From assembly GCA_009784025.1 (NCBI GenBank), contig WQVK01000001.1, positions 1 through 64,000 of the forward strand: a stretch of DNA of 64,000 nucleotides, given 5' to 3'. The DNA is from Defluviitaleaceae bacterium (lineage in GTDB: Bacteria > Bacillota > Clostridia > Lachnospirales > WQUN01). The notes beneath the pieces were generated by a model. It was not told the DNA's origin. It searched no databases and was given only the letters and a program-made list of their open reading frames with translations. Made by a program: the position numbers and the translations under genes. This document shows positions 1-64,000 of the stretch, piece after piece (within the stretch, counting starts at the first letter, position 1; the number at the start of each line of letters is the position of its first letter).

Positions 1-61
1 AGCTAACGCTGTCTGACTGCACCTCCTACGCTTCGCTGCGTCGGTGCAGGGCGTTCATGTA

Positions 62-106
62 ACTTCAAAATTGCTCAAGGCTTCGCCTTGGACAATTTTG
101 AAGTTA
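62..106. repeat. Long palindrome acttcaaaattg(ctcaaggcttcgccttgga)caattttgaagtt
   Basis: Arms aacttcaaaattg / caattttgaagtt flank an inner caaggcttcgccttg hairpin; read directly. Confidence 0.8.
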
Positions 107-309
107 ATTCACTATAATCTCAAATTAAAACAACGAATTGGAGCGTCGCCGCGAACAATGAGGCGATTTTAATTGAGATTAGTATTACATGCTTGCAATT
201 TGAAGTTTTGCACGCTCTCAAAAGATCGAGCCTGCCAAAACAGTTACACAACTATTCCAAATCCAAATTTGAAGTTTTTGGAGGTGTGGTCGGCGAAGCC
301 TCTGACGGT

Positions 310-1719
310 TTAATATCCTCCAAACAGCCCCGCGTTCACCCACATTGGTATTGCAATGGCCAATGCCACTAGGCAGGCTACAAAGTATAATGCGCCGTAG
401 ATTGCCATATGCTTGTTGCTCCAAGCGCGGTCTGCGGCCATGCTGCGGCTCATCATGGCCCACATGTTTTGGTAGGCCAGGAAGAATGAATTGCCAGCCA
501 TTATGAATACTGCCAGCCATACAAGGGGGCTTATGCCGTAGGCTTCTTGGATTGCGGGTAAAATTGGCACGATTATTGCGATGGTGGGTAGAAATATGGC
601 CAAATCTACAAAACGCCATAGGAACATGAATATGGTGATGCTGAACATGAAAAGCCATGGGTTGCCGGCTATTGGCCGCAGCGCGGGTACTATAATCCCC
701 GCCAGCCACTGTGAAATTCCCATCTCTGTAAAAATTACGCCCAGGGAAAGTGCCATGGCCACGAAAACGATTAAATCCCAGTTAACACCGGCATTGAAGT
801 CTTTTGCCTCTAGCACCCCAAAGGCAAAGAATGCCAGGCATGCCCCCAAGCAGATGATGGTGATGGACAGCCCATGTAGGCCAGTGGTTACAAAAAGCAC
901 AAATGCCAGCCCTAAAATGATGGCGGCAATGGCTTCGTGGCGGGTTACTTTTTCTAGCTGCTGTGTTTTTATTGCCGCTACGGCCTCGGGGGATAATTTT
1001 TCTGACGGTTTGAGAAAAACTAGACTGCCCAGCACCAGCAAAATAGCAGATACCGAAACCGGTACAAACATTACCCCAAACCAGCTGCCGAAGGTAACCA
1101 GCCCCGCCGTAGCGGGCTCTGCGTCCATCAGGCCCTGTATAAATGGCCCCCATATTACCCCAGTAAACCAGCCAGACCCAGGTATAAGCGCCATACCAAA
1201 GGCTGTAAGCAAAATAAGCGCGTTACCTCTGCTGCCTTTCCCAAGCCCCAAAAGCGAGCAGCATTGCACCGCAATGGGTATTACAATGGCCACCCGCACT
1301 GTGGTGGCAGGGGTTAGCAGGCTTAACGCCACCCCAATAAGTACCCATGCAAACACGATAGATACATAAGAATTGCCGCAAACACGGATTATGCCAAGGG
1401 CAATGCGCCTGCCCAGCCCGGTTTTTTGCAACGCAAACCCAAAAAACAAAGCCGGAATAAGCGTCCATACCGCATTTTGTGTAAACCCAGAAAACACAAC
1501 CCCAGGCGTAAGCCCCAAAACTAAGGCAACAAAGGCCATAAACAGCCCACCAATAGCATAAGACAGCCCAAAAGGCTTAAAAACCCACACGCATAATGTA
1601 ATCAATATGCCCCCCAGCATAAAATGTGCTGCGCTATCCAGCTCAAACGGCTGCACAAAAGCCACAACCGCCGCCAGCACCAACATAACAAAACTCCCAA
1701 AAATAGTAACACGTCCCAT
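310..1719 (-). CDS. DASS/SLC13-type anion:Na+ symporter family membrane protein
   Basis: Polytopic protein with TPATTVRVAIVIPI-like SNT-type motif; ATG at 1719 (MGRVTIFGSF) preceded by GGAGGT; preceded by T-box. Confidence 0.75.
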   Translation of the reverse strand: MGRVTIFGSFVMLVLAAVVAFVQPFELDSAAHFMLGGILITLCVWVFKPFGLSYAIGGLFMAFVALVLGLTPGVVFSGFTQNAVWTLIPALFFGFALQKTGLGRRIALGIIRVCGNSYVSIVFAWVLIGVALSLLTPATTVRVAIVIPIAVQCCSLLGLGKGSRGNALILLTAFGMALIPGSGWFTGVIWGPFIQGLMDAEPATAGLVTFGSWFGVMFVPVSVSAILLVLGSLVFLKPSEKLSPEAVAAIKTQQLEKVTRHEAIAAIILGLAFVLFVTTGLHGLSITIICLGACLAFFAFGVLEAKDFNAGVNWDLIVFVAMALSLGVIFTEMGISQWLAGIIVPALRPIAGNPWLFMFSITIFMFLWRFVDLAIFLPTIAIIVPILPAIQEAYGISPLVWLAVFIMAGNSFFLAYQNMWAMMSRSMAADRAWSNKHMAIYGALYFVACLVALAIAIPMWVNAGLFGGY

Positions 1720-1762
1720 ATTAAAACCTCCCTTTAATTTGCTTTTCGGGTCTTTTAAAACA

Positions 1763-2045
1763 AAAAAAGTCCTTGGCAAAGCAAATAAATGCTTTGCCAA
1801 GGACGAATCATCAAATAATCCGCGGTGCCACCTTGGTTTGCGGTATAAAATACCACACGCTTAGCGGGATACTAACATATCCCCGGCAACTAACGTATGC
1901 CCACACGTCATGGAATACTAGGCGCAACGCGCTTTTGACCATGCTCTCCGCGGTCCATTTAACATCTCGCATCTCTACCCGGCTCTCAGCTACCCAGGCT
2001 CTCTGTAAGCGCGTACAATGTTTTTATCTCCGCTTCAACGATTTA
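1763..2045 (-). promoter_or_regulatory. T-box leader, probable Trp (TGG) specifier
   Basis: Minus strand carries the T-box core AAGGTGGCACCGCGGA, a stem I with ACAGAGAG motif and basal ACGCGCTT/AAGCGCGT pairing, specifier context AAA-TGG-ACC-GCGGAGAGC, and a downstream terminator. Confidence 0.88.
1771..1802 (-). terminator. T-box intrinsic terminator
   Basis: ccttggcaaagc-aaataaat-gctttgccaagg hairpin followed by a U tract on the minus strand. Confidence 0.85.
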
Positions 2046-2341
2046 GTGCAGATGGTAGCATGATATTTTTATGCTGTCAATATGTAGAATTGTTACAATT
2101 TTGTGACAATGTCGATTTGATAGCATGTAATCATTTTCTTGCCATGGTATATTGACTAGACCCAGCCTATATAGAGGCACAGATATGGAGCGACGAAACC
2201 GTGGACAAGTACCGAAGTTGAAAAAATTTTTACAAAAATAAAATGAAAACAATCTTCATTGCAACAAAATGGCCAGTTCAGCGGCTTTAACGGCAATATG
2301 TGCCCCGCAAAACACAACGAAACACCCCTTTTCATCAAAAA

Positions 2342-2393
2342 ATGGTACCATACGGTACCACAAAAGCAGAAAAATGGTACCGTATGGTACCAT
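2342..2393. repeat. GGTACC double-hairpin module, copy 1
   Basis: atggtaccatacggtacca ... aatggtaccgtatggtaccat. Confidence 0.9.
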
Positions 2394-2410
2394 TTTTTTG
2401 TAATGGCGGT

Positions 2411-3514
2411 TTAAAGTTTCAAATCCCCTTCACCAATTAACCCCTTTCTCCGCATAAGTTCAGAAAGTGAAAGCGCCACTGCCGCCGGCACTATCACACA
2501 TGCAAGAAGCATAGGAATAAATCCGCCAACCCCCATGGCATAAATCGTTTGGAATGGGCCAACAAGGCCAGAAGTTCCCATCCCTGCGCCCACAGAAGTT
2601 GTTCTCATCCCTAGCAGCACGGCGGCAACCGGCCCAGAAATCGCGCTTGCCGCAATGGGCGGAAGCCAAACCCACGGGTTTTTAATTATATTCGGCATTT
2701 GAATCATAGATGTGCCAATACCCTGGGCAACCAGGCCGCCCGTGCCGTTCTCGCGGAAAGAGCTTACCGCAAAGCCCACCATTTGGGCCGAAGCACCAGC
2801 AAGGGCAGCACCAGCCGCAAGCGTGCCTATTTCAGCCACCCCTTCCGGCGGGATACCAATGCCAATGGCAATGCACAGCGCCGCAGAAGAAATAATAGGT
2901 AAAGTCAAGGTAAGGCCAATAATAACCGCAATCAGGATGCTCATGGGGAAGGTGTGCAAATCAGTAATTCTCACCACAAACTCGCCAAATACCCCCATGC
3001 CCCTGGTGATAATCGGTGTGACAAGTAGGCCAATACTCCCGCTTATTACAATCACAAGGGCGGGTATAATCAACAAGTCAAACTTAGTTTTGCCCTCAAT
3101 ACGGCGTATAAGTTCCACCGCTATAAGCACAGACAACAGCGCACCATGGGGGTCTCCAACCACAACGGCCGCCACCCCAATGCCACCATCTGCAAACCTA
3201 AGTGTACCAGCCCCAAGCGCCCCCGCCGAAACCGCAGCCAGCAGCGTAAAAGGCTTCAAGGCCGTTTCATGGCCAGCCGCCTGGGTTCGCTTCATTGCAA
3301 CCCCGGCGCCTATAGCGGGGCCCATCATTAGCTGCGCTGCGCGGCCAATCTGCTCTAGCCCCAGCGCAATATGCCCAATAAACGCATTATCAATATTCCC
3401 CAGCAAGCTACCTATTTGCGAAATTATTGTACCCACTATCAAAGATGCAAAAAGCCCCTTGGCCATGCCGTCAAATATGGTTGCCAGGTACTCCCTAACC
3501 GTCATTCTCTTCAT
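2411..3514 (-). CDS. PfoR/PTS EIIC-like membrane protein (COG3641-type)
   Basis: MKRMTVREYLATIFDGMAKGLFASLIVGTIISQIG and repeated Gly-rich TM segments; SD ggga before the ATG at 3514. Confidence 0.75.
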   Translation of the reverse strand: MKRMTVREYLATIFDGMAKGLFASLIVGTIISQIGSLLGNIDNAFIGHIALGLEQIGRAAQLMMGPAIGAGVAMKRTQAAGHETALKPFTLLAAVSAGALGAGTLRFADGGIGVAAVVVGDPHGALLSVLIAVELIRRIEGKTKFDLLIIPALVIVISGSIGLLVTPIITRGMGVFGEFVVRITDLHTFPMSILIAVIIGLTLTLPIISSAALCIAIGIGIPPEGVAEIGTLAAGAALAGASAQMVGFAVSSFRENGTGGLVAQGIGTSMIQMPNIIKNPWVWLPPIAASAISGPVAAVLLGMRTTSVGAGMGTSGLVGPFQTIYAMGVGGFIPMLLACVIVPAAVALSLSELMRRKGLIGEGDLKL

Positions 3515-3552
3515 TTTTTTCTCCCTATAAGTCATAAAATAAAAGCCCCTCT

Positions 3553-3592
3553 TGTATAATTTACATATGTCTTGACATGTGTAAATTATACA
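3553..3592. promoter_or_regulatory. 40-bp palindromic operator candidate (NiaR-like)
   Basis: tgtataatttacatatgtcttgacatgtgtaaattataca is near-perfectly self-complementary, lies upstream of the EIIC-like gene and is adjacent to niaR. Confidence 0.7.
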
Positions 3593-3618
3593 GGAGAGAC
3601 TGGTCAAAAGTCAATGAC

Positions 3619-4137
3619 TTAATCCTGCACCAAAAACCCTGCAGTATCCAAAGCCTCACAAACCTGCTCAAAATGCCGAATATCACGGCATGCAATAGTG
3701 TGCAAATGCACGCCCAACTTCAATTCCGACAACAGTCTAACCTCCGCAGACTTCACCCTGCCGATAAAAATATCAACGTCATCACGGTTCTTAATATTCA
3801 ACTGGCCAGTAATCTCGCCGTACACTTCATGTTCCACAATTACATTCACAACAGTCGCGTTCAAGTCAACAATCGTGTGCAACTCCGCCATGGTGCTGTC
3901 CGCATCATGGCAGCAGGCAATTTTCCCAACATACTGGCTCAGTTTATTAAAATCCTGAACCATATATCCCCTAGCCGTAGCCATAATCTCATGCCCCTGC
4001 GCCCGCAAAAGCGCAATATCCCCAACAATAACTTGCCGACTAACCCCCAACCGCCCCGCCAGCAAGGAAGCACTAACGGCCGCATCTGCCTGGTTAATCG
4101 CTTCAAGAATCATCTCCCTACGCTTATTTGCGTTCAT
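3619..4137 (-). CDS. niaR: NiaR-type transcriptional repressor (HTH_11 + 3H domain)
   Basis: N-terminal HTH (SASLLAGRLGVSRQVIVGDIALLRAQGHEI) and conserved His motifs (EVYGEI, VHLHTIACRD) of the 3H domain. Confidence 0.85.
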   Translation of the reverse strand: MNANKRREMILEAINQADAAVSASLLAGRLGVSRQVIVGDIALLRAQGHEIMATARGYMVQDFNKLSQYVGKIACCHDADSTMAELHTIVDLNATVVNVIVEHEVYGEITGQLNIKNRDDVDIFIGRVKSAEVRLLSELKLGVHLHTIACRDIRHFEQVCEALDTAGFLVQD

Positions 4138-4324
4138 ATTAGCCTCCTTCATGCCATAGCCAAACCGCCCCAGCGGAAGAAAAGTTCCTCCGCTTAAAAC
4201 CGAACAAAACGCACAAAATCCTTGCAATCGTCTATTCCCAACCAAAACCACAAAACCCCACCATCAGGAAACATGCAATCACCTTTCAAAAATAAAATCG
4301 TCATGGCTTCGCCCCGGCCTCCTT

Positions 4325-4456
4325 CTTTTCATAAAAATTCGCTTCACGAACTTGGCGCTACGCACAGCCCAATTTCTTTCGGGCTACCTTTATAAAAAAG
4401 AATCAAAAACTTTAAAGTTTGTGGAGGTGTCGGGGGCAAAGCCTCTGGCGGTTTTG
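4325..4456. repeat. Composite dispersed repeat (cttcacgaa.. / ggaggtgtcgggggcaaagcctctggcgg)
   Basis: Same modules recur at 5880, 13370, 27135, 34400 and 55684. Confidence 0.7.
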
Positions 4457-4459
4457 TCT

Positions 4460-5854
4460 TTAAAACATTATCCTATTATTAACATACCCAACAAGCTCTT
4501 CAATTTTTACTCTTTCTTGTTCCATAGAATCACGGTGGCGTACTGTTACGCTGCCGTCTTCTACAGATTCAAAGTCGTAGGTTATGCAAAAGGGTGTGCC
4601 TATTTCGTCTTGACGGCGGTAGCGCTTGCCAATAGAGCCGGCGTCGTCGAAGTCGCACATGAAATGTTTGGATAGTTTTTGGTAGATGCTGTCGCAGTTT
4701 TCGGATAATTTTTTCGAAAGGGGCAGTATTGCAGCCTTAATTGGCGCAAGGGCTGGGTGCAGGCGCATTACGGTGCGCACGTCGCTTTTTTCTTCTGTGC
4801 CTACTTCTTCTTCGTCGTAGGCGTCACATAAGAACATAAGCAGCATGCGGTCCACGCCCACAGATGGCTCAATTACGTAGGGGATGTACTTCTCGTTTTT
4901 CTCTTGGTCGAAGTAGTTTAAATCTTCGTTGCTGTGCTCCATATGCTGTTTTAGGTCGTAGTCGGTGCGGTCTGCAATGCCCCAAAGCTCGCCCCAGCCG
5001 AATGGGTACATAAACTCGATATCGCAGGTGGCTTTAGAATAAAACGAAAGTTCTTCTGCAGAATGGTCACGGAAGCGCAGGTTATCTGGCGCGACACCAA
5101 GCTGGCGAATCCAATCCATGCAAAAATTCTTCCAGTAGTTGTACCATTCTAGGTCACTGCCCGGCTGGCAGAAGAATTGCAGTTCCATTTGCTCGAACTC
5201 TAATGTGCGGAAAATAAACTTGCCAGGCGTAATCTCATTCCTAAAAGATTTACCAATTTGCCCAATACCGAAAGGCATTTTCTTACGGGTGGTGCGCTGC
5301 ACATTTTTGAAGTTAACGAAAATGCCCTGGGCAGTCTCTGGCCGCAGGTACACTGTGTTTTTTGGGTCTTCTGTTACGCCCACGGTGGTTTTGAACATCA
5401 TATTAAACTTGCGGATTTCTGTGAAATTATGCTTGCCGCAGGTTGGGCAGTCTATGGGCGTGTCGTCTATATATTTCTTCATTGTGTTAAAGTCCATGGC
5501 GTCTACGGCCACGCCTTCGATTTTATTTTCAAACAAATATTCTTCTATAAGCTTGTCTGCCCGGAAGCGTTCCTTACATTCCTTACAATCCATCATAGGG
5601 TCTGTAAAGCTGGCCACATGCCCAGAAGCCACCCAAATATTAGGGTTAACCAAAATAGCGCTGTCTAGTCCCACATTGTACGGGCTTTCCTGCACAAAAC
5701 GCTTCCACCAGGCCTTTTTAACATTATTTTTCAGCTCTACACCAAGCGGCCCGTAATCCCAAGTATTAGCCATGCCACCATAAATTTCTGACCCAGGGAA
5801 AACAAACCCCCTGCCTTTACAAAGCGCAACAATTTTCTCTAAAGTTTTTTCCAT
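4460..5854 (-). CDS. glyQS: Glycyl-tRNA synthetase
   Basis: Full-length class II GlyRS ([32 protein letters not shown]). Confidence 0.97.
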
Positions 5855-5879
5855 TTGAATCCTCCTGTTTGTTTAGACA

Positions 5880-5975
5880 GTGGGCTTTGCCCCACACCCC
5901 AAAACTTTAAAGTTTTTGCCCAGCTTTTTTCAAAAAGCTGGTGGAGGTGTCGGAGGCGAAGCCTCTGACGGTTTT
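5880..5975. repeat. Dispersed repeat with ggaggcgaagcctc hairpin
   Basis: aaaactttaaagtttttgcccagctttttt...ggaggtgtcggaggcgaagcctctgacgg. Confidence 0.7.
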
Positions 5976-5985
5976 GTCTGTATAT

Positions 5986-8067
5986 TTATATCACACTATG
6001 CAGAAGTTCGCCATATGAGGGTAGGCCCCAGTGTTTTTTGGATACTATTTTTTCTAGTTCGTCTACGGTTTCCCTTAGGCCTTGCATGGCCGGGAAGACC
6101 TTTTTGCTGTAGTGGTTTGCTTCGTTTTGGGGGGTGCTGCTTTGTTTGTTGTGTAGGATTTCTTCTAGGGTGTTTAGCTTTTGGGCCAGGCTGGCGGATA
6201 GGGTGGCTATTTTGGTTAGTAGGCGTGTTTCTAGGGTTGTATCGAAGCTGTTTTGTTTTAGGGCCAGCAGTTTGGCTAGTTCGGTTTGGTAGTTTAGTAC
6301 CGCTGGTATTATGGATTTGTTTACCATGTTAACGAAGGTGAATGCTTCGATGTTTATTGTTTTGCAGTAGTTTTCTAGGTAGATTTCAAAGCGGGATTGC
6401 AGCTCGCAGGGGGTGAATACGTTGTGGCGGGTGTATAGTTCGTGGGCTTTGGGCTGGCTTAGGGCAGCTAGGGCTTCTACGGTGGATGTGTGGTTGGATA
6501 GGCCGCGTTTTTGGGCTTCGGTTAGCCAGTTTTCTGCGTAGCTGTTGCCGTTAAAGATTATGCGGCTGTGTTTTTTGTAGTTGCTTTTTAGCAGCTTTGC
6601 CAGGGTTTTTTTGAAATCTGTTGCGGCTTCTAGCTGGTCTGCTAGCTGGCGCAGGGCTTCTGCCACGATTGTGTTAAGCACGATGTTTGGCTCTGCAATG
6701 GACAGGGATGAACCTGGCATACGGAACTCAAACTTATTGCCGGTGAAGGCAAATGGCGAGGTGCGGTTGCGGTCTGTAGTGTCTTTTGTGAAGTTTGGCA
6801 GGGCGGTTACGCCTATTTCTATATTGTCTTTTTCTTTGCCTTGGTATTCTTCGTCGCTGCGGATAGCCTCTAGTATTTCTGTTAGTTCGTCCCCTAGGAA
6901 CATGGATAGTATAGATGGTGGGGCTTCGTTTGCCCCTAGGCGGTGGTCATTGCTGGCTGTGGCGGCAGAGGCGCGAAGAAGGTCTGCGTATTCGTCTACG
7001 GCTTTTATGGTGGCTACTAGGAAGAGTATAAACTGGGCGTTCTCGTGTGGGGTTTTGCCGGGTTCTAGTAGGTTTATGCCGGTGTCTGTGGCTAGTGACC
7101 AGTTGTTATGCTTGCCGCTGCCATTTACCCCTGCGAAGGGTTTTTCGTGCAGCAGGCATACTAGATTATGGCGGGAGGCCACGTTTTGTAGCATATCCAT
7201 GGTTAGCTGATTATGGTCTGTGGCGATGTTGGTGGTATCGTAGATTAGGGCCAACTCGTGCTGGGATGGGGCTGCTTCGTTATGCTTGGTTTTTGCGTAC
7301 ACGCCCAGCTTCCATAGTTCTTGGTCCAGCTCTTTCATAAAGGCTGCCACGCGGGGCTTTATGCTGCCGTAATAATGGTCGTCCATTTCCTGGGCTTTTG
7401 GCGGCCTTGCGCCAAAAAGAGTGCGCCCGGTGTATACCAGGTCTGTACGCTTATGGTACATGGCCTTGTCTACTAGGAAATACTCTTGCTCTGCGCCCAC
7501 CATGGGGATTACCCGGCGGGCGGTGCTGTTGCCAAATAATTTTAATATACGCATGGCCTGGGTGTTTAAGGCTTCCATGCTGCGCAAAAGCGGTGTTTTC
7601 TCGTCCAATGACTCTCCGCTGTAGGAGCAAAACGCTGTGGGGATGTACAGCGTACCATCCCGCACGAAGGCGTAGGACGTGGTATCCCAAATGGTGTAGC
7701 CGCGGGCCTCGAAGGTGGCGCGTAGGCCGCCGGACGGGAAGCTAGAGGCATCGGATTCACCATGCACCAGGGATTTGCCAGAAAACTCCATCAAAGCCTT
7801 GCCGTCGCCAGAGGGTTCTATAAAGCTGTCATGCTTTTCTGCCGTGACGCCTGTCATAGGTTGGAACCAATGGGTAAAATGGGTCGCGCCGCGTTCTATT
7901 GCCCAATCTTTCATGGCGGTGGCCACTACATTGGCCACGTCAATTTCCATACGCTGGCCAAGTGTCATTGTCTTTTTTAGGGATTTGAAAATATTCTTGG
8001 GAAGCCTTGCCTGCATTACGGTTTCGTTAAACACCATGCTGCCAAAAAGCTCTTGTATGTTTGACAT
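5986..8067 (-). CDS. glnN: Glutamine synthetase type III
   Basis: 693 aa; N-terminus [34 protein letters not shown] and [23 protein letters not shown] motifs. Confidence 0.95.
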
Positions 8068-8213
8068 GGGGAATCTCTCCTGTTCGCCTAGTTTTGGGGG
8101 TTCGTAGCAGCCCCAAGGGAGTTGCTTTTGTGCGCGGTAAGAGTGGCCTATGGTACCTTAGCTTGGCGCTAATGATGCCACTCCAATTCGTTTCTTTAAA
8201 TTAGAATTATTTT

Positions 8214-8240
8214 CAGTTGGTCGCAATTTGCGACCAACTG
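8214..8240. repeat. cagttggtcgcaatttgcgaccaactg palindrome, copy 1
   Basis: Perfect 27-bp palindrome; same family at 26405, 46900 and 52010. Confidence 0.85.
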
Positions 8241-8296
8241 AAAATTTTTTAATAGAGTTCTTCTGAAATCGCGAAAACCGCGATTCCGAAAGAAGC

Positions 8297-9397
8297 CTAA
8301 TATCCTTTGCCTGCCATTTCTGCCATAAACTTTGGGATATCAAGGCTCTGCGGGCATTGGCCCACGCATATACCGCAGCCTGTGCATTGGCTTGGGCGTT
8401 CTGATGGTGGTAGGGGGTCCATGCGCTTTAGCCGCCAGTCGCCGCCCACGCGGTAATCGTTGTAAATACGCAGCAGCTCTGGAATATCCAGCTTATGTGG
8501 GCAGCCATCGCAATAGCGGCAGAAGGTGCAGGTTGCGCCAATGGATTTAAAGAAAGACGAGCTGGCTGCATGTATTAGCTCTTTTTCTGCGAGTGTTAGG
8601 GGTTTATTTTCCTGGAAAGTAGCGATATTATCCTGCGCCTGCTCCATATTGGACATGCCGCTTAGTATCACGGTTATGTTTAGGTCAAGCAAAAAGCGGA
8701 ACGCCCAAGATGCCAGGCTGCGGTTGGGTTCTGCGTTTTGCAGCAGGGCTGCACCTTCTTCATTTAACCGGGCCAAAAGCCCGCCATGGGCTGGCTCCAT
8801 AGCCATTACGGGGATATTATGCTCTTGTAGAATTTCGTATTGTTCCTTGGCCGGGCCGTGAAACCAATCGTAATAATTTAGCTGTATCATTACAAAATCC
8901 CATTGGGTGTATTTTAATGCCTGCCGCAGCACGCTTGGGCGGCCGTGGAACGAGAAGCCTAAGTTTTTGATGCGCCCCTTAGCCTTTTCTTCCAAAAAAT
9001 ACTCCACGCCGCCGTTGCCCAGGTAACCCTTGATATGGTTATCTGAAATGCCATGGCACAGGTAAAAGTCGATATAATCGGTTTGCAGGCGCTCTAGTTG
9101 CTCTGGAAACTGGATGCGATAATCCGGTTGCGCCAGTAAGTTGTATTTATCTGCAAGGAAATAACTTTCCCGCGGGTATTTTTGCAGCGCGCGGCCTAGA
9201 AAGCGCTCAGAATCCCCGCCATGGTACACATATGCGGTGTCGAAATAATTTACGCCCTGGGCCATAAGATAGTCGATAATTTCTGCGCCCTTTTCGAAAA
9301 GTACGGGTTTGCCCCAGCCTTCTTCTACCTGCGGCAGGCGCATTGCGCCCATGCCTAGATGAGATATGGGTTTGCCTTTAAAATCTTTGCGGGTCAT
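8297..9397 (-). CDS. Aldo/keto reductase with C-terminal 4Fe-4S cluster motifs
   Basis: AKR fold motifs plus CTGCGICVGQCPQ and CTFCRYCDGCP. Confidence 0.9.
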   Translation of the reverse strand: MTRKDFKGKPISHLGMGAMRLPQVEEGWGKPVLFEKGAEIIDYLMAQGVNYFDTAYVYHGGDSERFLGRALQKYPRESYFLADKYNLLAQPDYRIQFPEQLERLQTDYIDFYLCHGISDNHIKGYLGNGGVEYFLEEKAKGRIKNLGFSFHGRPSVLRQALKYTQWDFVMIQLNYYDWFHGPAKEQYEILQEHNIPVMAMEPAHGGLLARLNEEGAALLQNAEPNRSLASWAFRFLLDLNITVILSGMSNMEQAQDNIATFQENKPLTLAEKELIHAASSSFFKSIGATCTFCRYCDGCPHKLDIPELLRIYNDYRVGGDWRLKRMDPLPPSERPSQCTGCGICVGQCPQSLDIPKFMAEMAGKGY

Positions 9398-9471
9398 GTT
9401 GCCCTCCTTTTAAGCTGCGGTAGTAGGTTTATGCGATTATTTTAACAACCGACCACGGCCACTCAATCTTC

Positions 9472-9957
9472 CTAATCCTGCCTATACACAAAATGCAGCG
9501 GATGCTGCGGAATGCACTGGATATGCTGGCTTATACCTTCTGGGTAAAGCTGAATTTCGCTAAGCTGCCCTAGCGGCACCCAAACGAAATCTAAATCTAT
9601 CCGCTGGCCGCCAATTTCATCGAAGGCACGGAAAATGCCGCTGGTGGGGATTTGCCCCTCGCTAAGCAGTGAAACCGTATAATACAGGCCAATTTGCTGG
9701 CATGGCAGCTCGTCCCAAGGGAAGAAATTTTCGCCCACCAATATGAGCTTGTTCACTTTAATATCTGCGCCAATTTCTTCTTTAAACTCCCGCACCAATG
9801 CCTGGGCAGAGGTTTCACCATGGGTCACATGGCCGCCCGGAAGCGAGTAGCCACTATCATTTAGCGGCTTTTGCAACAAAACCTTTCCGCCGTGGATTAG
9901 CACCCCCGCAATGCGATACGAGAATATAAATTCCTCGGTTTTAGAAATTAAATCCAT
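9472..9957 (-). CDS. NUDIX hydrolase
   Basis: NUDIX box GGHVTHGETSAQALVREFKEEIGAD. Confidence 0.9.
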   Translation of the reverse strand: MDLISKTEEFIFSYRIAGVLIHGGKVLLQKPLNDSGYSLPGGHVTHGETSAQALVREFKEEIGADIKVNKLILVGENFFPWDELPCQQIGLYYTVSLLSEGQIPTSGIFRAFDEIGGQRIDLDFVWVPLGQLSEIQLYPEGISQHIQCIPQHPLHFVYRQD

Positions 9958-9966
9958 GGGTGCCTC

Positions 9967-10692
9967 CTATATGGTAACTGCCAAAACCTCTGCCAGCTTG
10001 GCGAAGCCGATTTTCTCTGCCAGCTTTTGGGATGCTATGTTGCAGGTATCATGTGACCATTGGGGCGCTTTGCCACTGGCCATTATGTTTTGGGCGGCTT
10101 TGGCACAGGCGGCTGCGGCGTAACCACGGCCCATGTAGCCAGGCAGGGTGTTTATGCCTATTTCTTGCACCAGCTCTGACAGGTATGGCATAGTTGGGGC
10201 GTCTGTACAGCTTACAATGCGGCCGCCATGGTATACAGCCACGCATGTGCCGGCCGCGGCCATTTCGGTAAAATATTCTTCCAGCCAGTCTATTTTGCTG
10301 CCCGGAAAGCAGCCTAGAAAGAAGTTTTTGTAATCATCATATTCAGTCACATTCTCCGCCAAAATATTTGAGGGCTGGCTGCCTTGATAAATGTATTTGA
10401 TATTATGTTTAACTTCGCGGCCAAAAACCGTGGCTAATGTAGATTTGATTTCCGCCGCAGTATTATCTGTGTGAATAGCTTGCTGTAGCCTGGAAATTTG
10501 CGGGCTGGCGGCATCGCCATAAGATAGTACTATTTTACCCGGCTGCACCCAGCAATAAATATCAAAGCGGGCAGAAAACCCAGGTTGTTGCACATTACGC
10601 TCTGCCGAGTGGATAAAATGGATGGCCTGCCCGCCAGATAAGCAGCTTTGTTGGCCTAGCATGGCTTCATAATATAGGATGGTTGGGTTCAT
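9967..10692 (-). CDS. GNAT family N-acetyltransferase
   Basis: C-terminal GNAT motif (INTLPGYMGRGYAAAACAKAA...NIASQKLAEKIGF). Confidence 0.8.
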   Translation of the reverse strand: MNPTILYYEAMLGQQSCLSGGQAIHFIHSAERNVQQPGFSARFDIYCWVQPGKIVLSYGDAASPQISRLQQAIHTDNTAAEIKSTLATVFGREVKHNIKYIYQGSQPSNILAENVTEYDDYKNFFLGCFPGSKIDWLEEYFTEMAAAGTCVAVYHGGRIVSCTDAPTMPYLSELVQEIGINTLPGYMGRGYAAAACAKAAQNIMASGKAPQWSHDTCNIASQKLAEKIGFAKLAEVLAVTI

Positions 10693-10796
10693 TTTATGGT
10701 CTCCTATGGGTGCTACAGGTTTACTATTCCTGCTATTTTAATCATTTTCGTAGGTTTGGTCAAATTGTTAGGGATTTGTCACTGACGGGTATAAAT

Positions 10797-10824
10797 AAAA
10801 GCCCGGAGTTGCCTCCGGGCTTTA
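10797..10824. terminator. Intrinsic terminator
   Basis: aaaagcccggagttgcctccgggcttta. Confidence 0.85.
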
Positions 10825-10870
10825 GAATGCTCTTTACCTAAATCGCAATATGATGCCGCAAAATTATTGA

Positions 10871-10985
10871 TATAGTGAAATAATTCGAAAGCGTTTTCGC
10901 CTGTCGCGGCAAAAACGCCTGAAACGCCTTGTCTCGGCGTTTCAGGTGCCGCTTGGGTTAGACCGTTTCTCATTTGTTTAACTAT
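10871..10985. mobile_element. MITE-like element, family C copy
   Basis: tatagtgaaataattcgaaa...gaccgtttctcatttgtttaactata; ends related as inverted repeats; central cgcctgaaacgcc..ggcgtttcaggtg hairpin. Confidence 0.75.
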
Positions 10986-11118
10986 AAACTCTATTTATTT
11001 ATGTTTTTAAGTCGCATATTACTATTCACGTGCAACTGTCCCGCTGCCAAAATGTTATCACGGCAGTTATCGACAGGCTACAAACTCAGTAAAATCAACA
11101 TTCTTTACACAGGTTTGT

Positions 11119-12426
11119 TTACTGCCATTCAATAGTCCCGGGCGGCTTCGAGCTTATATCGTACACAACACGGCTAACATCCTCTATTTCGCTGGAGATG
11201 CGTACTGCCATGCGGTTTAGAAGCTCGTGGGGGATTGGCGTGTAGCTGCAGGTCATGAAATCTTGCGTGGTTACGGCACGGATGGCTAGCACTGGGTCGT
11301 GGGTGCGGTTGTTGCCTTTTACGCCCACGGAAGATGTGTCGGTTAGCACCGCGAAGTATTGGTCTGGGCGTTCGCTTTCTGGTAGTTTGTCCAGTTCTTC
11401 CCGCACTATGGCGTCTGCACGGCGCAGGGTGTTTAACTTTTGGAATGTGACATCACCCATGATGCGCACGGCTAGGCCAGGGCCTGGGAATGGTTGGCGG
11501 TTTACTAGGTATTCTGGCAGGCCCAGCATTAGGCCTATTTTGCGCACTTCGTTTTTGAATAGGCCGGATAGAGGCTCTACAATTTGCTCGAAGTCTAGGT
11601 TTTCTGGCAGGCCGCCTACGTTGTGGTGGCTTTTTATGGTTGCGCCATGTGCGCCGCCAGATTCTACAATATCTGGGTAGATTGTGCCTTGGGCCAGGAA
11701 GGGGATTTTGCCCAGTTTTTTTGCTTCTTCTTCGAATACGCGGATAAATTCTTCGCCTATTATTTTGCGCTTGGTTTCTGGGTCTGCATGACCTTTTAGT
11801 TTGCCCACGAAGCGTTCTGCTGCGTCTATTCTTATGAATTTCAAGTCCCGTTTAGAGAAAATTTCTTCTATCTGGTCGCCTTCGTCTTGGCGCATTAGGC
11901 CGTGGTCCACGAACAGGCAGGTTAGCTTGCCCGGGATGGCCTTAGACAGCAACGCCGCGCAAACGCTAGAATCTACCCCGCCAGACAGTGCCAGCAGCAC
12001 ATTGCGGCCTGCGGTGGTTTCACGGATTAGTTCTACCTGGGTGCTGATGTAATCCTCTAGCTTGTAGCCGCCTTTTGCATGGCATTCATTGAAAATGAAG
12101 TCTTTTATAATGCCTTGTAGGTCTTTTGTTTGCGTCATATCGACGGTGTGTATGTTGTTGCCTGTGCTTGGCACAGGCACTCCTGCCAGATTATATGCCA
12201 GCACTGGCACGCCTAATTCAAACAGCCCCGGGTCGCATTTTACTGCGTCTGGGGCGTTTTCTTGGTTGCCTGTGATTATTATGCCAGTGGGTTTCATTGC
12301 GCGGATTTTGTCCGCGGACAGATGCCATGGGATTATCTCTGCATATACTTGCAAGTCGCGGACGGTGCGGGCTAGCAGTTCCTTATGCAGCCCGCCAAAG
12401 TCCATTATCAGGATTAGGTCGCTCAT
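11119..12426 (-). CDS. guaA: GMP synthase with degenerate/truncated glutaminase (GATase) domain
   Basis: Intact ATP-PPase (LLALSGGVDSSVCAALL) and C-terminal dimerisation domain; GATase region shortened, with PVLAYNLAG in place of PVLGICYG. Confidence 0.9.
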   Translation of the reverse strand: MSDLILIMDFGGLHKELLARTVRDLQVYAEIIPWHLSADKIRAMKPTGIIITGNQENAPDAVKCDPGLFELGVPVLAYNLAGVPVPSTGNNIHTVDMTQTKDLQGIIKDFIFNECHAKGGYKLEDYISTQVELIRETTAGRNVLLALSGGVDSSVCAALLSKAIPGKLTCLFVDHGLMRQDEGDQIEEIFSKRDLKFIRIDAAERFVGKLKGHADPETKRKIIGEEFIRVFEEEAKKLGKIPFLAQGTIYPDIVESGGAHGATIKSHHNVGGLPENLDFEQIVEPLSGLFKNEVRKIGLMLGLPEYLVNRQPFPGPGLAVRIMGDVTFQKLNTLRRADAIVREELDKLPESERPDQYFAVLTDTSSVGVKGNNRTHDPVLAIRAVTTQDFMTCSYTPIPHELLNRMAVRISSEIEDVSRVVYDISSKPPGTIEWQ

Positions 12427-13295
12427 ATCTTCACTACTCCTTCGTACACTTTTATACATTCGCCGCTCATATACACGGCTTCGTCGGTGTAGTTGATGGT
12501 TAGTATGCCGCCGCGCACTTCTACTTTAATGTCTGTGTCTTTATCGCAGAAGCCTAGCTGAACCGCAGCCACAGCCGCAGCGCACGCGCCTGTGCCGCAG
12601 GCCATGGTTTCGCCTGTGCCGCGCTCCCAAATTCGCATACGCAGGTAGTTGCGGCTTACCATCTGGGCAATCTCTAAGTTAACCCTTTCTGGGAAGAGGT
12701 TGGCATGTTCAAACATTGGGCCAATCGTCTCTAGGTCAAAATGGTCTATATCATGATGGAAAATAACCGCATGGGGGTTGCCCATGTTTACGCATGTAAT
12801 CTCGTAAGGCTGGCGCGTTATATTGACTTTCCGCTGGATAATCGCCTCGCCGCTAAGGTTGACCGGAATCTTCTCTGGCGCTAGCTCTGCCTTGCCCATA
12901 TTCACCTTGGCCGCCAGTACCCTGCCGTCCACTATGGTCATCTCCATATCCTTTATGCCGCTTAATGTTTCTATCTTCACATTGGGTGTTGTAAACGTAC
13001 CGTTTTCGTACAAATACTTGCCCAGGCAGCGCAGGGCATTGCCGCAATTGTCTGCTTCGCTGCCATCTGCATTAAACATGCGCATGGCCGCATCTGCAAC
13101 TTCAGACGGCAACATAAGCACAAGCCCGTCGCCCCCCACGCCCTTGTGCCTATCTGAAAGTACCCTGGCAAGCTCGCCCGGGTTAGGAATATCCACATCA
13201 AATCCATTGAAGAAAATATAATCATTGCCGCAGCCATGCATCTTAACAAAAGGTACTCTGCGCCCCACAAACTGAAAAGTGTCAATACTGGTCAT
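12423..13295 (-). CDS. dapF: Diaminopimelate epimerase
   Basis: VKMHGCGNDYIFFNG, NADGSEADNCGNALRC, ACGTGACAAAVAA. Confidence 0.96.
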   Translation of the reverse strand: MTSIDTFQFVGRRVPFVKMHGCGNDYIFFNGFDVDIPNPGELARVLSDRHKGVGGDGLVLMLPSEVADAAMRMFNADGSEADNCGNALRCLGKYLYENGTFTTPNVKIETLSGIKDMEMTIVDGRVLAAKVNMGKAELAPEKIPVNLSGEAIIQRKVNITRQPYEITCVNMGNPHAVIFHHDIDHFDLETIGPMFEHANLFPERVNLEIAQMVSRNYLRMRIWERGTGETMACGTGACAAAVAAVQLGFCDKDTDIKVEVRGGILTINYTDEAVYMSGECIKVYEGVVKI

Positions 13296-13369
13296 AACCC
13301 ACCTCTTCGGTTGAAATTTAGGACAAAATCTTATATAAAAATTGGGCGAATGTCAAGTTTTAAAAGCTT

Positions 13370-13525
13370 TTAAGACCTTTATAAGGCCGTCAGAGGCTTC
13401 GCCCCCGACACCTCCACTTCTTTTCATAAGATTCGCTTCGCGAACCCGGCGTTGTGCGCCGCCCAATTTCTTTCGGGTTGCCTTTGAGAAAAAAGAAGCA
13501 AAAAACTTTAGAATTTTTATTTTTG
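13370..13525. repeat. Composite dispersed repeat
   Basis: ccgtcagaggcttcgcccccgacacctcc + attcgcttcgcgaacccggcg...gcccaatttctttcgggttgcc. Confidence 0.7.
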
Positions 13526-13592
13526 GGTTGCAAAGTTGGTGGAAGCTTTGCTGTTTGTGGAGCTACCATTGAAATTGCGTTTTTTGCAATTT

Positions 13593-13756
13593 TATAGCCG
13601 CTCCACCTAAAAACCCTCACATAGAGCTTGTAAATTTCCCACAAGCCTTCGTCGCTAAAAACCTTGTGCACCGCTAGTGCGCGGCGGTTTTCAGCTCCTC
13701 GCCTTGCGAAAAATTTCCCGCGCTCTATGCGAATGTTTTTAGGTGGAGCGGCTATA
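13593..13756. mobile_element. MITE-like element, family D copy 1, inserted into another repeat
   Basis: 164 bp bounded by perfect 22-bp TIRs tatagccgctccacctaaaaac / gtttttaggtggagcggctata. Confidence 0.85.
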
Positions 13757-13775
13757 GAAGAACTCTAATAAAAAA

Positions 13776-13827
13776 ATGGTACCATACGGTACCATAAACC
13801 GGCGAAAATGGTACCGCATGGTACCAC
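13776..13827. repeat. GGTACC double-hairpin module, copy 2
   Basis: atggtaccatacggtaccat...atggtaccgcatggtacca. Confidence 0.9.
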
Positions 13828-14119
13828 ATTTTGGAAAAAACGCATGTTTTGCCTTCGGGTATACGCAAAAAACCGCTAAACAAGCCACTTCTTTAAAAAT
13901 AAAAAACACAAAAGTAAAAACTTCTGTGTTTTTGGCTCAAAAATTAAAGTTTTTGCCCCTCTTTTTTTCAAAAAGAGGGTGGGTGTGGGCTGGTCGGTTG
14001 CTACGCAACTTGCTTGCCTTAGCATCCTGAGGCAAAGCCCACGGTTTCAATCTTTACAATTTCTTTACAAATTCGCCCCCGCAATATGTTATACTGTGCA
14101 GGATTTTTAATTTAAAGGA

Positions 14120-15184
14120 GTGGTGAGCTTGGTTGAAGTAAAGAATTTGACAAAAATTTACGGCAAGCATCGGGCGCTGGATAATATTAGCTTTAGTATT
14201 GCCCCGGGCGAGATTATTGGCTTCCTTGGGCCAAACGGCGCGGGCAAAACTACTACCATGAATATCATGACCGGGTTTATTGCTGCCACCAGCGGCGAAG
14301 TGACCATCGATGGGCTAGACACCGTGGCCGAGCCAGAGCGCGTTAAGGCCAGCATAGGTTATTTGCCGGATACTCCGCCTGTTTATGGCGATATGCGAGT
14401 TGTTGAATATCTTAACTTTGTGGCAGATATTAAAAAGGTTAAGGCCGGCCGCAAAGAAATGTTGCAAGATATAATGCGGCAGCTAAGCATTGACGATATC
14501 CCCAAAAGGCTTATAAAGAATCTCTCCCGCGGGTACCGCCAGCGGGTTGGCTTAGCGCAAGCCATGGTGGGCCAGCCCAAGCTGATAATAATGGACGAGC
14601 CTACCATAGGCCTAGACCCTAAGCAAATAATCGAGATGCGCGATGTGGTTAAAAACCTTGGCAAAAAGCATACCGTAATCCTATCATCCCACATTATGCA
14701 AGAAGTAAGCGCCGTTTGCGACCGGGTTATAATAATCAACCGTGGCAAAATAGTAGCCACTGGCACGCCAGAATCCCTTTCTAAAGGCCTGCAGCAAGGC
14801 AGCATAAAAGTACGCATAAAAGGCGACCCTGCAGCCATAAACACAGCCCTAGCCGCCTACCCAATAATATCCGGCATCACCCCAGAACCTTCCCCAGAAG
14901 AAGGCGTAACAGACCTAATACTAAGCGGCAACGAAGGCACAGATATCCGTGAGGCCATTTTCAATTGCATGTCCAACAACAACCTCCCAATCTTACTAAT
15001 GAAATCCACCGAAATGTCCCTAGAAGAAATCTTCCTCTCCTTCACCTCCTCGCCGGATGGGCAGCTCCGTGGAGGTGTATCTGAGGCTTCAGCATACGAC
15101 TCGCGGCCGGATGCCGTGGGAAGCGTAACCGGGTTGCGGCAGCAGGACTTGGGGCAGAACCCCATTTCAAAGGAGGAAGCCTAA
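14120..15184 (+). CDS. ABC transporter ATP-binding protein (GldA-like)
   Basis: Walker A GPNGAGKTTT, signature LSRGYRQRVGLAQAM, Walker B LIIMDEP. Confidence 0.93.
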   Translation: MVSLVEVKNLTKIYGKHRALDNISFSIAPGEIIGFLGPNGAGKTTTMNIMTGFIAATSGEVTIDGLDTVAEPERVKASIGYLPDTPPVYGDMRVVEYLNFVADIKKVKAGRKEMLQDIMRQLSIDDIPKRLIKNLSRGYRQRVGLAQAMVGQPKLIIMDEPTIGLDPKQIIEMRDVVKNLGKKHTVILSSHIMQEVSAVCDRVIIINRGKIVATGTPESLSKGLQQGSIKVRIKGDPAAINTALAAYPIISGITPEPSPEEGVTDLILSGNEGTDIREAIFNCMSNNNLPILLMKSTEMSLEEIFLSFTSSPDGQLRGGVSEASAYDSRPDAVGSVTGLRQQDLGQNPISKEEA

Positions 15185-16047
15185 TGACTGCAATTTATAA
15201 AAAAGAAATGCGAACATATTTTACGCATATGATGGGATACGTTTTTCTGGCTATTATGCTGCTGCTGGTTGGGATTTTCTTCTCCACAGAGACTATCGGC
15301 CGGCACAACCCTAATTTCCATATGGTGCTGTTTAATATTACTACTTTTTTCTTTGTGCTGGTGCCGGTGCTTACCATGCGGCTTTTTTCTGAAGAAGCGC
15401 GGCAAAAGACAGACCAGCTACTTTTCACCAGCCCCCTTAGCGTGATGCAAATTGTGCTGGGTAAGTTTTTGGCGGCTTTTAGCTTGTTTCTTGTTGGCAC
15501 GGTGGTTACTGTTGTGCTGCCGCTAATGGTGCGTAGCTATGGCGAGCTGCCTGTTAGCCAGATTGTTGGTACTTATGTAGCGTTTTTGCTTATTGGCGCG
15601 GCTTCCATTGCGGTTGGCGTGTTTATTTCTGTGCTTACAGATAACCAGATTATCGCGGCTATTGCTACCATGGGCGCGATTTTTCTTATGTTTATCATGG
15701 AAACTGTGGCTTTACTTATGCCGGTTACTACCGTGGCGTCTTTGATTTTTGTGGGGGTTTTAGTGCTTGGGGTGGCCGCAGTTTTGTACAATTCTACCAG
15801 GAATATTATCGTGGCGGTTATTGTTGCGCTGCTTGGGGCCGGGGCTGTGGCCGGGCTTTATTTCTTGGGGGTTTTGGCATTTGATGGGGTTATCATTAGG
15901 GTCTTGCAATGGCTTTCTATTTTTGCACGGTTTAACAATTTTGCCCTGGGCATGTTAAATATTGGCGATATTGTCTACTATATTTCCTTTGCAGCGCTTT
16001 TTGTGTACCTTACGGCCAATGTGATTGAAAAAAGGAGGTGGAGATAA
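15184..16047 (+). CDS. ABC-2 type permease (GldF-like)
   Basis: MTAIYKKEMRTYFTHMMGYVFLAI, six-TM ABC-2 pattern. Confidence 0.88.
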   Translation: MTAIYKKEMRTYFTHMMGYVFLAIMLLLVGIFFSTETIGRHNPNFHMVLFNITTFFFVLVPVLTMRLFSEEARQKTDQLLFTSPLSVMQIVLGKFLAAFSLFLVGTVVTVVLPLMVRSYGELPVSQIVGTYVAFLLIGAASIAVGVFISVLTDNQIIAAIATMGAIFLMFIMETVALLMPVTTVASLIFVGVLVLGVAAVLYNSTRNIIVAVIVALLGAGAVAGLYFLGVLAFDGVIIRVLQWLSIFARFNNFALGMLNIGDIVYYISFAALFVYLTANVIEKRRWR

Positions 16048-17456
16048 TGAAGCTACGGGATAAACGCTTCCGCTATGGTATGTTCTCTACGGTTATGATG
16101 CTGCTGGCAGTTATGCTTTTTATTATTGTTAACCTGGTTGCCAGCGGTTTTAATATCACCCGCGACCTCACCCGCGAGCAAGTTTTCACCCTTACAGACC
16201 GCAGCATAGAATTTTTGGCAGAACTTAACAGCCCTGTAACTATCTACTATCTAGTGCCAACCGGCCACGAGCATGTGATAATATCACAACTGCTGGAAGA
16301 ATACGCTGCGGCATCAACTTATATCCGCGTAGAGCTGCGTGACCCCACCATCAACCCGGTGCTGGCTCATCAGCTTGCTGCCGAGGCAAGGCTGGCGGGG
16401 GGTATTCCCATAGGCAGCACTGGTAGCATTGTTGTGCAATCTGCAACTGGTACAGTAGCCGTTACAGAACTGGATATGCTGCCCCGCAACGCCGCAGGGG
16501 AAATCACTTCCATGAATTTCGAGCCATCTATCACCCGCGCCATCCACAATGTAAGCCAGGGCGTACCGCCTGTGGTCTACTTTGTTTATGGCAGCGGCGA
16601 AATTGACATAAGCATACCCTTTATAGGATATTTGCTGGCAGAAAACTTTGCCCTGCGTTCCATCAACCTGGTAGAAAATCACATTCCAGACGATGCAGAC
16701 ATCCTCTTTATAACCATGCCCTCACGGGATTGGACAGCCGCCAAACGCGACCGCATAGAGGCCTTCCTTACCGGCGGTGGCCGCGCCTTCATGGCCTTAA
16801 ACCTACGCAACGAGGCCACCCCAAGCTTTGACAATATGCTGGCCAGCTTTGGCATAGCCGTAGGCAATTTCCTAGTGCTGGAGGGTGACAGCCGCCAATA
16901 TATAGACAACCCCAGCATAATAATACCAACCCAGCAAAACCACCCGGCGCTAAACAACCTCTATCACAGCGATTTCGTTAACATACTACCCGTAACAACC
17001 GCCCTAGAAATACTAGACATGCGCCGCCCTGCAACCAATATCACGCCGGTATGGACAACATCATTCAGCTCCTTCGGCCGCCACGACCCAAATGAAACCA
17101 GCCCAGAAAGAATCCCCAGCGACAGCGACGGCCCCTTCAACCTAGCCTTAGCCATAACAGAGCGCATAGGCGAAAATGAAACCCAATTTATAGCCGTAAG
17201 CAGCCTAACCCTAATCTCCGACGACGTAACCCCCTTCGTGGGCGAAAGCAACTGGCTCTTCGTGGCAGATTCCCTGCGCTGGCTACACGGCCAGCCATCT
17301 GGCATATTCATCCCACGCCGCAACCCGCCAGGCATGAACCCCCTAATAGTACCAGGCTTCCAAGCCAACATTTTCCGTGCAATAGCAATGGGCGGCCTGC
17401 CAGCGGTGACTTTGATAATAGGCGTGATTGTGTATGTGAAGAGGAAAAATAACTAA
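16047..17456 (+). CDS. GldG-like ABC transporter auxiliary protein
   Basis: N- and C-terminal TM, large extracytoplasmic domain (REQVFTLTDRSIEFLAELNSPVTIYYL), overlapping start with the permease. Confidence 0.85.
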   Translation: MKLRDKRFRYGMFSTVMMLLAVMLFIIVNLVASGFNITRDLTREQVFTLTDRSIEFLAELNSPVTIYYLVPTGHEHVIISQLLEEYAAASTYIRVELRDPTINPVLAHQLAAEARLAGGIPIGSTGSIVVQSATGTVAVTELDMLPRNAAGEITSMNFEPSITRAIHNVSQGVPPVVYFVYGSGEIDISIPFIGYLLAENFALRSINLVENHIPDDADILFITMPSRDWTAAKRDRIEAFLTGGGRAFMALNLRNEATPSFDNMLASFGIAVGNFLVLEGDSRQYIDNPSIIIPTQQNHPALNNLYHSDFVNILPVTTALEILDMRRPATNITPVWTTSFSSFGRHDPNETSPERIPSDSDGPFNLALAITERIGENETQFIAVSSLTLISDDVTPFVGESNWLFVADSLRWLHGQPSGIFIPRRNPPGMNPLIVPGFQANIFRAIAMGGLPAVTLIIGVIVYVKRKNN

Positions 17457-17479
17457 AACAGTAAAAGGGGGCTTTGCTC

Positions 17480-17633
17480 GCTGCCTAAAAACTATAGCAT
17501 AGAGCGCAGAAAATTTTTCGCAAGACAGAAGCTGAAAACAGCCGCGCGCTGGCGGTACGCAAGGTTTTTAGCAGCGAAGGCTTACGGAAAATTTACAAGT
17601 TCTACGTGGTGGTTTTTAGGTGGAGCGACTATA
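17480..17633. mobile_element. MITE-like element, family D copy 2 (inverted relative to copy 1, degenerate left end)
   Basis: catagagcgcagaaaatttttcgcaag...ggtttttaggtggagcgactata aligns to the reverse complement of 13593-13756. Confidence 0.75.
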
Positions 17634-17651
17634 ACAATTCAATAGCTGAAT

Positions 17652-19571
17652 TCAGTCTGCATCCCCCATTTTATCGGTGGATTTATACCATACAATATGT
17701 CTCATGCGGTTAATCGCCGCCAAAACCTCAAACTGTCGCGGCATATCCATAAAACGGTGCATTGTAGTGAAAAATCCTGTGTCAACTAAATCCAAACCTT
17801 CTGCTTCAATTTGGGCATATAATTTTTGAACGATAGCAACAATATCAACACTTTGCTTGTTTGACTTATCCTTTGGACTTAATCCACGTATCGCCAACGC
17901 CATTGCTTCTAAATTATCAACACCTTCGTTACCTTTTGCCAAATGTCGAAGGATAAATGCCAAGGCGTTCACTTGGGGTTCTGTAGCTATATCGTGTAAA
18001 TTACGGATGTCTATGCGTTCGTCACCGATAATGATAAATCCTGTATCCGATACGGATAACCGTTCCCTGCTTGTGCCTTCCGGGTATGCTGTAAAAATTT
18101 TAGTAACGGTTCGGTTATTTTCCCAATTTTTATGCAATGCCGGAAGAATGTGTTCTGGGACGAATGTTTTAGCATAAGCGGTTACTTCGCTCATAACAAA
18201 TTCGTCCATCATAAATACATAGTCTGCAACCGCCAAATATTCTCCGCTCCCGCCAATAACGAGTATGGTAGAGATACCCATTTCGGCAAGTTCGTTTGCC
18301 CGATCGGTAAATGGCGTTATGGGTTCTTTTTCAATGAGTTGCTTCATCACCGCATCCCGAATCATAAAATTCGTGGCGGAGCGGTCTTCATCAATAAGCA
18401 GAAGTTTTGCGCCCAAGGAAACCGCTTCCATGATATTTGCTCCTTGGGATGTTGAGCCGGATGCGTGTGTCGTGGAAAAAATGTCCGGATTGCCGCCGGG
18501 AATCCATTTTATGAAAGGTGAAATGTTTACATTGGAAACTGCACGGCCATCTTCGGCTGTGATGGTGACAGCGGTATTATCGGTAATGCACAATTCGCGC
18601 CCATCGCCTTTTACATGGTCATATATTCCAGCGGATATAGCGTTTAGTACCGTAGATTTGCCGGAATACCCACCACCTGTTATTACAGTAACACCGCGCT
18701 TTATTCCCATGCCCCTAATGCCAGCGACTTCTATTTCATGACTTGTCGGGCTTTGGAATGGAATAGCGGCTTGCGCGGGTTTGTCGCTACCGCGCTCCCG
18801 TGCCAATATACTGCCATTTGCGATGAAAGCGCAATAGCCACCATCACGCAAAAATGTGCGAATTGCTTGCTGTGTCTTGGTAAGTTTGAGTACATCACTT
18901 AAGCCGCCTTTGTTGAATTCCCGAACAAAACGCTCGGTTGAATCCGGCAGTTGTTTTACCAACATGGTTTTTGCCCTATTCAGTTTCAAGTATGGTAGTT
19001 GAATTTCCATACGTATACAAAGACACATAATGTCCGGGGGCGGGTCTGTGTACCTGCAAAAATAAATTCTGATTCCTTTTCCTTCTTTATAATTCTTGGC
19101 AGGAATTAACGAGAAGTACGCAGTATTACGCAACATCACCTTGCTACCCGGTTCGAGCAAGATAAACTTTCCGTTTTCCCTGTCAGGTCGAGTGCGGTTT
19201 GCATAGCTGGCGTTTATCGCATCAAAGTAGGGTTTAATCTCTCTGAGGCAGTAATCGGCAACCGCTGGTGTGAAATCAATTATTCCGAGCATCTCTACGG
19301 GAATGGAGATTGTAACGGTGGGGCGGTCTAACGCTTGTTTGTTTGTGCGGTCAAGTGTATAGGCAATTTCATTATGCCAAAATGTCGGCTCTCTACGGAT
19401 GCCCGTTCGCTCTCCGTCAATGTCACCGTTTGGCTTGACATATACCTCCACACATTCCCCATCGTAAATTTCTTTCTGAACAGGCTTTCCTTCCACCGTA
19501 TCATTGTAACGATACGTGGTTGTCTTGTTGTCCGTAATACGGTCAAGATAGTAGCGCAGTCTTTTTGGCAA
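17652..19571 (-). CDS. ABC-class predicted ATPase (COG3044/ABC_ATPase type), TTG start
   Basis: ITGGGYSGKSTVLNAI, LLLIDEDRSATNFM, GGSGEYLAVADYVFMMDEF; TTG preceded by GGAGG. Confidence 0.85.
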   Translation of the reverse strand: MPKRLRYYLDRITDNKTTTYRYNDTVEGKPVQKEIYDGECVEVYVKPNGDIDGERTGIRREPTFWHNEIAYTLDRTNKQALDRPTVTISIPVEMLGIIDFTPAVADYCLREIKPYFDAINASYANRTRPDRENGKFILLEPGSKVMLRNTAYFSLIPAKNYKEGKGIRIYFCRYTDPPPDIMCLCIRMEIQLPYLKLNRAKTMLVKQLPDSTERFVREFNKGGLSDVLKLTKTQQAIRTFLRDGGYCAFIANGSILARERGSDKPAQAAIPFQSPTSHEIEVAGIRGMGIKRGVTVITGGGYSGKSTVLNAISAGIYDHVKGDGRELCITDNTAVTITAEDGRAVSNVNISPFIKWIPGGNPDIFSTTHASGSTSQGANIMEAVSLGAKLLLIDEDRSATNFMIRDAVMKQLIEKEPITPFTDRANELAEMGISTILVIGGSGEYLAVADYVFMMDEFVMSEVTAYAKTFVPEHILPALHKNWENNRTVTKIFTAYPEGTSRERLSVSDTGFIIIGDERIDIRNLHDIATEPQVNALAFILRHLAKGNEGVDNLEAMALAIRGLSPKDKSNKQSVDIVAIVQKLYAQIEAEGLDLVDTGFFTTMHRFMDMPRQFEVLAAINRMRHIVWYKSTDKMGDAD

Positions 19572-19613
19572 TGGCTTTACCTCCGAGTTTTCGGAAGCTG
19601 GCGCAAAATAAAA

Positions 19614-19638
19614 ACGCCGCTGATAAAACCAGCGGCGT
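19614..19638 (-). terminator. Leader terminator upstream of the ABC-class ATPase
   Basis: Minus strand ACGCCGCTG-GTTTTAT-CAGCGGCGT followed by TTTTATTTT. Confidence 0.85.
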
Positions 19639-19658
19639 AAAAAGACTTAGTGAAAAAA

Positions 19659-19715
19659 CTAAATCAGCGCGGACAAAATGGTTTTATCATTCATGTATAA
19701 TATTGGCATTTTCAT
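19659..19715 (-). CDS. 18-aa leader peptide MKMPILYMNDKTILSALI
   Basis: Strong SD AGGAGG 9 nt before ATG; sits between an upstream AT-rich promoter-like region and the terminator; overlaps inverted repeats. Confidence 0.75.
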   Translation of the reverse strand: MKMPILYMNDKTILSALI

Positions 19716-19882
19716 TTTGTCCGACCTCCTAAATTTTATTTTAGTGTAACAAGATAAGTTTAACATATATGTTTGTTCAGTGCAAGATAGATTTTTTGAC
19801 ACCAATTTGACAAAGTCCGGTATCATCTCTTTCTGTGCCGATACATGTTCTTGAAAAAACCTTAACAACATCATTCTAACAA

Positions 19883-20497
19883 CTAATCATCCCATTCCAT
19901 TTTTACAACTTCGCCAGTACCTGCACAAATATAGAATTCGATTATATGGTGGCCTCTGTACCTTTGGGCTGCCCGGAATTCTAATTCCCAAACCCAGCGG
20001 CCTTGTTCGAAGTCTAGGCCAGAGCTTGCGCGGTGGCTGGCTTCTATTCCTAGGCGGGATAGTTCTTCGTAGGCTAATTCTATTGCACGTGCGGGGGTTA
20101 TGGTTGGGCTGGCGGGGCGGTTATTGCGGGATGTGTAGGCTGTGCCAGTTGTTGTGGCTGGGGGGGCTTCTGGCTGTGGCAGATGCGCCGGGTAGTTTGG
20201 CACTGCGCCAGCGGGGATGCGTTCTGTTAGGTGGACGGTGTTGGTTTCGCTTTCCCAGGTGGCGTTGTAGCCGAATAGGTTGGCAATGTCACGCACAGGC
20301 AGGTAAGTGCGGCCATTTAGCACGAAGGGTTCATTTTCTAGCTGCGCTTGGTTGCCATTTATGGCTACTGAAATATTATTGAAATAAATTGTCACGTCGT
20401 TGCTTATAACACGCGCCACTAGCGGCGTTGCGGTTAGAATTAAGGCGGCAATGGCTGCCCCTATTATTCCGCCCTTTAGGCGTTCTTTTGCTTTCAT
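19883..20497 (-). CDS. Copper-amine-oxidase-N-like (stalk) domain plus PepSY domain protein
   Basis: VAINGNQAQLENEPFVLNGRTYLPVRDIANLFGYNATWE; C-terminal PepSY-like ITPARAIELAYEELSRLG. Confidence 0.85.
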   Translation of the reverse strand: MKAKERLKGGIIGAAIAALILTATPLVARVISNDVTIYFNNISVAINGNQAQLENEPFVLNGRTYLPVRDIANLFGYNATWESETNTVHLTERIPAGAVPNYPAHLPQPEAPPATTTGTAYTSRNNRPASPTITPARAIELAYEELSRLGIEASHRASSGLDFEQGRWVWELEFRAAQRYRGHHIIEFYICAGTGEVVKMEWDD

Positions 20498-20505
20498 AAA
20501 ACCTC

Positions 20506-21906
20506 CTATATTATATATCTGTCCGCTTTGGCTGGTGCGGCGTCCATCTCGGCCTTCTTGGTGTCGTACCCTGGGCGGCCGAACATTGCGTAGGTGGCGT
20601 TTTTGCCTTCTTCTACGCCTGGTTGGTCGAAGGCGTCTATGTTTAGCAGTTCCCCGGCGTAGGCTGTTGCTACTTCAAAGAAGTAGAGTAGCTGGCCTAG
20701 GGTTTGTGGGGTTACTTTTGGTAGGGTTATGGTCATGTTCATGCGGTTGGCTTTGGTTAGGGCGTATTCTGTGGCGGCTTGTTCTGTTTGTATTAGGTTG
20801 TTGTGGGTTACGCCGCCCAAGAAGCCTAGGCTGGGCATGTCACCGTAGGTTTTGGGGATGGTGATGGTTTCTCGGTATTCGTCTACACCTAGGAAGACGA
20901 TTATCTTGTCGAACGGGCCTTCTGCGTAAAGCTGTACCTGGGAATGCTGGTCTGTTACCCCAAGGGCTTTTACTGGGGTTTGGCCTACGTTTACGGTCTT
21001 GCCGTTTACATCAAATTGCTTGCCCAGTGATTCTGCCCAAAGCTGAGCGTACCAGTCTGAAATATATTTTAGCGCGTCTGCATATGGCATCATTACGGAT
21101 ATGTTTTTGCCTGTGGTCATGCCTATATAATGTAGCAGGGCGTACATATGCGCTGCGTTTTTGTAAATATTGCTGGCTTCGCACATTTTATCCATTTCTG
21201 CCGCGCCTTCAAGCAGGCCTTTGATATCCAGCCCGCAGAACGCCGCAGGCAGCAGCCCAACAGGAGTAAGCTCGGAAAAACGCCCGCCAACCGCGCTTGG
21301 GATGTAAAAATGCTTGTAGCCTTCTTGCTTGGCAATGGTTATCAGGTTGCCGGTGACTGCGTCTGTGGTGCATACAATCAGCTTGCGGGCGGCTTCTATG
21401 CCAATTTTTTCTTCCAGCTGCTGCTTGATTATCATGAACTGACTCATGGTTTCGGATGTGCTGCCAGACTTTGATATTACGTTAAACAGGCATTTTGTGG
21501 GGTCGATTGTTTGGAATAGGTAGACTAGCCGCTCGGGGTCTACATTGTCCACCACATACAGCTTGGGGAAGCCGCCGCGTTTTTCCCTTGGCAGCTCGTT
21601 GTAATAGGGGTGGTTTAAAGCCTGCTGCACGGCCATTGGCCCAAGGGCGCTGCCGCCAATGCCCAGCACAACAAAGGCTTCAATTTGGCCTTTCATTTCG
21701 TTTACATAGTTTAGGATATCTTCCACGATTTCGTTCTGGTTGTATGGTAGGTCGCGCCAGGCCATTTTGCCGGCTTTGCGTTTTTCTTCCATGTTTTTGT
21801 TGGCGGCTAAAATGGCGGGAGATAGGCTGTCTAGGGTTGCTTGAGTTATCCCTTCATCGCCTATGGTGTGGGTTAGCATGTTGTTGTAGTCGATGCGTAG
21901 TTTCAT
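20506..21906 (-). CDS. pgi: Glucose-6-phosphate isomerase
   Basis: VVLGIGGSALGPMAVQQAL, SKSGSTSETMSQFM. Confidence 0.95.
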   Translation of the reverse strand: MKLRIDYNNMLTHTIGDEGITQATLDSLSPAILAANKNMEEKRKAGKMAWRDLPYNQNEIVEDILNYVNEMKGQIEAFVVLGIGGSALGPMAVQQALNHPYYNELPREKRGGFPKLYVVDNVDPERLVYLFQTIDPTKCLFNVISKSGSTSETMSQFMIIKQQLEEKIGIEAARKLIVCTTDAVTGNLITIAKQEGYKHFYIPSAVGGRFSELTPVGLLPAAFCGLDIKGLLEGAAEMDKMCEASNIYKNAAHMYALLHYIGMTTGKNISVMMPYADALKYISDWYAQLWAESLGKQFDVNGKTVNVGQTPVKALGVTDQHSQVQLYAEGPFDKIIVFLGVDEYRETITIPKTYGDMPSLGFLGGVTHNNLIQTEQAATEYALTKANRMNMTITLPKVTPQTLGQLLYFFEVATAYAGELLNIDAFDQPGVEEGKNATYAMFGRPGYDTKKAEMDAAPAKADRYII

Positions 21907-22111
21907 GATTGTTCCTCCTGTTTTGTTGGATTTGGTGAATCCTTAGTTTGTTGATTTTACCAGTGGTGTTGGCGCGCTGTCAAATTGTTTTGGGGTGATG
22001 TGTTTATATTGTTGTGTGAGGTTGGTACGATGGCAAAATATCTCTAATGATGACACGCAAAAAACATCAATGTGTTCTATTTTGTTCAAAAACGAGTGTT
22101 TTTATGTAAAA

Positions 22112-22164
22112 AATGGTACCGTATGGTACCATTTTCTTTGAATTATGGTACCATACGGTACCAT
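22112..22164. repeat. GGTACC double-hairpin module, copy 3
   Basis: atggtaccgtatggtaccat...atggtaccatacggtaccat. Confidence 0.9.
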
Positions 22165-22304
22165 TTTTGCCGCAAAAAACGTATATTCTGCTATCCCTCC
22201 CACAAGAAAACCCGCCAAACAAGCCACTTTTTTTGAAAAAACAACAAACGCGTAAAATAATAAAATCACCTGTGTATTTTTTGCATAAAAAAAGCGGAGC
22301 ATCA

Positions 22305-22385
22305 CTCCACACCCCAAAACTTTAAAATTAAAGTTTTTTGCTTCTTTTTTTCAAAAAAGAAGGGGGTGTGGGGCGAAGCCCCGCG
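22305..22385. repeat. Dispersed repeat with T-rich hairpin
   Basis: caccccaaaactttaaaattaaagttttttgcttctttttttcaaaaaagaagggggtgtggggcgaagccccgcgg. Confidence 0.7.
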
Positions 22386-22389
22386 GTGT

Positions 22390-22447
22390 TATAGTGAAAT
22401 GATTCGAAATCGGTCTCGCCTGAGACCGTTTCTCATGTATTTTACTA
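22390..22447. mobile_element. Family C MITE, internally deleted short form
   Basis: tatagtgaaatgattcgaaatcggtctcgcctgagaccgtttctcatgtattttactat retains both ends but lacks the centre. Confidence 0.7.
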
Positions 22448-22449
22448 TG

Positions 22450-22686
22450 CTACACGATTTCCACATTAACTTTCTTGTTCTCTAGAATTGCGGCGGCCTT
22501 TACTAAGGTGCGTAGAGCCTTGGCTATGCGCCCTTGTTTGCCTATTACTTTACCCATGTCGTCCGGGACAACTTTTAGTGACAGCACTATTGTGCCTTCT
22601 TTTTCTTCTTCGGTTACGGTCACTTGGCTTGGGTCGTCCACTAGGTTTTTTGCCAGGATGGTTAGAAGTTCTTTCATTCTATTCAC
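22450..22686 (-). CDS. khpA: KH-domain RNA-binding protein KhpA (YlqC)
   Basis: VVPDDMGKVIGKQGRIAKALRTLVKAAA; directly downstream of rpsP. Confidence 0.93.
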   Translation of the reverse strand: MNRMKELLTILAKNLVDDPSQVTVTEEEKEGTIVLSLKVVPDDMGKVIGKQGRIAKALRTLVKAAAILENKKVNVEIV

Positions 22687-22923
22687 CTACATGCCTGATT
22701 TTTTTAGAAGTGCTTTTACTGTGTCTGTTGGTTGTGCACCTTTGGCCACCCAGTTTTTGGCGGCTTCTACGTCTACTTTAAGTTCAGAAGGTTGCTTTGT
22801 TGGGTCGTATGTGCCGATTTCATCTAGGGTTTTGCCACCTCTTGGGGTGCGTGAATCTGCAACTACGATACGGTAGAATGGTGCTTTTTTTGCGCCCATT
22901 CTTTTTAAGCGAATTTTTACCAT
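22687..22923 (-). CDS. rpsP: 30S ribosomal protein S16
   Basis: [39 protein letters not shown]. Confidence 0.97.
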
Positions 22924-23069
22924 TGGTTAAATCTCCTTTTCTAGTTTTAATGGGGCGCTGCCCCTAAGCCCGGCTGTGTTTACTTGGCGGCTTACCGCCT
23001 GCGGGTGCGTATTGTGTACGCAGATAGTTTATCGAAGGCCGCCGCTGCCGGCTGCCATTGCGAACAGGT

Positions 23070-24425
23070 TTAGAAAAATGGCAACTTACCCTTGCCAAAC
23101 TTACCCTTCTTGCCGAATAAACCGCCCCCGGTGAAGGATTTCATCATCTTACGCATTTCTTCAAACTGCTTTAGCAGGCGGTTTATCTCTTGTATGCTGC
23201 GGCCGCTGCCTGCGGCTATGCGGCGCTTGCGCGAGCCGTTTAATGTATCCGGGTCGTGGCGTTCTGCCCGGGTCATGGATTGGATTATGGCTTCGGTGTG
23301 CGCCATGGCTTTTTCGTCTACATTTGCGTCTGCCAGGGCTGCTTGGTTAACCCCTGGCATCATGCCCAGCAGGTCTTTTATATTGCCCATTTTTTTAAGC
23401 TGCTGCATCTGGGTGAGGAAATCTTCTAGGGTAAATGAATTGCTGCGGATTTTTTGCTCTAGCTCTAGGGCCTGCTTGTCGTCGAAGGCTTGTTGCGCCT
23501 TGTCTATCAGGCTTAGCACATCGCCCATGCCCAGTATCCTGGAGGCCATGCGGTCTGGATGGAATGGTTCCATATCTTCCAGCTTTTCGCCCAACCCCAC
23601 GTATTTTACTGGCTTGCCGGTTACAGCCTTTACAGACAGTACCGCGCCGCCGCGGGTGTCACTGTCTAGCTTAGTTACTATTATGCCGTCTAGGCCCAGC
23701 TTTTCGTCAAAGGTTTTGGCTACGTTTACGGCGTCTTGGCCTGTCATGGCGTCTACCACCAGCAGGATTTCTTGCGGCGTTACCTTCTGGCGAATTTGAG
23801 ACAATTCATCCATCAGTTCATCATCTATATGCAGCCGCCCTGCGGTATCTACCAGAACTACATCATGGCCATTGGCAGCCGCGTGTTCTAGGGATTTTTC
23901 TGCAATGGTAACAGGGCTAACCTTATCTCCCATTTCGAAAACGGGGATATTGTACGTATTACCCACAATCTGCAGCTGCTTAATAGCCGCCGGGCGATAA
24001 ATATCACAGGCTACCAGCAGCGGCTGCTTGCCCTGCTTACGCAAAATCCCCGCAAGCTTACCTATGCTTGTGGTTTTACCCGCGCCCTGCAGCCCCACCA
24101 CCATATAAACAGTGGGCGGCTTAGACGCAAAAGTAAGCTGACTTTGCGCCGCACCCATCAGCTCTATCAGATGCTCGTGTACTAGTTTGACAACCTGCTG
24201 CCCTGGGTTCAAGCTCTCAAGAACATCATGCCCAACGGCCTTTTCCGTAACCCCAGACACAAAATCTTTAACCACCCGGAAGTTAACATCCGCTTCAAGA
24301 AGCGCCAGGCGAACCTCGCGCATTGCCTCTTTAACATCTTTCTCTGAAAGTTTACCTTTGCCGCGCAGTTTCTTAAAGGCGTTTTGCAGCTTCTCTCCTA
24401 GGTTTTCGAATGCTATGGGGAACAC
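23070..24425 (-). CDS. ffh: Signal recognition particle protein Ffh
   Basis: GLQGAGKTTSIGKLAG, DTAGRLHIDDELM, C-terminal M domain. Confidence 0.97.
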   Translation of the reverse strand: MFPIAFENLGEKLQNAFKKLRGKGKLSEKDVKEAMREVRLALLEADVNFRVVKDFVSGVTEKAVGHDVLESLNPGQQVVKLVHEHLIELMGAAQSQLTFASKPPTVYMVVGLQGAGKTTSIGKLAGILRKQGKQPLLVACDIYRPAAIKQLQIVGNTYNIPVFEMGDKVSPVTIAEKSLEHAAANGHDVVLVDTAGRLHIDDELMDELSQIRQKVTPQEILLVVDAMTGQDAVNVAKTFDEKLGLDGIIVTKLDSDTRGGAVLSVKAVTGKPVKYVGLGEKLEDMEPFHPDRMASRILGMGDVLSLIDKAQQAFDDKQALELEQKIRSNSFTLEDFLTQMQQLKKMGNIKDLLGMMPGVNQAALADANVDEKAMAHTEAIIQSMTRAERHDPDTLNGSRKRRIAAGSGRSIQEINRLLKQFEEMRKMMKSFTGGGLFGKKGKFGKGKLPFF

Positions 24426-24480
24426 CTCCTTTTGTGGATTTTCCGAAACCTCTTACGGGAATTTCGGAAGAAGTCTAATA

Positions 24481-24822
24481 TTATAGGAGTAGCGTCTCCA
24501 CCAATTGGCGGATTGCTTTTGTTTTTTCTTGGGGAATGTTTAAAAGTTCTGCTTCTATTGCAGCAACGGCTTTTTGCTGGGTGATGAATTTTTTCACCAG
24601 CCCTAGCTTTTCTTCATAGGAATTGAACTTGCCGTTGGCGCGTTTTATTGTGTCTGCCACCGCTTGCGGCGTTATGCCAAAGTGGCTGCCTATCTCTGCC
24701 AGGGAGTTGTCGTCTTCGTGATGCATGGCGTAGATTTCGTTTTGCTTTTTTGTAAGAAGCGCGCCGTAGAAGTCATATAGTAGGTTTTTGTGCTGCCGGG
24801 CTTCTGGTAGGTTGTGTGTCAT
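24481..24822 (-). CDS. ylxM: YlxM family DNA-binding protein
   Basis: LLYDFYGALLTKKQNEIYAMHHEDDNSLAEIGSHFGITPQAVADTIKRA; upstream of ffh. Confidence 0.93.
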   Translation of the reverse strand: MTHNLPEARQHKNLLYDFYGALLTKKQNEIYAMHHEDDNSLAEIGSHFGITPQAVADTIKRANGKFNSYEEKLGLVKKFITQQKAVAAIEAELLNIPQEKTKAIRQLVETLLL

Positions 24823-24881
24823 GTGGTCACATCCTTAAAGGTAAAAACCTTTGTACAGTATAATGCCTTGATGGTTTGGTG

Positions 24882-25753
24882 TCAAGGGTTTCTATACTGC
24901 AAAATACACTGCTTCACGTATTCCTGAGCATGGGCGCTTTTTAACCCTGTTTGGTCTATCAGCTGGCGGTAGGCGGCGTCTGGCGTTATTTCTGCGCCGC
25001 TTTGGGCTAGGGTGCAACCGATTGCCGCCTTCAGCGTTTCTTCAAAGACGTTGAACAAAATACTATTGTAGTCCATGTGATAATCCTGCAAAACTTGGCG
25101 GATTGCCCCTGGGCTAAAGCATTGCAGGAAGATGTTTTCGTAGTAGATGGCTTGCAGGTATCGCTGCATGTATTCGATGCCGGTAAGCTGGCCAGTGTAC
25201 CTTTGCTGGCATATTTGGTAGGTGAGAATCACATCGCACGGCAGCTGGTGGGCGTTGTACCATGTGAAATAATTTGTGTATTGGCTAAAAAATTGCTTTA
25301 CAGATTGAGTTATGGTGAAATTGTAGTAGCTGTAATCTGTGTCGGGCATGGTTTTGAGGGTGGCGAGGTACATATGCTTGGCGGCGTTTAGTTTTGTTTT
25401 GAGTTTCTTTTGGCCAAGGGCGTATAATTCTGCGGCGGTTGCAGTTTTTATTGCCTCTATTGCGCTGTGGTATCTAGGGATTTTAGATGCAGGCTGATGG
25501 TGTATAGGTTGGATTTCATTATATCTTCGGCATCTTCTATAAGTATAGAGCTTGAACCGCTGGTGAATTTTTTTGTTTTTTCTGCCAGCAGGGCTAGGCA
25601 TTCGAGCTGGATGCGCTGGATCTCGCCGCTGCTGATTGCACCTATGTTGTGGGCCGCCTGTAGCAGCGATTCGAAGTAGGTGTTTTGTTGCAGGGAGGCG
25701 GGGTTGATTTTGTTGGTTTGTAGGCTGTTGCTATCATTCGTTTGCCTCGTCAT
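24882..25753 (-). pseudogene. DUF6179-like protein split over two overlapping frames (25457..25753 then 24882..25601)
   Basis: First frame ends YTISLHLKSLDTTAQ*; second continues AIEAIKTATAAELYALGQKKL; a -1 shift near ctaaaatccctag joins them. Confidence 0.6.
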
Positions 25754-26252
25754 CTGGGTTGTCTCCCTCGTGGTTGATATCTTCGCTGAAATTTGGCTGG
25801 TAGTCGTGAGTTAGTGACCTTGCTATCTTTAGGCCCTCCCGGCCTGCCAGTAGCTCGATAGAACCCTGGCAGATGGTTTCAAATGCTTTGTGCATGCCCG
25901 TGATTATATCGCCGTCGCTTATTAGGCCATCTGCCATGAAGGCGTCTCGGGTTTCGGCTTTTATGTGGTAGAATATCTCCAGCAGCTCGCCCAGGGTTTC
26001 TGCGTAATTATCTTCATTTAGGTGCTGGGAATCGCAAAAGACCTCAATCAGTTGCGCCATAACCCCGCGGCCAAACTCGATGCGCCCATGGCTGGTTAGC
26101 GCGTGGCTGCGCGCTTCTACCAGGGCTTCTGCCTGGAAGGGGGTTAACGTTAGCCCAAAGCGGGCAGAGAGCCTGTTCATTTCTAAAATTTCGGCCGCGG
26201 CGCGCTGGTTTATTAGCGCAAGTGGCGACATTTGTATGAGTTTAAAGGCCAT
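25734..26252 (-). CDS. DUF6323-like conserved protein
   Basis: Conserved Clostridia-type hypothetical beside the DUF6179-like gene; family name from memory. Confidence 0.6.
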   Translation of the reverse strand: MAFKLIQMSPLALINQRAAAEILEMNRLSARFGLTLTPFQAEALVEARSHALTSHGRIEFGRGVMAQLIEVFCDSQHLNEDNYAETLGELLEIFYHIKAETRDAFMADGLISDGDIITGMHKAFETICQGSIELLAGREGLKIARSLTHDYQPNFSEDINHEGDNPDDEANE

Positions 26253-26349
26253 GCCAACACCTCCTTGCTAGGCATGATACGTAATAGTTGAATGAAGGTC
26301 AATTCTTGTATTTTGCTGGATTTTGTGATATAATGGGCTTAGTTGAAAA

Positions 26350-26388
26350 CCAAAAAGCTCGCGGCAAACTATGCCGCGAGCTTTTTGG
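26350..26388. terminator. Intrinsic terminator
   Basis: ccaaaaagctcgcggcaaactatgccgcgagctttttgg. Confidence 0.85.
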
Positions 26389-26404
26389 TTATGTAAATAT
26401 ATTT

Positions 26405-26431
26405 CAGTTGGTCGCAATTTGCGACCAACTG
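26405..26431. repeat. cagttggtcgcaatttgcgaccaactg palindrome, copy 2
   Basis: Identical to 8214-8240; followed by a family C end fragment tatagtgaaataat. Confidence 0.85.
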
Positions 26432-26450
26432 GATTTATAGTGAAATAATT

Positions 26451-27098
26451 TCATTCCTCCTGGCCAGCAGTCGCATCTTCCACAACCAGCTCCACCTTGG
26501 CCACGCTCATTTCATACGCGACCTTTTCCAGCACTTGCCCGTCGTCTAGCTTCTTTTGGTACCCGCGGCTTTGCATCCGCCCCCAAAGCCGCACGCGATT
26601 GCCAACCTCTAGGCGGCTTGCGTACCTGGCATTTCTACCCCATGCGATACAGGGTATGTAGTCAGATTTATTGTAAGAACGGTTGACCGCAACCAGCATA
26701 TCCGCTATCTCCCGCCCAAACGGCGTGGTTCGATACACCGCAGGCTTGCAAAGAAAACCGTCTAAAAAAACATCGTTTGGGCTTTCGTCTGCAAGTTGGC
26801 CAACGAGTTCAACATCCCGCGCAAACACCGTAAGTACAAGCCTGTTGCGCCCTTCTGCCTCTACATAATTATTATAAGAACGCATCTGCCCGCGAATAAG
26901 TACAAGTTGCCCCGGGCTCATGGCCGCCATATCCACAATACGCTCGCTAACTGTAACAGGCAGCACATCACTAGCGCCGCTTAACCTATCTACGGCCACA
27001 TCAAACCTATAAAATCCCTCACCATAAATCTCGTGACTAAAAACGAACTCGGAAACGATACTCCCACCGATTTCGATAAAATTATTTTCATGCTCCAT
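26451..27098 (-). CDS. Single-stranded DNA-binding/OB-fold protein (SSB family)
   Basis: Two OB-like segments: FYRFDVAVDRLSGASDVLPVTVSE and YIPCIAWGRNARYASRLEVGNRVRLWGRMQSRGY. Confidence 0.75.
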   Translation of the reverse strand: MEHENNFIEIGGSIVSEFVFSHEIYGEGFYRFDVAVDRLSGASDVLPVTVSERIVDMAAMSPGQLVLIRGQMRSYNNYVEAEGRNRLVLTVFARDVELVGQLADESPNDVFLDGFLCKPAVYRTTPFGREIADMLVAVNRSYNKSDYIPCIAWGRNARYASRLEVGNRVRLWGRMQSRGYQKKLDDGQVLEKVAYEMSVAKVELVVEDATAGQEE

Positions 27099-27134
27099 AT
27101 CGCGCCTCCGGGTTGTATGATGGCAATACCGTGG

Positions 27135-27280
27135 GGCTTTGCCCCGCATTTCAAAACTTTTTATAGGGTTCCCTTCCCGTCGCCCGGTTTGTTTCGGGTT
27201 ACATTCAGGAAAAAGTTTTTCGCTTCTTTGTTTCCAAAAAAAGTGGAGATGTGGCCGGCGAAGCCTCTGACTGTTTCATA
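27135..27280. repeat. Composite dispersed repeat
   Basis: ggggctttgccccgca... and ggcgaagcctctgac modules. Confidence 0.65.
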
Positions 27281-27681
27281 TCTTGGTTTTATATATCCTA
27301 TTCCAGCATATACTACTTTATACTAATCTCAATAGATTTTTTCCGAAATTACGTTTTTAATTTCGGAAAAGTTACATTTTTAATCTTTTGCTTCTTTTGA
27401 GGTAACCCAGAAGAAACCGGACGGCAGGTCGTGCCGGGTTCGCCGAGCGAACCTTATGAAATTACGTTTTTTGCAATTTCAGAAGAGCTCTAATAAAAAA
27501 TCGCCTCATCGTACGCGGCAAGTTTGCCCTAAGGCGCATTGCCTCGGCGCTTTAGAGTGCTGCTCCAAGTTGTTGTTTTAATTTGAGATTAGTATTCACC
27601 AAAAACGTGATTTAAGAAGAAACAAAAAATTGAAATGGTAACTTTTTCAAAATCAAAAAGCGCGATTTCAAAAGAAGTATA

Positions 27682-28140
27682 TCAGAACATTATCGCCCAT
27701 GCGGCGGCTGCGCCCAGCACGGTTTCGCTGCCTTCGCAGCGGCCCACTTTTGCGGGGAATTCTTGAGGGATACGGCTACGGCCGTCTAACCCACGGAATT
27801 CGCGCTGAATGCACACTTGCAGGCCGTGGTCGGTTACGCTGCTTGCGGTTATACAGGCTTTTGCGTTAAAGCCGTAGGTTATAACCTGGGCTTGGCTGCC
27901 AGATAAATGCGGCAGGATTTCTTTGTCGTCGGAATTTACTACAATGTAATCGCTTTGCCCTAGCGATGGAATTATATTTTTTAGTACAGGCGAGGCTTCA
28001 GAGATTACCACTACATCTACTTTTGGGCCTTTTGGTTGTCTGTCTGTGATATGATAGCAGTTTGCTGTGCCTTGGCTAAGCCGCAGGAAAGCCTTCACCA
28101 TTTCGCGGCCATTGTTGCCCACTACGCCAACTGACGGCAT
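27682..28140 (-). CDS. Conserved hypothetical, Mur-ligase-like fragment
   Basis: Clean 152-aa ORF; central VITYGFNAKACITASSV motif. Confidence 0.6.
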   Translation of the reverse strand: MPSVGVVGNNGREMVKAFLRLSQGTANCYHITDRQPKGPKVDVVVISEASPVLKNIIPSLGQSDYIVVNSDDKEILPHLSGSQAQVITYGFNAKACITASSVTDHGLQVCIQREFRGLDGRSRIPQEFPAKVGRCEGSETVLGAAAAWAIMF

Positions 28141-28241
28141 AAAAATCCCTCCCGAATATTGATAGCCAGCTAGACAGAAAACAGCTTGCAGGGGCGCCGT
28201 AATAATACAGCAAAATTACAAGCCCCTGTGAACTATTCTTT

Positions 28242-28306
28242 ATATGCTAGGAAATTGCTTAGCAATTTCTCAGCGAGGTTTAGGAAAACAAAGGCGGCAA
28301 AGCCGC
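28242..28306. repeat. Repeat tatgctaggaaattgcttagcaatttctcagcgag...aaaggcggcaaagccgc, copy 1
   Basis: Second copy at 61711-61776. Confidence 0.75.
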
Positions 28307-28379
28307 TTCGTCCATTAACTGACTATAATGTCTTTAATATAATTGTAAGCGGCAGCGCATAATAATATGCATCAAAAAA

Positions 28380-28991
28380 ATGGAAGATGATAAAATGGAC
28401 AATAATTTACCCACAAAACGCAACCTGCAAGAGGCAAAACGCAACCTGCTGCTGGCAAAACAAGGCCACCAGCTGCTAGACCAAAAGCGGCAAATGTTGC
28501 TGCACGAAATAACCCGCCTAGAAAAACACACAGTAGCGCTACAACAAAACTTGCAAAACGCAATAAAAAATGCCAGGGCAACCGAAACCGGGCTAAGTCC
28601 CGAAAAATTTGACAAAATATGCAAAAAAATCCCCCCGGCAGAAGGCCTAGAAATCACCACCCGCAGTATAATGGGCGTGCAGCTACCCATGGCAAAAATG
28701 CCAGCCATCCCAGCGCCCCCATACAACCTAGCCGAAAGCAACGCCCAGCTAGACGAGGCCTACAAAGCTTGGCAGCATGTAAAACAATCCCTAATATCCC
28801 TGGCGGAAAACCAAACCGCCATCCACCGCTTATCCACCGAATCAACCCGCACAAGCAAACGCACCTCCGCCTTGAAAAATATCGTAATCCCTAGGCACGA
28901 GGCGCAAATAAAGTACATATCAGAACAGCTAGAAGAGCGAGAGCGTGACGAAATGGTACGCGCAAAGGCCGCCGCGGCGAAATTAACTTAA
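28380..28991 (+). CDS. V-type ATP synthase subunit D
   Basis: NLPTKRNLQEAKRNLLLAKQGHQLLDQKRQMLLHEI and NPHKQTH-frame excluded; C-terminal TSKRTSALKNIVIPRHEAQIKYISEQLEERERDEMVRAK. Confidence 0.9.
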   Translation: MEDDKMDNNLPTKRNLQEAKRNLLLAKQGHQLLDQKRQMLLHEITRLEKHTVALQQNLQNAIKNARATETGLSPEKFDKICKKIPPAEGLEITTRSIMGVQLPMAKMPAIPAPPYNLAESNAQLDEAYKAWQHVKQSLISLAENQTAIHRLSTESTRTSKRTSALKNIVIPRHEAQIKYISEQLEERERDEMVRAKAAAAKLT

Positions 28992-29016
28992 CTATAGTCA
29001 GAATAGCGAGCCATAA

Positions 29017-29074
29017 AGCAAAAGCTGAGGACGTAAGAAAGTAACCTGCTTTCTTGCGGCCTCAGCTTTTGCTT
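29017..29074. terminator. Hairpin terminator
   Basis: agcaaaagctgagg...cctcagcttttgctt. Confidence 0.75.
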
Positions 29075-29167
29075 AAACTTCGTTTAATAATGAAATTCCA
29101 AGGTTAAAGTTTTGCCACATTTTTTCAAAAAGATGCCTGAAGCAACGGGCGGTTTGTACCTACATAG

Positions 29168-30556
29168 CTAACTCTTCCCCACAGCCTCTTCCGCGATGCC
29201 AAGCTCTCGCCCTAGCAGCTCCATCAGCCGGACGCTGCAAAACCCGCCATGGCAGCGTCCCATTTGGGCGCGGGTGCGGCGTTTAATCGCATCAAGGTTT
29301 CTTGCGCCAATGGGGCGACGGATGCTTTCTAGTATTTCTGCCTCTGTTATAGTTTCGCAGCGGCATACAACCCGTCCGAAGGCTGAGTTTTTGGCAATAA
29401 GCTCTGCCTGTGCCTGGCGGTCCAATTCCCTGAAACGAGTGATAGCTGGCCTATGCGGGTTAAAATCCCGCTTGTGCCGTGGCGAAACCCTTGCCAGCGC
29501 CATATCTGCAAGCTTTGCGGCTATAGCAGGGGCGGCTGTAAGCCCCGGCGAATCTATGCCAATGGCGCTTATGAAGCCAGGTTTAGTCTCCTCAATTATA
29601 AAATCCTTGCCTGCATGCTTGGCCCTAACCCCGGCAAAGTTGGCAATGCGGTCACGTATGGGCACATTTTTTAAGGAGAGGTTTACCTTCTCTAGCGCCT
29701 CCCTTAGCCCCTCTGGGGTTGTTTCGGTGTTCTCCCCGCACGGGATATTTTCGGCGGTTGGCCCAAGCAGAATGTTCCCGTCCACGGTGGGTGCAACCAG
29801 CACACCCTTACCAAGCCGTGTAGGCAGCTGGAAAATCGTATGCTGCACCAAATCACGCTGGGTGTTATCCAGCAAATAATACTGCCCCCGCTGTGGCAAA
29901 ATTTCCTCCTGCCGAATATCACCGCAGGCCATATTAAAAACTTCGCCGCTATTAACCCCTGCTGCGTTTATCACAACATCCGTTGCAAAATTCCCGGCAG
30001 AAGTACGCACCACAAAACCAGCCCCCGCCGCACTAACCCCGGTAACGACAGTGTTAAACAAAAATTCTGCCCCATTCATCACAGCATTTTCCCCGAAGGC
30101 AATGGTTGCCTCGTATGGCGAAATAATCCCGGCAGTTGTGGCGCGCAGGGCGGCAGTTATATTGTGGCTTAAGTTAGGTTCAAGAGCCAACGCTTCCTCC
30201 CCAGAAAGCAGCTCTAACCCACGCACCCCGTTAGCCAGCCCGTTTTCATAAAGCTGCTCAAGCCGCCCTTGGCCGGCCCCATCAAATTCCACAACCATAG
30301 AGCCGTTAACCCGGCAAGGGATATCCAGCTCACGCACCAGCCGCCCGTACATAGCTAGCCCATCCACATTCGCCCGCGCTTTAACCGTACCAGGTTCACA
30401 ATCATACCCAGCATGCAAAATCCCGCTGTTTGCCTTGCTAGCCCCAACAGCAACATCCGACCCTCGCTCGATAACCATAATATCAACTTCGTACTCGCTT
30501 AAAAACCGAGCCGCCGCACAACCAATAATCCCCGCACCTATGATGATAACCTTCAC
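29168..30556 (-). CDS. FAD-dependent oxidoreductase (GlpA-like) with BFD [2Fe-2S] domain
   Basis: IIGAGIIGCAAARFLSEYEVDIMVIERG; C-terminal VVCRCETITEAEI...RTRAQMGRCHGGFC. Confidence 0.9.
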   Translation of the reverse strand: MKVIIIGAGIIGCAAARFLSEYEVDIMVIERGSDVAVGASKANSGILHAGYDCEPGTVKARANVDGLAMYGRLVRELDIPCRVNGSMVVEFDGAGQGRLEQLYENGLANGVRGLELLSGEEALALEPNLSHNITAALRATTAGIISPYEATIAFGENAVMNGAEFLFNTVVTGVSAAGAGFVVRTSAGNFATDVVINAAGVNSGEVFNMACGDIRQEEILPQRGQYYLLDNTQRDLVQHTIFQLPTRLGKGVLVAPTVDGNILLGPTAENIPCGENTETTPEGLREALEKVNLSLKNVPIRDRIANFAGVRAKHAGKDFIIEETKPGFISAIGIDSPGLTAAPAIAAKLADMALARVSPRHKRDFNPHRPAITRFRELDRQAQAELIAKNSAFGRVVCRCETITEAEILESIRRPIGARNLDAIKRRTRAQMGRCHGGFCSVRLMELLGRELGIAEEAVGKS

Positions 30557-30808
30557 TACACCACTCCTTCCTATGTAAAAAACTCCGCCCCCAGCACCCC
30601 AAAAACTCTAACCTAATTATCCCAATGTTAAAGTTTTTGTCAAACTTTTTCCTAAAAGTTTGCGAAGATGCTAAGGGCGAAGTTCCGCTCATGCATAAAT
30701 AGTCAAATTAAAATGTTAAAGTTTTGCCAAGCTTTTTCTAATGTAACCCATGAGAAGCCATGCGGCAGGTCGTACCGGGTTCACGAGGCGAATCATCTGG
30801 CGGTTTTA

Positions 30809-31831
30809 CTACTCCAATATCCAAACATTAATATTCCTTCTCCCAAACTGCAGGGCGTCGCTTAGTTCTTCCATAAAAAGGTCTATGCGGTAGCCGCGTA
30901 TTGCGCCCCCTACGTCTGCTGCTAGGGCGAAGCCGTAGCCTTCTACGTATAGGCGGGTGCCCAGTGGGATTAGGTTACGGTCCACAGCCACTATGCCGTG
31001 TTCAACTTCGCGGCCAGAGGCAGTTATTCTGTACCATGGGTCACAGGGGTGTTTGCCGGTGCAGCCAAAGCCTGCGGTGTAGGCGGTGGCTTCCATGCGT
31101 ACCTGGCGAACATAATGGAAGTCTGGGCTGGTTACGTCAGTTAGCTGGCCCAGGCGGGCTGTGCCTACGTCTATTATGGCATTTGTGGGGTAAAATAGGG
31201 TGTTTTGGCCTATTAATTCGCGGTTTTTTTCGTAGCCGCCAATGTAGATTATTTCGGTTACGGTGGCGTGCTTGCCGGGCGCACCTTCTTGGCGAACATG
31301 GGTGAATCCTTGTTTTACAGAGGAGGTGTGGTTTTCTATTGTTTCATAGGGTAGGTATGTTGTGTCAATTTGCTGGCGGCTGCGCCAGGTGAAAAGGCGG
31401 ATGGCTTCGCCGTTTTGTATTTGGCGGTCTACATCGCCGTTGAATACGAATGGTGTGATAAATTCTTGCTGTAGCGAGGTTATCACATTGGCCACGGTGA
31501 TGCCTGGCAAGGCGGTGCGGGTGGCAGGTTCACCATTGTCTATTTGCACGGTAAATACTATTTCCCGGTCTATGGCGATGGTCATGCCATCGAAAGTTTC
31601 GGCCAGCAGGCGATGGTTGGTACGGTCGGATTGCCCTAGGGTGATGCCTGCTTCGCTAAGGAAATCACTAACAGTGGCCGCCCGCGTGCGAAGCTCTTGC
31701 CTCTCGGCTTCGTCGTATAGGGTCACATACATATGGTTGGATTCTGCCGCGAAGAACGACAGCGCCAGCGGGAACGCCAACACAGCAACCAAGGCAAGTA
31801 GGCCTACAGATAGCTTTTTTATTGTGTCCAT
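30809..31831 (-). CDS. Cell-wall protein with DUF348/G5-like repeats and 3D (Rpf-like) domain
   Basis: C-terminal MEATAYTAGFGCTGKHPCDPWYRITASGREVEHGIVAVDRNLIPLGTRLYVEGYG. Confidence 0.9.
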   Translation of the reverse strand: MDTIKKLSVGLLALVAVLAFPLALSFFAAESNHMYVTLYDEAERQELRTRAATVSDFLSEAGITLGQSDRTNHRLLAETFDGMTIAIDREIVFTVQIDNGEPATRTALPGITVANVITSLQQEFITPFVFNGDVDRQIQNGEAIRLFTWRSRQQIDTTYLPYETIENHTSSVKQGFTHVRQEGAPGKHATVTEIIYIGGYEKNRELIGQNTLFYPTNAIIDVGTARLGQLTDVTSPDFHYVRQVRMEATAYTAGFGCTGKHPCDPWYRITASGREVEHGIVAVDRNLIPLGTRLYVEGYGFALAADVGGAIRGYRIDLFMEELSDALQFGRRNINVWILE

Positions 31832-31968
31832 ATTATCTCCTCCGAGTTGTCTGGGATTGAATCCCATCTGTTTGTCTACATTATTAACAGTTCGGTGGAG
31901 ATATTAACATCCAGTTAACAGAATTGCAAACATTTTTCATCGCAATTTAACAAATAAAATGACAAAAA

Positions 31969-32988
31969 TTACCATTTACAAGAAAATGGAGGCTGTAAAA
32001 TCCCCTTTTCTGTAATGAATCCAGCAATCAAATTTGCCGGTGTGACATCAAAAGAAGGGTTAAATGTTTTGATGTTTTCCGGGGCGAGGGGGGTCTTGTA
32101 CCATTCATGGGTGATTTCCTTGCCGTCCCGTTCTTCTATTACAATATGCCCGCCGGTTGCCGTGGCTGGGTCTATGGTAGAGCTTGGGGCGCATACATAA
32201 AACGGAATACCATAATGCTTGGCCAAGATAGCCACCATTAGCGTACCTATCTTGTTGGCGGTGTCTCCATTGGCGGCAACCCTATCGCAGCCCACGAAAA
32301 TAACATCTATCAACCCCTTGGCCATAACCACCGCTGCCATATTGTCGCAAATAAGGGTAACATCTACCCCGGCGTTTTGCAGCTCGAAGGCTGTAAGCCT
32401 CGCCCCCTGAAGCAATGGCCGCGTTTCATCTGCAAAAACTCGCACATCTACCCAGGCCTCCTGTGCGGCATAAACAGGCGCGAGGGCAGTACCATACTCT
32501 GAAGCCGCAAGCCCGCCCGCATTGCAATGGGTAAGCACGCCCATGCCAGGCTTTAGCAAAGCTGCCCCATGCCGCCCAATAGCACGGCAAATACGGCTAT
32601 CATCACTTAAAATCCTCTCTGCCGTCTGTTTCAGTGCTACCAAAATCTCCCCTACGGGCCTAGCTCTATTTTTCTCCAGCGCCGCAGCCATCTCTCCAAG
32701 TGCCCAATTTAAATTAACCGCCGTAGGCCGCGCGCCAGACAAATATTTCCTGCCATTCTCAAACTCGCAAAAAAAATCCCCAGATGGCTGCTGCTTCATA
32801 TGAATATACAAACCCATAGCCGCCGCAATGCCGATGGCTGGCGCACCCCGCACCCTAAGCTTAAAAATAGCCTCGTAAACCTGCCTTATATCAGTCAAAC
32901 TTATGTATTCTACAGCGCCAGGCAGCAGCGTTTGGTCAACAATAACAACCGCAGAATTAGCGTCGTCTAGTTGGATGGTTTTTAGCAT
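31969..32988 (-). CDS. mtnA: S-methyl-5-thioribose-1-phosphate isomerase
   Basis: VRGAPAIGIAAAMG, THCNAGGLAASEYGTALAP, VGCDRVAANGDTANKIGT. Confidence 0.95.
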   Translation of the reverse strand: MLKTIQLDDANSAVVIVDQTLLPGAVEYISLTDIRQVYEAIFKLRVRGAPAIGIAAAMGLYIHMKQQPSGDFFCEFENGRKYLSGARPTAVNLNWALGEMAAALEKNRARPVGEILVALKQTAERILSDDSRICRAIGRHGAALLKPGMGVLTHCNAGGLAASEYGTALAPVYAAQEAWVDVRVFADETRPLLQGARLTAFELQNAGVDVTLICDNMAAVVMAKGLIDVIFVGCDRVAANGDTANKIGTLMVAILAKHYGIPFYVCAPSSTIDPATATGGHIVIEERDGKEITHEWYKTPLAPENIKTFNPSFDVTPANLIAGFITEKGILQPPFSCKW

Positions 32989-33081
32989 GGTTATGTCTCC
33001 TTTAATTAAAAACCGTCAGAGGCTTTGCCTCCGACACCTCCAAAAACTTTTTTGGAAAAAAATTTTATCCAAAAACTAATT

Positions 33082-33435
33082 TTAATTTGGTTTTATAGGG
33101 TTTATGTGGTTGTTTTGTAGGGTTAGCATATTGCGGGCCTGGGATAGTAGAAATTCTTGGAATTCTGGCAAGAGATTATCGTAGATGTTTAGTAGTTCCT
33201 CTATTTGTGCACCGCGTTTTTGGGTGAACATTTGGCCATTGCCGGTTCTTAGCCAGCTTTCGCTTGCGCCGAAGATTGTGCATATTAGGTTTAGGTAGAC
33301 ATCTCTTAACTCTCTTGTGCCAGTTTCCATTGCAGAGTAGTTGCTTTGTGATATGCCTGTACGTTTGCAGAGTTCTTTTTGTGAATAGCCTAAGGTTTTT
33401 CTTAGTTCGTATAGTCGTTTATTCATTTTGTTCAA
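33082..33435 (-). CDS. XRE family HTH regulator
   Basis: LYELRKTLGYSQKELCKRTGISQSNYSAMETGTRE. Confidence 0.9.
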   Translation of the reverse strand: MNKMNKRLYELRKTLGYSQKELCKRTGISQSNYSAMETGTRELRDVYLNLICTIFGASESWLRTGNGQMFTQKRGAQIEELLNIYDNLLPEFQEFLLSQARNMLTLQNNHINPIKPN

Positions 33436-33567
33436 CTCCTAACAGATATAATATAGCGATAATTCAATCACTATGCAATAAATATCTCTATGAGAATGTG
33501 CGTTGACAATAATAGCTAAATGAGATATAATTGTAATAACAAAGCCACTGCAAACGGTGAGGTAAAA

Positions 33568-33792
33568 ATGGAGATGTATAAAGAACGCGATGAGTTAATG
33601 GATATTTTCAACTCGCTTCTCCCTGCTAAACAAAAGGAACTGATGGAATTAGCTCGCTCTATAGGCGTTGCCCAAAGCAACTTCTTGGTTAAAAAGGCCG
33701 AAGAAGCCAACCAGGCCGCGGCTGGCGGAACGCAAACAAGCCCCCAAGGGGAAATAATCCTACTTGGCGGCGTTGTTGTGCATATGGGTTAA
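33568..33792 (+). CDS. Small protein resembling the C-terminal region of the divergent XRE regulator
   Basis: MEMYKERDELMDIFNSLLPAKQKELMELARS; SD gaggt before the ATG. Confidence 0.65.
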   Translation: MEMYKERDELMDIFNSLLPAKQKELMELARSIGVAQSNFLVKKAEEANQAAAGGTQTSPQGEIILLGGVVVHMG

Positions 33793-33808
33793 TATTGGCT
33801 GGTGGCTG

Positions 33809-34222
33809 CTAAGGCGTGCGTACCCCGCCGCGAACCATGGCGCGGTCGGCATCGCTAAGGGCGTTGTATGCGCGTTGTACTCCGCCGTCTAGGCCGGTGA
33901 TATCTACAAAAACGCGACCTTCGTCAACTACCCAGTTTGCCCCGGCGGTTTGAATATCTGTGCCCCGGGCAGATAGATATTCGGCTGTTGTAAGGTTGGT
34001 GAGAATTTGTGCGATGTCGTTGCCACCGGCTACTTGGCGACCGCTGTTTAGCCTGTAAAGCTCCATGGCGTTTTGAATGGTTCTGGCAGATTGTACATCG
34101 CTGCGGAGCCTTGCGCCGTCTGTTAAGTTGAAAAATGTAGGGATGAGTATGGCCGCAATAATGGCCAAAATAGCCAGCACAATAGTAAGTTCCATCAGCG
34201 AAAATCCCTTGTTCTTCTTCAT
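33809..34222 (-). CDS. Type IV pilin-like prepilin
   Basis: MKKNKGFSLMELTIVLAILAIIAAILIPTF prepilin signal (G/F cleavage, +5 Glu). Confidence 0.92.
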   Translation of the reverse strand: MKKNKGFSLMELTIVLAILAIIAAILIPTFFNLTDGARLRSDVQSARTIQNAMELYRLNSGRQVAGGNDIAQILTNLTTAEYLSARGTDIQTAGANWVVDEGRVFVDITGLDGGVQRAYNALSDADRAMVRGGVRTP

Positions 34223-34399
34223 TATAAAATCCTCCACGATTTTTTTTGCCTTTTGTTATCCCGAAAGACGCGGGTAAATGCCTGGGTTTTTAAATAATGC
34301 GGTGAAACTGTTGAAAGAACGAATTAGAGCGACACCATAAAGCGCCAAGATGGGGCGCTTTGTGGTGGTTTTAATTGAGGTTGGGATAGCCTAAAATTG

Positions 34400-34515
34400 C
34401 AATGTAAAAGTTTTTTGCTTCTTTTTTTAAAAAAGAAGTGGAGGTGTTGGAGGCTGATCAGCTGCTACGCAACCTGCTTGCCCAAGTATCCAGGCGAAGC
34501 CTCTCGTGATTTTGT
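34400..34515. repeat. Composite dispersed repeat with inserted gctacgcaacctgcttgcccaagtatccagg segment
   Basis: Same layout at 13935-14045 and 57765-57845. Confidence 0.7.
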
Positions 34516-34518
34516 CCT

Positions 34519-35637
34519 TTACATAATCGCAGCCATCTCAAATGTAGGCAGCACTACGGCTAGTATTAGCAACACCAGCAAAAAGCCCATGAAGATTGTT
34601 ATTGTGGGTTCTATTAGCTTGCTTATACGGCGCAGGTTGTGGCTGTAGTTTTCTGCAAAGTAAGCATGGCATTTTTCCATGGTTTGTTTTATTTCGCCGG
34701 TTTCTTCGCCTATTTTTATCATGTCGGATAGGAGGGGGTCCACGTATGGTAGGTTGCTTAGGGCGTTCCATAGGGTGTGGCCTGTGGTGGTGCGGGTTAA
34801 AATGCTGCAGAAATCTGCCTGCACCTTTTTGTTGGGGATGGTGTTTATGCACATTGCTAGCGCGTCGGACACTGTAAGCCCGGCGCCCAGCACTAGGGTG
34901 AGGGTTTGGGAAAGGTGAAAGTTGACGCTAAGCTTGGCCAGCGTGGATTTTAACAGCAGGCTGTGCAGGGTAAGCGGGTTTTTGCGTAGCAAAAGTACCA
35001 GAAGTAGGGTTGCCGTGGCCAATAACAAAAGCACCATGGCGAAGTTTTGCGCAAAAAAGCCAGAGAGTGAAATAAGTAGTGATGTTATCAGCGGCAGCTG
35101 CACGCCAGATGCCTCGAACATGCGTGCATAGCCCGGCAAAACCATGGTTACGGCCAGCACGATAACAGCTAGCATCATTAAGATAACCGTGGCGGGGTAG
35201 GCCATGGTGGATATCAGCTCGGATTTTGTTTTGGTTTGCTGCTCGTAATAATCGGCCAGTTGCTGGCAGGCTTTTGCTAGTTGGCCTGTTTTTTCGCCCA
35301 CTTGTATGTACTGTTGCATAAATTCTGGGAACGCGCCTGCGGCTTCGATAGCAGCCGAAAAACTCCTGCCGCCAACAACTTCGTTGTGGATTATCGAAAT
35401 AACCCGCCCAGAGCTGCCGCCTTCAGATTGTTGCATGATAATGGGCATGGCATCCTTAACCGTAAGGCCTGCACCCAGCAAAAACGCCAGCTTGCGACAA
35501 AACGCAACAACGCCGCTTGCGGGCAGCCTTTGCCCACCGCCAGAACGTGAAAAGAAATCCCTAATATCGGTCTGCCAAATGGAAATATTTTGGCTTGCAG
35601 TTGTCATCTTTTTGTGAGCAGATGGAACAATTGGCAT
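34519..35637 (-). CDS. Type II secretion F / PilC family inner-membrane protein
   Basis: FCRKLAFLLGAGLTVKDAMPIIMQQ and duplicated GspF domain. Confidence 0.93.
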   Translation of the reverse strand: MPIVPSAHKKMTTASQNISIWQTDIRDFFSRSGGGQRLPASGVVAFCRKLAFLLGAGLTVKDAMPIIMQQSEGGSSGRVISIIHNEVVGGRSFSAAIEAAGAFPEFMQQYIQVGEKTGQLAKACQQLADYYEQQTKTKSELISTMAYPATVILMMLAVIVLAVTMVLPGYARMFEASGVQLPLITSLLISLSGFFAQNFAMVLLLLATATLLLVLLLRKNPLTLHSLLLKSTLAKLSVNFHLSQTLTLVLGAGLTVSDALAMCINTIPNKKVQADFCSILTRTTTGHTLWNALSNLPYVDPLLSDMIKIGEETGEIKQTMEKCHAYFAENYSHNLRRISKLIEPTITIFMGFLLVLLILAVVLPTFEMAAIM

Positions 35638-35887
35638 AAGAAGTCCTCTTTTGTCGAATTTTACTTTATGTTAATTATGATTAGTGAAAGTGTCAATACA
35701 CAGTGCGGGCTTGGTCTTGTTACAAAATGTGTGCAGATGTGCAGTGTGTGGCCTTGAGTATAATTGGTAAATTTTAGAGAAAAATTACGCTATTTTTTAT
35801 TTTGCTTTTATTTTCTTGGCAAAAATGGCTTATTTGGCGGGTTTCTTTGTGTGCGAGGGTGTGAAATATGCGTTTTTTTACGAAAAA

Positions 35888-35940
35888 GTGGTACCATACG
35901 GTACCATTTTCTTCGGATTATGGTACCGTATGGTACCATT
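35888..35940. repeat. GGTACC double-hairpin module, copy 4
   Basis: tggtaccatacggtaccat...atggtaccgtatggtaccat. Confidence 0.9.
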
Positions 35941-36082
35941 TTTTTGATAAAACGGGACGAAAAACTATATTTTTGTCGCTTAGACAAAATACCAACGACG
36001 AATATTTTCACACAAAAGCTGCCCGCAAAACCCATAAAAATTTATCCTCTTTTGCCCGCCGCAAGGTGGCAGAAAAAACATC

Positions 36083-36111
36083 TTGACAGACATTGTCCTA
36101 GGGATTATAAT
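36083..36111 (+). promoter_or_regulatory. Consensus sigma-A promoter TTGACA-N17-TATAAT
   Basis: ttgaca gacattgtcctagggat tataat. Confidence 0.85.
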
Positions 36112-36150
36112 CCACTCTGTTCGGTATCAAATTATTTAGGAGCAATTTAC

Positions 36151-36306
36151 ATGCCAAAACCAAAACGTGGAAGGTTAGCCCGCACTATAAAAGGCTGGCG
36201 TGGCACATGCCCAGCATGCAGCCGCACAGGTGTTAAGTTACTTTGGGAAAAATCCGATGGTGACACCCCAATAAAAGTATGCAAGCGCTGCGGCGCAAAC
36301 GCATAA
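36151..36306 (+). CDS. 51-aa zinc-ribbon microprotein
   Basis: MPKPKRGRLARTIKGWRGTCPACSRTGVKLLWEKSDGDTPIKVCKRCGANA; CPAC/CKRC; SD aggag. Confidence 0.75.
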   Translation: MPKPKRGRLARTIKGWRGTCPACSRTGVKLLWEKSDGDTPIKVCKRCGANA

Positions 36307-36334
36307 CATAGCCTGCCCCAACCCGCAGGTTTAT

Positions 36335-36407
36335 GCCGACTTAGCTCAATTGGTAGAGCAGCTGACTTGTAATCAGCAGGTCGTCGGTTCGAGTCCGACA
36401 GTCGGCT
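36335..36407 (+). tRNA. tRNA-Thr (anticodon TGT)
   Basis: Cloverleaf gccgact...agtcggc, anticodon loop cttgtaa, GGTTCGAGTCC T-arm; CCA not encoded. Confidence 0.96.
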
Positions 36408-36672
36408 TATTTTTATGCAAAGAGAACCGCTCGAGGTTTTGCCCTGGGTGCTTGGGCAATAACCGACCAGCCGACCGCGGCTCTACCCGCTTTGTTGAAA
36501 AAGCATGGCAAAACTTTAGCTTTGGATTATGGAAATTATCCGGGGCTGGAGTTTTTTTGTTTGTGCCGGGGAAAATGCCCGCCCCAGGACATCCCCCGCA
36601 TTCCTGTAAATTTCTACTGACAAACCCGAAAAAATATCGTATAATTTGTGAAAACTCACAGGAGGAAGTCTG

Positions 36673-37656
36673 ATGAAAATTTACAAGCTAAGCAACAAAA
36701 ACGGCATGGAAATGACCGTAACAAACCTAGGTTGTGCAATAATGAAGCTAATAGTGCCAGCCAAAGACGGCGCGAAGGATATCGTTTTTGGGTTTGACAC
36801 AGTTGAAGAATATGCCAAGCCTCATCCATTTTTTGGTGTGGTGGCAGGGCGGTTTGCCAACCGTATTGGCCAGGGTAAATTCACCCTTGGCGGCAAAGAA
36901 TATCAGCTAGAAACCAACGATGGCGCACATCACCTGCACGGCGGCGCAGAAGGTTTTGACAAAAAAGTTTGGGATGTCGCAGAAGCTACAGACAGCAAGA
37001 TAGTGTTCACATACGACAGCCCAGATGGCGATGCAAAATACCCCGGCAATTTGCTGGCGAAGGTAACGTACACCCTAGGCGACGATAATGTATTGCGCAT
37101 AGATTATCACGCCACCACAGCCACCGAAACAATATGCAACCTGACCAACCATAGCTACTTTAACCTAAGTGGACACGATGCAGGCAATATTTACGACCAC
37201 CAGCTGGAAATTCTGGCAGATAAAACCACCGCAGTAGACACAGGGCTTATACCAACAGGAGAATTTGCCGCTGTGGCAGGCACGCCGTTTGATTTCCGTG
37301 TGGCCAAGCCAATTGGCCAGGATATTAAGGCTGCCGGTGAAGTAAACAACACTGGCGGGTACGACCACAACTTTGTGCTTAACGCCCCAGGCAAAGCTGC
37401 CAGCGTGTATTCGCCAAAAACTGGCATTCGCATGGAGGTCTTCACAGACAGCCCAGGGATTCAGCTTTACACCAGCAATATGATAGAAGGCGGCGGCTTG
37501 GCAGCTGGCAAGGGCGCAAAATACCCTGTGCATTCTGGGTTCTGCCTAGAAACACAGCTTTTCCCGGATGGGGTTAACCACGCGCATTTCCCATCTGCAG
37601 TGGTAACTAAGGACAAACCTCAGCAATTTTACACGGAGTTTAGGTTCTCATGGTAA
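36673..37656 (+). CDS. galM: Aldose 1-epimerase
   Basis: GVVAGRFANRIGQGKF, TNHSYFNLSGH. Confidence 0.93.
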   Translation: MKIYKLSNKNGMEMTVTNLGCAIMKLIVPAKDGAKDIVFGFDTVEEYAKPHPFFGVVAGRFANRIGQGKFTLGGKEYQLETNDGAHHLHGGAEGFDKKVWDVAEATDSKIVFTYDSPDGDAKYPGNLLAKVTYTLGDDNVLRIDYHATTATETICNLTNHSYFNLSGHDAGNIYDHQLEILADKTTAVDTGLIPTGEFAAVAGTPFDFRVAKPIGQDIKAAGEVNNTGGYDHNFVLNAPGKAASVYSPKTGIRMEVFTDSPGIQLYTSNMIEGGGLAAGKGAKYPVHSGFCLETQLFPDGVNHAHFPSAVVTKDKPQQFYTEFRFSW

Positions 37657-38177
37657 GGCGGAATATGAAAAGGACGGCTAAAATGCCCGCCTTCCGCGTG
37701 ATAGGCGCTTGCATGCTGCTGGCGATGTTTGCGGTATTTGCTGCATGTGGCCGCAATGGCGGCGAAGTGGTGGACACACCAACATTGCCAGGTGGCACAG
37801 CAGAAACAATTGAACCAACCGAAACCGCCGGTATAGGCAACGACGATGTGGTTTACATTCCGCAGCCTTATGTACCGGTGGATGATACACCGGGGCCGGT
37901 AGCATTCGACCTGCCGGAAGGGGATTATAGCGAATTCTTAGATGTTACAGTTAGCGGCCGCGAAGTTACCGTGGCCTTGGAAGGCGTGGAGGCAGATTCT
38001 GTTACAATTCTTGTTTTCGGCGCGGGCAACCAGCTTGTGTATATCGAGCAAGTTGATTTCCAAACCCCATTCAGCTATGTATTCACCCTAGGTGATGGCC
38101 TGGCAGCCGGAGAATACTCCCTTATAATAGGTGGCGACGGCGAAGCCTTCCCAATGCGCGTAAATTTTGATATCTAA
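37650..38177 (+). CDS. Putative lipoprotein
   Basis: Signal peptide with lipobox-like MFAVFAAC. Confidence 0.7.
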   Translation: MVRRNMKRTAKMPAFRVIGACMLLAMFAVFAACGRNGGEVVDTPTLPGGTAETIEPTETAGIGNDDVVYIPQPYVPVDDTPGPVAFDLPEGDYSEFLDVTVSGREVTVALEGVEADSVTILVFGAGNQLVYIEQVDFQTPFSYVFTLGDGLAAGEYSLIIGGDGEAFPMRVNFDI

Positions 38178-38187
38178 GGAGATGCTC

Positions 38188-40926
38188 ATGAAAAAAATTA
38201 AAAAATTTGTCACATGCATGCTGGTTGTCAGCTTCTTGGCGGCATATATGCCCCTTACAGTTGCTGCAGTTAACCCGTTTTTGCCCCTATGGGAGCATAC
38301 TCCAGACGGCGAACCTCGTGTGTTTGAATACCCGGCTGGGTCTGGGCAGTACAGGATATTTTTGATAACATCCCACGATACGCGTTTTGTCGGGTATTGC
38401 GGGCTGTCCATTAAGGCATGGTCCGCCCCTGTGGAAAATTTAACCGATTGGACAGACCATGGGCCAATATTCACTTATCAGGCCCCAGATGGCCTTTGGG
38501 ATATCATGTTTGCGCCAGATTTGGTGGAAGTTAACCACCGCGACGGCAGGCGTGAATATTTCCTTTTCCCGCACAGCCGTGGGCCTGGACGGGAGGCTAT
38601 GATTGCTTCTGGGCCTACACCGCTTGGGCCATTTACTATTTTAAACCTTAACGAAGCAGGCACAAATACCCTGCCAGGCAGTGTAATCGGCTTCGACCCG
38701 CATATTTATATCCAGACAATAGATGACCCAGAGCACCCAGACTACGAGATTGGCTTCAGGGCCTTTGCGTACTGGGGTTTTAGGCGTTCTTGGGCAGTAG
38801 AGCTTGACCAGACTACCATGTGGTCCACAAGGCCGGGTACAAGTGTAATTGACTATTTCATACCATCTGGGGAAAGGTTTGGCGAAATCCGCGACCCTGA
38901 ATGGGTGGTTTATCCACATGTTTTCCCCGGCGAAGATTTAACTTATTTCAACCATTTTGAAGGCAAGGCTGTGCGCCGCGTGGGTAATAAATACGTGCTA
39001 ACATTTTCTGCATATTCTGGGCCAGAGTACAACCTGGGGAGCTCTAGCTCTACCATGCGTTACGCCTTTGGGGATACTCCGCTTGGCCCTTGGCGCATGG
39101 GTGGTGTATTGGTAGATTCCCGCGCGCCGGTGCTTACGCCAGACGGGCAAACTATAATGGCCAGCAGCACTTCCCATAACACCCATGGTGCAATGGAACA
39201 GATTAACGGCCATTGGTATGTGTTTTATCACCGCGCGCCAAGGCATTTTGGCTATGCGCGCCAGGCTATGGTTGCGCCGCTTTTGGTAGAATATTGCGAC
39301 CTGCCAGTGGCAGAGGGCGGTATCGTGCGGATTCATGCCTATAACCCCTTTGCGCCAGACGGCATCCATTATATAAGGGCAGCTAATGGGCTGGAGTTCC
39401 GTGGTGCACAAGTTACATCTGAAGGCTTTCAAGTGTTTGGGTTGCCGCCGTATGCTTATTATTCTGCGGGGATTACCAGCTTCCTTACCCGTGTAGGCTC
39501 GCTGCAAGATAACTGGGATATTTGGGATAACCACGCCCCGGTTACCGGCGTACACAACGGCGATGCCGTTGGTTTCTTGCATTTTGGCTTTGGCGGATTG
39601 GGCGAAAATGATCGTGGCCTGCCACCATTTGAAGGCACCGCCCAGGGTAATAATACGCAGTTTAACCTATGGCTTACACCGCGTACGGCCCAGGCTTTTT
39701 ATGTAAATGTGTGGCTAGACGGGCCATGGGATTCTCCAGGCTGGGACGGCACACAAATTGGACGCATTGAAGTGCCGGCGGGTTCTGCATTTGAGACTAC
39801 CCGCTTCACCATAGATGTTTCCCAATACGTTGACCATTTAACAGAAAAGAACGGCCTGTATCTAGTGGCAGAAGGCCCAGGCGGTGTGCTTATGGACTTA
39901 ATTGGCCTTGGCTTTAGCGCAGACCATATTGAAATAGAACGCCCAGTACCACCTTCGGTTTATATCTATGTAGATGGCAACCCCATGCCAATACCGCCGC
40001 ATCCTGTGCGTGCCACCCCAGAGAATGGCATAATGGGCTTTGATATTTATGCGCAAACCGTAAGCATTTCCCGTAATGTAATAAGCATCCCATATGTAAC
40101 CGCCGCAGCCAGCGACAGCTCTGTGGGCATTACAATCCACCAGGCCGATGGGCCTTTTGGCATGGCTTTGGTAGAATTTGACTACGATGGCGTGGTTAAA
40201 ACCTACAGAGTGCATCTTGAGCCAGAAATCACAAGGCTTGGGGCTACGATAGAATTTATCCCGGCAGAACTTGACCCTAGTTTTGCAGGGGCAGGGCGGG
40301 TCGCTTGGGAAGATGTTGTTGGCGGGTTTAGCCCGGCCGGCACAACCTTCCAAGGCGTAACCAGCGATGCGCCAGGTGCAGTTAGCTTCACCGTAAATGT
40401 GCCATACACCGGCTTTTACATGATGGAGCTAGAGCATATTGTACATGGCGGCGCGGCAGAAATTTTGCTGCAAGTTGGCGAATATACTGAAGTTTTGCTG
40501 GAAGTACAGCCAGCAGGCTGGACTCACAGTGATGTAGGCCGCCCTGTGTTTTTAAACAGTGGCGACAATAATATCACAATCACCCATGCCAGCGGGATTT
40601 TTGAGGTGCGCTCTGTTGAGTTTAGGAATATCATCCAAGACGAAACCGTGATGTGGGCAGAGGTTCTGCCAGACGGCGTGATTAGTTCTATCTTCGAGAA
40701 TACCACTGCTGTACAGCAGGATGTTTTCATGATGATTGGCGTGTATAACCAAGACGGTGTGCAAGTTAGCTCTGTTGTACAGGCGGCAGAAATTGCTGCA
40801 GGCGGCACAGGCCGCATAACCCTAGATGCCACGGGCTATATTGGCAATGGGTATTATTTTAGGGCATTTGTGCTTGGCCGCGATTTTGCGCCCATCACAC
40901 AGCCGTCACAAGGGTTTATCGAGTGA
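38188..40926 (+). CDS. Secreted glycoside hydrolase family 43-like protein with C-terminal CBM6-like module
   Basis: Signal peptide; MFAPDLVEVNHRDGRREYFLF, YRIFLITSHDTRF; C-terminal YTGFYMMELEHIVHGGAAEILLQVG. Confidence 0.8.
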   Translation: MKKIKKFVTCMLVVSFLAAYMPLTVAAVNPFLPLWEHTPDGEPRVFEYPAGSGQYRIFLITSHDTRFVGYCGLSIKAWSAPVENLTDWTDHGPIFTYQAPDGLWDIMFAPDLVEVNHRDGRREYFLFPHSRGPGREAMIASGPTPLGPFTILNLNEAGTNTLPGSVIGFDPHIYIQTIDDPEHPDYEIGFRAFAYWGFRRSWAVELDQTTMWSTRPGTSVIDYFIPSGERFGEIRDPEWVVYPHVFPGEDLTYFNHFEGKAVRRVGNKYVLTFSAYSGPEYNLGSSSSTMRYAFGDTPLGPWRMGGVLVDSRAPVLTPDGQTIMASSTSHNTHGAMEQINGHWYVFYHRAPRHFGYARQAMVAPLLVEYCDLPVAEGGIVRIHAYNPFAPDGIHYIRAANGLEFRGAQVTSEGFQVFGLPPYAYYSAGITSFLTRVGSLQDNWDIWDNHAPVTGVHNGDAVGFLHFGFGGLGENDRGLPPFEGTAQGNNTQFNLWLTPRTAQAFYVNVWLDGPWDSPGWDGTQIGRIEVPAGSAFETTRFTIDVSQYVDHLTEKNGLYLVAEGPGGVLMDLIGLGFSADHIEIERPVPPSVYIYVDGNPMPIPPHPVRATPENGIMGFDIYAQTVSISRNVISIPYVTAAASDSSVGITIHQADGPFGMALVEFDYDGVVKTYRVHLEPEITRLGATIEFIPAELDPSFAGAGRVAWEDVVGGFSPAGTTFQGVTSDAPGAVSFTVNVPYTGFYMMELEHIVHGGAAEILLQVGEYTEVLLEVQPAGWTHSDVGRPVFLNSGDNNITITHASGIFEVRSVEFRNIIQDETVMWAEVLPDGVISSIFENTTAVQQDVFMMIGVYNQDGVQVSSVVQAAEIAAGGTGRITLDATGYIGNGYYFRAFVLGRDFAPITQPSQGFIE

Positions 40927-41768
40927 TTGAGCTTGTAAAAAGCTTTGCAAAAAAAAACGGCGTTATAGCCGGGGTTTGTGATGCGACGCCAACTGCGCTG
41001 CGGGAGGGTTTTGTACCATTCGTAAGCGCGGATGCGGCCAAGCGTACAAACCCGGCTGCGCTGCTAGATGGGGCGGCCAGCGTTATTGTGCTGGGCGTGC
41101 CGCAAAAAATTAGCATACAAGAGGACAGGTTGCCGGTTGGCAATCTGTCTTTTTTGGCTGTGGCGGAAGATTATCATGGGCTGGTGAAGGGGCATTTGCG
41201 TCAGCTTGCAGGTGAACTGGCCCGTGAGTACCGCTTCCGGCGCAAGATTTTGGTAGACAGCCCATTTTTGGACGAGAGGGAGTTTGCGCGGCGGGCGGGG
41301 CTTGGCTTCATGGGGCGCAATGGGCTTTTGATTTCCCCGCAATTTGGGTCGCGGTTTAATATTGGGCTGCTGCTGACGGATATCCCAGCCGTGGCGGTTG
41401 ACACCCCAGTGGAAATCGGCTGCCCAGATAGCTGCCAGGCCTGCCGGGATGCCTGCCCCACAGGCGCGCTGAGGGAGGGCTACAATGTGGCATGTTGCAT
41501 GTCGTACTTAACCCAAAAAGATGAATTAACCCCTGCAGAAGAAGAGTTGTTAAACGGCCAGCTTTATGGCTGCGATATTTGCCAAAACTGCTGCCCATTT
41601 AACCATTCAATGCCGCCCTACGGTGTTAACCCAGAAGATTGGCTGAGAATGAGCGATGCCCAGCTAAAGGAAAAATATGCCCACACTGCAATGAGCTGGA
41701 AAAGCCCAGCAGTGCTGAAGCGTAATGCTAGGATAGCACTGGCGCATAGTTTGGGTGAAAATGGGTAG
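40923..41768 (+). CDS. queG: Epoxyqueuosine reductase QueG-like
   Basis: CPDSCQACRDACPTGAL and CDICQNCCPFN Fe-S motifs; GTG start overlapping the previous stop. Confidence 0.82.
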   Translation: MIELVKSFAKKNGVIAGVCDATPTALREGFVPFVSADAAKRTNPAALLDGAASVIVLGVPQKISIQEDRLPVGNLSFLAVAEDYHGLVKGHLRQLAGELAREYRFRRKILVDSPFLDEREFARRAGLGFMGRNGLLISPQFGSRFNIGLLLTDIPAVAVDTPVEIGCPDSCQACRDACPTGALREGYNVACCMSYLTQKDELTPAEEELLNGQLYGCDICQNCCPFNHSMPPYGVNPEDWLRMSDAQLKEKYAHTAMSWKSPAVLKRNARIALAHSLGENG

Positions 41769-41797
41769 GATATGGATGACGCCCGCTGGCGATGTAT

Positions 41798-41912
41798 TAT
41801 AGCGAAATAAATGAGAAACGGCCTCGCCCGAGCGGCACTTGAAACGCCGAGACAAGCGTTTTGGGCGTTTTTGCCGCGGCAGGCAGGGCCGATTTCGAAT
41901 CGTTTCACTATA
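41798..41912. mobile_element. Family C MITE, opposite orientation to 10871
   Basis: tatagcgaaataaatgagaaacggcctcgcc...ccgatttcgaatcgtttcactata. Confidence 0.75.
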
Positions 41913-42062
41913 TTCCTTGCAGATTATGGTCTGTGAGGTTTTTTTTGTGTACGCGGATATCCTGAGGGTTGCCGCGCTATACTATACAGGGAGGCTTTTG
42001 ATAAGACCGGTTTCAACTAATTACAATCTGTAATTAGTTGGTTTGGATAATTCCCGTAGGTT

Positions 42063-42120
42063 TATAGTGAAATAATGCGAAATCGGTCTCACCTGTCGCG
42101 GCAAAACGCCTGATTAGGGC
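42063..42120. mobile_element. Family C MITE, left half only
   Basis: tatagtgaaataatgcgaaatcggtctcacctgtcgcggcaaaacgcctga. Confidence 0.65.
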
Positions 42121-42225
42121 GCGGTATCTTGCAGAGGGTTTTCCCGCATTACCGTGGCAAATTCCCGTAGCCATAAGCAACGCATGCAAACGCAGGGATC
42201 ACCAAACCAAATCAAGGAGGAAACA

Positions 42226-43302
42226 ATGGACAAAGTTAAACTAGGGGTAATAGGCCTTGGGCTGGCCTGGGAGCGGTTGCACGCCCCGGCTTTAGCCAGG
42301 TTGGGGGATAAGTTTGAAATCGTGGCAGTATGTGATTTAAATGAAACTAAGGCTACAGAAGTCGCGGTTTTCCTGGGGCTGCACCATAGCGCCGCCTGCA
42401 GCGATTACCGACGCCTGCTGGCGCGGCCAGATATAGAAGCCGCGGTATGCTTGGTGCCAATCGAAGAGAATTTTCAGGTGGCGCAGGCGGCTATTTTGGC
42501 TGGCAAGCATGTAATAACAGAAAAGCCCCTGGCAGCCACGCCAGCCGAGGGTGAGCTGCTGATAGAGCTAAAAAATAGCCACAGAATACAAATGATGGTG
42601 GCAGAAAACATCCGCTACGAGGAAGAAAACACATTAATTAAATCCTTAATATCAGACAAAACCATAGGCGATGTCGTATATTTTATAGACAATCATATTG
42701 TAGAATTTGCCCAGCAGGCCAAAACCGGCGGCTTCGCCCAAACAGATTGGCGGCAGCATCCTGGCTTTGCTGGTGGGGTTTTGTTGGATTCTGGCGTGCA
42801 TCATATTGCGCGTATGCGGTATTTTTTTGGTGAAGTAAAAACCATTGCGGCGGCGGGGCGGCCTTCACATGAGAACTTTTCGCCATATTCCTGCGTGAAC
42901 GCCTTGCTGGCATTCGGTGATAATATAACTGGACATTACAGCTTTTTTGTGGAAGGCCAAGAAACCCAGGCGCCCCTTGTGGGGTTACGCATCTTTGGCA
43001 GCCAGGGTCAAATCTACCTTGAAGGACGCGGCTGCGGCTTTGTAAACCTAAGCTGCAAAGGTAGCCACACCGCCATCCCATACACTCCGTCTCAAGGCTA
43101 TTTTCACGAATACCAAAACTTCCACGCAGCCCTGCGACTTGGCCAAGAAATAACCTCTACCCCAGAAAAAGCCCTAGGCGACTTAGAAACCATTTTCAGC
43201 CTAATGGACGCAATAACCACTGAGCAAGCGCTAACCCTTCCACGCAAAAAAATCGCCACCCAGGTATTTTTCCCAAGTGGCGCCCCTGCGAATAGTTATT
43301 GA
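42226..43302 (+). CDS. Gfo/Idh/MocA family oxidoreductase
   Basis: KLGVIGLGLAWERLHAPAL, EKPLAATPAEG; SD aaggagg. Confidence 0.93.
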   Translation: MDKVKLGVIGLGLAWERLHAPALARLGDKFEIVAVCDLNETKATEVAVFLGLHHSAACSDYRRLLARPDIEAAVCLVPIEENFQVAQAAILAGKHVITEKPLAATPAEGELLIELKNSHRIQMMVAENIRYEEENTLIKSLISDKTIGDVVYFIDNHIVEFAQQAKTGGFAQTDWRQHPGFAGGVLLDSGVHHIARMRYFFGEVKTIAAAGRPSHENFSPYSCVNALLAFGDNITGHYSFFVEGQETQAPLVGLRIFGSQGQIYLEGRGCGFVNLSCKGSHTAIPYTPSQGYFHEYQNFHAALRLGQEITSTPEKALGDLETIFSLMDAITTEQALTLPRKKIATQVFFPSGAPANSY

Positions 43303-43418
43303 CAATATCTTCTAATGCGTCATAATTAGATACGGCCGCAAAAGGTTTTTATAGCTGCCAAAACCTCATTTTCTTTCGAAAAGAAGGAGGCTTGGGGCGA
43401 AGCCCCCGGGTTTTATCC

Positions 43419-43580
43419 CTAAAATATCTCATCCAGCATAGCGCTGGCTCGTTTCATATTTCGTCTGCTTTTTTTCATCATGCGGCGGCGGCTTTTTTCA
43501 TCGGTTGTTAGTATTGCGCCTGCGCCTATTATCATACCCACGGCTATGCCGCCCATTAAACCACTGGCGAAACGTACCAT
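43419..43580 (-). CDS. Small YtxH-like membrane protein
   Basis: MVRFASGLMGGIAVGMIIGAGAILTTDEKSRRRMMKKSRRNMKRA; SD ggtgg. Confidence 0.65.
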   Translation of the reverse strand: MVRFASGLMGGIAVGMIIGAGAILTTDEKSRRRMMKKSRRNMKRASAMLDEIF

Positions 43581-43845
43581 TTTTTCACCACCTTTCGATT
43601 GTAAAGATGGGGTTACTTTATGCAAGTTTGAGTGTTTTTTATACGTAGAAAATTTTTGAATTATCGTTCTTCCGAAATTACAAGAAACGTGATTTCATAA
43701 GGTTCGCTTGGCGAACCCGGCACTTCGTGCTGCCCGGTTTCTTCCGGGTTGCCTCAGAAGAAGCAAAAGATTGAAAATATAACTTTTTCGAAATCAAAAA
43801 GCTTGATTTCGAAAGAAGTCTATTGTTATAAAAGGAGTTGTTTTT

Positions 43846-45018
43846 ATGCGAGGAGGACGCGGCGGTGGTTTTGGCGGCGGCAGAGGTGGCCTTGGTGGCC
43901 GTGGCGGTGGAAGCTTTGGCGGCGGCGGCCGTGGCGGGTTTGGAGTAAGGGGCGGCGGTGGCTCTTTAGGGGGCAACCGTAGCGGTAGCTTTGGCGGTGG
44001 CGGCGGCCGGCCAGGCGGCGGTATAGGCGGCGCGCCGCGCAGGCCAGCACCAAGGCGCGGCCCAGGCTTTGGCATGGGTTTAGGCCTAGGGCTAGGCATG
44101 GGAATGCGCCGCAGGCGCTGGGGTTGGGGCGGCTGGGGTTGGGGTTTTGGCGGCCCTAGGGTAGTGCACCACCACCACGGAGGCGGCCAAGGCGGCAGCC
44201 AGGGCGGCGGCTGCATGATGCTGTTGCTTATATTGCTGGTGCTGGTGGTTGTTGTTGCTGTTTTGGGCAATACCACAGGAGGCCAGCGAGACCGCTATGC
44301 AAATTATGTTGTGCCATCTACACATGTGCGGGAGGCGTTGCCCCGGGGCAATGCGCTAACCACCGCGCCAATGTTTACAGATAACATGCGCTGGGTGCAA
44401 AACCGCAGCGCAATGGAGCGCGGCCTAGCCAACTTCCACAATGCCACGGGGGTAATGCCACATGTGTATTTTGTGGATGATATCCCAGGCAGCGAAAACC
44501 TGACCGGCCGCGAGCTAACCAGCTTCCTGGAGGCAAATTTGCCCGCCTACACAGAGACCCTGTACACCCAGCTTTTTGGCGGCAACGAGTATCATTTGCT
44601 GCTGGTGTTTTTCTACCATGCAGAGGCTTGGGAAGCGCTCCCATGGCGTGCCTACCAGGCCGTAGGTTCCAGGGCGCGGGCAGTGGTTGATGCAGAAGCA
44701 ATAGACATATTGCATGGTTTCATCGAATTCTACTACCACGAGCGCGGCATAACGCCAGAAACAATGTTCAGCAATGCCTTCGACCGTACCGCAACCCGCA
44801 TAATGGCCACCCCAACAGACAACCGCCCAGTGTGGATGACAATAGCAATAGTAATAGGCGTACTAGTGCTGGTCTACCTGCTAATAGGCTTCTGGAAGAA
44901 CAAACAAGCCCAAAAAAACCTAGAAGCAGAACAAACCGAACGCATATTAGGCCAAGACCTACAAACCTTCGGCACAGATGCAGCGTCGCAGCTGGCTAAA
45001 GAGTATGAAGACGAATAA
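43846..45018 (+). CDS. Gly-rich N-terminus, TM and TPM-like domain protein
   Basis: RGGGFGGGRGG... tract, single TM, then MRWVQNRSAMERGLANFHNATGVMPHVYFVDDI and a C-terminal TM. Confidence 0.75.
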   Translation: MRGGRGGGFGGGRGGLGGRGGGSFGGGGRGGFGVRGGGGSLGGNRSGSFGGGGGRPGGGIGGAPRRPAPRRGPGFGMGLGLGLGMGMRRRRWGWGGWGWGFGGPRVVHHHHGGGQGGSQGGGCMMLLLILLVLVVVVAVLGNTTGGQRDRYANYVVPSTHVREALPRGNALTTAPMFTDNMRWVQNRSAMERGLANFHNATGVMPHVYFVDDIPGSENLTGRELTSFLEANLPAYTETLYTQLFGGNEYHLLLVFFYHAEAWEALPWRAYQAVGSRARAVVDAEAIDILHGFIEFYYHERGITPETMFSNAFDRTATRIMATPTDNRPVWMTIAIVIGVLVLVYLLIGFWKNKQAQKNLEAEQTERILGQDLQTFGTDAASQLAKEYEDE

Positions 45019-45182
45019 ATGCTAGTAAGCCCGCAGTCTATCAATATAAGTAACGCACCCGTACCACTATTTGTGTGCGCAGCATACACCCGCAGGCACA
45101 AGCCGGAGGAAGCGGAGCTGGGCTGCGCCCAGCGTAGTGGCGGGGCTTGGGGCAGCGCCCCATCATAAAAGGAGGAAGAAAA

Positions 45183-45866
45183 ATGGGTATTTTATCAAGA
45201 TTTGCAGACATCGTTTCTGCCAACATTAACGCGCTTTTGGATAAGGCGGAAGACCCTGGCAAAATGGTGGACCAGTACATGCGTAAGATGACCAATGACC
45301 TGGCGCAGGTTAAGAAGGAAACCGCAGGGGTAATGGCAGAGGAAAGCCGCACAAAACGGCTGGTGCAAGAGAACGAGAAGGAAGTTGCTAAGTTTACAGA
45401 GCTTGCAAAGCGGGCGCTGGTGTCTGGCAGCGAAGATGATGCCAGGGTTTTCTTGGCGAAGAAGCATGAGCTTGAAGATGTTGGTGCCGGGCTGCAAACT
45501 GCGGCCGCTGCGGCCCATGAAAACGCCATAAAAATGCGCCAAATGCATGATAAGCTTGTAAAGGACATAAACACGCTAAACGCCCGCCGCCAAACCATTA
45601 AGGCCAAGGCAGCAGTGGCAAGAACCCAGGATAAGGTCAACAAGCTAAGTGGCGTGGCCAGCGGCGCAGAAGGCGCAATGAGCGCATTTAGCCGTATGGA
45701 AGATAAAATCAACATGAAACTTGACATGGCCAACGCAGAGGCAGAGCTTAACTCATCCCCAATTGACGCGGCTTTGGCACTGGAAGAGAAGTATAAGGGC
45801 GTGAATGTGGATTCTTCTGTATGTGACGAGCTTGCGGCCATGAAGGCGCAACTTGGGTTAAATTAG
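45183..45866 (+). CDS. pspA: PspA/IM30 family protein
   Basis: MGILSRFADIVSANINALLDKAEDPGKMVDQYMRKM; SD aaggagg. Confidence 0.93.
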   Translation: MGILSRFADIVSANINALLDKAEDPGKMVDQYMRKMTNDLAQVKKETAGVMAEESRTKRLVQENEKEVAKFTELAKRALVSGSEDDARVFLAKKHELEDVGAGLQTAAAAAHENAIKMRQMHDKLVKDINTLNARRQTIKAKAAVARTQDKVNKLSGVASGAEGAMSAFSRMEDKINMKLDMANAEAELNSSPIDAALALEEKYKGVNVDSSVCDELAAMKAQLGLN

Positions 45867-47896
45867 TGGCAAAAGATACGGCGTTACAAGGCAAATTTAT
45901 GGGTAATGCCCGGGGTTTCGGGTTTGTAATTGCCCAGGAAGATAGAGGCGGAGATGTTTTCATCCCGCCTCATTTTACGTTTGGCGCGCTTAATGGGGAT
46001 TTAGTGCGGTATGTTTTGGACGATGCCAGCAAATGGCGCGACAGCGGCCAGCCAGAAGGCCGGGTGCTGGAAGTTTTGCAGCGCGAGCCTATGGTGGGTA
46101 CGTATTTTGTGGATGCAGGCCAGGGTTATGTGCGCCCTGTGGATGCGAGAATGCCCTGTGATTTTGCAGTGTCTGCCAAAACAGTGAAGAAATTTGGCCT
46201 GGTAGATGGGTTGCGGGTGGCCTTTTCTGTAGATATGGCCCTACGGCCAGATTTAGAGCTGGCTAATGCCTATGTGATAAAGGTGCTGGGGCATGTGAAC
46301 GACCCCGGCGTAGATGTGCTTTCTTTGGTGTACGAGGCCGGGGTGCCGTATGAATTCCCAGAAAATGCGACGGCAGAAGCCGCCGCTCTGCCGGATGATG
46401 TTAACCCAGCCAGCCAAAAAGGCCGCCGTGACCTGCGCAGCCAGCTAATATTCACCATAGATGGCGACGATACCAAGGATATAGACGATGGGATTTCATT
46501 TGAGGTGAAGCCCGATGGTTACAGGCTTGGGGTGCATATTGCAGATGTCTCCCATTATGTAGCGGCAGGGGGCGCGCTAGATGGCGAGGCCTTTGCCCGT
46601 GGCACAAGCATTTACCTGGCAGATAGGGTGATTCCTATGCTACCACATAAGTTATCCAGCGGGGTTTGCTCGCTTTTGCCTGGTGTGGACAGGCTTAGCC
46701 TTAGTTGTGTGATGGAAATAGACCAGCGCGGAAATGTGCTGGAATACGAGATTTTTGAATCTGTAATATGCAGCAAAAAACGCCTGACATACGACCAGGT
46801 ACAGGCTGAGCTAGCGCCTGACGGCGAGCATACCCGTGAAAACGCGGGCGGCGTTTTTGTATACGACTCACAGCCGGTTGCAGGCGATACGGCGAAAACA
46901 AATCCAATTGGTCGCAAAATGCGACCAACTGGATTTGAACCAGACTGGCCAACCCTCTTCCATCAAATGAACGGCCTACGAGAGATTCTGTACAACAAGC
47001 GCTTAGCCAACGGCGCGCTAGACTTCGATTTATCCGAAACAAAAATCCGGGTAGATGAGGCCGGCCGCCCAATTTCCGTAGAGCCACATAAGCGCAACCA
47101 GGCAACAGGCATAATCGAAGAATTCATGATACTTTGCAACGAAACAATAGCCACTCATCTGCTGGGGCATGGCCTGCCAGGGGTGTTTCGCACCCACGAG
47201 GCCCCAAGCGCCGCAAAGCTGGCTGCGCTGCAACCCATGGCAAAAGGCTTTGGCATAAGCATCCCAAAAAAGGCCGAAAAACCAATGGCCTTGCAGCGGC
47301 TGCTTTCTGCCACTGCCAACAGCCCCGCCGCCGCAGTGGTAGCTCAGGGGGTGCTGCGCAGCCTTCCCCAGGCTCATTACACCCCAGACAGCCCCGGCCA
47401 CTACGGCCTGGCCTCTGCCGCATACTGCCATTTCACATCACCCATCCGCCGCTACGCAGACCTTACCTTACACCGCATTTTAAAAGCCTGGCTTGGCAGA
47501 AAAACCACCCCCGTAACCGAAAACCTACCCGCAATATGCGCCCAATGTTCCACCACAGAGCGCATAGCCGAAGCCCTAGAACGGGAAGTAACCCAGCTTA
47601 AAAAAGTTCAATTCATGGAAGGCCAAGAAGGCCAAACCTACAACGCAACCGTAAGCGGCGTAACCCCCCGCGGCATATTCGTAATGCTAAAAAACACAAT
47701 AGAAGGCATGATACCCGCCACCAACCTAACCAAATACGATTTCAAATTCGACAAAGAAAAAAACATCTACATCAGACGCAGCAAGAAAAAATCCCGCACA
47801 AAAAACGAAGCCCTGTACCCTGGCGCTACAGTAAAGGTGCGGCTGGCGCATGTCTCGCAAGAGGAGATGAAGCTTACGTTTGTGCTCGGTCTGTGA
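45866..47896 (+). CDS. rnr: Ribonuclease R with internal repeat-derived insertion
   Basis: RNB motifs TIDGDDTKDIDDGISFEV, FTSPIRRYADLTLHRIL; C-terminal S1 domain. Confidence 0.94.
   Translation: MAKDTALQGKFMGNARGFGFVIAQEDRGGDVFIPPHFTFGALNGDLVRYVLDDASKWRDSGQPEGRVLEVLQREPMVGTYFVDAGQGYVRPVDARMPCDFAVSAKTVKKFGLVDGLRVAFSVDMALRPDLELANAYVIKVLGHVNDPGVDVLSLVYEAGVPYEFPENATAEAAALPDDVNPASQKGRRDLRSQLIFTIDGDDTKDIDDGISFEVKPDGYRLGVHIADVSHYVAAGGALDGEAFARGTSIYLADRVIPMLPHKLSSGVCSLLPGVDRLSLSCVMEIDQRGNVLEYEIFESVICSKKRLTYDQVQAELAPDGEHTRENAGGVFVYDSQPVAGDTAKTNPIGRKMRPTGFEPDWPTLFHQMNGLREILYNKRLANGALDFDLSETKIRVDEAGRPISVEPHKRNQATGIIEEFMILCNETIATHLLGHGLPGVFRTHEAPSAAKLAALQPMAKGFGISIPKKAEKPMALQRLLSATANSPAAAVVAQGVLRSLPQAHYTPDSPGHYGLASAAYCHFTSPIRRYADLTLHRILKAWLGRKTTPVTENLPAICAQCSTTERIAEALEREVTQLKKVQFMEGQEGQTYNATVSGVTPRGIFVMLKNTIEGMIPATNLTKYDFKFDKEKNIYIRRSKKKSRTKNEALYPGATVKVRLAHVSQEEMKLTFVLGL
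46900..46936. repeat. Palindrome copy 3, in frame inside rnr
   Basis: aaatccaattggtcgcaaaatgcgaccaactggattt. Confidence 0.85.
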
Positions 47897-48203
47897 TAAG
47901 ACCGTCTCTAACTTTTTTGCCAATTCGCAAGGTCCATGGGCAAATGTATTTGCAAGGACGGGTATTCATTCAGGGCGTATCTGGGAGCATTCATTTAGTT
48001 TGAATGTTGGTGGCACAATTTTCATGAACACGATTATATTAGGGGAAATGTCGGGAAGGGTACAGCCAGGAGATAGCGGCTCTGCACTGGTAAATATAAA
48101 CACTGGTTCGGTATATGGAATGCTGATTACAGGTTTTAATGATCCCGGTATAGGGAATTGGGCAGCATTTACCCGAGCCCCAGGATATAGACATCTAAAC
48201 TAA
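47895..48203 (+). pseudogene. Trypsin-like serine protease C-terminal remnant
   Basis: GEMSGRVQPGDSGSALVNINTGSVYGMLI retained; no His/Asp half and no RBS. Confidence 0.6.
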
Positions 48204-48296
48204 TACTAATCGAATCCATCTGCGGCTAGGCCGAATCTGCTGATTTGGTTTGCGTAGTGGTAAAAGTAACAAAAAACTTCAACATTGGGTTTTTTT

Positions 48297-48328
48297 AAGG
48301 AGGCGATAAAGCAATCGCCTCCTTTTCC
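48297..48328 (+). terminator. Hairpin terminator
   Basis: aaggaggcgataaagcaatcgcctccttttcc. Confidence 0.65.
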
Positions 48329-48404
48329 GTATCGAACATTAAAGTTTTTGCTGCTTTTTTCCAAAAAAGAAGTAAATGTGTCGAAGACGAAGCTTCTGAT
48401 GATC

Positions 48405-49736
48405 TTATTTTTTAACCTTAGCTACAAACTCAGCCAACACATCAGTCAAATCCGGCTTGCCCAGCTCCTGCAGGCTGTAGTCCACCCGGGTGTTTGGCTT
48501 GTTTATTTTTATTATGCGGTTTAGGTCTATTGGCGTGGCTATTACCACAGAGTCACAGTCGGTTTTGTCTATTGTGGCGGCTAGGTCGCGCATTTGTTCT
48601 TCGCCGTAGCCCATGGCTGGTAGCAGGGTGCCTATATGTGGGTATTTTTCGAAGGTTTCGGCCAGCTTGCCCACTGCTGTGCTGCGTGGGTCTACCATTT
48701 CTGCTGCCCCAAAGCGGCGTGCGGCTACTACGCCGGCGCCTATTTTCATTTCGCCGTGGGTTAGAGTTGGGCCGTCTTCTACCACTAGCACACGCTTGCC
48801 GCGGATTATCGCTGGGTCTTCTACGGTTAGGGTGCTGGCTGCTTCTATCACTGTTGCGGTTGGGTTTACCTTGTCTATATTGGCGCGCACAGTTTGGATA
48901 TCTTCAAAGTTGGCGCTGTCTACCTTGTTTATTACTACTACATCGGATATACGTAGGGTTACTTCGCCTGGGTAGTAGCTTACTTCGTGGCCGGGGCGGT
49001 GTGGGTCTGCCACGGTTACCATTAGGTCTGGCTTGTAGAAGGGGAAGTCGTTGTTGCCGCCATCCCATAGTATTACATCGCAGCCGTCTGGGTCGTTTTC
49101 TGCGGCGCGTAGTATTGCTTCGTAGTCTACACCGGCGTAAATTACATTGCCGCGGGCTATATGTGGCTCATATTCTTCCATTTCTTCTATGGTGCATTGA
49201 TGCTTGGCCAAATCCTCTATGGTGGCAAAGCGTTGTACTTTTTGGGCTTCTAGGTCCCCATAGGGCATGGGGTGGCGCACGGCAATTACCTTCAGGCCAT
49301 GTTCCATAAGCACTTCAACTATGCGGCGCGAAGTCTGGCTTTTGCCGCAGCCTGTGCGGGTTGCGCCCACTGCTATCACTGGCTTGGTGCTTTTTATCAT
49401 AGTGTTTTTATACCCCAGCAGCGAGAAATCTGCCCCGGCGGCGTTAACCTGGGCGCTAAGCGCCATTACATCCTGGTAAGAAACATCGCTGTATGAGAAA
49501 ACACATTCATCTGCCTCAAGTTTTACAATCAGCGTTTCAAGCTCTTCCTGCGGGAAAATAGGAATCCCGTCTGGGTAAAGCTCTCCGGCCAAGCTTGCCG
49601 GGTATTTGCGCCCTGCAATGTCAGGAATCTGCGCGGCCGTAAAAGCCACCACCTGATAATCCCTATTACCCCTAAAAAAGGTATTGAAATTGTGAAAATC
49701 TCGCCCGGCTGCCCCGATAATAATAACTTTTTTCAT
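48405..49736 (-). CDS. COG2403-type GTPase (cyclic 2,3-diphosphoglycerate synthetase-like)
   Basis: VGATRTGCGKSQTSRRIVEVL, VVVINKVDSANFEDI. Confidence 0.83.
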   Translation of the reverse strand: MKKVIIIGAAGRDFHNFNTFFRGNRDYQVVAFTAAQIPDIAGRKYPASLAGELYPDGIPIFPQEELETLIVKLEADECVFSYSDVSYQDVMALSAQVNAAGADFSLLGYKNTMIKSTKPVIAVGATRTGCGKSQTSRRIVEVLMEHGLKVIAVRHPMPYGDLEAQKVQRFATIEDLAKHQCTIEEMEEYEPHIARGNVIYAGVDYEAILRAAENDPDGCDVILWDGGNNDFPFYKPDLMVTVADPHRPGHEVSYYPGEVTLRISDVVVINKVDSANFEDIQTVRANIDKVNPTATVIEAASTLTVEDPAIIRGKRVLVVEDGPTLTHGEMKIGAGVVAARRFGAAEMVDPRSTAVGKLAETFEKYPHIGTLLPAMGYGEEQMRDLAATIDKTDCDSVVIATPIDLNRIIKINKPNTRVDYSLQELGKPDLTDVLAEFVAKVKK

Positions 49737-49763
49737 GTGTCTCTCTCCTTTTTATATGATATT

Positions 49764-49875
49764 ACAGTGAAATAATTCGAAATTGGTCTCGTCTGTCGCG
49801 GCAAAACGCCTGAAACGTCTTGGCTCGGCGTTTCAAGTGCCGCCTGGCGAGACCGTTTCTCATTTATTTCGCTAT
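49764..49875. mobile_element. Family C MITE
   Basis: tacagtgaaataattcgaaattggtctcgtctgtcgcgg...gagaccgtttctcatttatttcgctata. Confidence 0.75.
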
Positions 49876-50003
49876 AAAACCGCAGGGCTAGTCCCCGACG
49901 GCCTTTTTACTATAACACAACATTAGAAATAATGCTTGCAATTTGTCATAAATTTTACTAAAGTTAGGGGATAGTAGTAGAAATAAGAGGATGGTGCGGG
50001 TGT

Positions 50004-50891
50004 ATGGGTATGATTAAGGTTGCTATTGTTGGGTTTGGTAATATTGGTAGGGCGGCTTATGATGCTGTTGTTGCTGCGCCGGATATGGAGCTTGTTGGTG
50101 TTGTAGATACTGCGGCGGTTGATATGCCACATGGCGTGAGGCTGGCTGGGGATGTGGGCGAGCTTGGGGTCGTGGATTTAGCCTTGCTTTGCTTGCCGTC
50201 GCGGGCGGTGGCAGATGTGGCCGTTAAGCTGCTGGCGGCAGGGGTAAACACTGTAGATAGTTATGATATCCACGGGGATTTGTATGATGTACAGCAGCGG
50301 CTGGCCACGGCGGCTTTGGCCGGCGGGGCTGTAAGTGTGATTGGCGCAGGGTGGGACCCTGGGCTGGATTCTGTAATGCGTAATCTTTTAGAAGCCGCGT
50401 CGCCAAAGGGGATTACATTCACCAATTTTGGCCCTGGCATGAGCATGGGGCATACTGTGGCGGTAAAAGCCATAGCGGGGGTTAAAAAAGCTCTTTCTGT
50501 TACCATGCCTGTGGGGGCTGGAGTGCATAGGCGCATGGTTTATGTTGAAGTTGTAGATAAAAATGAATTCCCAGCCATAAGCGAGAAGATAAAAGGCGAC
50601 CCGTATTTTGTGAAAGACGAAACCCATGTATTTTTGGTGGAAGATGTGGATAGCTTGAAAGATATGGGGCATGGGGTAAATATGACGCGCAAAGGGGTTT
50701 CTGGCGCTACAGATAATCAGATTTTTACCTTTGAGATGCGTATAAACAATCCGGCTCTTACGGCGCAGCTTATGGCGGCGGCTGGCCGGGCAGCCATGCG
50801 CCAGCAGCCAGGCAGCTACACCATGATAGAGCTACCCCCGGTAGACTTGCTGCCCGGCGGCCGTGAAGCAGCCATCCGCAGGCTGGTATGA
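50004..50891 (+). CDS. ddh: meso-diaminopimelate dehydrogenase
   Basis: VAIVGFGNIGRAAYDAV, VIGAGWDPGLDSVMRNLLEA. Confidence 0.85.
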   Translation: MGMIKVAIVGFGNIGRAAYDAVVAAPDMELVGVVDTAAVDMPHGVRLAGDVGELGVVDLALLCLPSRAVADVAVKLLAAGVNTVDSYDIHGDLYDVQQRLATAALAGGAVSVIGAGWDPGLDSVMRNLLEAASPKGITFTNFGPGMSMGHTVAVKAIAGVKKALSVTMPVGAGVHRRMVYVEVVDKNEFPAISEKIKGDPYFVKDETHVFLVEDVDSLKDMGHGVNMTRKGVSGATDNQIFTFEMRINNPALTAQLMAAAGRAAMRQQPGSYTMIELPPVDLLPGGREAAIRRLV

Positions 50892-51811
50892 TATATGTAG
50901 CCAGCCTAAACCCTTGTATAGACTGGCAGTACAGCCTGCCAAGCCTAAACCGTGGCGGGTTAAATCGCGTAAATTTTAACCGGCAAGATATAGGCGGCAA
51001 GGGCATAAATGTGGCCGGCTGCCTAAAAAATCTTGGCTTTGACCCTATGCTGGTTGGTTTTAATTTTTGGGAAAACGGCGGCCTTCTGATAGAAGAAATG
51101 GACCGGCGGGAAATCCGCCATAACCTAACCCCAGCAAAGGGCAGCATCCGGGTAAATATAAAGCTATATGAAAATTCCGGCGAAATGACAGAGCTTAACC
51201 AGCCCGGCGCAACCGTTACCGCCGCCGAAATAAAAGCCCTGCAAGAATCCATCCCCGGCAGCCAGTCAGATATCCTAGTGCTAAGCGGCAGCTACCCCGG
51301 CGGCGTGGACGCAGGCCTCTACGCCCAAATTTGCCAGGGCTATCCCGGCAAAACAATCATAGATGCAGAGGGCGAAGCCCTTCGCCTGGCCATATCGGCA
51401 AAGCCATTTGCCATCAAGCCAAATTTATTTGAGCTAAACAGCAGCTTTGGTTTAAGCCTAAAAACCCCGGCAGAGATATATAAATTCTGCTGCCAGCAGT
51501 TGCTTTCTGCGGGGGTTAGCATGGTTTGTGTTTCCATGGGAGCGAGTGGTGCGGTGCTGGCCACCAGCGAGGGCGGCTGGTTTTCTCCGGCTTTGCCTGT
51601 AACGGTAAAAGGCCTGCCCGGCGCAGGGGATAGCATGGTGGCTGCCATGGTTTACGCCATTGCCAGCGGCCTGCCCGTGGCAGAGTTCCTGCCTGCTATT
51701 ATGGGGGCGGCCGCCGCCAGCGTAAGCAAGCCAGGTACAGCCCTGTGCAATCTCGACGAAATGAGACAATTACAGGAAAATGTCTTGCAATTTCCCATAG
51801 AAGCTCTATAA
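50888..51811 (+). CDS. PfkB-family hexose kinase (1-phosphofructokinase-like)
   Basis: GGKGINVAGCLKNLGF, VKGLPGAGDSMVAAMVYA. Confidence 0.88.
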   Translation: MIYVASLNPCIDWQYSLPSLNRGGLNRVNFNRQDIGGKGINVAGCLKNLGFDPMLVGFNFWENGGLLIEEMDRREIRHNLTPAKGSIRVNIKLYENSGEMTELNQPGATVTAAEIKALQESIPGSQSDILVLSGSYPGGVDAGLYAQICQGYPGKTIIDAEGEALRLAISAKPFAIKPNLFELNSSFGLSLKTPAEIYKFCCQQLLSAGVSMVCVSMGASGAVLATSEGGWFSPALPVTVKGLPGAGDSMVAAMVYAIASGLPVAEFLPAIMGAAAASVSKPGTALCNLDEMRQLQENVLQFPIEAL

Positions 51812-52009
51812 TCTGCATAATGGGGCGATAGAAGGCTTTTTTCAAAATCGCGCTTTTCGATTTCAACAAAAATTACTTTTTCCACTAGGCTTCTTCCGAA
51901 ATTATGCTTTTTAATTTCGGAAAAGTTACATTTTCAATCTTTTGCTTCTTCTGGAATTGCATTTTTTGCAATTTCAGAAGAACTCTACTCAAAACAATCC
52001 TGATGAAAA

Positions 52010-52044
52010 AATTCAGTTGATCGGAAATTCCGACCAACTGAATT
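52010..52044. repeat. Palindrome copy 4, upstream of the RSH gene
   Basis: aattcagttgatcggaaattccgaccaactgaatt. Confidence 0.8.
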
Positions 52045-52075
52045 GCAAAAATACCAAAAAGGAGGTGTGGGCAAA

Positions 52076-54286
52076 ATGAACGAAAAAAACGGCAAAACAG
52101 CAGCAGAGAATATGCGAATAATCGAGGCTTCTTACGATAGGCTTATTGAAGAAATAAAATCATACCGCCCAAATTCCTCCCTGGATATGATAGACCGGGC
52201 CTACAGGCTTGCGGTTGCCGCCCACAACGGCCAATACCGGGAATCTAGTGAGCCATTTGTGGTGCATCCCATAGAAGTTGCAATAATCCTGGCAAAAATA
52301 CGTGCAGATATGGAATCCATCGCTGCCAGCATTTTGCATGATGTGGTGGAGGATACTTCCCATACATTGGAGGATTTAACAGAGCAATTTGGCGACGATG
52401 TTGCCCTGCTGGTAGATGGCGTGACCAAGATAAGAAAAGTGGATTATGTATCCAAAACAGACGAACAAGCCGCCAATTACCGCAAAATGTTCTTGCATAT
52501 GTCCAAAGATGTGCGGGTTCTACTGATAAAAATAGCAGACCGCCTGCACAACATGCGCACCCTAGATGCCCGCTCGCCAGACAAACAGTCTAAAGTGGGC
52601 AGCGAAACCCTAGAAATTTACGCACCTTTGGCCCATAAGCTGGGTATAGCCCACCTGCGCTACGAGCTAGAAGATTTAGGCTTTAAATATACAGACCGCG
52701 AGCAATACAACGAGCTAGCCCGTAAAGTAAAACTAAAACAAACCGAGCGCCAAGAGCTAGTAGAAGAGCTGATAACCGAGATAAGACAACGCCTAGAGGC
52801 CGATGGCATAAAAGCCAAAGTTCAAGGCCGCGCAAAAAGATTCTACAGCACCTATAAGAAGATGATGCAAAAAACCAAAACCCTAGACGAAATACACGAC
52901 TTGTACGCAGTGCGTGTTCTTGTGGACACAAAGGCAGAATGTTATGAGGTTTTGGGGCGGTTGCATGATATGTACACGCCAGTTTTCGGGCGGTTTAAGG
53001 ATTATATTGGCACCAAAAAACCAAATGGATATCAATCGCTGCACACCACGCTAATTGGCAAAAGCCAGCCATTTGAGGTGCAGATACGCACCTTCGAGAT
53101 GCATGATGTTGCAGAATACGGTATTGCCGCCCATTGGAAATACAAAGAAGGTGGCAAGGCCGCCAAGGATAAATGGTTGCAAGATATGATGAACTGGCAG
53201 CGAGATGTTGCCGATTCTGACGAATTTTTAAGCGTTCTAAAAATGGACCTTAACGCCTTCAAAACGCATATTTATTGCTTTAGCCCCACGGGTGATGTTT
53301 ACCAGCTTATAGAGGGTGCCACAGTTATAGACTTCGCCTACGCAATCCACTCTGCCCTAGGCAACCGCATGGTGGGTGCCAGGGTAAACGGCAAAATAGT
53401 GCCACTAGAATACGAGCTACACACCGGAGACAGGGTAGAAATACTAGAAAGCCAAAACTCCAAAGGCCCAAACCGCGACTGGCTGCAAATTGTAAAAACC
53501 CCACAGGCGCGCAACAAAATCACTCAATGGTATAACAAGGAAAACCGCGGCGTTAACATCCAAAGGGGCCGCGCCACCTTAGAAGAAGCCGCAAAAGCGG
53601 CCAATATCCCCCTAGACGAAATGCTAAAAGACGGGCGCACCATAACAGTGCTAGAGCGGTTCAATTGCAGAACCCTAGACCAGTTATACGCCCTTATTGG
53701 CGTGGGCGGGATCAAAGAAAAAGTAGTAGCCAACTTCATACAAAGGGAATACGAAAAATCCCTGCCACCCATGACAGACGCAGAAGTGGCGCAATCCATA
53801 CTAGACGCTGCCCCCAAAAAGGAAACCAAAAACAAGGGTAATATCGTGGTAAAAGGCGTGGGTGACACAGATTATCGCTTTGGCAAATGCTGCAGCCCCC
53901 TACCCGGCGACGAAATAACCGGCTATGTAACACGCGGCCGCGGCCTTACAATCCATCGCACAGATTGCATTAACATCACCCATATGGACGAGCTGGACCG
54001 CAAGCGGCTTATAGACGCCCACTGGCAAGTGCGAGATAAATCTGGCACAACCTACCATGCAGACCTGCGCTTCGCCTGCGAACGGCGGGAAGGCTTGCTG
54101 CTAAATGTAATCCGCGTGCTTAACGACGAAAAAGTGCGGGCATCATCCGTAAGCGCCCGGGAAGTACAATCCGAAACCATAGTAAATATCGGCATAGAAA
54201 TATTCGATGGCGAGCATTTAAATCATCTTACCACCAAGCTTAAAACCGAGCTTGGGGCTTACGATATAACCAGGTTAAATGCATGA
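52076..54286 (+). CDS. RelA/SpoT-type (p)ppGpp synthetase/hydrolase
   Basis: HD domain (ASILHDVVEDT), synthetase, TGS and ACT domains. Confidence 0.95.
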   Translation: MNEKNGKTAAENMRIIEASYDRLIEEIKSYRPNSSLDMIDRAYRLAVAAHNGQYRESSEPFVVHPIEVAIILAKIRADMESIAASILHDVVEDTSHTLEDLTEQFGDDVALLVDGVTKIRKVDYVSKTDEQAANYRKMFLHMSKDVRVLLIKIADRLHNMRTLDARSPDKQSKVGSETLEIYAPLAHKLGIAHLRYELEDLGFKYTDREQYNELARKVKLKQTERQELVEELITEIRQRLEADGIKAKVQGRAKRFYSTYKKMMQKTKTLDEIHDLYAVRVLVDTKAECYEVLGRLHDMYTPVFGRFKDYIGTKKPNGYQSLHTTLIGKSQPFEVQIRTFEMHDVAEYGIAAHWKYKEGGKAAKDKWLQDMMNWQRDVADSDEFLSVLKMDLNAFKTHIYCFSPTGDVYQLIEGATVIDFAYAIHSALGNRMVGARVNGKIVPLEYELHTGDRVEILESQNSKGPNRDWLQIVKTPQARNKITQWYNKENRGVNIQRGRATLEEAAKAANIPLDEMLKDGRTITVLERFNCRTLDQLYALIGVGGIKEKVVANFIQREYEKSLPPMTDAEVAQSILDAAPKKETKNKGNIVVKGVGDTDYRFGKCCSPLPGDEITGYVTRGRGLTIHRTDCINITHMDELDRKRLIDAHWQVRDKSGTTYHADLRFACERREGLLLNVIRVLNDEKVRASSVSAREVQSETIVNIGIEIFDGEHLNHLTTKLKTELGAYDITRLNA

Positions 54287-55725
54287 TTGCAATCGGGCTT
54301 AACCATGGCGGCACCCATGAAGTACAAACAGTTGTGCAGGTGTTTTTCCCCGGCCAGGGGATTAGAATTTGTGCACAGGGTGAAACCCCATCACAGGGCT
54401 TTTTTGTAAAATCAACAGTAGACGAACGCTTCGCCCATGGCCATGTGTACCGGGATGGCCTGCTAATTAGCGAACATAGCATACCCCTGACAAATTTGCC
54501 AGTTTACCTTAACAAGAAGCGCGTGGTGATGCTTGCTTTGTACCACGCATTGCAGGCGGCAGTGGGGGCATACACCCCATGGGGTGCCCTTACCGGGATA
54601 AGGCCATCGCGAATGGTACGAGAGCTAATGGATGCTGGTTTTGCCAGCGAAAAGATTATCCATGTGCTGGCAGAGCCTTTTTGCGTAACCGAGCCCAAAG
54701 CGCGGTTGGCGTTGCAAGTTGCCCATAATGAAAGGCGCGTTACAGAGGCGATTTTCGCCGGGGGCGGCCATCCTGTTGGTATATATTTGGGGTTGCCGTT
54801 TTGCCCCACCCGCTGCGTGTATTGCTCGTTCAATATGGCGCACCGGGCGGCTCGGCCAGAAGAAATGGCTGCCTACGTGCATGTTCTAAAGCAAGAATGC
54901 CACGAAAAAGCACAGCAGCTTGCCCAGATGGGTGGCAGGGTATCGTCTATTTATATAGGTGGAGGCACGCCCACAGCCTTGCCAGATGCTTTGCTGGCGG
55001 ATGTGCTGGCCATAGTGGCGCAGGAATTTGGGGCGGCGCCAGAGTTTACAGTAGAAGCAGGGCGGCCAGACACCATAACCCAAGCCAACCTAGACATAAT
55101 GAAGGCCGCAGGGGTAACCCGCATAGCAATAAACCCCCAAACCCTAAACGATAAAACGCTAAAATTCATAGGCCGCGGCCATGACGCTGCGGATTTTTTC
55201 CGGGCATTTAGCATGGCGCGGGCAGCCGGTTTTAACCTGATTAACACGGATATTATCGTGGGGCTGCCAGGGGAAACCGCAACGGATATCCGCCGCACCA
55301 TGGAAGCCTTAGCAACAGTAGCCCCAGAAAATATTACAGTGCATACCCTAGCCGTAAAGCGGGCATCTCTGCTGATAGAAAACATAACCGACTACCCACT
55401 GCCCACAGCCCAAGCCACAGAAGAAATGTTAGCGATAGCCGCGGAAGAAACACAAAAAATGGGCCAAGCCCCATACTACCTATACCGCCAAAAAAACATG
55501 GTGGGCATGTTCGAAAATGTAGGCTATGCCCGCCTCGGCCAAGAATGTTCATACAATGTAGGCATGATGGCCGAAACCCAAACCGTACTAGGCATGGGCG
55601 CAGGCGCAGTAAGCAAATTTGTAACTGGGGATAAAATAAGCCGGGAATTTAACCATAAGAACCCGGAACATTACGTTAGAACTGTCAGAGGCCTTGCCGA
55701 CCACACCTCCACCCGCTTTTCATAA
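54283..55725 (+). CDS. hemZ: Coproporphyrinogen dehydrogenase HemZ-like radical SAM protein
   Basis: YLGLPFCPTRCVYCSFNMA, YIGGGTPTALPD; N-terminal HemZ extension. Confidence 0.9.
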   Translation: MIAIGLNHGGTHEVQTVVQVFFPGQGIRICAQGETPSQGFFVKSTVDERFAHGHVYRDGLLISEHSIPLTNLPVYLNKKRVVMLALYHALQAAVGAYTPWGALTGIRPSRMVRELMDAGFASEKIIHVLAEPFCVTEPKARLALQVAHNERRVTEAIFAGGGHPVGIYLGLPFCPTRCVYCSFNMAHRAARPEEMAAYVHVLKQECHEKAQQLAQMGGRVSSIYIGGGTPTALPDALLADVLAIVAQEFGAAPEFTVEAGRPDTITQANLDIMKAAGVTRIAINPQTLNDKTLKFIGRGHDAADFFRAFSMARAAGFNLINTDIIVGLPGETATDIRRTMEALATVAPENITVHTLAVKRASLLIENITDYPLPTAQATEEMLAIAAEETQKMGQAPYYLYRQKNMVGMFENVGYARLGQECSYNVGMMAETQTVLGMGAGAVSKFVTGDKISREFNHKNPEHYVRTVRGLADHTSTRFS

Positions 55726-55810
55726 GGTTCGCTTCGCGAACCCGGCACGACCTGCCGCCCGATTTCTTTCGGGCTGCATTTGAAAAAAGCGGGGCAAAAA
55801 CTTTAATATT
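55684..55810. repeat. Composite dispersed repeat overlapping the hemZ 3' end
   Basis: gtcagaggccttgccgaccacacctccaccc + ggttcgcttcgcgaacccggcacgacctgccgcccgatttctttcgggc. Confidence 0.75.
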
Positions 55811-55816
55811 GGGATT

Positions 55817-56269
55817 ATGGAGGCGGGCGATATGATTGAGGCTGAGCGTTGCCATATAGGAAGGACAACTTGCAGGGATATCTCTGGGATATGGGCATTG
55901 TACCGCGCGGTGGATGTTTGGGCTTATTTAGGCGGAAGGCGCGGGTTGCGGCGAAGTATAGCTGGGGTTGTATCGAGGGTTTTCCCGGGTGAGGGCTGCT
56001 TATATTGGACTGTGCGATGCAGCGATACAGGCGCTTTTCTGGGGAATGTTTCTCTTGGCCCGCATCATGACGAGGAGCATACAGAGGTTTCGTATGAATT
56101 TTTGCCCGCGGCGTGGGGGAAAGGTTATGCCACAGAGGCGGTGGGCGCGGCAGAAACCCAGGCCGCCAATGCTGCCTCTTGCGCCATGCTTCACAAGCTT
56201 GGATTTCGCGAAGCACAGCGGGTGAACCGCTTTGGCGAGGCACAAATTATCTTTATAATCAAAAAATAA
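55817..56269 (+). CDS. GNAT family N-acetyltransferase
   Basis: EVSYEFLPAAWGKGYATEAVGA...LHKLGFREAQR. Confidence 0.85.
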   Translation: MEAGDMIEAERCHIGRTTCRDISGIWALYRAVDVWAYLGGRRGLRRSIAGVVSRVFPGEGCLYWTVRCSDTGAFLGNVSLGPHHDEEHTEVSYEFLPAAWGKGYATEAVGAAETQAANAASCAMLHKLGFREAQRVNRFGEAQIIFIIKK

Positions 56270-56352
56270 AGTTTTTTGTCAAACTTTTTTTCAAAAAAGT
56301 TTGTGGGTGTGGGCAAAGCCCACGGTCTTAATCAACAAAAGGAGCGATAAAA

Positions 56353-57606
56353 ATGATTCAGGCACCTAAGGGAACTAGAGATGTTTATGGCGTAGAGATG
56401 CAACTATGGCGGCATGTGGAGGATTTGATACGTGAAATTACCACGGCGTACCGCTATCAGGAGATTCGCACGCCTATTTTTGAGCCTACAGAGCTGTTTT
56501 TGCGGGGAGTGGGTGAGACTACGGATATCGTGCAGAAGGAAATGTACACCTTCCTAGATAAGGGCGGGCGCAGCATGACCCTGCGGCCAGAAGGCACTGC
56601 CGGGGTAGCACGGTCTTATATAGAGCGCGGGATTGCCAGCACGCCACAGCCTACTAAGCAATGGTATTTGGGGCCGATTTTCCGCTACGAGCAGCCACAG
56701 GCTGGCAGGTATAGGCAGCATTTCCAGTTTGGTGTGGAGGTGTTTGGTGGCACTAGCGCGGCTACAGAGGCAGAAGTAATTTCCTTGGGATGGACGCTGC
56801 TTAATAGGCTTGGGGTGCGGGATGTAACGCTGCACCTAAACAGCATTGGCTGCCCGGGCTGTCGCAAGTTGTACCATGAAGCGCTACGGGCGTTTATCGA
56901 CGCAAAAATGGATTCCCTTTGCGGGCTTTGCCGCCAGCGTATAGAGAAAAACCCGCTGCGGGTGCTGGATTGCAAGACCCCTAGCTGCAAAGAGCATCTA
57001 AAAGATGCGCCATCTGTGCTGGATTCTTTGGATGAGGAATGTGCAGGGCATTTTCAAGGCCTGCAACAGCTGCTTAAAACCTTTGAAATCCCCTTTGTGA
57101 TAGACCCAAGGGTGGTGCGGGGGCTAGATTATTACACCCGCACGGTGTTTGAGTTTATCACCGCAGAAGGCCTAACAGTGCTAGGCGGCGGGCGTTACGA
57201 CGGCCTGATAGAGCAAGTTGGCGGCCAGCATACGCCGGGGGTAGGTTTTGGCATGGGCATGGAGCGGCTGGTAAATATGCTGCAAGCCCAGCAGTTCCAA
57301 CCGACGGAAACCCTTTCGCCCCAAATATTTATAGGCCATGCAGACGAAGCCGGAGAACGCAAGGCCCAAGAGCTTGTGTACTTTTTGCGCCAGGCAGGCG
57401 TGAAAGCCGAGGGTGACTTGCTAAACCGCTCTGTGAAGGCCCAAATGAAATACGCCAGCAAAATAAACGCTGCCCATACCATGATAATAGGCGGCAACGA
57501 ACTGGAAAACGCGAGCGCAAACGTGAAAAATATGGAAACCGGCGAGGCCGAGCCAGTACAGTTTGACAATTTGCTAAAATTTTTAGAGACTAAAGCGGTA
57601 GTTTGA
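56353..57606 (+). CDS. hisS: Histidyl-tRNA synthetase
   Basis: PKGTRDVYGVEMQLW, LRPEGTAGVARSYIE, GGGRYDGLIEQVGG. Confidence 0.97.
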   Translation: MIQAPKGTRDVYGVEMQLWRHVEDLIREITTAYRYQEIRTPIFEPTELFLRGVGETTDIVQKEMYTFLDKGGRSMTLRPEGTAGVARSYIERGIASTPQPTKQWYLGPIFRYEQPQAGRYRQHFQFGVEVFGGTSAATEAEVISLGWTLLNRLGVRDVTLHLNSIGCPGCRKLYHEALRAFIDAKMDSLCGLCRQRIEKNPLRVLDCKTPSCKEHLKDAPSVLDSLDEECAGHFQGLQQLLKTFEIPFVIDPRVVRGLDYYTRTVFEFITAEGLTVLGGGRYDGLIEQVGGQHTPGVGFGMGMERLVNMLQAQQFQPTETLSPQIFIGHADEAGERKAQELVYFLRQAGVKAEGDLLNRSVKAQMKYASKINAAHTMIIGGNELENASANVKNMETGEAEPVQFDNLLKFLETKAVV

Positions 57607-57707
57607 AGATAGAAATTAAATTTACATGTAAAATATTCTTTAACAATGGCGTAAGTCCGGGCTTTTTTGGCTATCACAACATCATTTTCGCATCAAAACG
57701 CCATAAA

Positions 57708-57760
57708 AATGGTACCATACGGTACCATTTTACCCGAATTATGGTACCATACGGTACCAC
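57708..57760. repeat. GGTACC double-hairpin module, copy 5
   Basis: atggtaccatacggtaccatttt...atggtaccatacggtacca. Confidence 0.9.
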
Positions 57761-57866
57761 GTTTACAGTTTTTTGGAGATGTTGGAGGCTGGTCGGTTGC
57801 TATGCAACCTGCTGCCCAAGCATCCAGGGCGAAGCCTCTTGACGGCTTTAAATAAGGAGACGACGA

Positions 57867-59141
57867 ATGAAAAAATACGCAATTGTTGGCACTGGCTCAC
57901 GGGCGGCTATGTTTTATGATGCGATTGCTACCACTTATAGGGCTACATGCAAGTTGGTTGGGCTTTGCGACCAAAGCGAAACCAGGATGCGGGTAGCTAA
58001 CAGAGCAATTGTGGCGCATGGGTACGGCGAGGTGCCTATGTATGGATATTTGGATTTTGAGAAGATGATAGGTGAGACACGCCCAGATGTGGTCATTGTA
58101 ACTTCTACAGACAGGACACATCATGATTTTATTGTGCGGGCGATGGAGGCCGGCTGCGATGTGATAACAGAGAAGCCGCTGACTATAGACGAGAAGAAGG
58201 CCAAGCTTATTGTGGCCGCAATGAAGCGCACCGGGCGGGATTTGCGGGTTACGTTTAATTATCGTTACGCGCCAAACAATACTAAGGTGCGGGAACTGAT
58301 AATGGACGGGGCGATTGGCAATGTGTTTAGCGTGCATTTTGAGTGGCTGTTAGACATTTCCCATGGGGCAGATTATTATCGCCGCTGGCATAGGAATAAG
58401 CATAATAGCGGCGGGCTGCTGGTGCATAAATCTACCCATCATTTCGATTTGGTCAATTTTTGGCTTGGGGCACGGCCAGAGAATGTTTTCGCATTCGGCG
58501 AGCTTAATTTTTATGGGCGGCATAATGCAGAAAAACGTGGCATGACCGAGTTTGTAACCCGTAGCCATGGCAGCCATATTAAGGACGACCCCTTTGCTAT
58601 AGACATGGCCAGTAACGAAGCGCTAAAAGCCATGTACCTAGACGCAGAGGCCGATAGCGGTTATATCCGGGACCGCAGCGTGTTTTCAGATGATATTAGC
58701 ATAGAAGATACCATGGGTGTGATTGTAAAATACGACACCAACGCGATTTTAACCTATTCCCTTAACAGCTACATGCCCTGGGAAGGCTTTTGTGTGAATT
58801 TTAACGGCTCTAAAGGCCGCATAGAGTACAAAGTGATGGAAAAATCATATATAAATGCCGGCGGCGACCGCAGCGACGAAGGTGCATTAAGGCAGAAGGA
58901 AATTGTGGTATGGCCAATGTTCGGCCAGCCATACGAAGTTGAAGTAAAAGCCGCAGAAGGCAGCCACGGCGGCGGCGATGCGGTAATGCTAGAGGATATT
59001 TTCGGCAACTCCGCGCCAGACCGGTTTAAACGGGCAGCAGGGGTGGAAGACGGCGTGATGTCTATAATGACAGGCATCTGCGCCAACAAGGCAATAGCCA
59101 GCGGCCTGCCACAGAATGTAGGGCTTGGCGATATATTATGA
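57867..59141 (+). CDS. Gfo/Idh/MocA family oxidoreductase
   Basis: YAIVGTGSRAAMFYDAI, DVITEKPLTIDEKKAK. Confidence 0.92.
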   Translation: MKKYAIVGTGSRAAMFYDAIATTYRATCKLVGLCDQSETRMRVANRAIVAHGYGEVPMYGYLDFEKMIGETRPDVVIVTSTDRTHHDFIVRAMEAGCDVITEKPLTIDEKKAKLIVAAMKRTGRDLRVTFNYRYAPNNTKVRELIMDGAIGNVFSVHFEWLLDISHGADYYRRWHRNKHNSGGLLVHKSTHHFDLVNFWLGARPENVFAFGELNFYGRHNAEKRGMTEFVTRSHGSHIKDDPFAIDMASNEALKAMYLDAEADSGYIRDRSVFSDDISIEDTMGVIVKYDTNAILTYSLNSYMPWEGFCVNFNGSKGRIEYKVMEKSYINAGGDRSDEGALRQKEIVVWPMFGQPYEVEVKAAEGSHGGGDAVMLEDIFGNSAPDRFKRAAGVEDGVMSIMTGICANKAIASGLPQNVGLGDIL

Positions 59142-61108
59142 TAGATGCGAAGGCAGTAGTACGCAGGCATAATCCTGTGTTGACAGAAATGTCCACTGAT
59201 TCCCCGTTGTCGGTTGGCAACGGGGGGTTTTGTTTCACGGCGGATATAACAGGTTTGCAAACGCTGTATTCCCATTACAGCGCGGCTAATTTCCCCCTTT
59301 GCACCATGAGCAGTTGGGGCTGGCACACCGCCCCCACAGCGGGCGGGAAGCTGTACGAGTGGGAAGATTTGCAGCTAACCGCCTACCAACATGCCGGGCG
59401 CCAGGTCTTTTACCCAACAGAACGAAAACCAGGAAACGAGCATGTTTACGACTGGCTGCGCCATAACCCACATAAATTTAACCTGGCTAGGGTTGGGCTT
59501 TGTTTGCATGGGCAGGATATATCGCCAGAAATGATAACAGAGGCGCGGCAAGAGCTGGATTTGTACAGCGGCTTGCTAACCAGCTGGTTTCTGCTTGAAG
59601 GCGAACCTGTAGAGGTTGAAACGGTTTGCGGGCAGGGTAGCGATACCCTGGGGGTGAAGCTATGCAGCCGGCTACATGGGCTTGGGCTGCGGGTGGATTT
59701 CTCCTACGGCAGCCACGAGATTAGCGGCGCAGATTGGGGCAGCCCAAGGCGGCATTTTACGGCCTGGGAAGGGGATGTTGCCCGGCGAGTTATGGATGAT
59801 GTAGAGTATTTTGTGGGGGTTGGGGGTGGCGCGTTTGGGAGCCGCGAAATCAGCCAGCATTCTCGCATTTTCTCCATCCCTCCCGGCGAGTCTCAGTTCA
59901 CTATCCATTTCAGCAAAACCTTGCAGCCAGCACCGCCATACGCCAGCATCTACGCCAGCTCCTGTGCCGCTTGGCAAAGTTTCTGGCATAAAACCGGCCT
60001 AGCAGATTTTAGCCAAACCATAGACCCTCGCGCCGCAGAAATAGAACGACGCATGGTGCTATCCCTATATCTGCTAAAAATCCAAGGCATGGACAGCCTG
60101 CCCCATGCCGAAACCGGGCTAACCGTCAATTCCTGGTACGGCAGGTTTCATACAGAAATGTACCTATGGAACAGCGGTTTCCTGCCCTTGTGGAATTTGG
60201 GCGAATACCTGCTGCCAAGCTTAGAATGGTTTCGCAGCCAAATGTCCGCCGCCCGCCGTCTAGCCGCCTTCAACGGCTACCGCGGCCTGCGCTGGCCAAA
60301 GCAGCCAGCCCATACTGGCCGCGACGCCCCAAGCATGATTGCGCCGCTGCTGGTATGGCAGCAGCCACATCTGATAATAATGCTGGAAATGCTGTACGAA
60401 ACAAACCCAAGCCCAGCGTTCCTACAAAAATACTGGCCGCTGGTGGAAGGTCTTGCCACCTTCATGGAAAGCTTCTTGCATCAAAACCCAAGCGGCCAAT
60501 ACGAAATCCTACCCCCGGTAATGCCCGCTCAAGAAACTTACGACCCCTCCACGGTGCAAAACCCGATGTTCGAGATGGAATACTTCCGCCACGGCCTACA
60601 AACTGCCGCAAATTGGGCCTCCCGCCTAGGCCACACCACCACCTGGCAGCAAACCGCCGCCCAAATAACCCCGCCAAAAACAAAAAATGGCCTATACTTA
60701 GCCCACCACAACGCCCCAGATACTTACGAAACCTACAACAAAGACCATCCCATGATGCTGGGTACATACGGCCTATTTAAAAGTCCTGCAGTTGACTCTG
60801 TGAAAATGGCCGCCACCCTAAAGAAAGTCATATCCTGCTGGCAGCCAGAAACCATGTGGGGCTGGGATTACGCAATGATGGCCATGTGCGCCATAACCCT
60901 AGGCAACCCAGAGCAGGCCGTAGAGCTACTGCTATCCGACAACCCAAAAAACCAATATGTAACCAGCGGCAACAACTACCAACGCAGCAGAGACGACCTA
61001 CCCTTATACCTGCCCGGCAACGGCTCATTCCTGCTGGCGCTGCCCATGCTGCTGGCCAACCTGCCAAAAGGCTGGATAGTAAAAACAGAGAGAATCCACC
61101 TGCCGTAG
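59138..61108 (+). CDS. Six-hairpin glycosidase-like protein (GH65/GH95-like fold)
   Basis: GRFHTEMYLWNSGFLPLWN and an alpha-helical barrel pattern; start overlaps the upstream stop. Confidence 0.7.
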   Translation: MIDAKAVVRRHNPVLTEMSTDSPLSVGNGGFCFTADITGLQTLYSHYSAANFPLCTMSSWGWHTAPTAGGKLYEWEDLQLTAYQHAGRQVFYPTERKPGNEHVYDWLRHNPHKFNLARVGLCLHGQDISPEMITEARQELDLYSGLLTSWFLLEGEPVEVETVCGQGSDTLGVKLCSRLHGLGLRVDFSYGSHEISGADWGSPRRHFTAWEGDVARRVMDDVEYFVGVGGGAFGSREISQHSRIFSIPPGESQFTIHFSKTLQPAPPYASIYASSCAAWQSFWHKTGLADFSQTIDPRAAEIERRMVLSLYLLKIQGMDSLPHAETGLTVNSWYGRFHTEMYLWNSGFLPLWNLGEYLLPSLEWFRSQMSAARRLAAFNGYRGLRWPKQPAHTGRDAPSMIAPLLVWQQPHLIIMLEMLYETNPSPAFLQKYWPLVEGLATFMESFLHQNPSGQYEILPPVMPAQETYDPSTVQNPMFEMEYFRHGLQTAANWASRLGHTTTWQQTAAQITPPKTKNGLYLAHHNAPDTYETYNKDHPMMLGTYGLFKSPAVDSVKMAATLKKVISCWQPETMWGWDYAMMAMCAITLGNPEQAVELLLSDNPKNQYVTSGNNYQRSRDDLPLYLPGNGSFLLALPMLLANLPKGWIVKTERIHLP

Positions 61109-61122
61109 AAAGAGAGAAAACC

Positions 61123-61329
61123 ATGCCATGTGTAAAAGAATGCATTTGCCCAAAAATCGCATGCCCCAACCACCGAAAATGCTGCGACTGCGTGATAAAA
61201 CACAAAGAAACCGATAGCCTGCCATTTTGCCTGTTCCCAGACAATGATGGGGATAAAAGCATAGCCAATTACTACCGCAAGCTAGGGGAGCGGTTTGAAC
61301 CAGCAAAGCATAATAACCAGCTGCAATAA
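61123..61329 (+). CDS. Small Cys-rich protein (DUF6485-like)
   Basis: CICPKIACPNHRKCCDCVIKHKETDSLPFCLFPDN. Confidence 0.75.
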   Translation: MPCVKECICPKIACPNHRKCCDCVIKHKETDSLPFCLFPDNDGDKSIANYYRKLGERFEPAKHNNQLQ

Positions 61330-61525
61330 ACCCAGCTTTTGTATGCTTGCAATAAGCCTACAGGCATGGTACAATCCCACAAATGTACATCGGAGTTCCT
61401 CTGAAAGCACAAAAACGTGATTCCAGAAGAAACAACCGATTGAAAATGAAGTTTTTTCGACATTAGAGAGCGTAATCTCGAAAGAAATTTAATAAAGGTG
61501 GTTGAAGCGTGAACAATTAATCCAA

Positions 61526-61576
61526 ATGCAACTGACAGCAGTTTTTTGTAAATTAGCTAGTAAGCAATGCGGTTAA
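61526..61576 (+). CDS. Candidate 16-aa leader peptide MQLTAVFCKLASKQCG
   Basis: Short ORF upstream of an ABC-F gene and terminator; SD poorly positioned. Confidence 0.35.
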   Translation: MQLTAVFCKLASKQCG

Positions 61577-61674
61577 GCCCGCGTTGTTCTGTTGTTGGGA
61601 TTTGGGTTGTATTTTGTTGCGCTTGCCATTTGCCAGGTTAAAAACGGGCATATTATTTGCGTTTCAAAAATAGG

Positions 61675-61710
61675 ACTGCATTTCCCCACAATAGGAAATG
61701 CAGTTTTTTG
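61675..61710 (+). terminator. Terminator in the ABC-F leader
   Basis: actgcatttcc-ccacaata-ggaaatgcagttttttg. Confidence 0.8.
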
Positions 61711-61776
61711 TATGCTAGGAAATTGCGTTGCAATTTCTTCGCGAGATTTAAGGAAACAAAGGCGGCGAGGCCGCCT
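61711..61776. repeat. Repeat tatgctaggaaattgcgttgcaatttcttcgcgag...aaaggcggcgaggccgcc, copy 2
   Basis: Matches 28242-28306. Confidence 0.75.
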
Positions 61777-61793
61777 TGCTATGGAGGTATCAT

Positions 61794-63317
61794 ATGTTAG
61801 AGATAAAAAACCTGACTATAAGCGCAGCCATCAATGACAGAATATTGGTGGAGGGCTTCAATTTTGTACTTGGCCACGGCCACAAGGCCGTTATTATAGG
61901 GGAGGAAGGTAACGGGAAATCCACCCTTTTAAAATGCATATGCAGCCAGCAAGAAGTTGCGGATTATTGTAATTGTAGCGGCGAGATAATTAGAAAAGGG
62001 ATGCTGGGGTATTTGCCACAGTTCTTCCCGCAGCAGTATTTACACAGCAGCGTAGCAGAGTTTTTCAAAGACTCGCAGCCGCAAAAGCATGTGAAAATCC
62101 TATCCCAGCTGGGGTTGGAGCTAGGTTTTACTGCGTCGCAGCAGGTTTTAAGCAGCCTATCTGGCGGCGAGAAAATTAAAATCCAACTGGCAAAGGTCCT
62201 CATGCAGCAGCCAGATATACTTCTGCTGGACGAGCCAACCAATGATCTAGACCTGGCCACCTTGGAATGGCTAGAGGGTTTCATCCGTGGCTGTAACCAG
62301 CCGATAATCTTCATTTCGCACGACGAAACCCTGATAGAAAACACCGCAAATATAATCATCCATATAGAGCAGCTAATGCGCAAAACAAAAAGCAAAATAA
62401 CCGTAGCCCACGGCAAATACAACGATTATGTAAAGGCTCGCAACCTTGCCCATAGCAAGCAAATGCAAATAGCCAAAAAACAGCGTAGCGACCATAAAAA
62501 CCAAATGGAACGCTGGCAGCAAATCTACAATAGGGTAGACCACGAACAGCGCAGCATCTCCCGCCAAGACCCCGGCGGCGCAAGGCTGCTAAAAAAGAAA
62601 ATGAAAGCCGTAAAATCCACAGGCAAAAGGCTAGAAAAATCCGCGGATGATTTCTTAGAAAAGCCCCAAACAGAAGATGCAATACTAACCCAATTTGACC
62701 CAAATATAACCATGCCAGCCGGCAAGATGATTCTTTCCCTAGACTTGCCCAGCCTAAAAGCCCAAAACAAACAACTGGCAAGCCACATCCAGCTTAGCAT
62801 AACAGGGGCGCAGCATGTTGGCATAATAGGCAAAAATGGCGCAGGAAAATCCACTTTGCTGCGGCAGATATGGCAAATTCTAAAACACAGGCCAGACATA
62901 ACCGCAGTTTATATGCCACAAGACTACACAGAAGCCCTAAACTACAGCCAATCTCCAATAGAATTTCTGGCCCCAGACGGCCATAAAGCCAGCATAACCA
63001 AGGTGCGTACTTACCTTGGCAGCATGAAATTCACCCACGACGAAATGCTGGGGAAAATAGACAAACTAAGCGGCGGCAAAAAAGCAAAAATCCTATTTCT
63101 AGACATGGTGCTAAAAAACGCCAACGTTCTAATACTAGACGAGCCAACCCGCAACTTTAGCCCTCTATCCGCCCCAGAAATACGCAAGACCCTATCCTCT
63201 TTCAATGGCACAATAATAAGCGTGTCCCATGACAGGAAGTATCTGGAGGAGGTTTGTGAGGTGATTTATGAGCTAGGGCTGTGCGGGCTTTGCCCTTGTA
63301 GCCGCACTTCTTTTTGA
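61794..63317 (+). CDS. ABC-F family ATPase
   Basis: Two ABC domains (GEEGNGKSTLLKCI...LSGGEKIKIQLAKVL...LLLDEPTNDLDLATLEWL; GKNGAGKSTLLRQI...LSGGKKAKILFLDMVL), no TM. Confidence 0.93.
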   Translation: MLEIKNLTISAAINDRILVEGFNFVLGHGHKAVIIGEEGNGKSTLLKCICSQQEVADYCNCSGEIIRKGMLGYLPQFFPQQYLHSSVAEFFKDSQPQKHVKILSQLGLELGFTASQQVLSSLSGGEKIKIQLAKVLMQQPDILLLDEPTNDLDLATLEWLEGFIRGCNQPIIFISHDETLIENTANIIIHIEQLMRKTKSKITVAHGKYNDYVKARNLAHSKQMQIAKKQRSDHKNQMERWQQIYNRVDHEQRSISRQDPGGARLLKKKMKAVKSTGKRLEKSADDFLEKPQTEDAILTQFDPNITMPAGKMILSLDLPSLKAQNKQLASHIQLSITGAQHVGIIGKNGAGKSTLLRQIWQILKHRPDITAVYMPQDYTEALNYSQSPIEFLAPDGHKASITKVRTYLGSMKFTHDEMLGKIDKLSGGKKAKILFLDMVLKNANVLILDEPTRNFSPLSAPEIRKTLSSFNGTIISVSHDRKYLEEVCEVIYELGLCGLCPCSRTSF

Positions 63318-63338
63318 AAAAAGATAGTGTAGAGATAA

Positions 63339-63376
63339 ATAAGGCGCAAACCAGGTATGGTTTGCGCCTTATTTTT
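63339..63376. terminator. Intrinsic terminator
   Basis: ataaggcgcaaaccaggtatggtttgcgccttattttt. Confidence 0.85.
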
Positions 63377-63419
63377 TAAAACTTTGGAGGCGTGATTAGT
63401 GAAGCCTCCGGCGGTTTTA

Positions 63420-64000
63420 TTATAATTTGAAATAGCTAACCAATTCTTGCAATATCTCTGCTTGGGAGTTTAATTCCTGTGCTGCGGCAGCGGTTTCTTC
63501 GCTTACGGCAGAGTTGGATTGGACTATGCCAGAGATTTGCTGTAGGCCTGCGGCTATTTGTTCTATGGCGTCGGCTTGGTCGCGGGAGGCAGAGGATATG
63601 CCGCTTATTATGTCCATAACTTCGGCGGCGCTGGATACTATTGCGTCTAGGGATGCGGCGGTGGCTTGGGCTATTTCAGAGCCAGCCTCTACGCGGTTGA
63701 TGGAGTTTTGGATTTGTTCTGTGGTTTCGGCTGCGGAGTTTTGGCTCTTGTTGGCCAAGATACGAACTTCGTCTGCTACTACGCCAAAGCCTTTGCCTGC
63801 GTCGCCTGCCCGGGCAGCTTCAACGGCCGCGTTAAGGGATAGCAAGTTGGTTTGGAAAGCGATACCTTCGATAACTTTTATGATTTGAGATATGCTTGTG
63901 CTAGATTCCCGGATGGCGGTCATGGCGTCTAGCATTTGGTTCATTGCGGCGTTGCCTTCCTGGGCGCTTACTGTGGATTTGTTGGAAAGTTCTGTTGCGT
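63420..64000 (-). CDS. Methyl-accepting chemotaxis protein, partial at window edge
   Basis: [36 protein letters not shown]; frame runs off the window end. Confidence 0.93.

Follow-up and report, generated by a model that had tools for sequence, protein, structure and literature searches.

A 27-nt palindrome in frame within RNase R of a Defluviitaleaceae bacterium: one copy of a dispersed family that is probably paired with a Bro-N gene

Introduction

The rnr gene of a Defluviitaleaceae bacterium carries, within its reading frame, a palindrome that also occurs between genes of the same genome, which raises the question of how a short repeat comes to be translated as part of a conserved ribonuclease and what spreads it. 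An earlier note, made on the 64,000-nucleotide stretch of DNA analysed here (hereafter the window), had proposed that this palindrome belongs to a dispersed family, that it lies in an extra segment of RNase R, and that it parallels the in-frame palindromic elements (RPEs) of Rickettsia. We followed these claims in the window, in its genome and in related genomes, and from there to a family of genes encoding the Bro-N domain.

Genomes and sequences analysed

The window is contig C1 of the MAG G000 (2.14 Mb, 82% complete). The closest named relatives of its RNase R are those of MAGs filed as Defluviitaleaceae, whose isolate codes we take to denote termite guts. The sets searched held no second species of the genus of G000, and the second genome with the repeat, G027 (94% complete), belongs to another genus. 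Copies were inspected in sampled DNA of G000 (822 kb) and G027 (683 kb), and the family genomes, all of them MAGs, were sampled at 100–822 kb each. Gene calls were heuristic; copies were counted as in-gene when they lay well within an ORF of 150 aa or more. An assembly artefact is unlikely, because separate MAGs of different genera behave alike.

The palindrome in rnr

The features of the window are collected in Table 1. The core of the rnr palindrome pairs throughout except at one position (A at 46907, facing C at 46929), and the 39-nt hairpin formed with its flanks has a folding energy of −24.9 kcal/mol (z = −9.9 for a 42-nt stretch). In the reading frame of rnr the encoded residues are preceded by KTN and followed by FEP.

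Table 1. Positions of the features in the window.
Feature	Position	Strand	Remarks
Intergenic copy	8214..8240	.	exact CGCA subfamily
Intergenic copy	26405..26431	.	exact CGCA subfamily
Second-family palindrome CAACTAATTACAATCTGTAATTAGTTG	42014..42040	.	one mismatch versus Bro-N gene L341
rnr, RNase R, 676 aa	45866..47896	+	ORF intact; domains OB_RNB, CSD2, RNB, S1
Disordered RNase R loop holding the element, residues 320-356	46823..46933	+	AlphaFold2, pLDDT<50; length-variable in relatives
Extended palindrome, 18-bp arms, CAAATC-core-GATTTG	46899..46937	.	six extra flanking pairs per side
27-nt palindromic element, CGCA subfamily, in frame in rnr	46905..46931	.	core CAATTGGTCGCAAAATGCGACCAACTG; aa PIGRKMRPTG
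Intergenic copy	52014..52040	.	CGGA subfamily, one mismatch

The extra segment of RNase R is real: the loop comprises 88 residues in the window versus 44–68 in the aligned relatives, and tblastn matches to this RNase R are interrupted at residues ~316/~360 in almost all of them. In the alignment, relatives without the repeat also lack the segment. The palindrome, however, explains just 9–13 of the extra residues, so that the claim holds for the segment but for a small part of it only as regards the repeat. The approximately 20 residues preceding the palindrome (DNA 46838–46895) are unique sequence, not repeated in G000, and a candidate second repeat in the insert (CCCGTGAAAACGCGGG) was rejected, its single look-alike being attributable to chance. 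In the AlphaFold2 model (mean pLDDT 86) the element falls in the disordered loop, which lies between helices 309–316 and 361–381.

A dispersed family matched to Bro-N genes

Membership of the rnr palindrome in a dispersed family was borne out, with 165 copies in G000 (control, a reversed pattern: 0). The window itself holds four matches, the rnr copy and the three intergenic ones, versus 0 expected in 100 shuffles. A further 78 copies were found in the one other genus of NCBI Defluviitaleaceae represented by G027. No match to this pattern was obtained in four congeners of G027 or in 32 further genomes of the family, 36 in all. The window holds two other repeats. One is a palindromic family distinct from the present one, with paired GGTACC-N4-GGTACC units and A/T tracts (2328–2397, 13762–13831, 22099–22168, 35874–35975 and 57695–57764); the other is dispersed, measures 164 nt, contains palindromes of the TTCGCTTCGCGAACCCGGC type and occurs in both orientations (27337–27500, 43654–43817 and relatives).

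The sequence of the element recurs inside the genome's own Bro-N gene. Bro-N gene L346 of G000 carries the exact CGGA form, of which 75 copies lie within two mismatches, 41 of them exact, in 822 kb; for the CGCA subfamily, which includes the rnr copy, no exact Bro-N counterpart was found in the 82%-complete assembly. A second dispersed family of G000 corresponds to its other Bro-N gene, L341; this family has 18 copies in 822 kb at up to two mismatches, and one member is present in the window (Table 1). In the sampled DNA of G027, the palindromes of L348 and L345 have 23 and 8 copies, respectively, within two mismatches. For G018 and G033, with Bro-N palindromes unrelated to that of L346, dispersed copies were predicted from the Bro-N gene before looking, and were found: the L343 palindrome occurs in 101 kb of G018 as 11 exact copies, and that of L340 in 198 kb of G033 as three, one in each case being the Bro-N site itself. 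The match between a dispersed palindrome and the genome's own Bro-N gene was thus seen in four genomes, and cross-matching between genomes is limited to G000 and G027, which share one family. None of the six Bro-N palindromes occurred within two mismatches in G007, G011, G015 or G023 (100 kb each); among these controls a Bro-N match was present in G011 only, and its short Bro-N palindrome (9/12 pairs) had no copies in the 100 kb. These matches point to a previously undescribed pairing of a gene with a spreading repeat; no description of it was found in the open-licence papers searched.

The short genes L346, L341, L343, L340, L345 and L348 all score above the Pfam gathering cut-off for Bro-N (25.6 bits, PF02498), and L350 has no Pfam Bro-N match; a Bro-N protein of G000 has 152 aa and that of G018 149 aa. 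In the loci read, no conserved partner gene accompanies the short Bro-N genes, and the 367-aa ORF that follows L346 has no Pfam match. Searches found no relatives of the short Bro-N genes in viral contigs and no solved structures for Bro-N. In G018, a purK-like ORF beside the Bro-N gene (L343 121–1401) carries in-frame repeats (ADFARAKRGVGTGDMC..), apparently of another in-frame repeat family.

A palindrome at a fixed position of Bro-N genes

Bro-N genes (PF02498) from the family, IMG/VR, phages and plasmids, including those of Bacteroidota, Campylobacterota, Rickettsiales and Spirochaetota, were aligned, and an in-frame 27-nt palindrome (12-3-12) was found at one fixed position, where it takes many unrelated sequences while its pairing is kept. 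The 52 distinct sites comprise 48 distinct left arms and form on average 10.0 of 12 pairs, compared with 6.0 expected from synonymous codons (Z = 22, a nominal value because the sites are not independent by descent) and 3.1 at other offsets of the same genes. Re-dealing the arms gave 5.6 pairs (sd 0.24, maximum 6.5 in 1000). The palindrome falls at the same codon in 44 of the 52 distinct sequences, their arms being unrelated. On this comparison, constraint at the Bro-N site acts on DNA pairing rather than on the protein alone.

In 391 genomes of the class, matches to the element outside the family were single copies in four genomes only (G196, G243, G281 and G380); the three of these that were read all lie inside Bro-N-type genes, encoding ..EEGSQLVTNCHQLKM.., i.e. 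frame 0 of the element. Likewise, no second copy of the palindrome was found within ~10 kb of the long, phage- or plasmid-type Bro-N genes, bar one weak hairpin with six mismatches. A palindromic Bro-N gene alone therefore does not cause dispersal, which would be specific to the short Bro-N type or to these hosts. Three IMG/VR contigs carry sequences of the kind described here: L307 (614–640) has CAGTTGGTCGGAATTTCCGACCAACTG, of the G000 CGGA type, outside the listed ORFs, and L308 (3710–3736) and L310 (5736–5762) share CAGTTGGTTCCATTTTGGAACCAACTG just before an AGGAGGT-like motif. On the Arcobacter cloacae plasmid pACLO (L444 2995–3891), a Bro-N gene with a 12/12 palindrome lies within a type I-B CRISPR operon, flanked by cas4 and cas1, as if by insertion of a single gene.

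Form and placement of the copies

The copies are uniform in length, 146 of the 147 sampled in G000 and G027 being exactly 27 nt, and mostly perfect palindromes. Their inner pairs vary on both sides together, which defines the CGCA, CGGA, GGCA and TGCA subfamilies, and in G000 their outer bases are nearly invariant. Copies in G000 are all or nothing: sites with 4–7 mismatches are no commoner than in a Markov control, and nearly all half-sites are part of a palindrome, with almost no isolated ones. This gap at 4–7 mismatches is absent in G027, which has more diverged subfamilies. Intergenic copies occur in tandem, divergent and convergent gaps with no clear preference, some of them just 3′ of stop codons.

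Several familiar explanations were rejected on these grounds. A pure terminator role does not account for copies in divergent gaps and within genes, while a DNA uptake sequence, for which abundant single copies would be expected, or a split-terminus transposon does not fit the near absence of isolated half-sites in G000. Neither the Y1 transposase of RAYT type (Y1_Tnp, PF01797) nor a reverse transcriptase (PF00078) was found in G000 or G027 (82% and 94% complete), and both were set aside as mobilisers, the latter including a retron- or DGR-type patch.

The copies could also be sites of use to the host, that is, operators or chromosome-organisation sites of a Bro-N regulator that were selected from existing sequence, the copy in the Bro-N gene being autoregulatory. 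Bro-N is annotated as a DNA-binding phage-regulator domain, and the near-invariant outer bases, the copies just past stop codons and the above-control resemblance of native codons to the element at replaced sites (see below) would all agree with such a role. Against it, G000 shows no excess of partial matches and almost no isolated half-sites; binding by a dimer does not need the inner pairs to change on both sides, and the intergenic copies have no clear preference of gap orientation. We regard this explanation as unlikely.

Somewhat less likely still, in our judgement, is a selfish hairpin made of DNA only, spread by replication template switching or microhomology patching with no dedicated protein, for which the Bro-N gene would merely be a vehicle. 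Template switching can keep the arms of palindromes perfect (PMC8794818), in agreement with the perfect arms and compensatory changes seen here, and the lack of both mobilisers in G000 and G027 and the mosaic-looking edges of the copies in rsmH and a pgm-like gene point in the same direction. Template switching alone, however, leads to locus-specific palindromes and not to one sequence at 165 loci, and the exact length of 27 nt suggests a defined unit.

Copies inside genes

Translated copies, for which the earlier note had suggested a search, were found in frame in further genes, about 14 of the 82 copies sampled in G000 and about 14 of the 65 in G027. Two of the three frames of the element are open, and the third runs into TGA if the element is followed by an A; in fmt, the clear case of a frame-2 copy in a real gene, this TGA is abolished by a change of a terminal base. 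The encoded nonapeptide is QLVAxCDQL in frame 0 and SVGRNLRPT in frame 1, and the frame used differs between host genes. The affected genes with Pfam support include rnr, ntpB (V-ATPase B), an MtaB-like methylthiotransferase, rsmH, DNA polymerase III alpha and fmt in G000, and asd, rsmE, an ECF-type ATPase, smc, queG, a SIS isomerase, a TldD/PmbA protein and a UvrA-like protein in G027. Palindromes of the L345 type are also in frame in apparent tgt and NAD kinase genes and in a third ORF of G027 (L188 3825 and 11365; L161 14162).

At six conserved sites (asd, smc, SIS, uvrA-like, pgm-like and rsmH) there is zero net length change versus orthologues, from which we infer that nine native codons were probably replaced in place by the palindrome, as judged from protein alignments with relatives ~55–80% identical and not from true empty sites. 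The replacement nonapeptide of asd forms a confident helix in the predicted structure. Net additions were observed in ntpB (+17 aa), tldD (+17 aa) and rsmE (+15 aa), as well as in rnr, all of them in loose loops. These additions are what an ordinary insertion element of RPE or MITE type would leave, mobilised by an unrecognised transposase and landing in Bro-N genes by chance. Such an element does not explain the six sites without net change, nor the occurrence of unrelated arms at the same codon in 44 of the 52 Bro-N sequences, and a chance landing on one 27-bp site has an expectation of only ~0.002 per genome (165 × 27 / 2.1 Mb), yet the match recurs in four genomes. This evidence weighs strongly against chance landing, and we consider the explanation very improbable.

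At the six gapless sites the native codons share 11.2 of 27 positions with the element, versus 7.0 for control placements, and the resemblance resides mostly at second codon positions, i.e. in the hydrophobic pattern. Such a pattern is as expected if only tolerated copies survive. Microhomology at the ends of the element is not claimed, as the position profile at the replaced sites reflects codon second positions.

Comparison with known systems

RPEs and the protein-coding palindromes of Wolbachia lie in frame in conserved genes and also between genes (PMC10969869, PMC2229807). The parallel with RPEs drawn for this Clostridia-like genome stands as a resemblance, the element being likewise a dispersed palindrome found between genes as well as in frame within them. 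It fails in other respects: RPEs are ~105–150 bp long, have a conserved peptide of their own and are described as insertions, whereas the present element has 27 bp and no own conserved reading frame, appears to have replaced native codons in several conserved genes, and agrees in sequence with the palindrome of the genome's Bro-N gene, a match that would not be expected from the RPE comparison.

REPs and REPINs are short dispersed palindromes of which a genome has several groups, each tied to a RAYT gene of its own (PMC3116915), and so resemble the present families in the pairing of gene and repeat as well as in the number of groups. REPs are, however, located in extragenic space near the RAYT gene, whereas the palindrome described here lies inside coding sequence and its tie is to Bro-N genes, which makes the likeness one of analogy only. 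Prokaryotic MITEs (Correia/NEMIS, ERIC, RUP) are also small non-coding inverted-repeat elements that are sometimes fused in frame, but they measure ~100–200 bp and usually have a TIR and a target duplication, in contrast to the perfect palindrome of 27 bp described here, which at several sites adds no net length. Finally, perfect inverted repeats of up to 284 bp have been reported within conserved coding sequence in the mitochondria of four species of Nematomorpha (PMC6649704); the embedding is alike, whereas here a single 27-nt sequence occupies many loci and matches a Bro-N gene.

Proposed explanation and its significance

Taken against these alternatives, the palindrome of rnr is probably a copy of a 27-bp palindromic micro-element that occurs in high copy number and is paired with a Bro-N gene. 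The predicted Bro-N protein would recognise the palindrome, as duplex or as hairpin, and the element would be copied as a 27-nt patch to new sites, mostly intergenic and sometimes over codons. Each genome's family may have been seeded by a horizontally acquired Bro-N gene, and in-gene copies would survive only where the nonapeptide is tolerated, in amphipathic helices or in loose loops such as that of RNase R.

A more specific version, which we put forward tentatively and with less conviction than the pairing itself, is that Bro-N targets its own gene. The palindrome would then encode part of the variable segment of the protein and at the same time be its recognition site in the DNA, so that protein and target change together; in the lineages with short Bro-N genes, this self-targeting may drive genome-wide patch copying and thereby rewrite codons of essential genes in place.

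Bro-N is a widespread domain of phages and plasmids, and a fixed in-frame palindrome that is constrained at the DNA level and matches a genome-specific dispersed repeat gives a direct handle on what this domain recognises. The spread of in-frame palindromes becomes testable with a 150-aa protein and 27 bp of DNA, and it would represent a new route by which repeats rewrite protein sequence in place.
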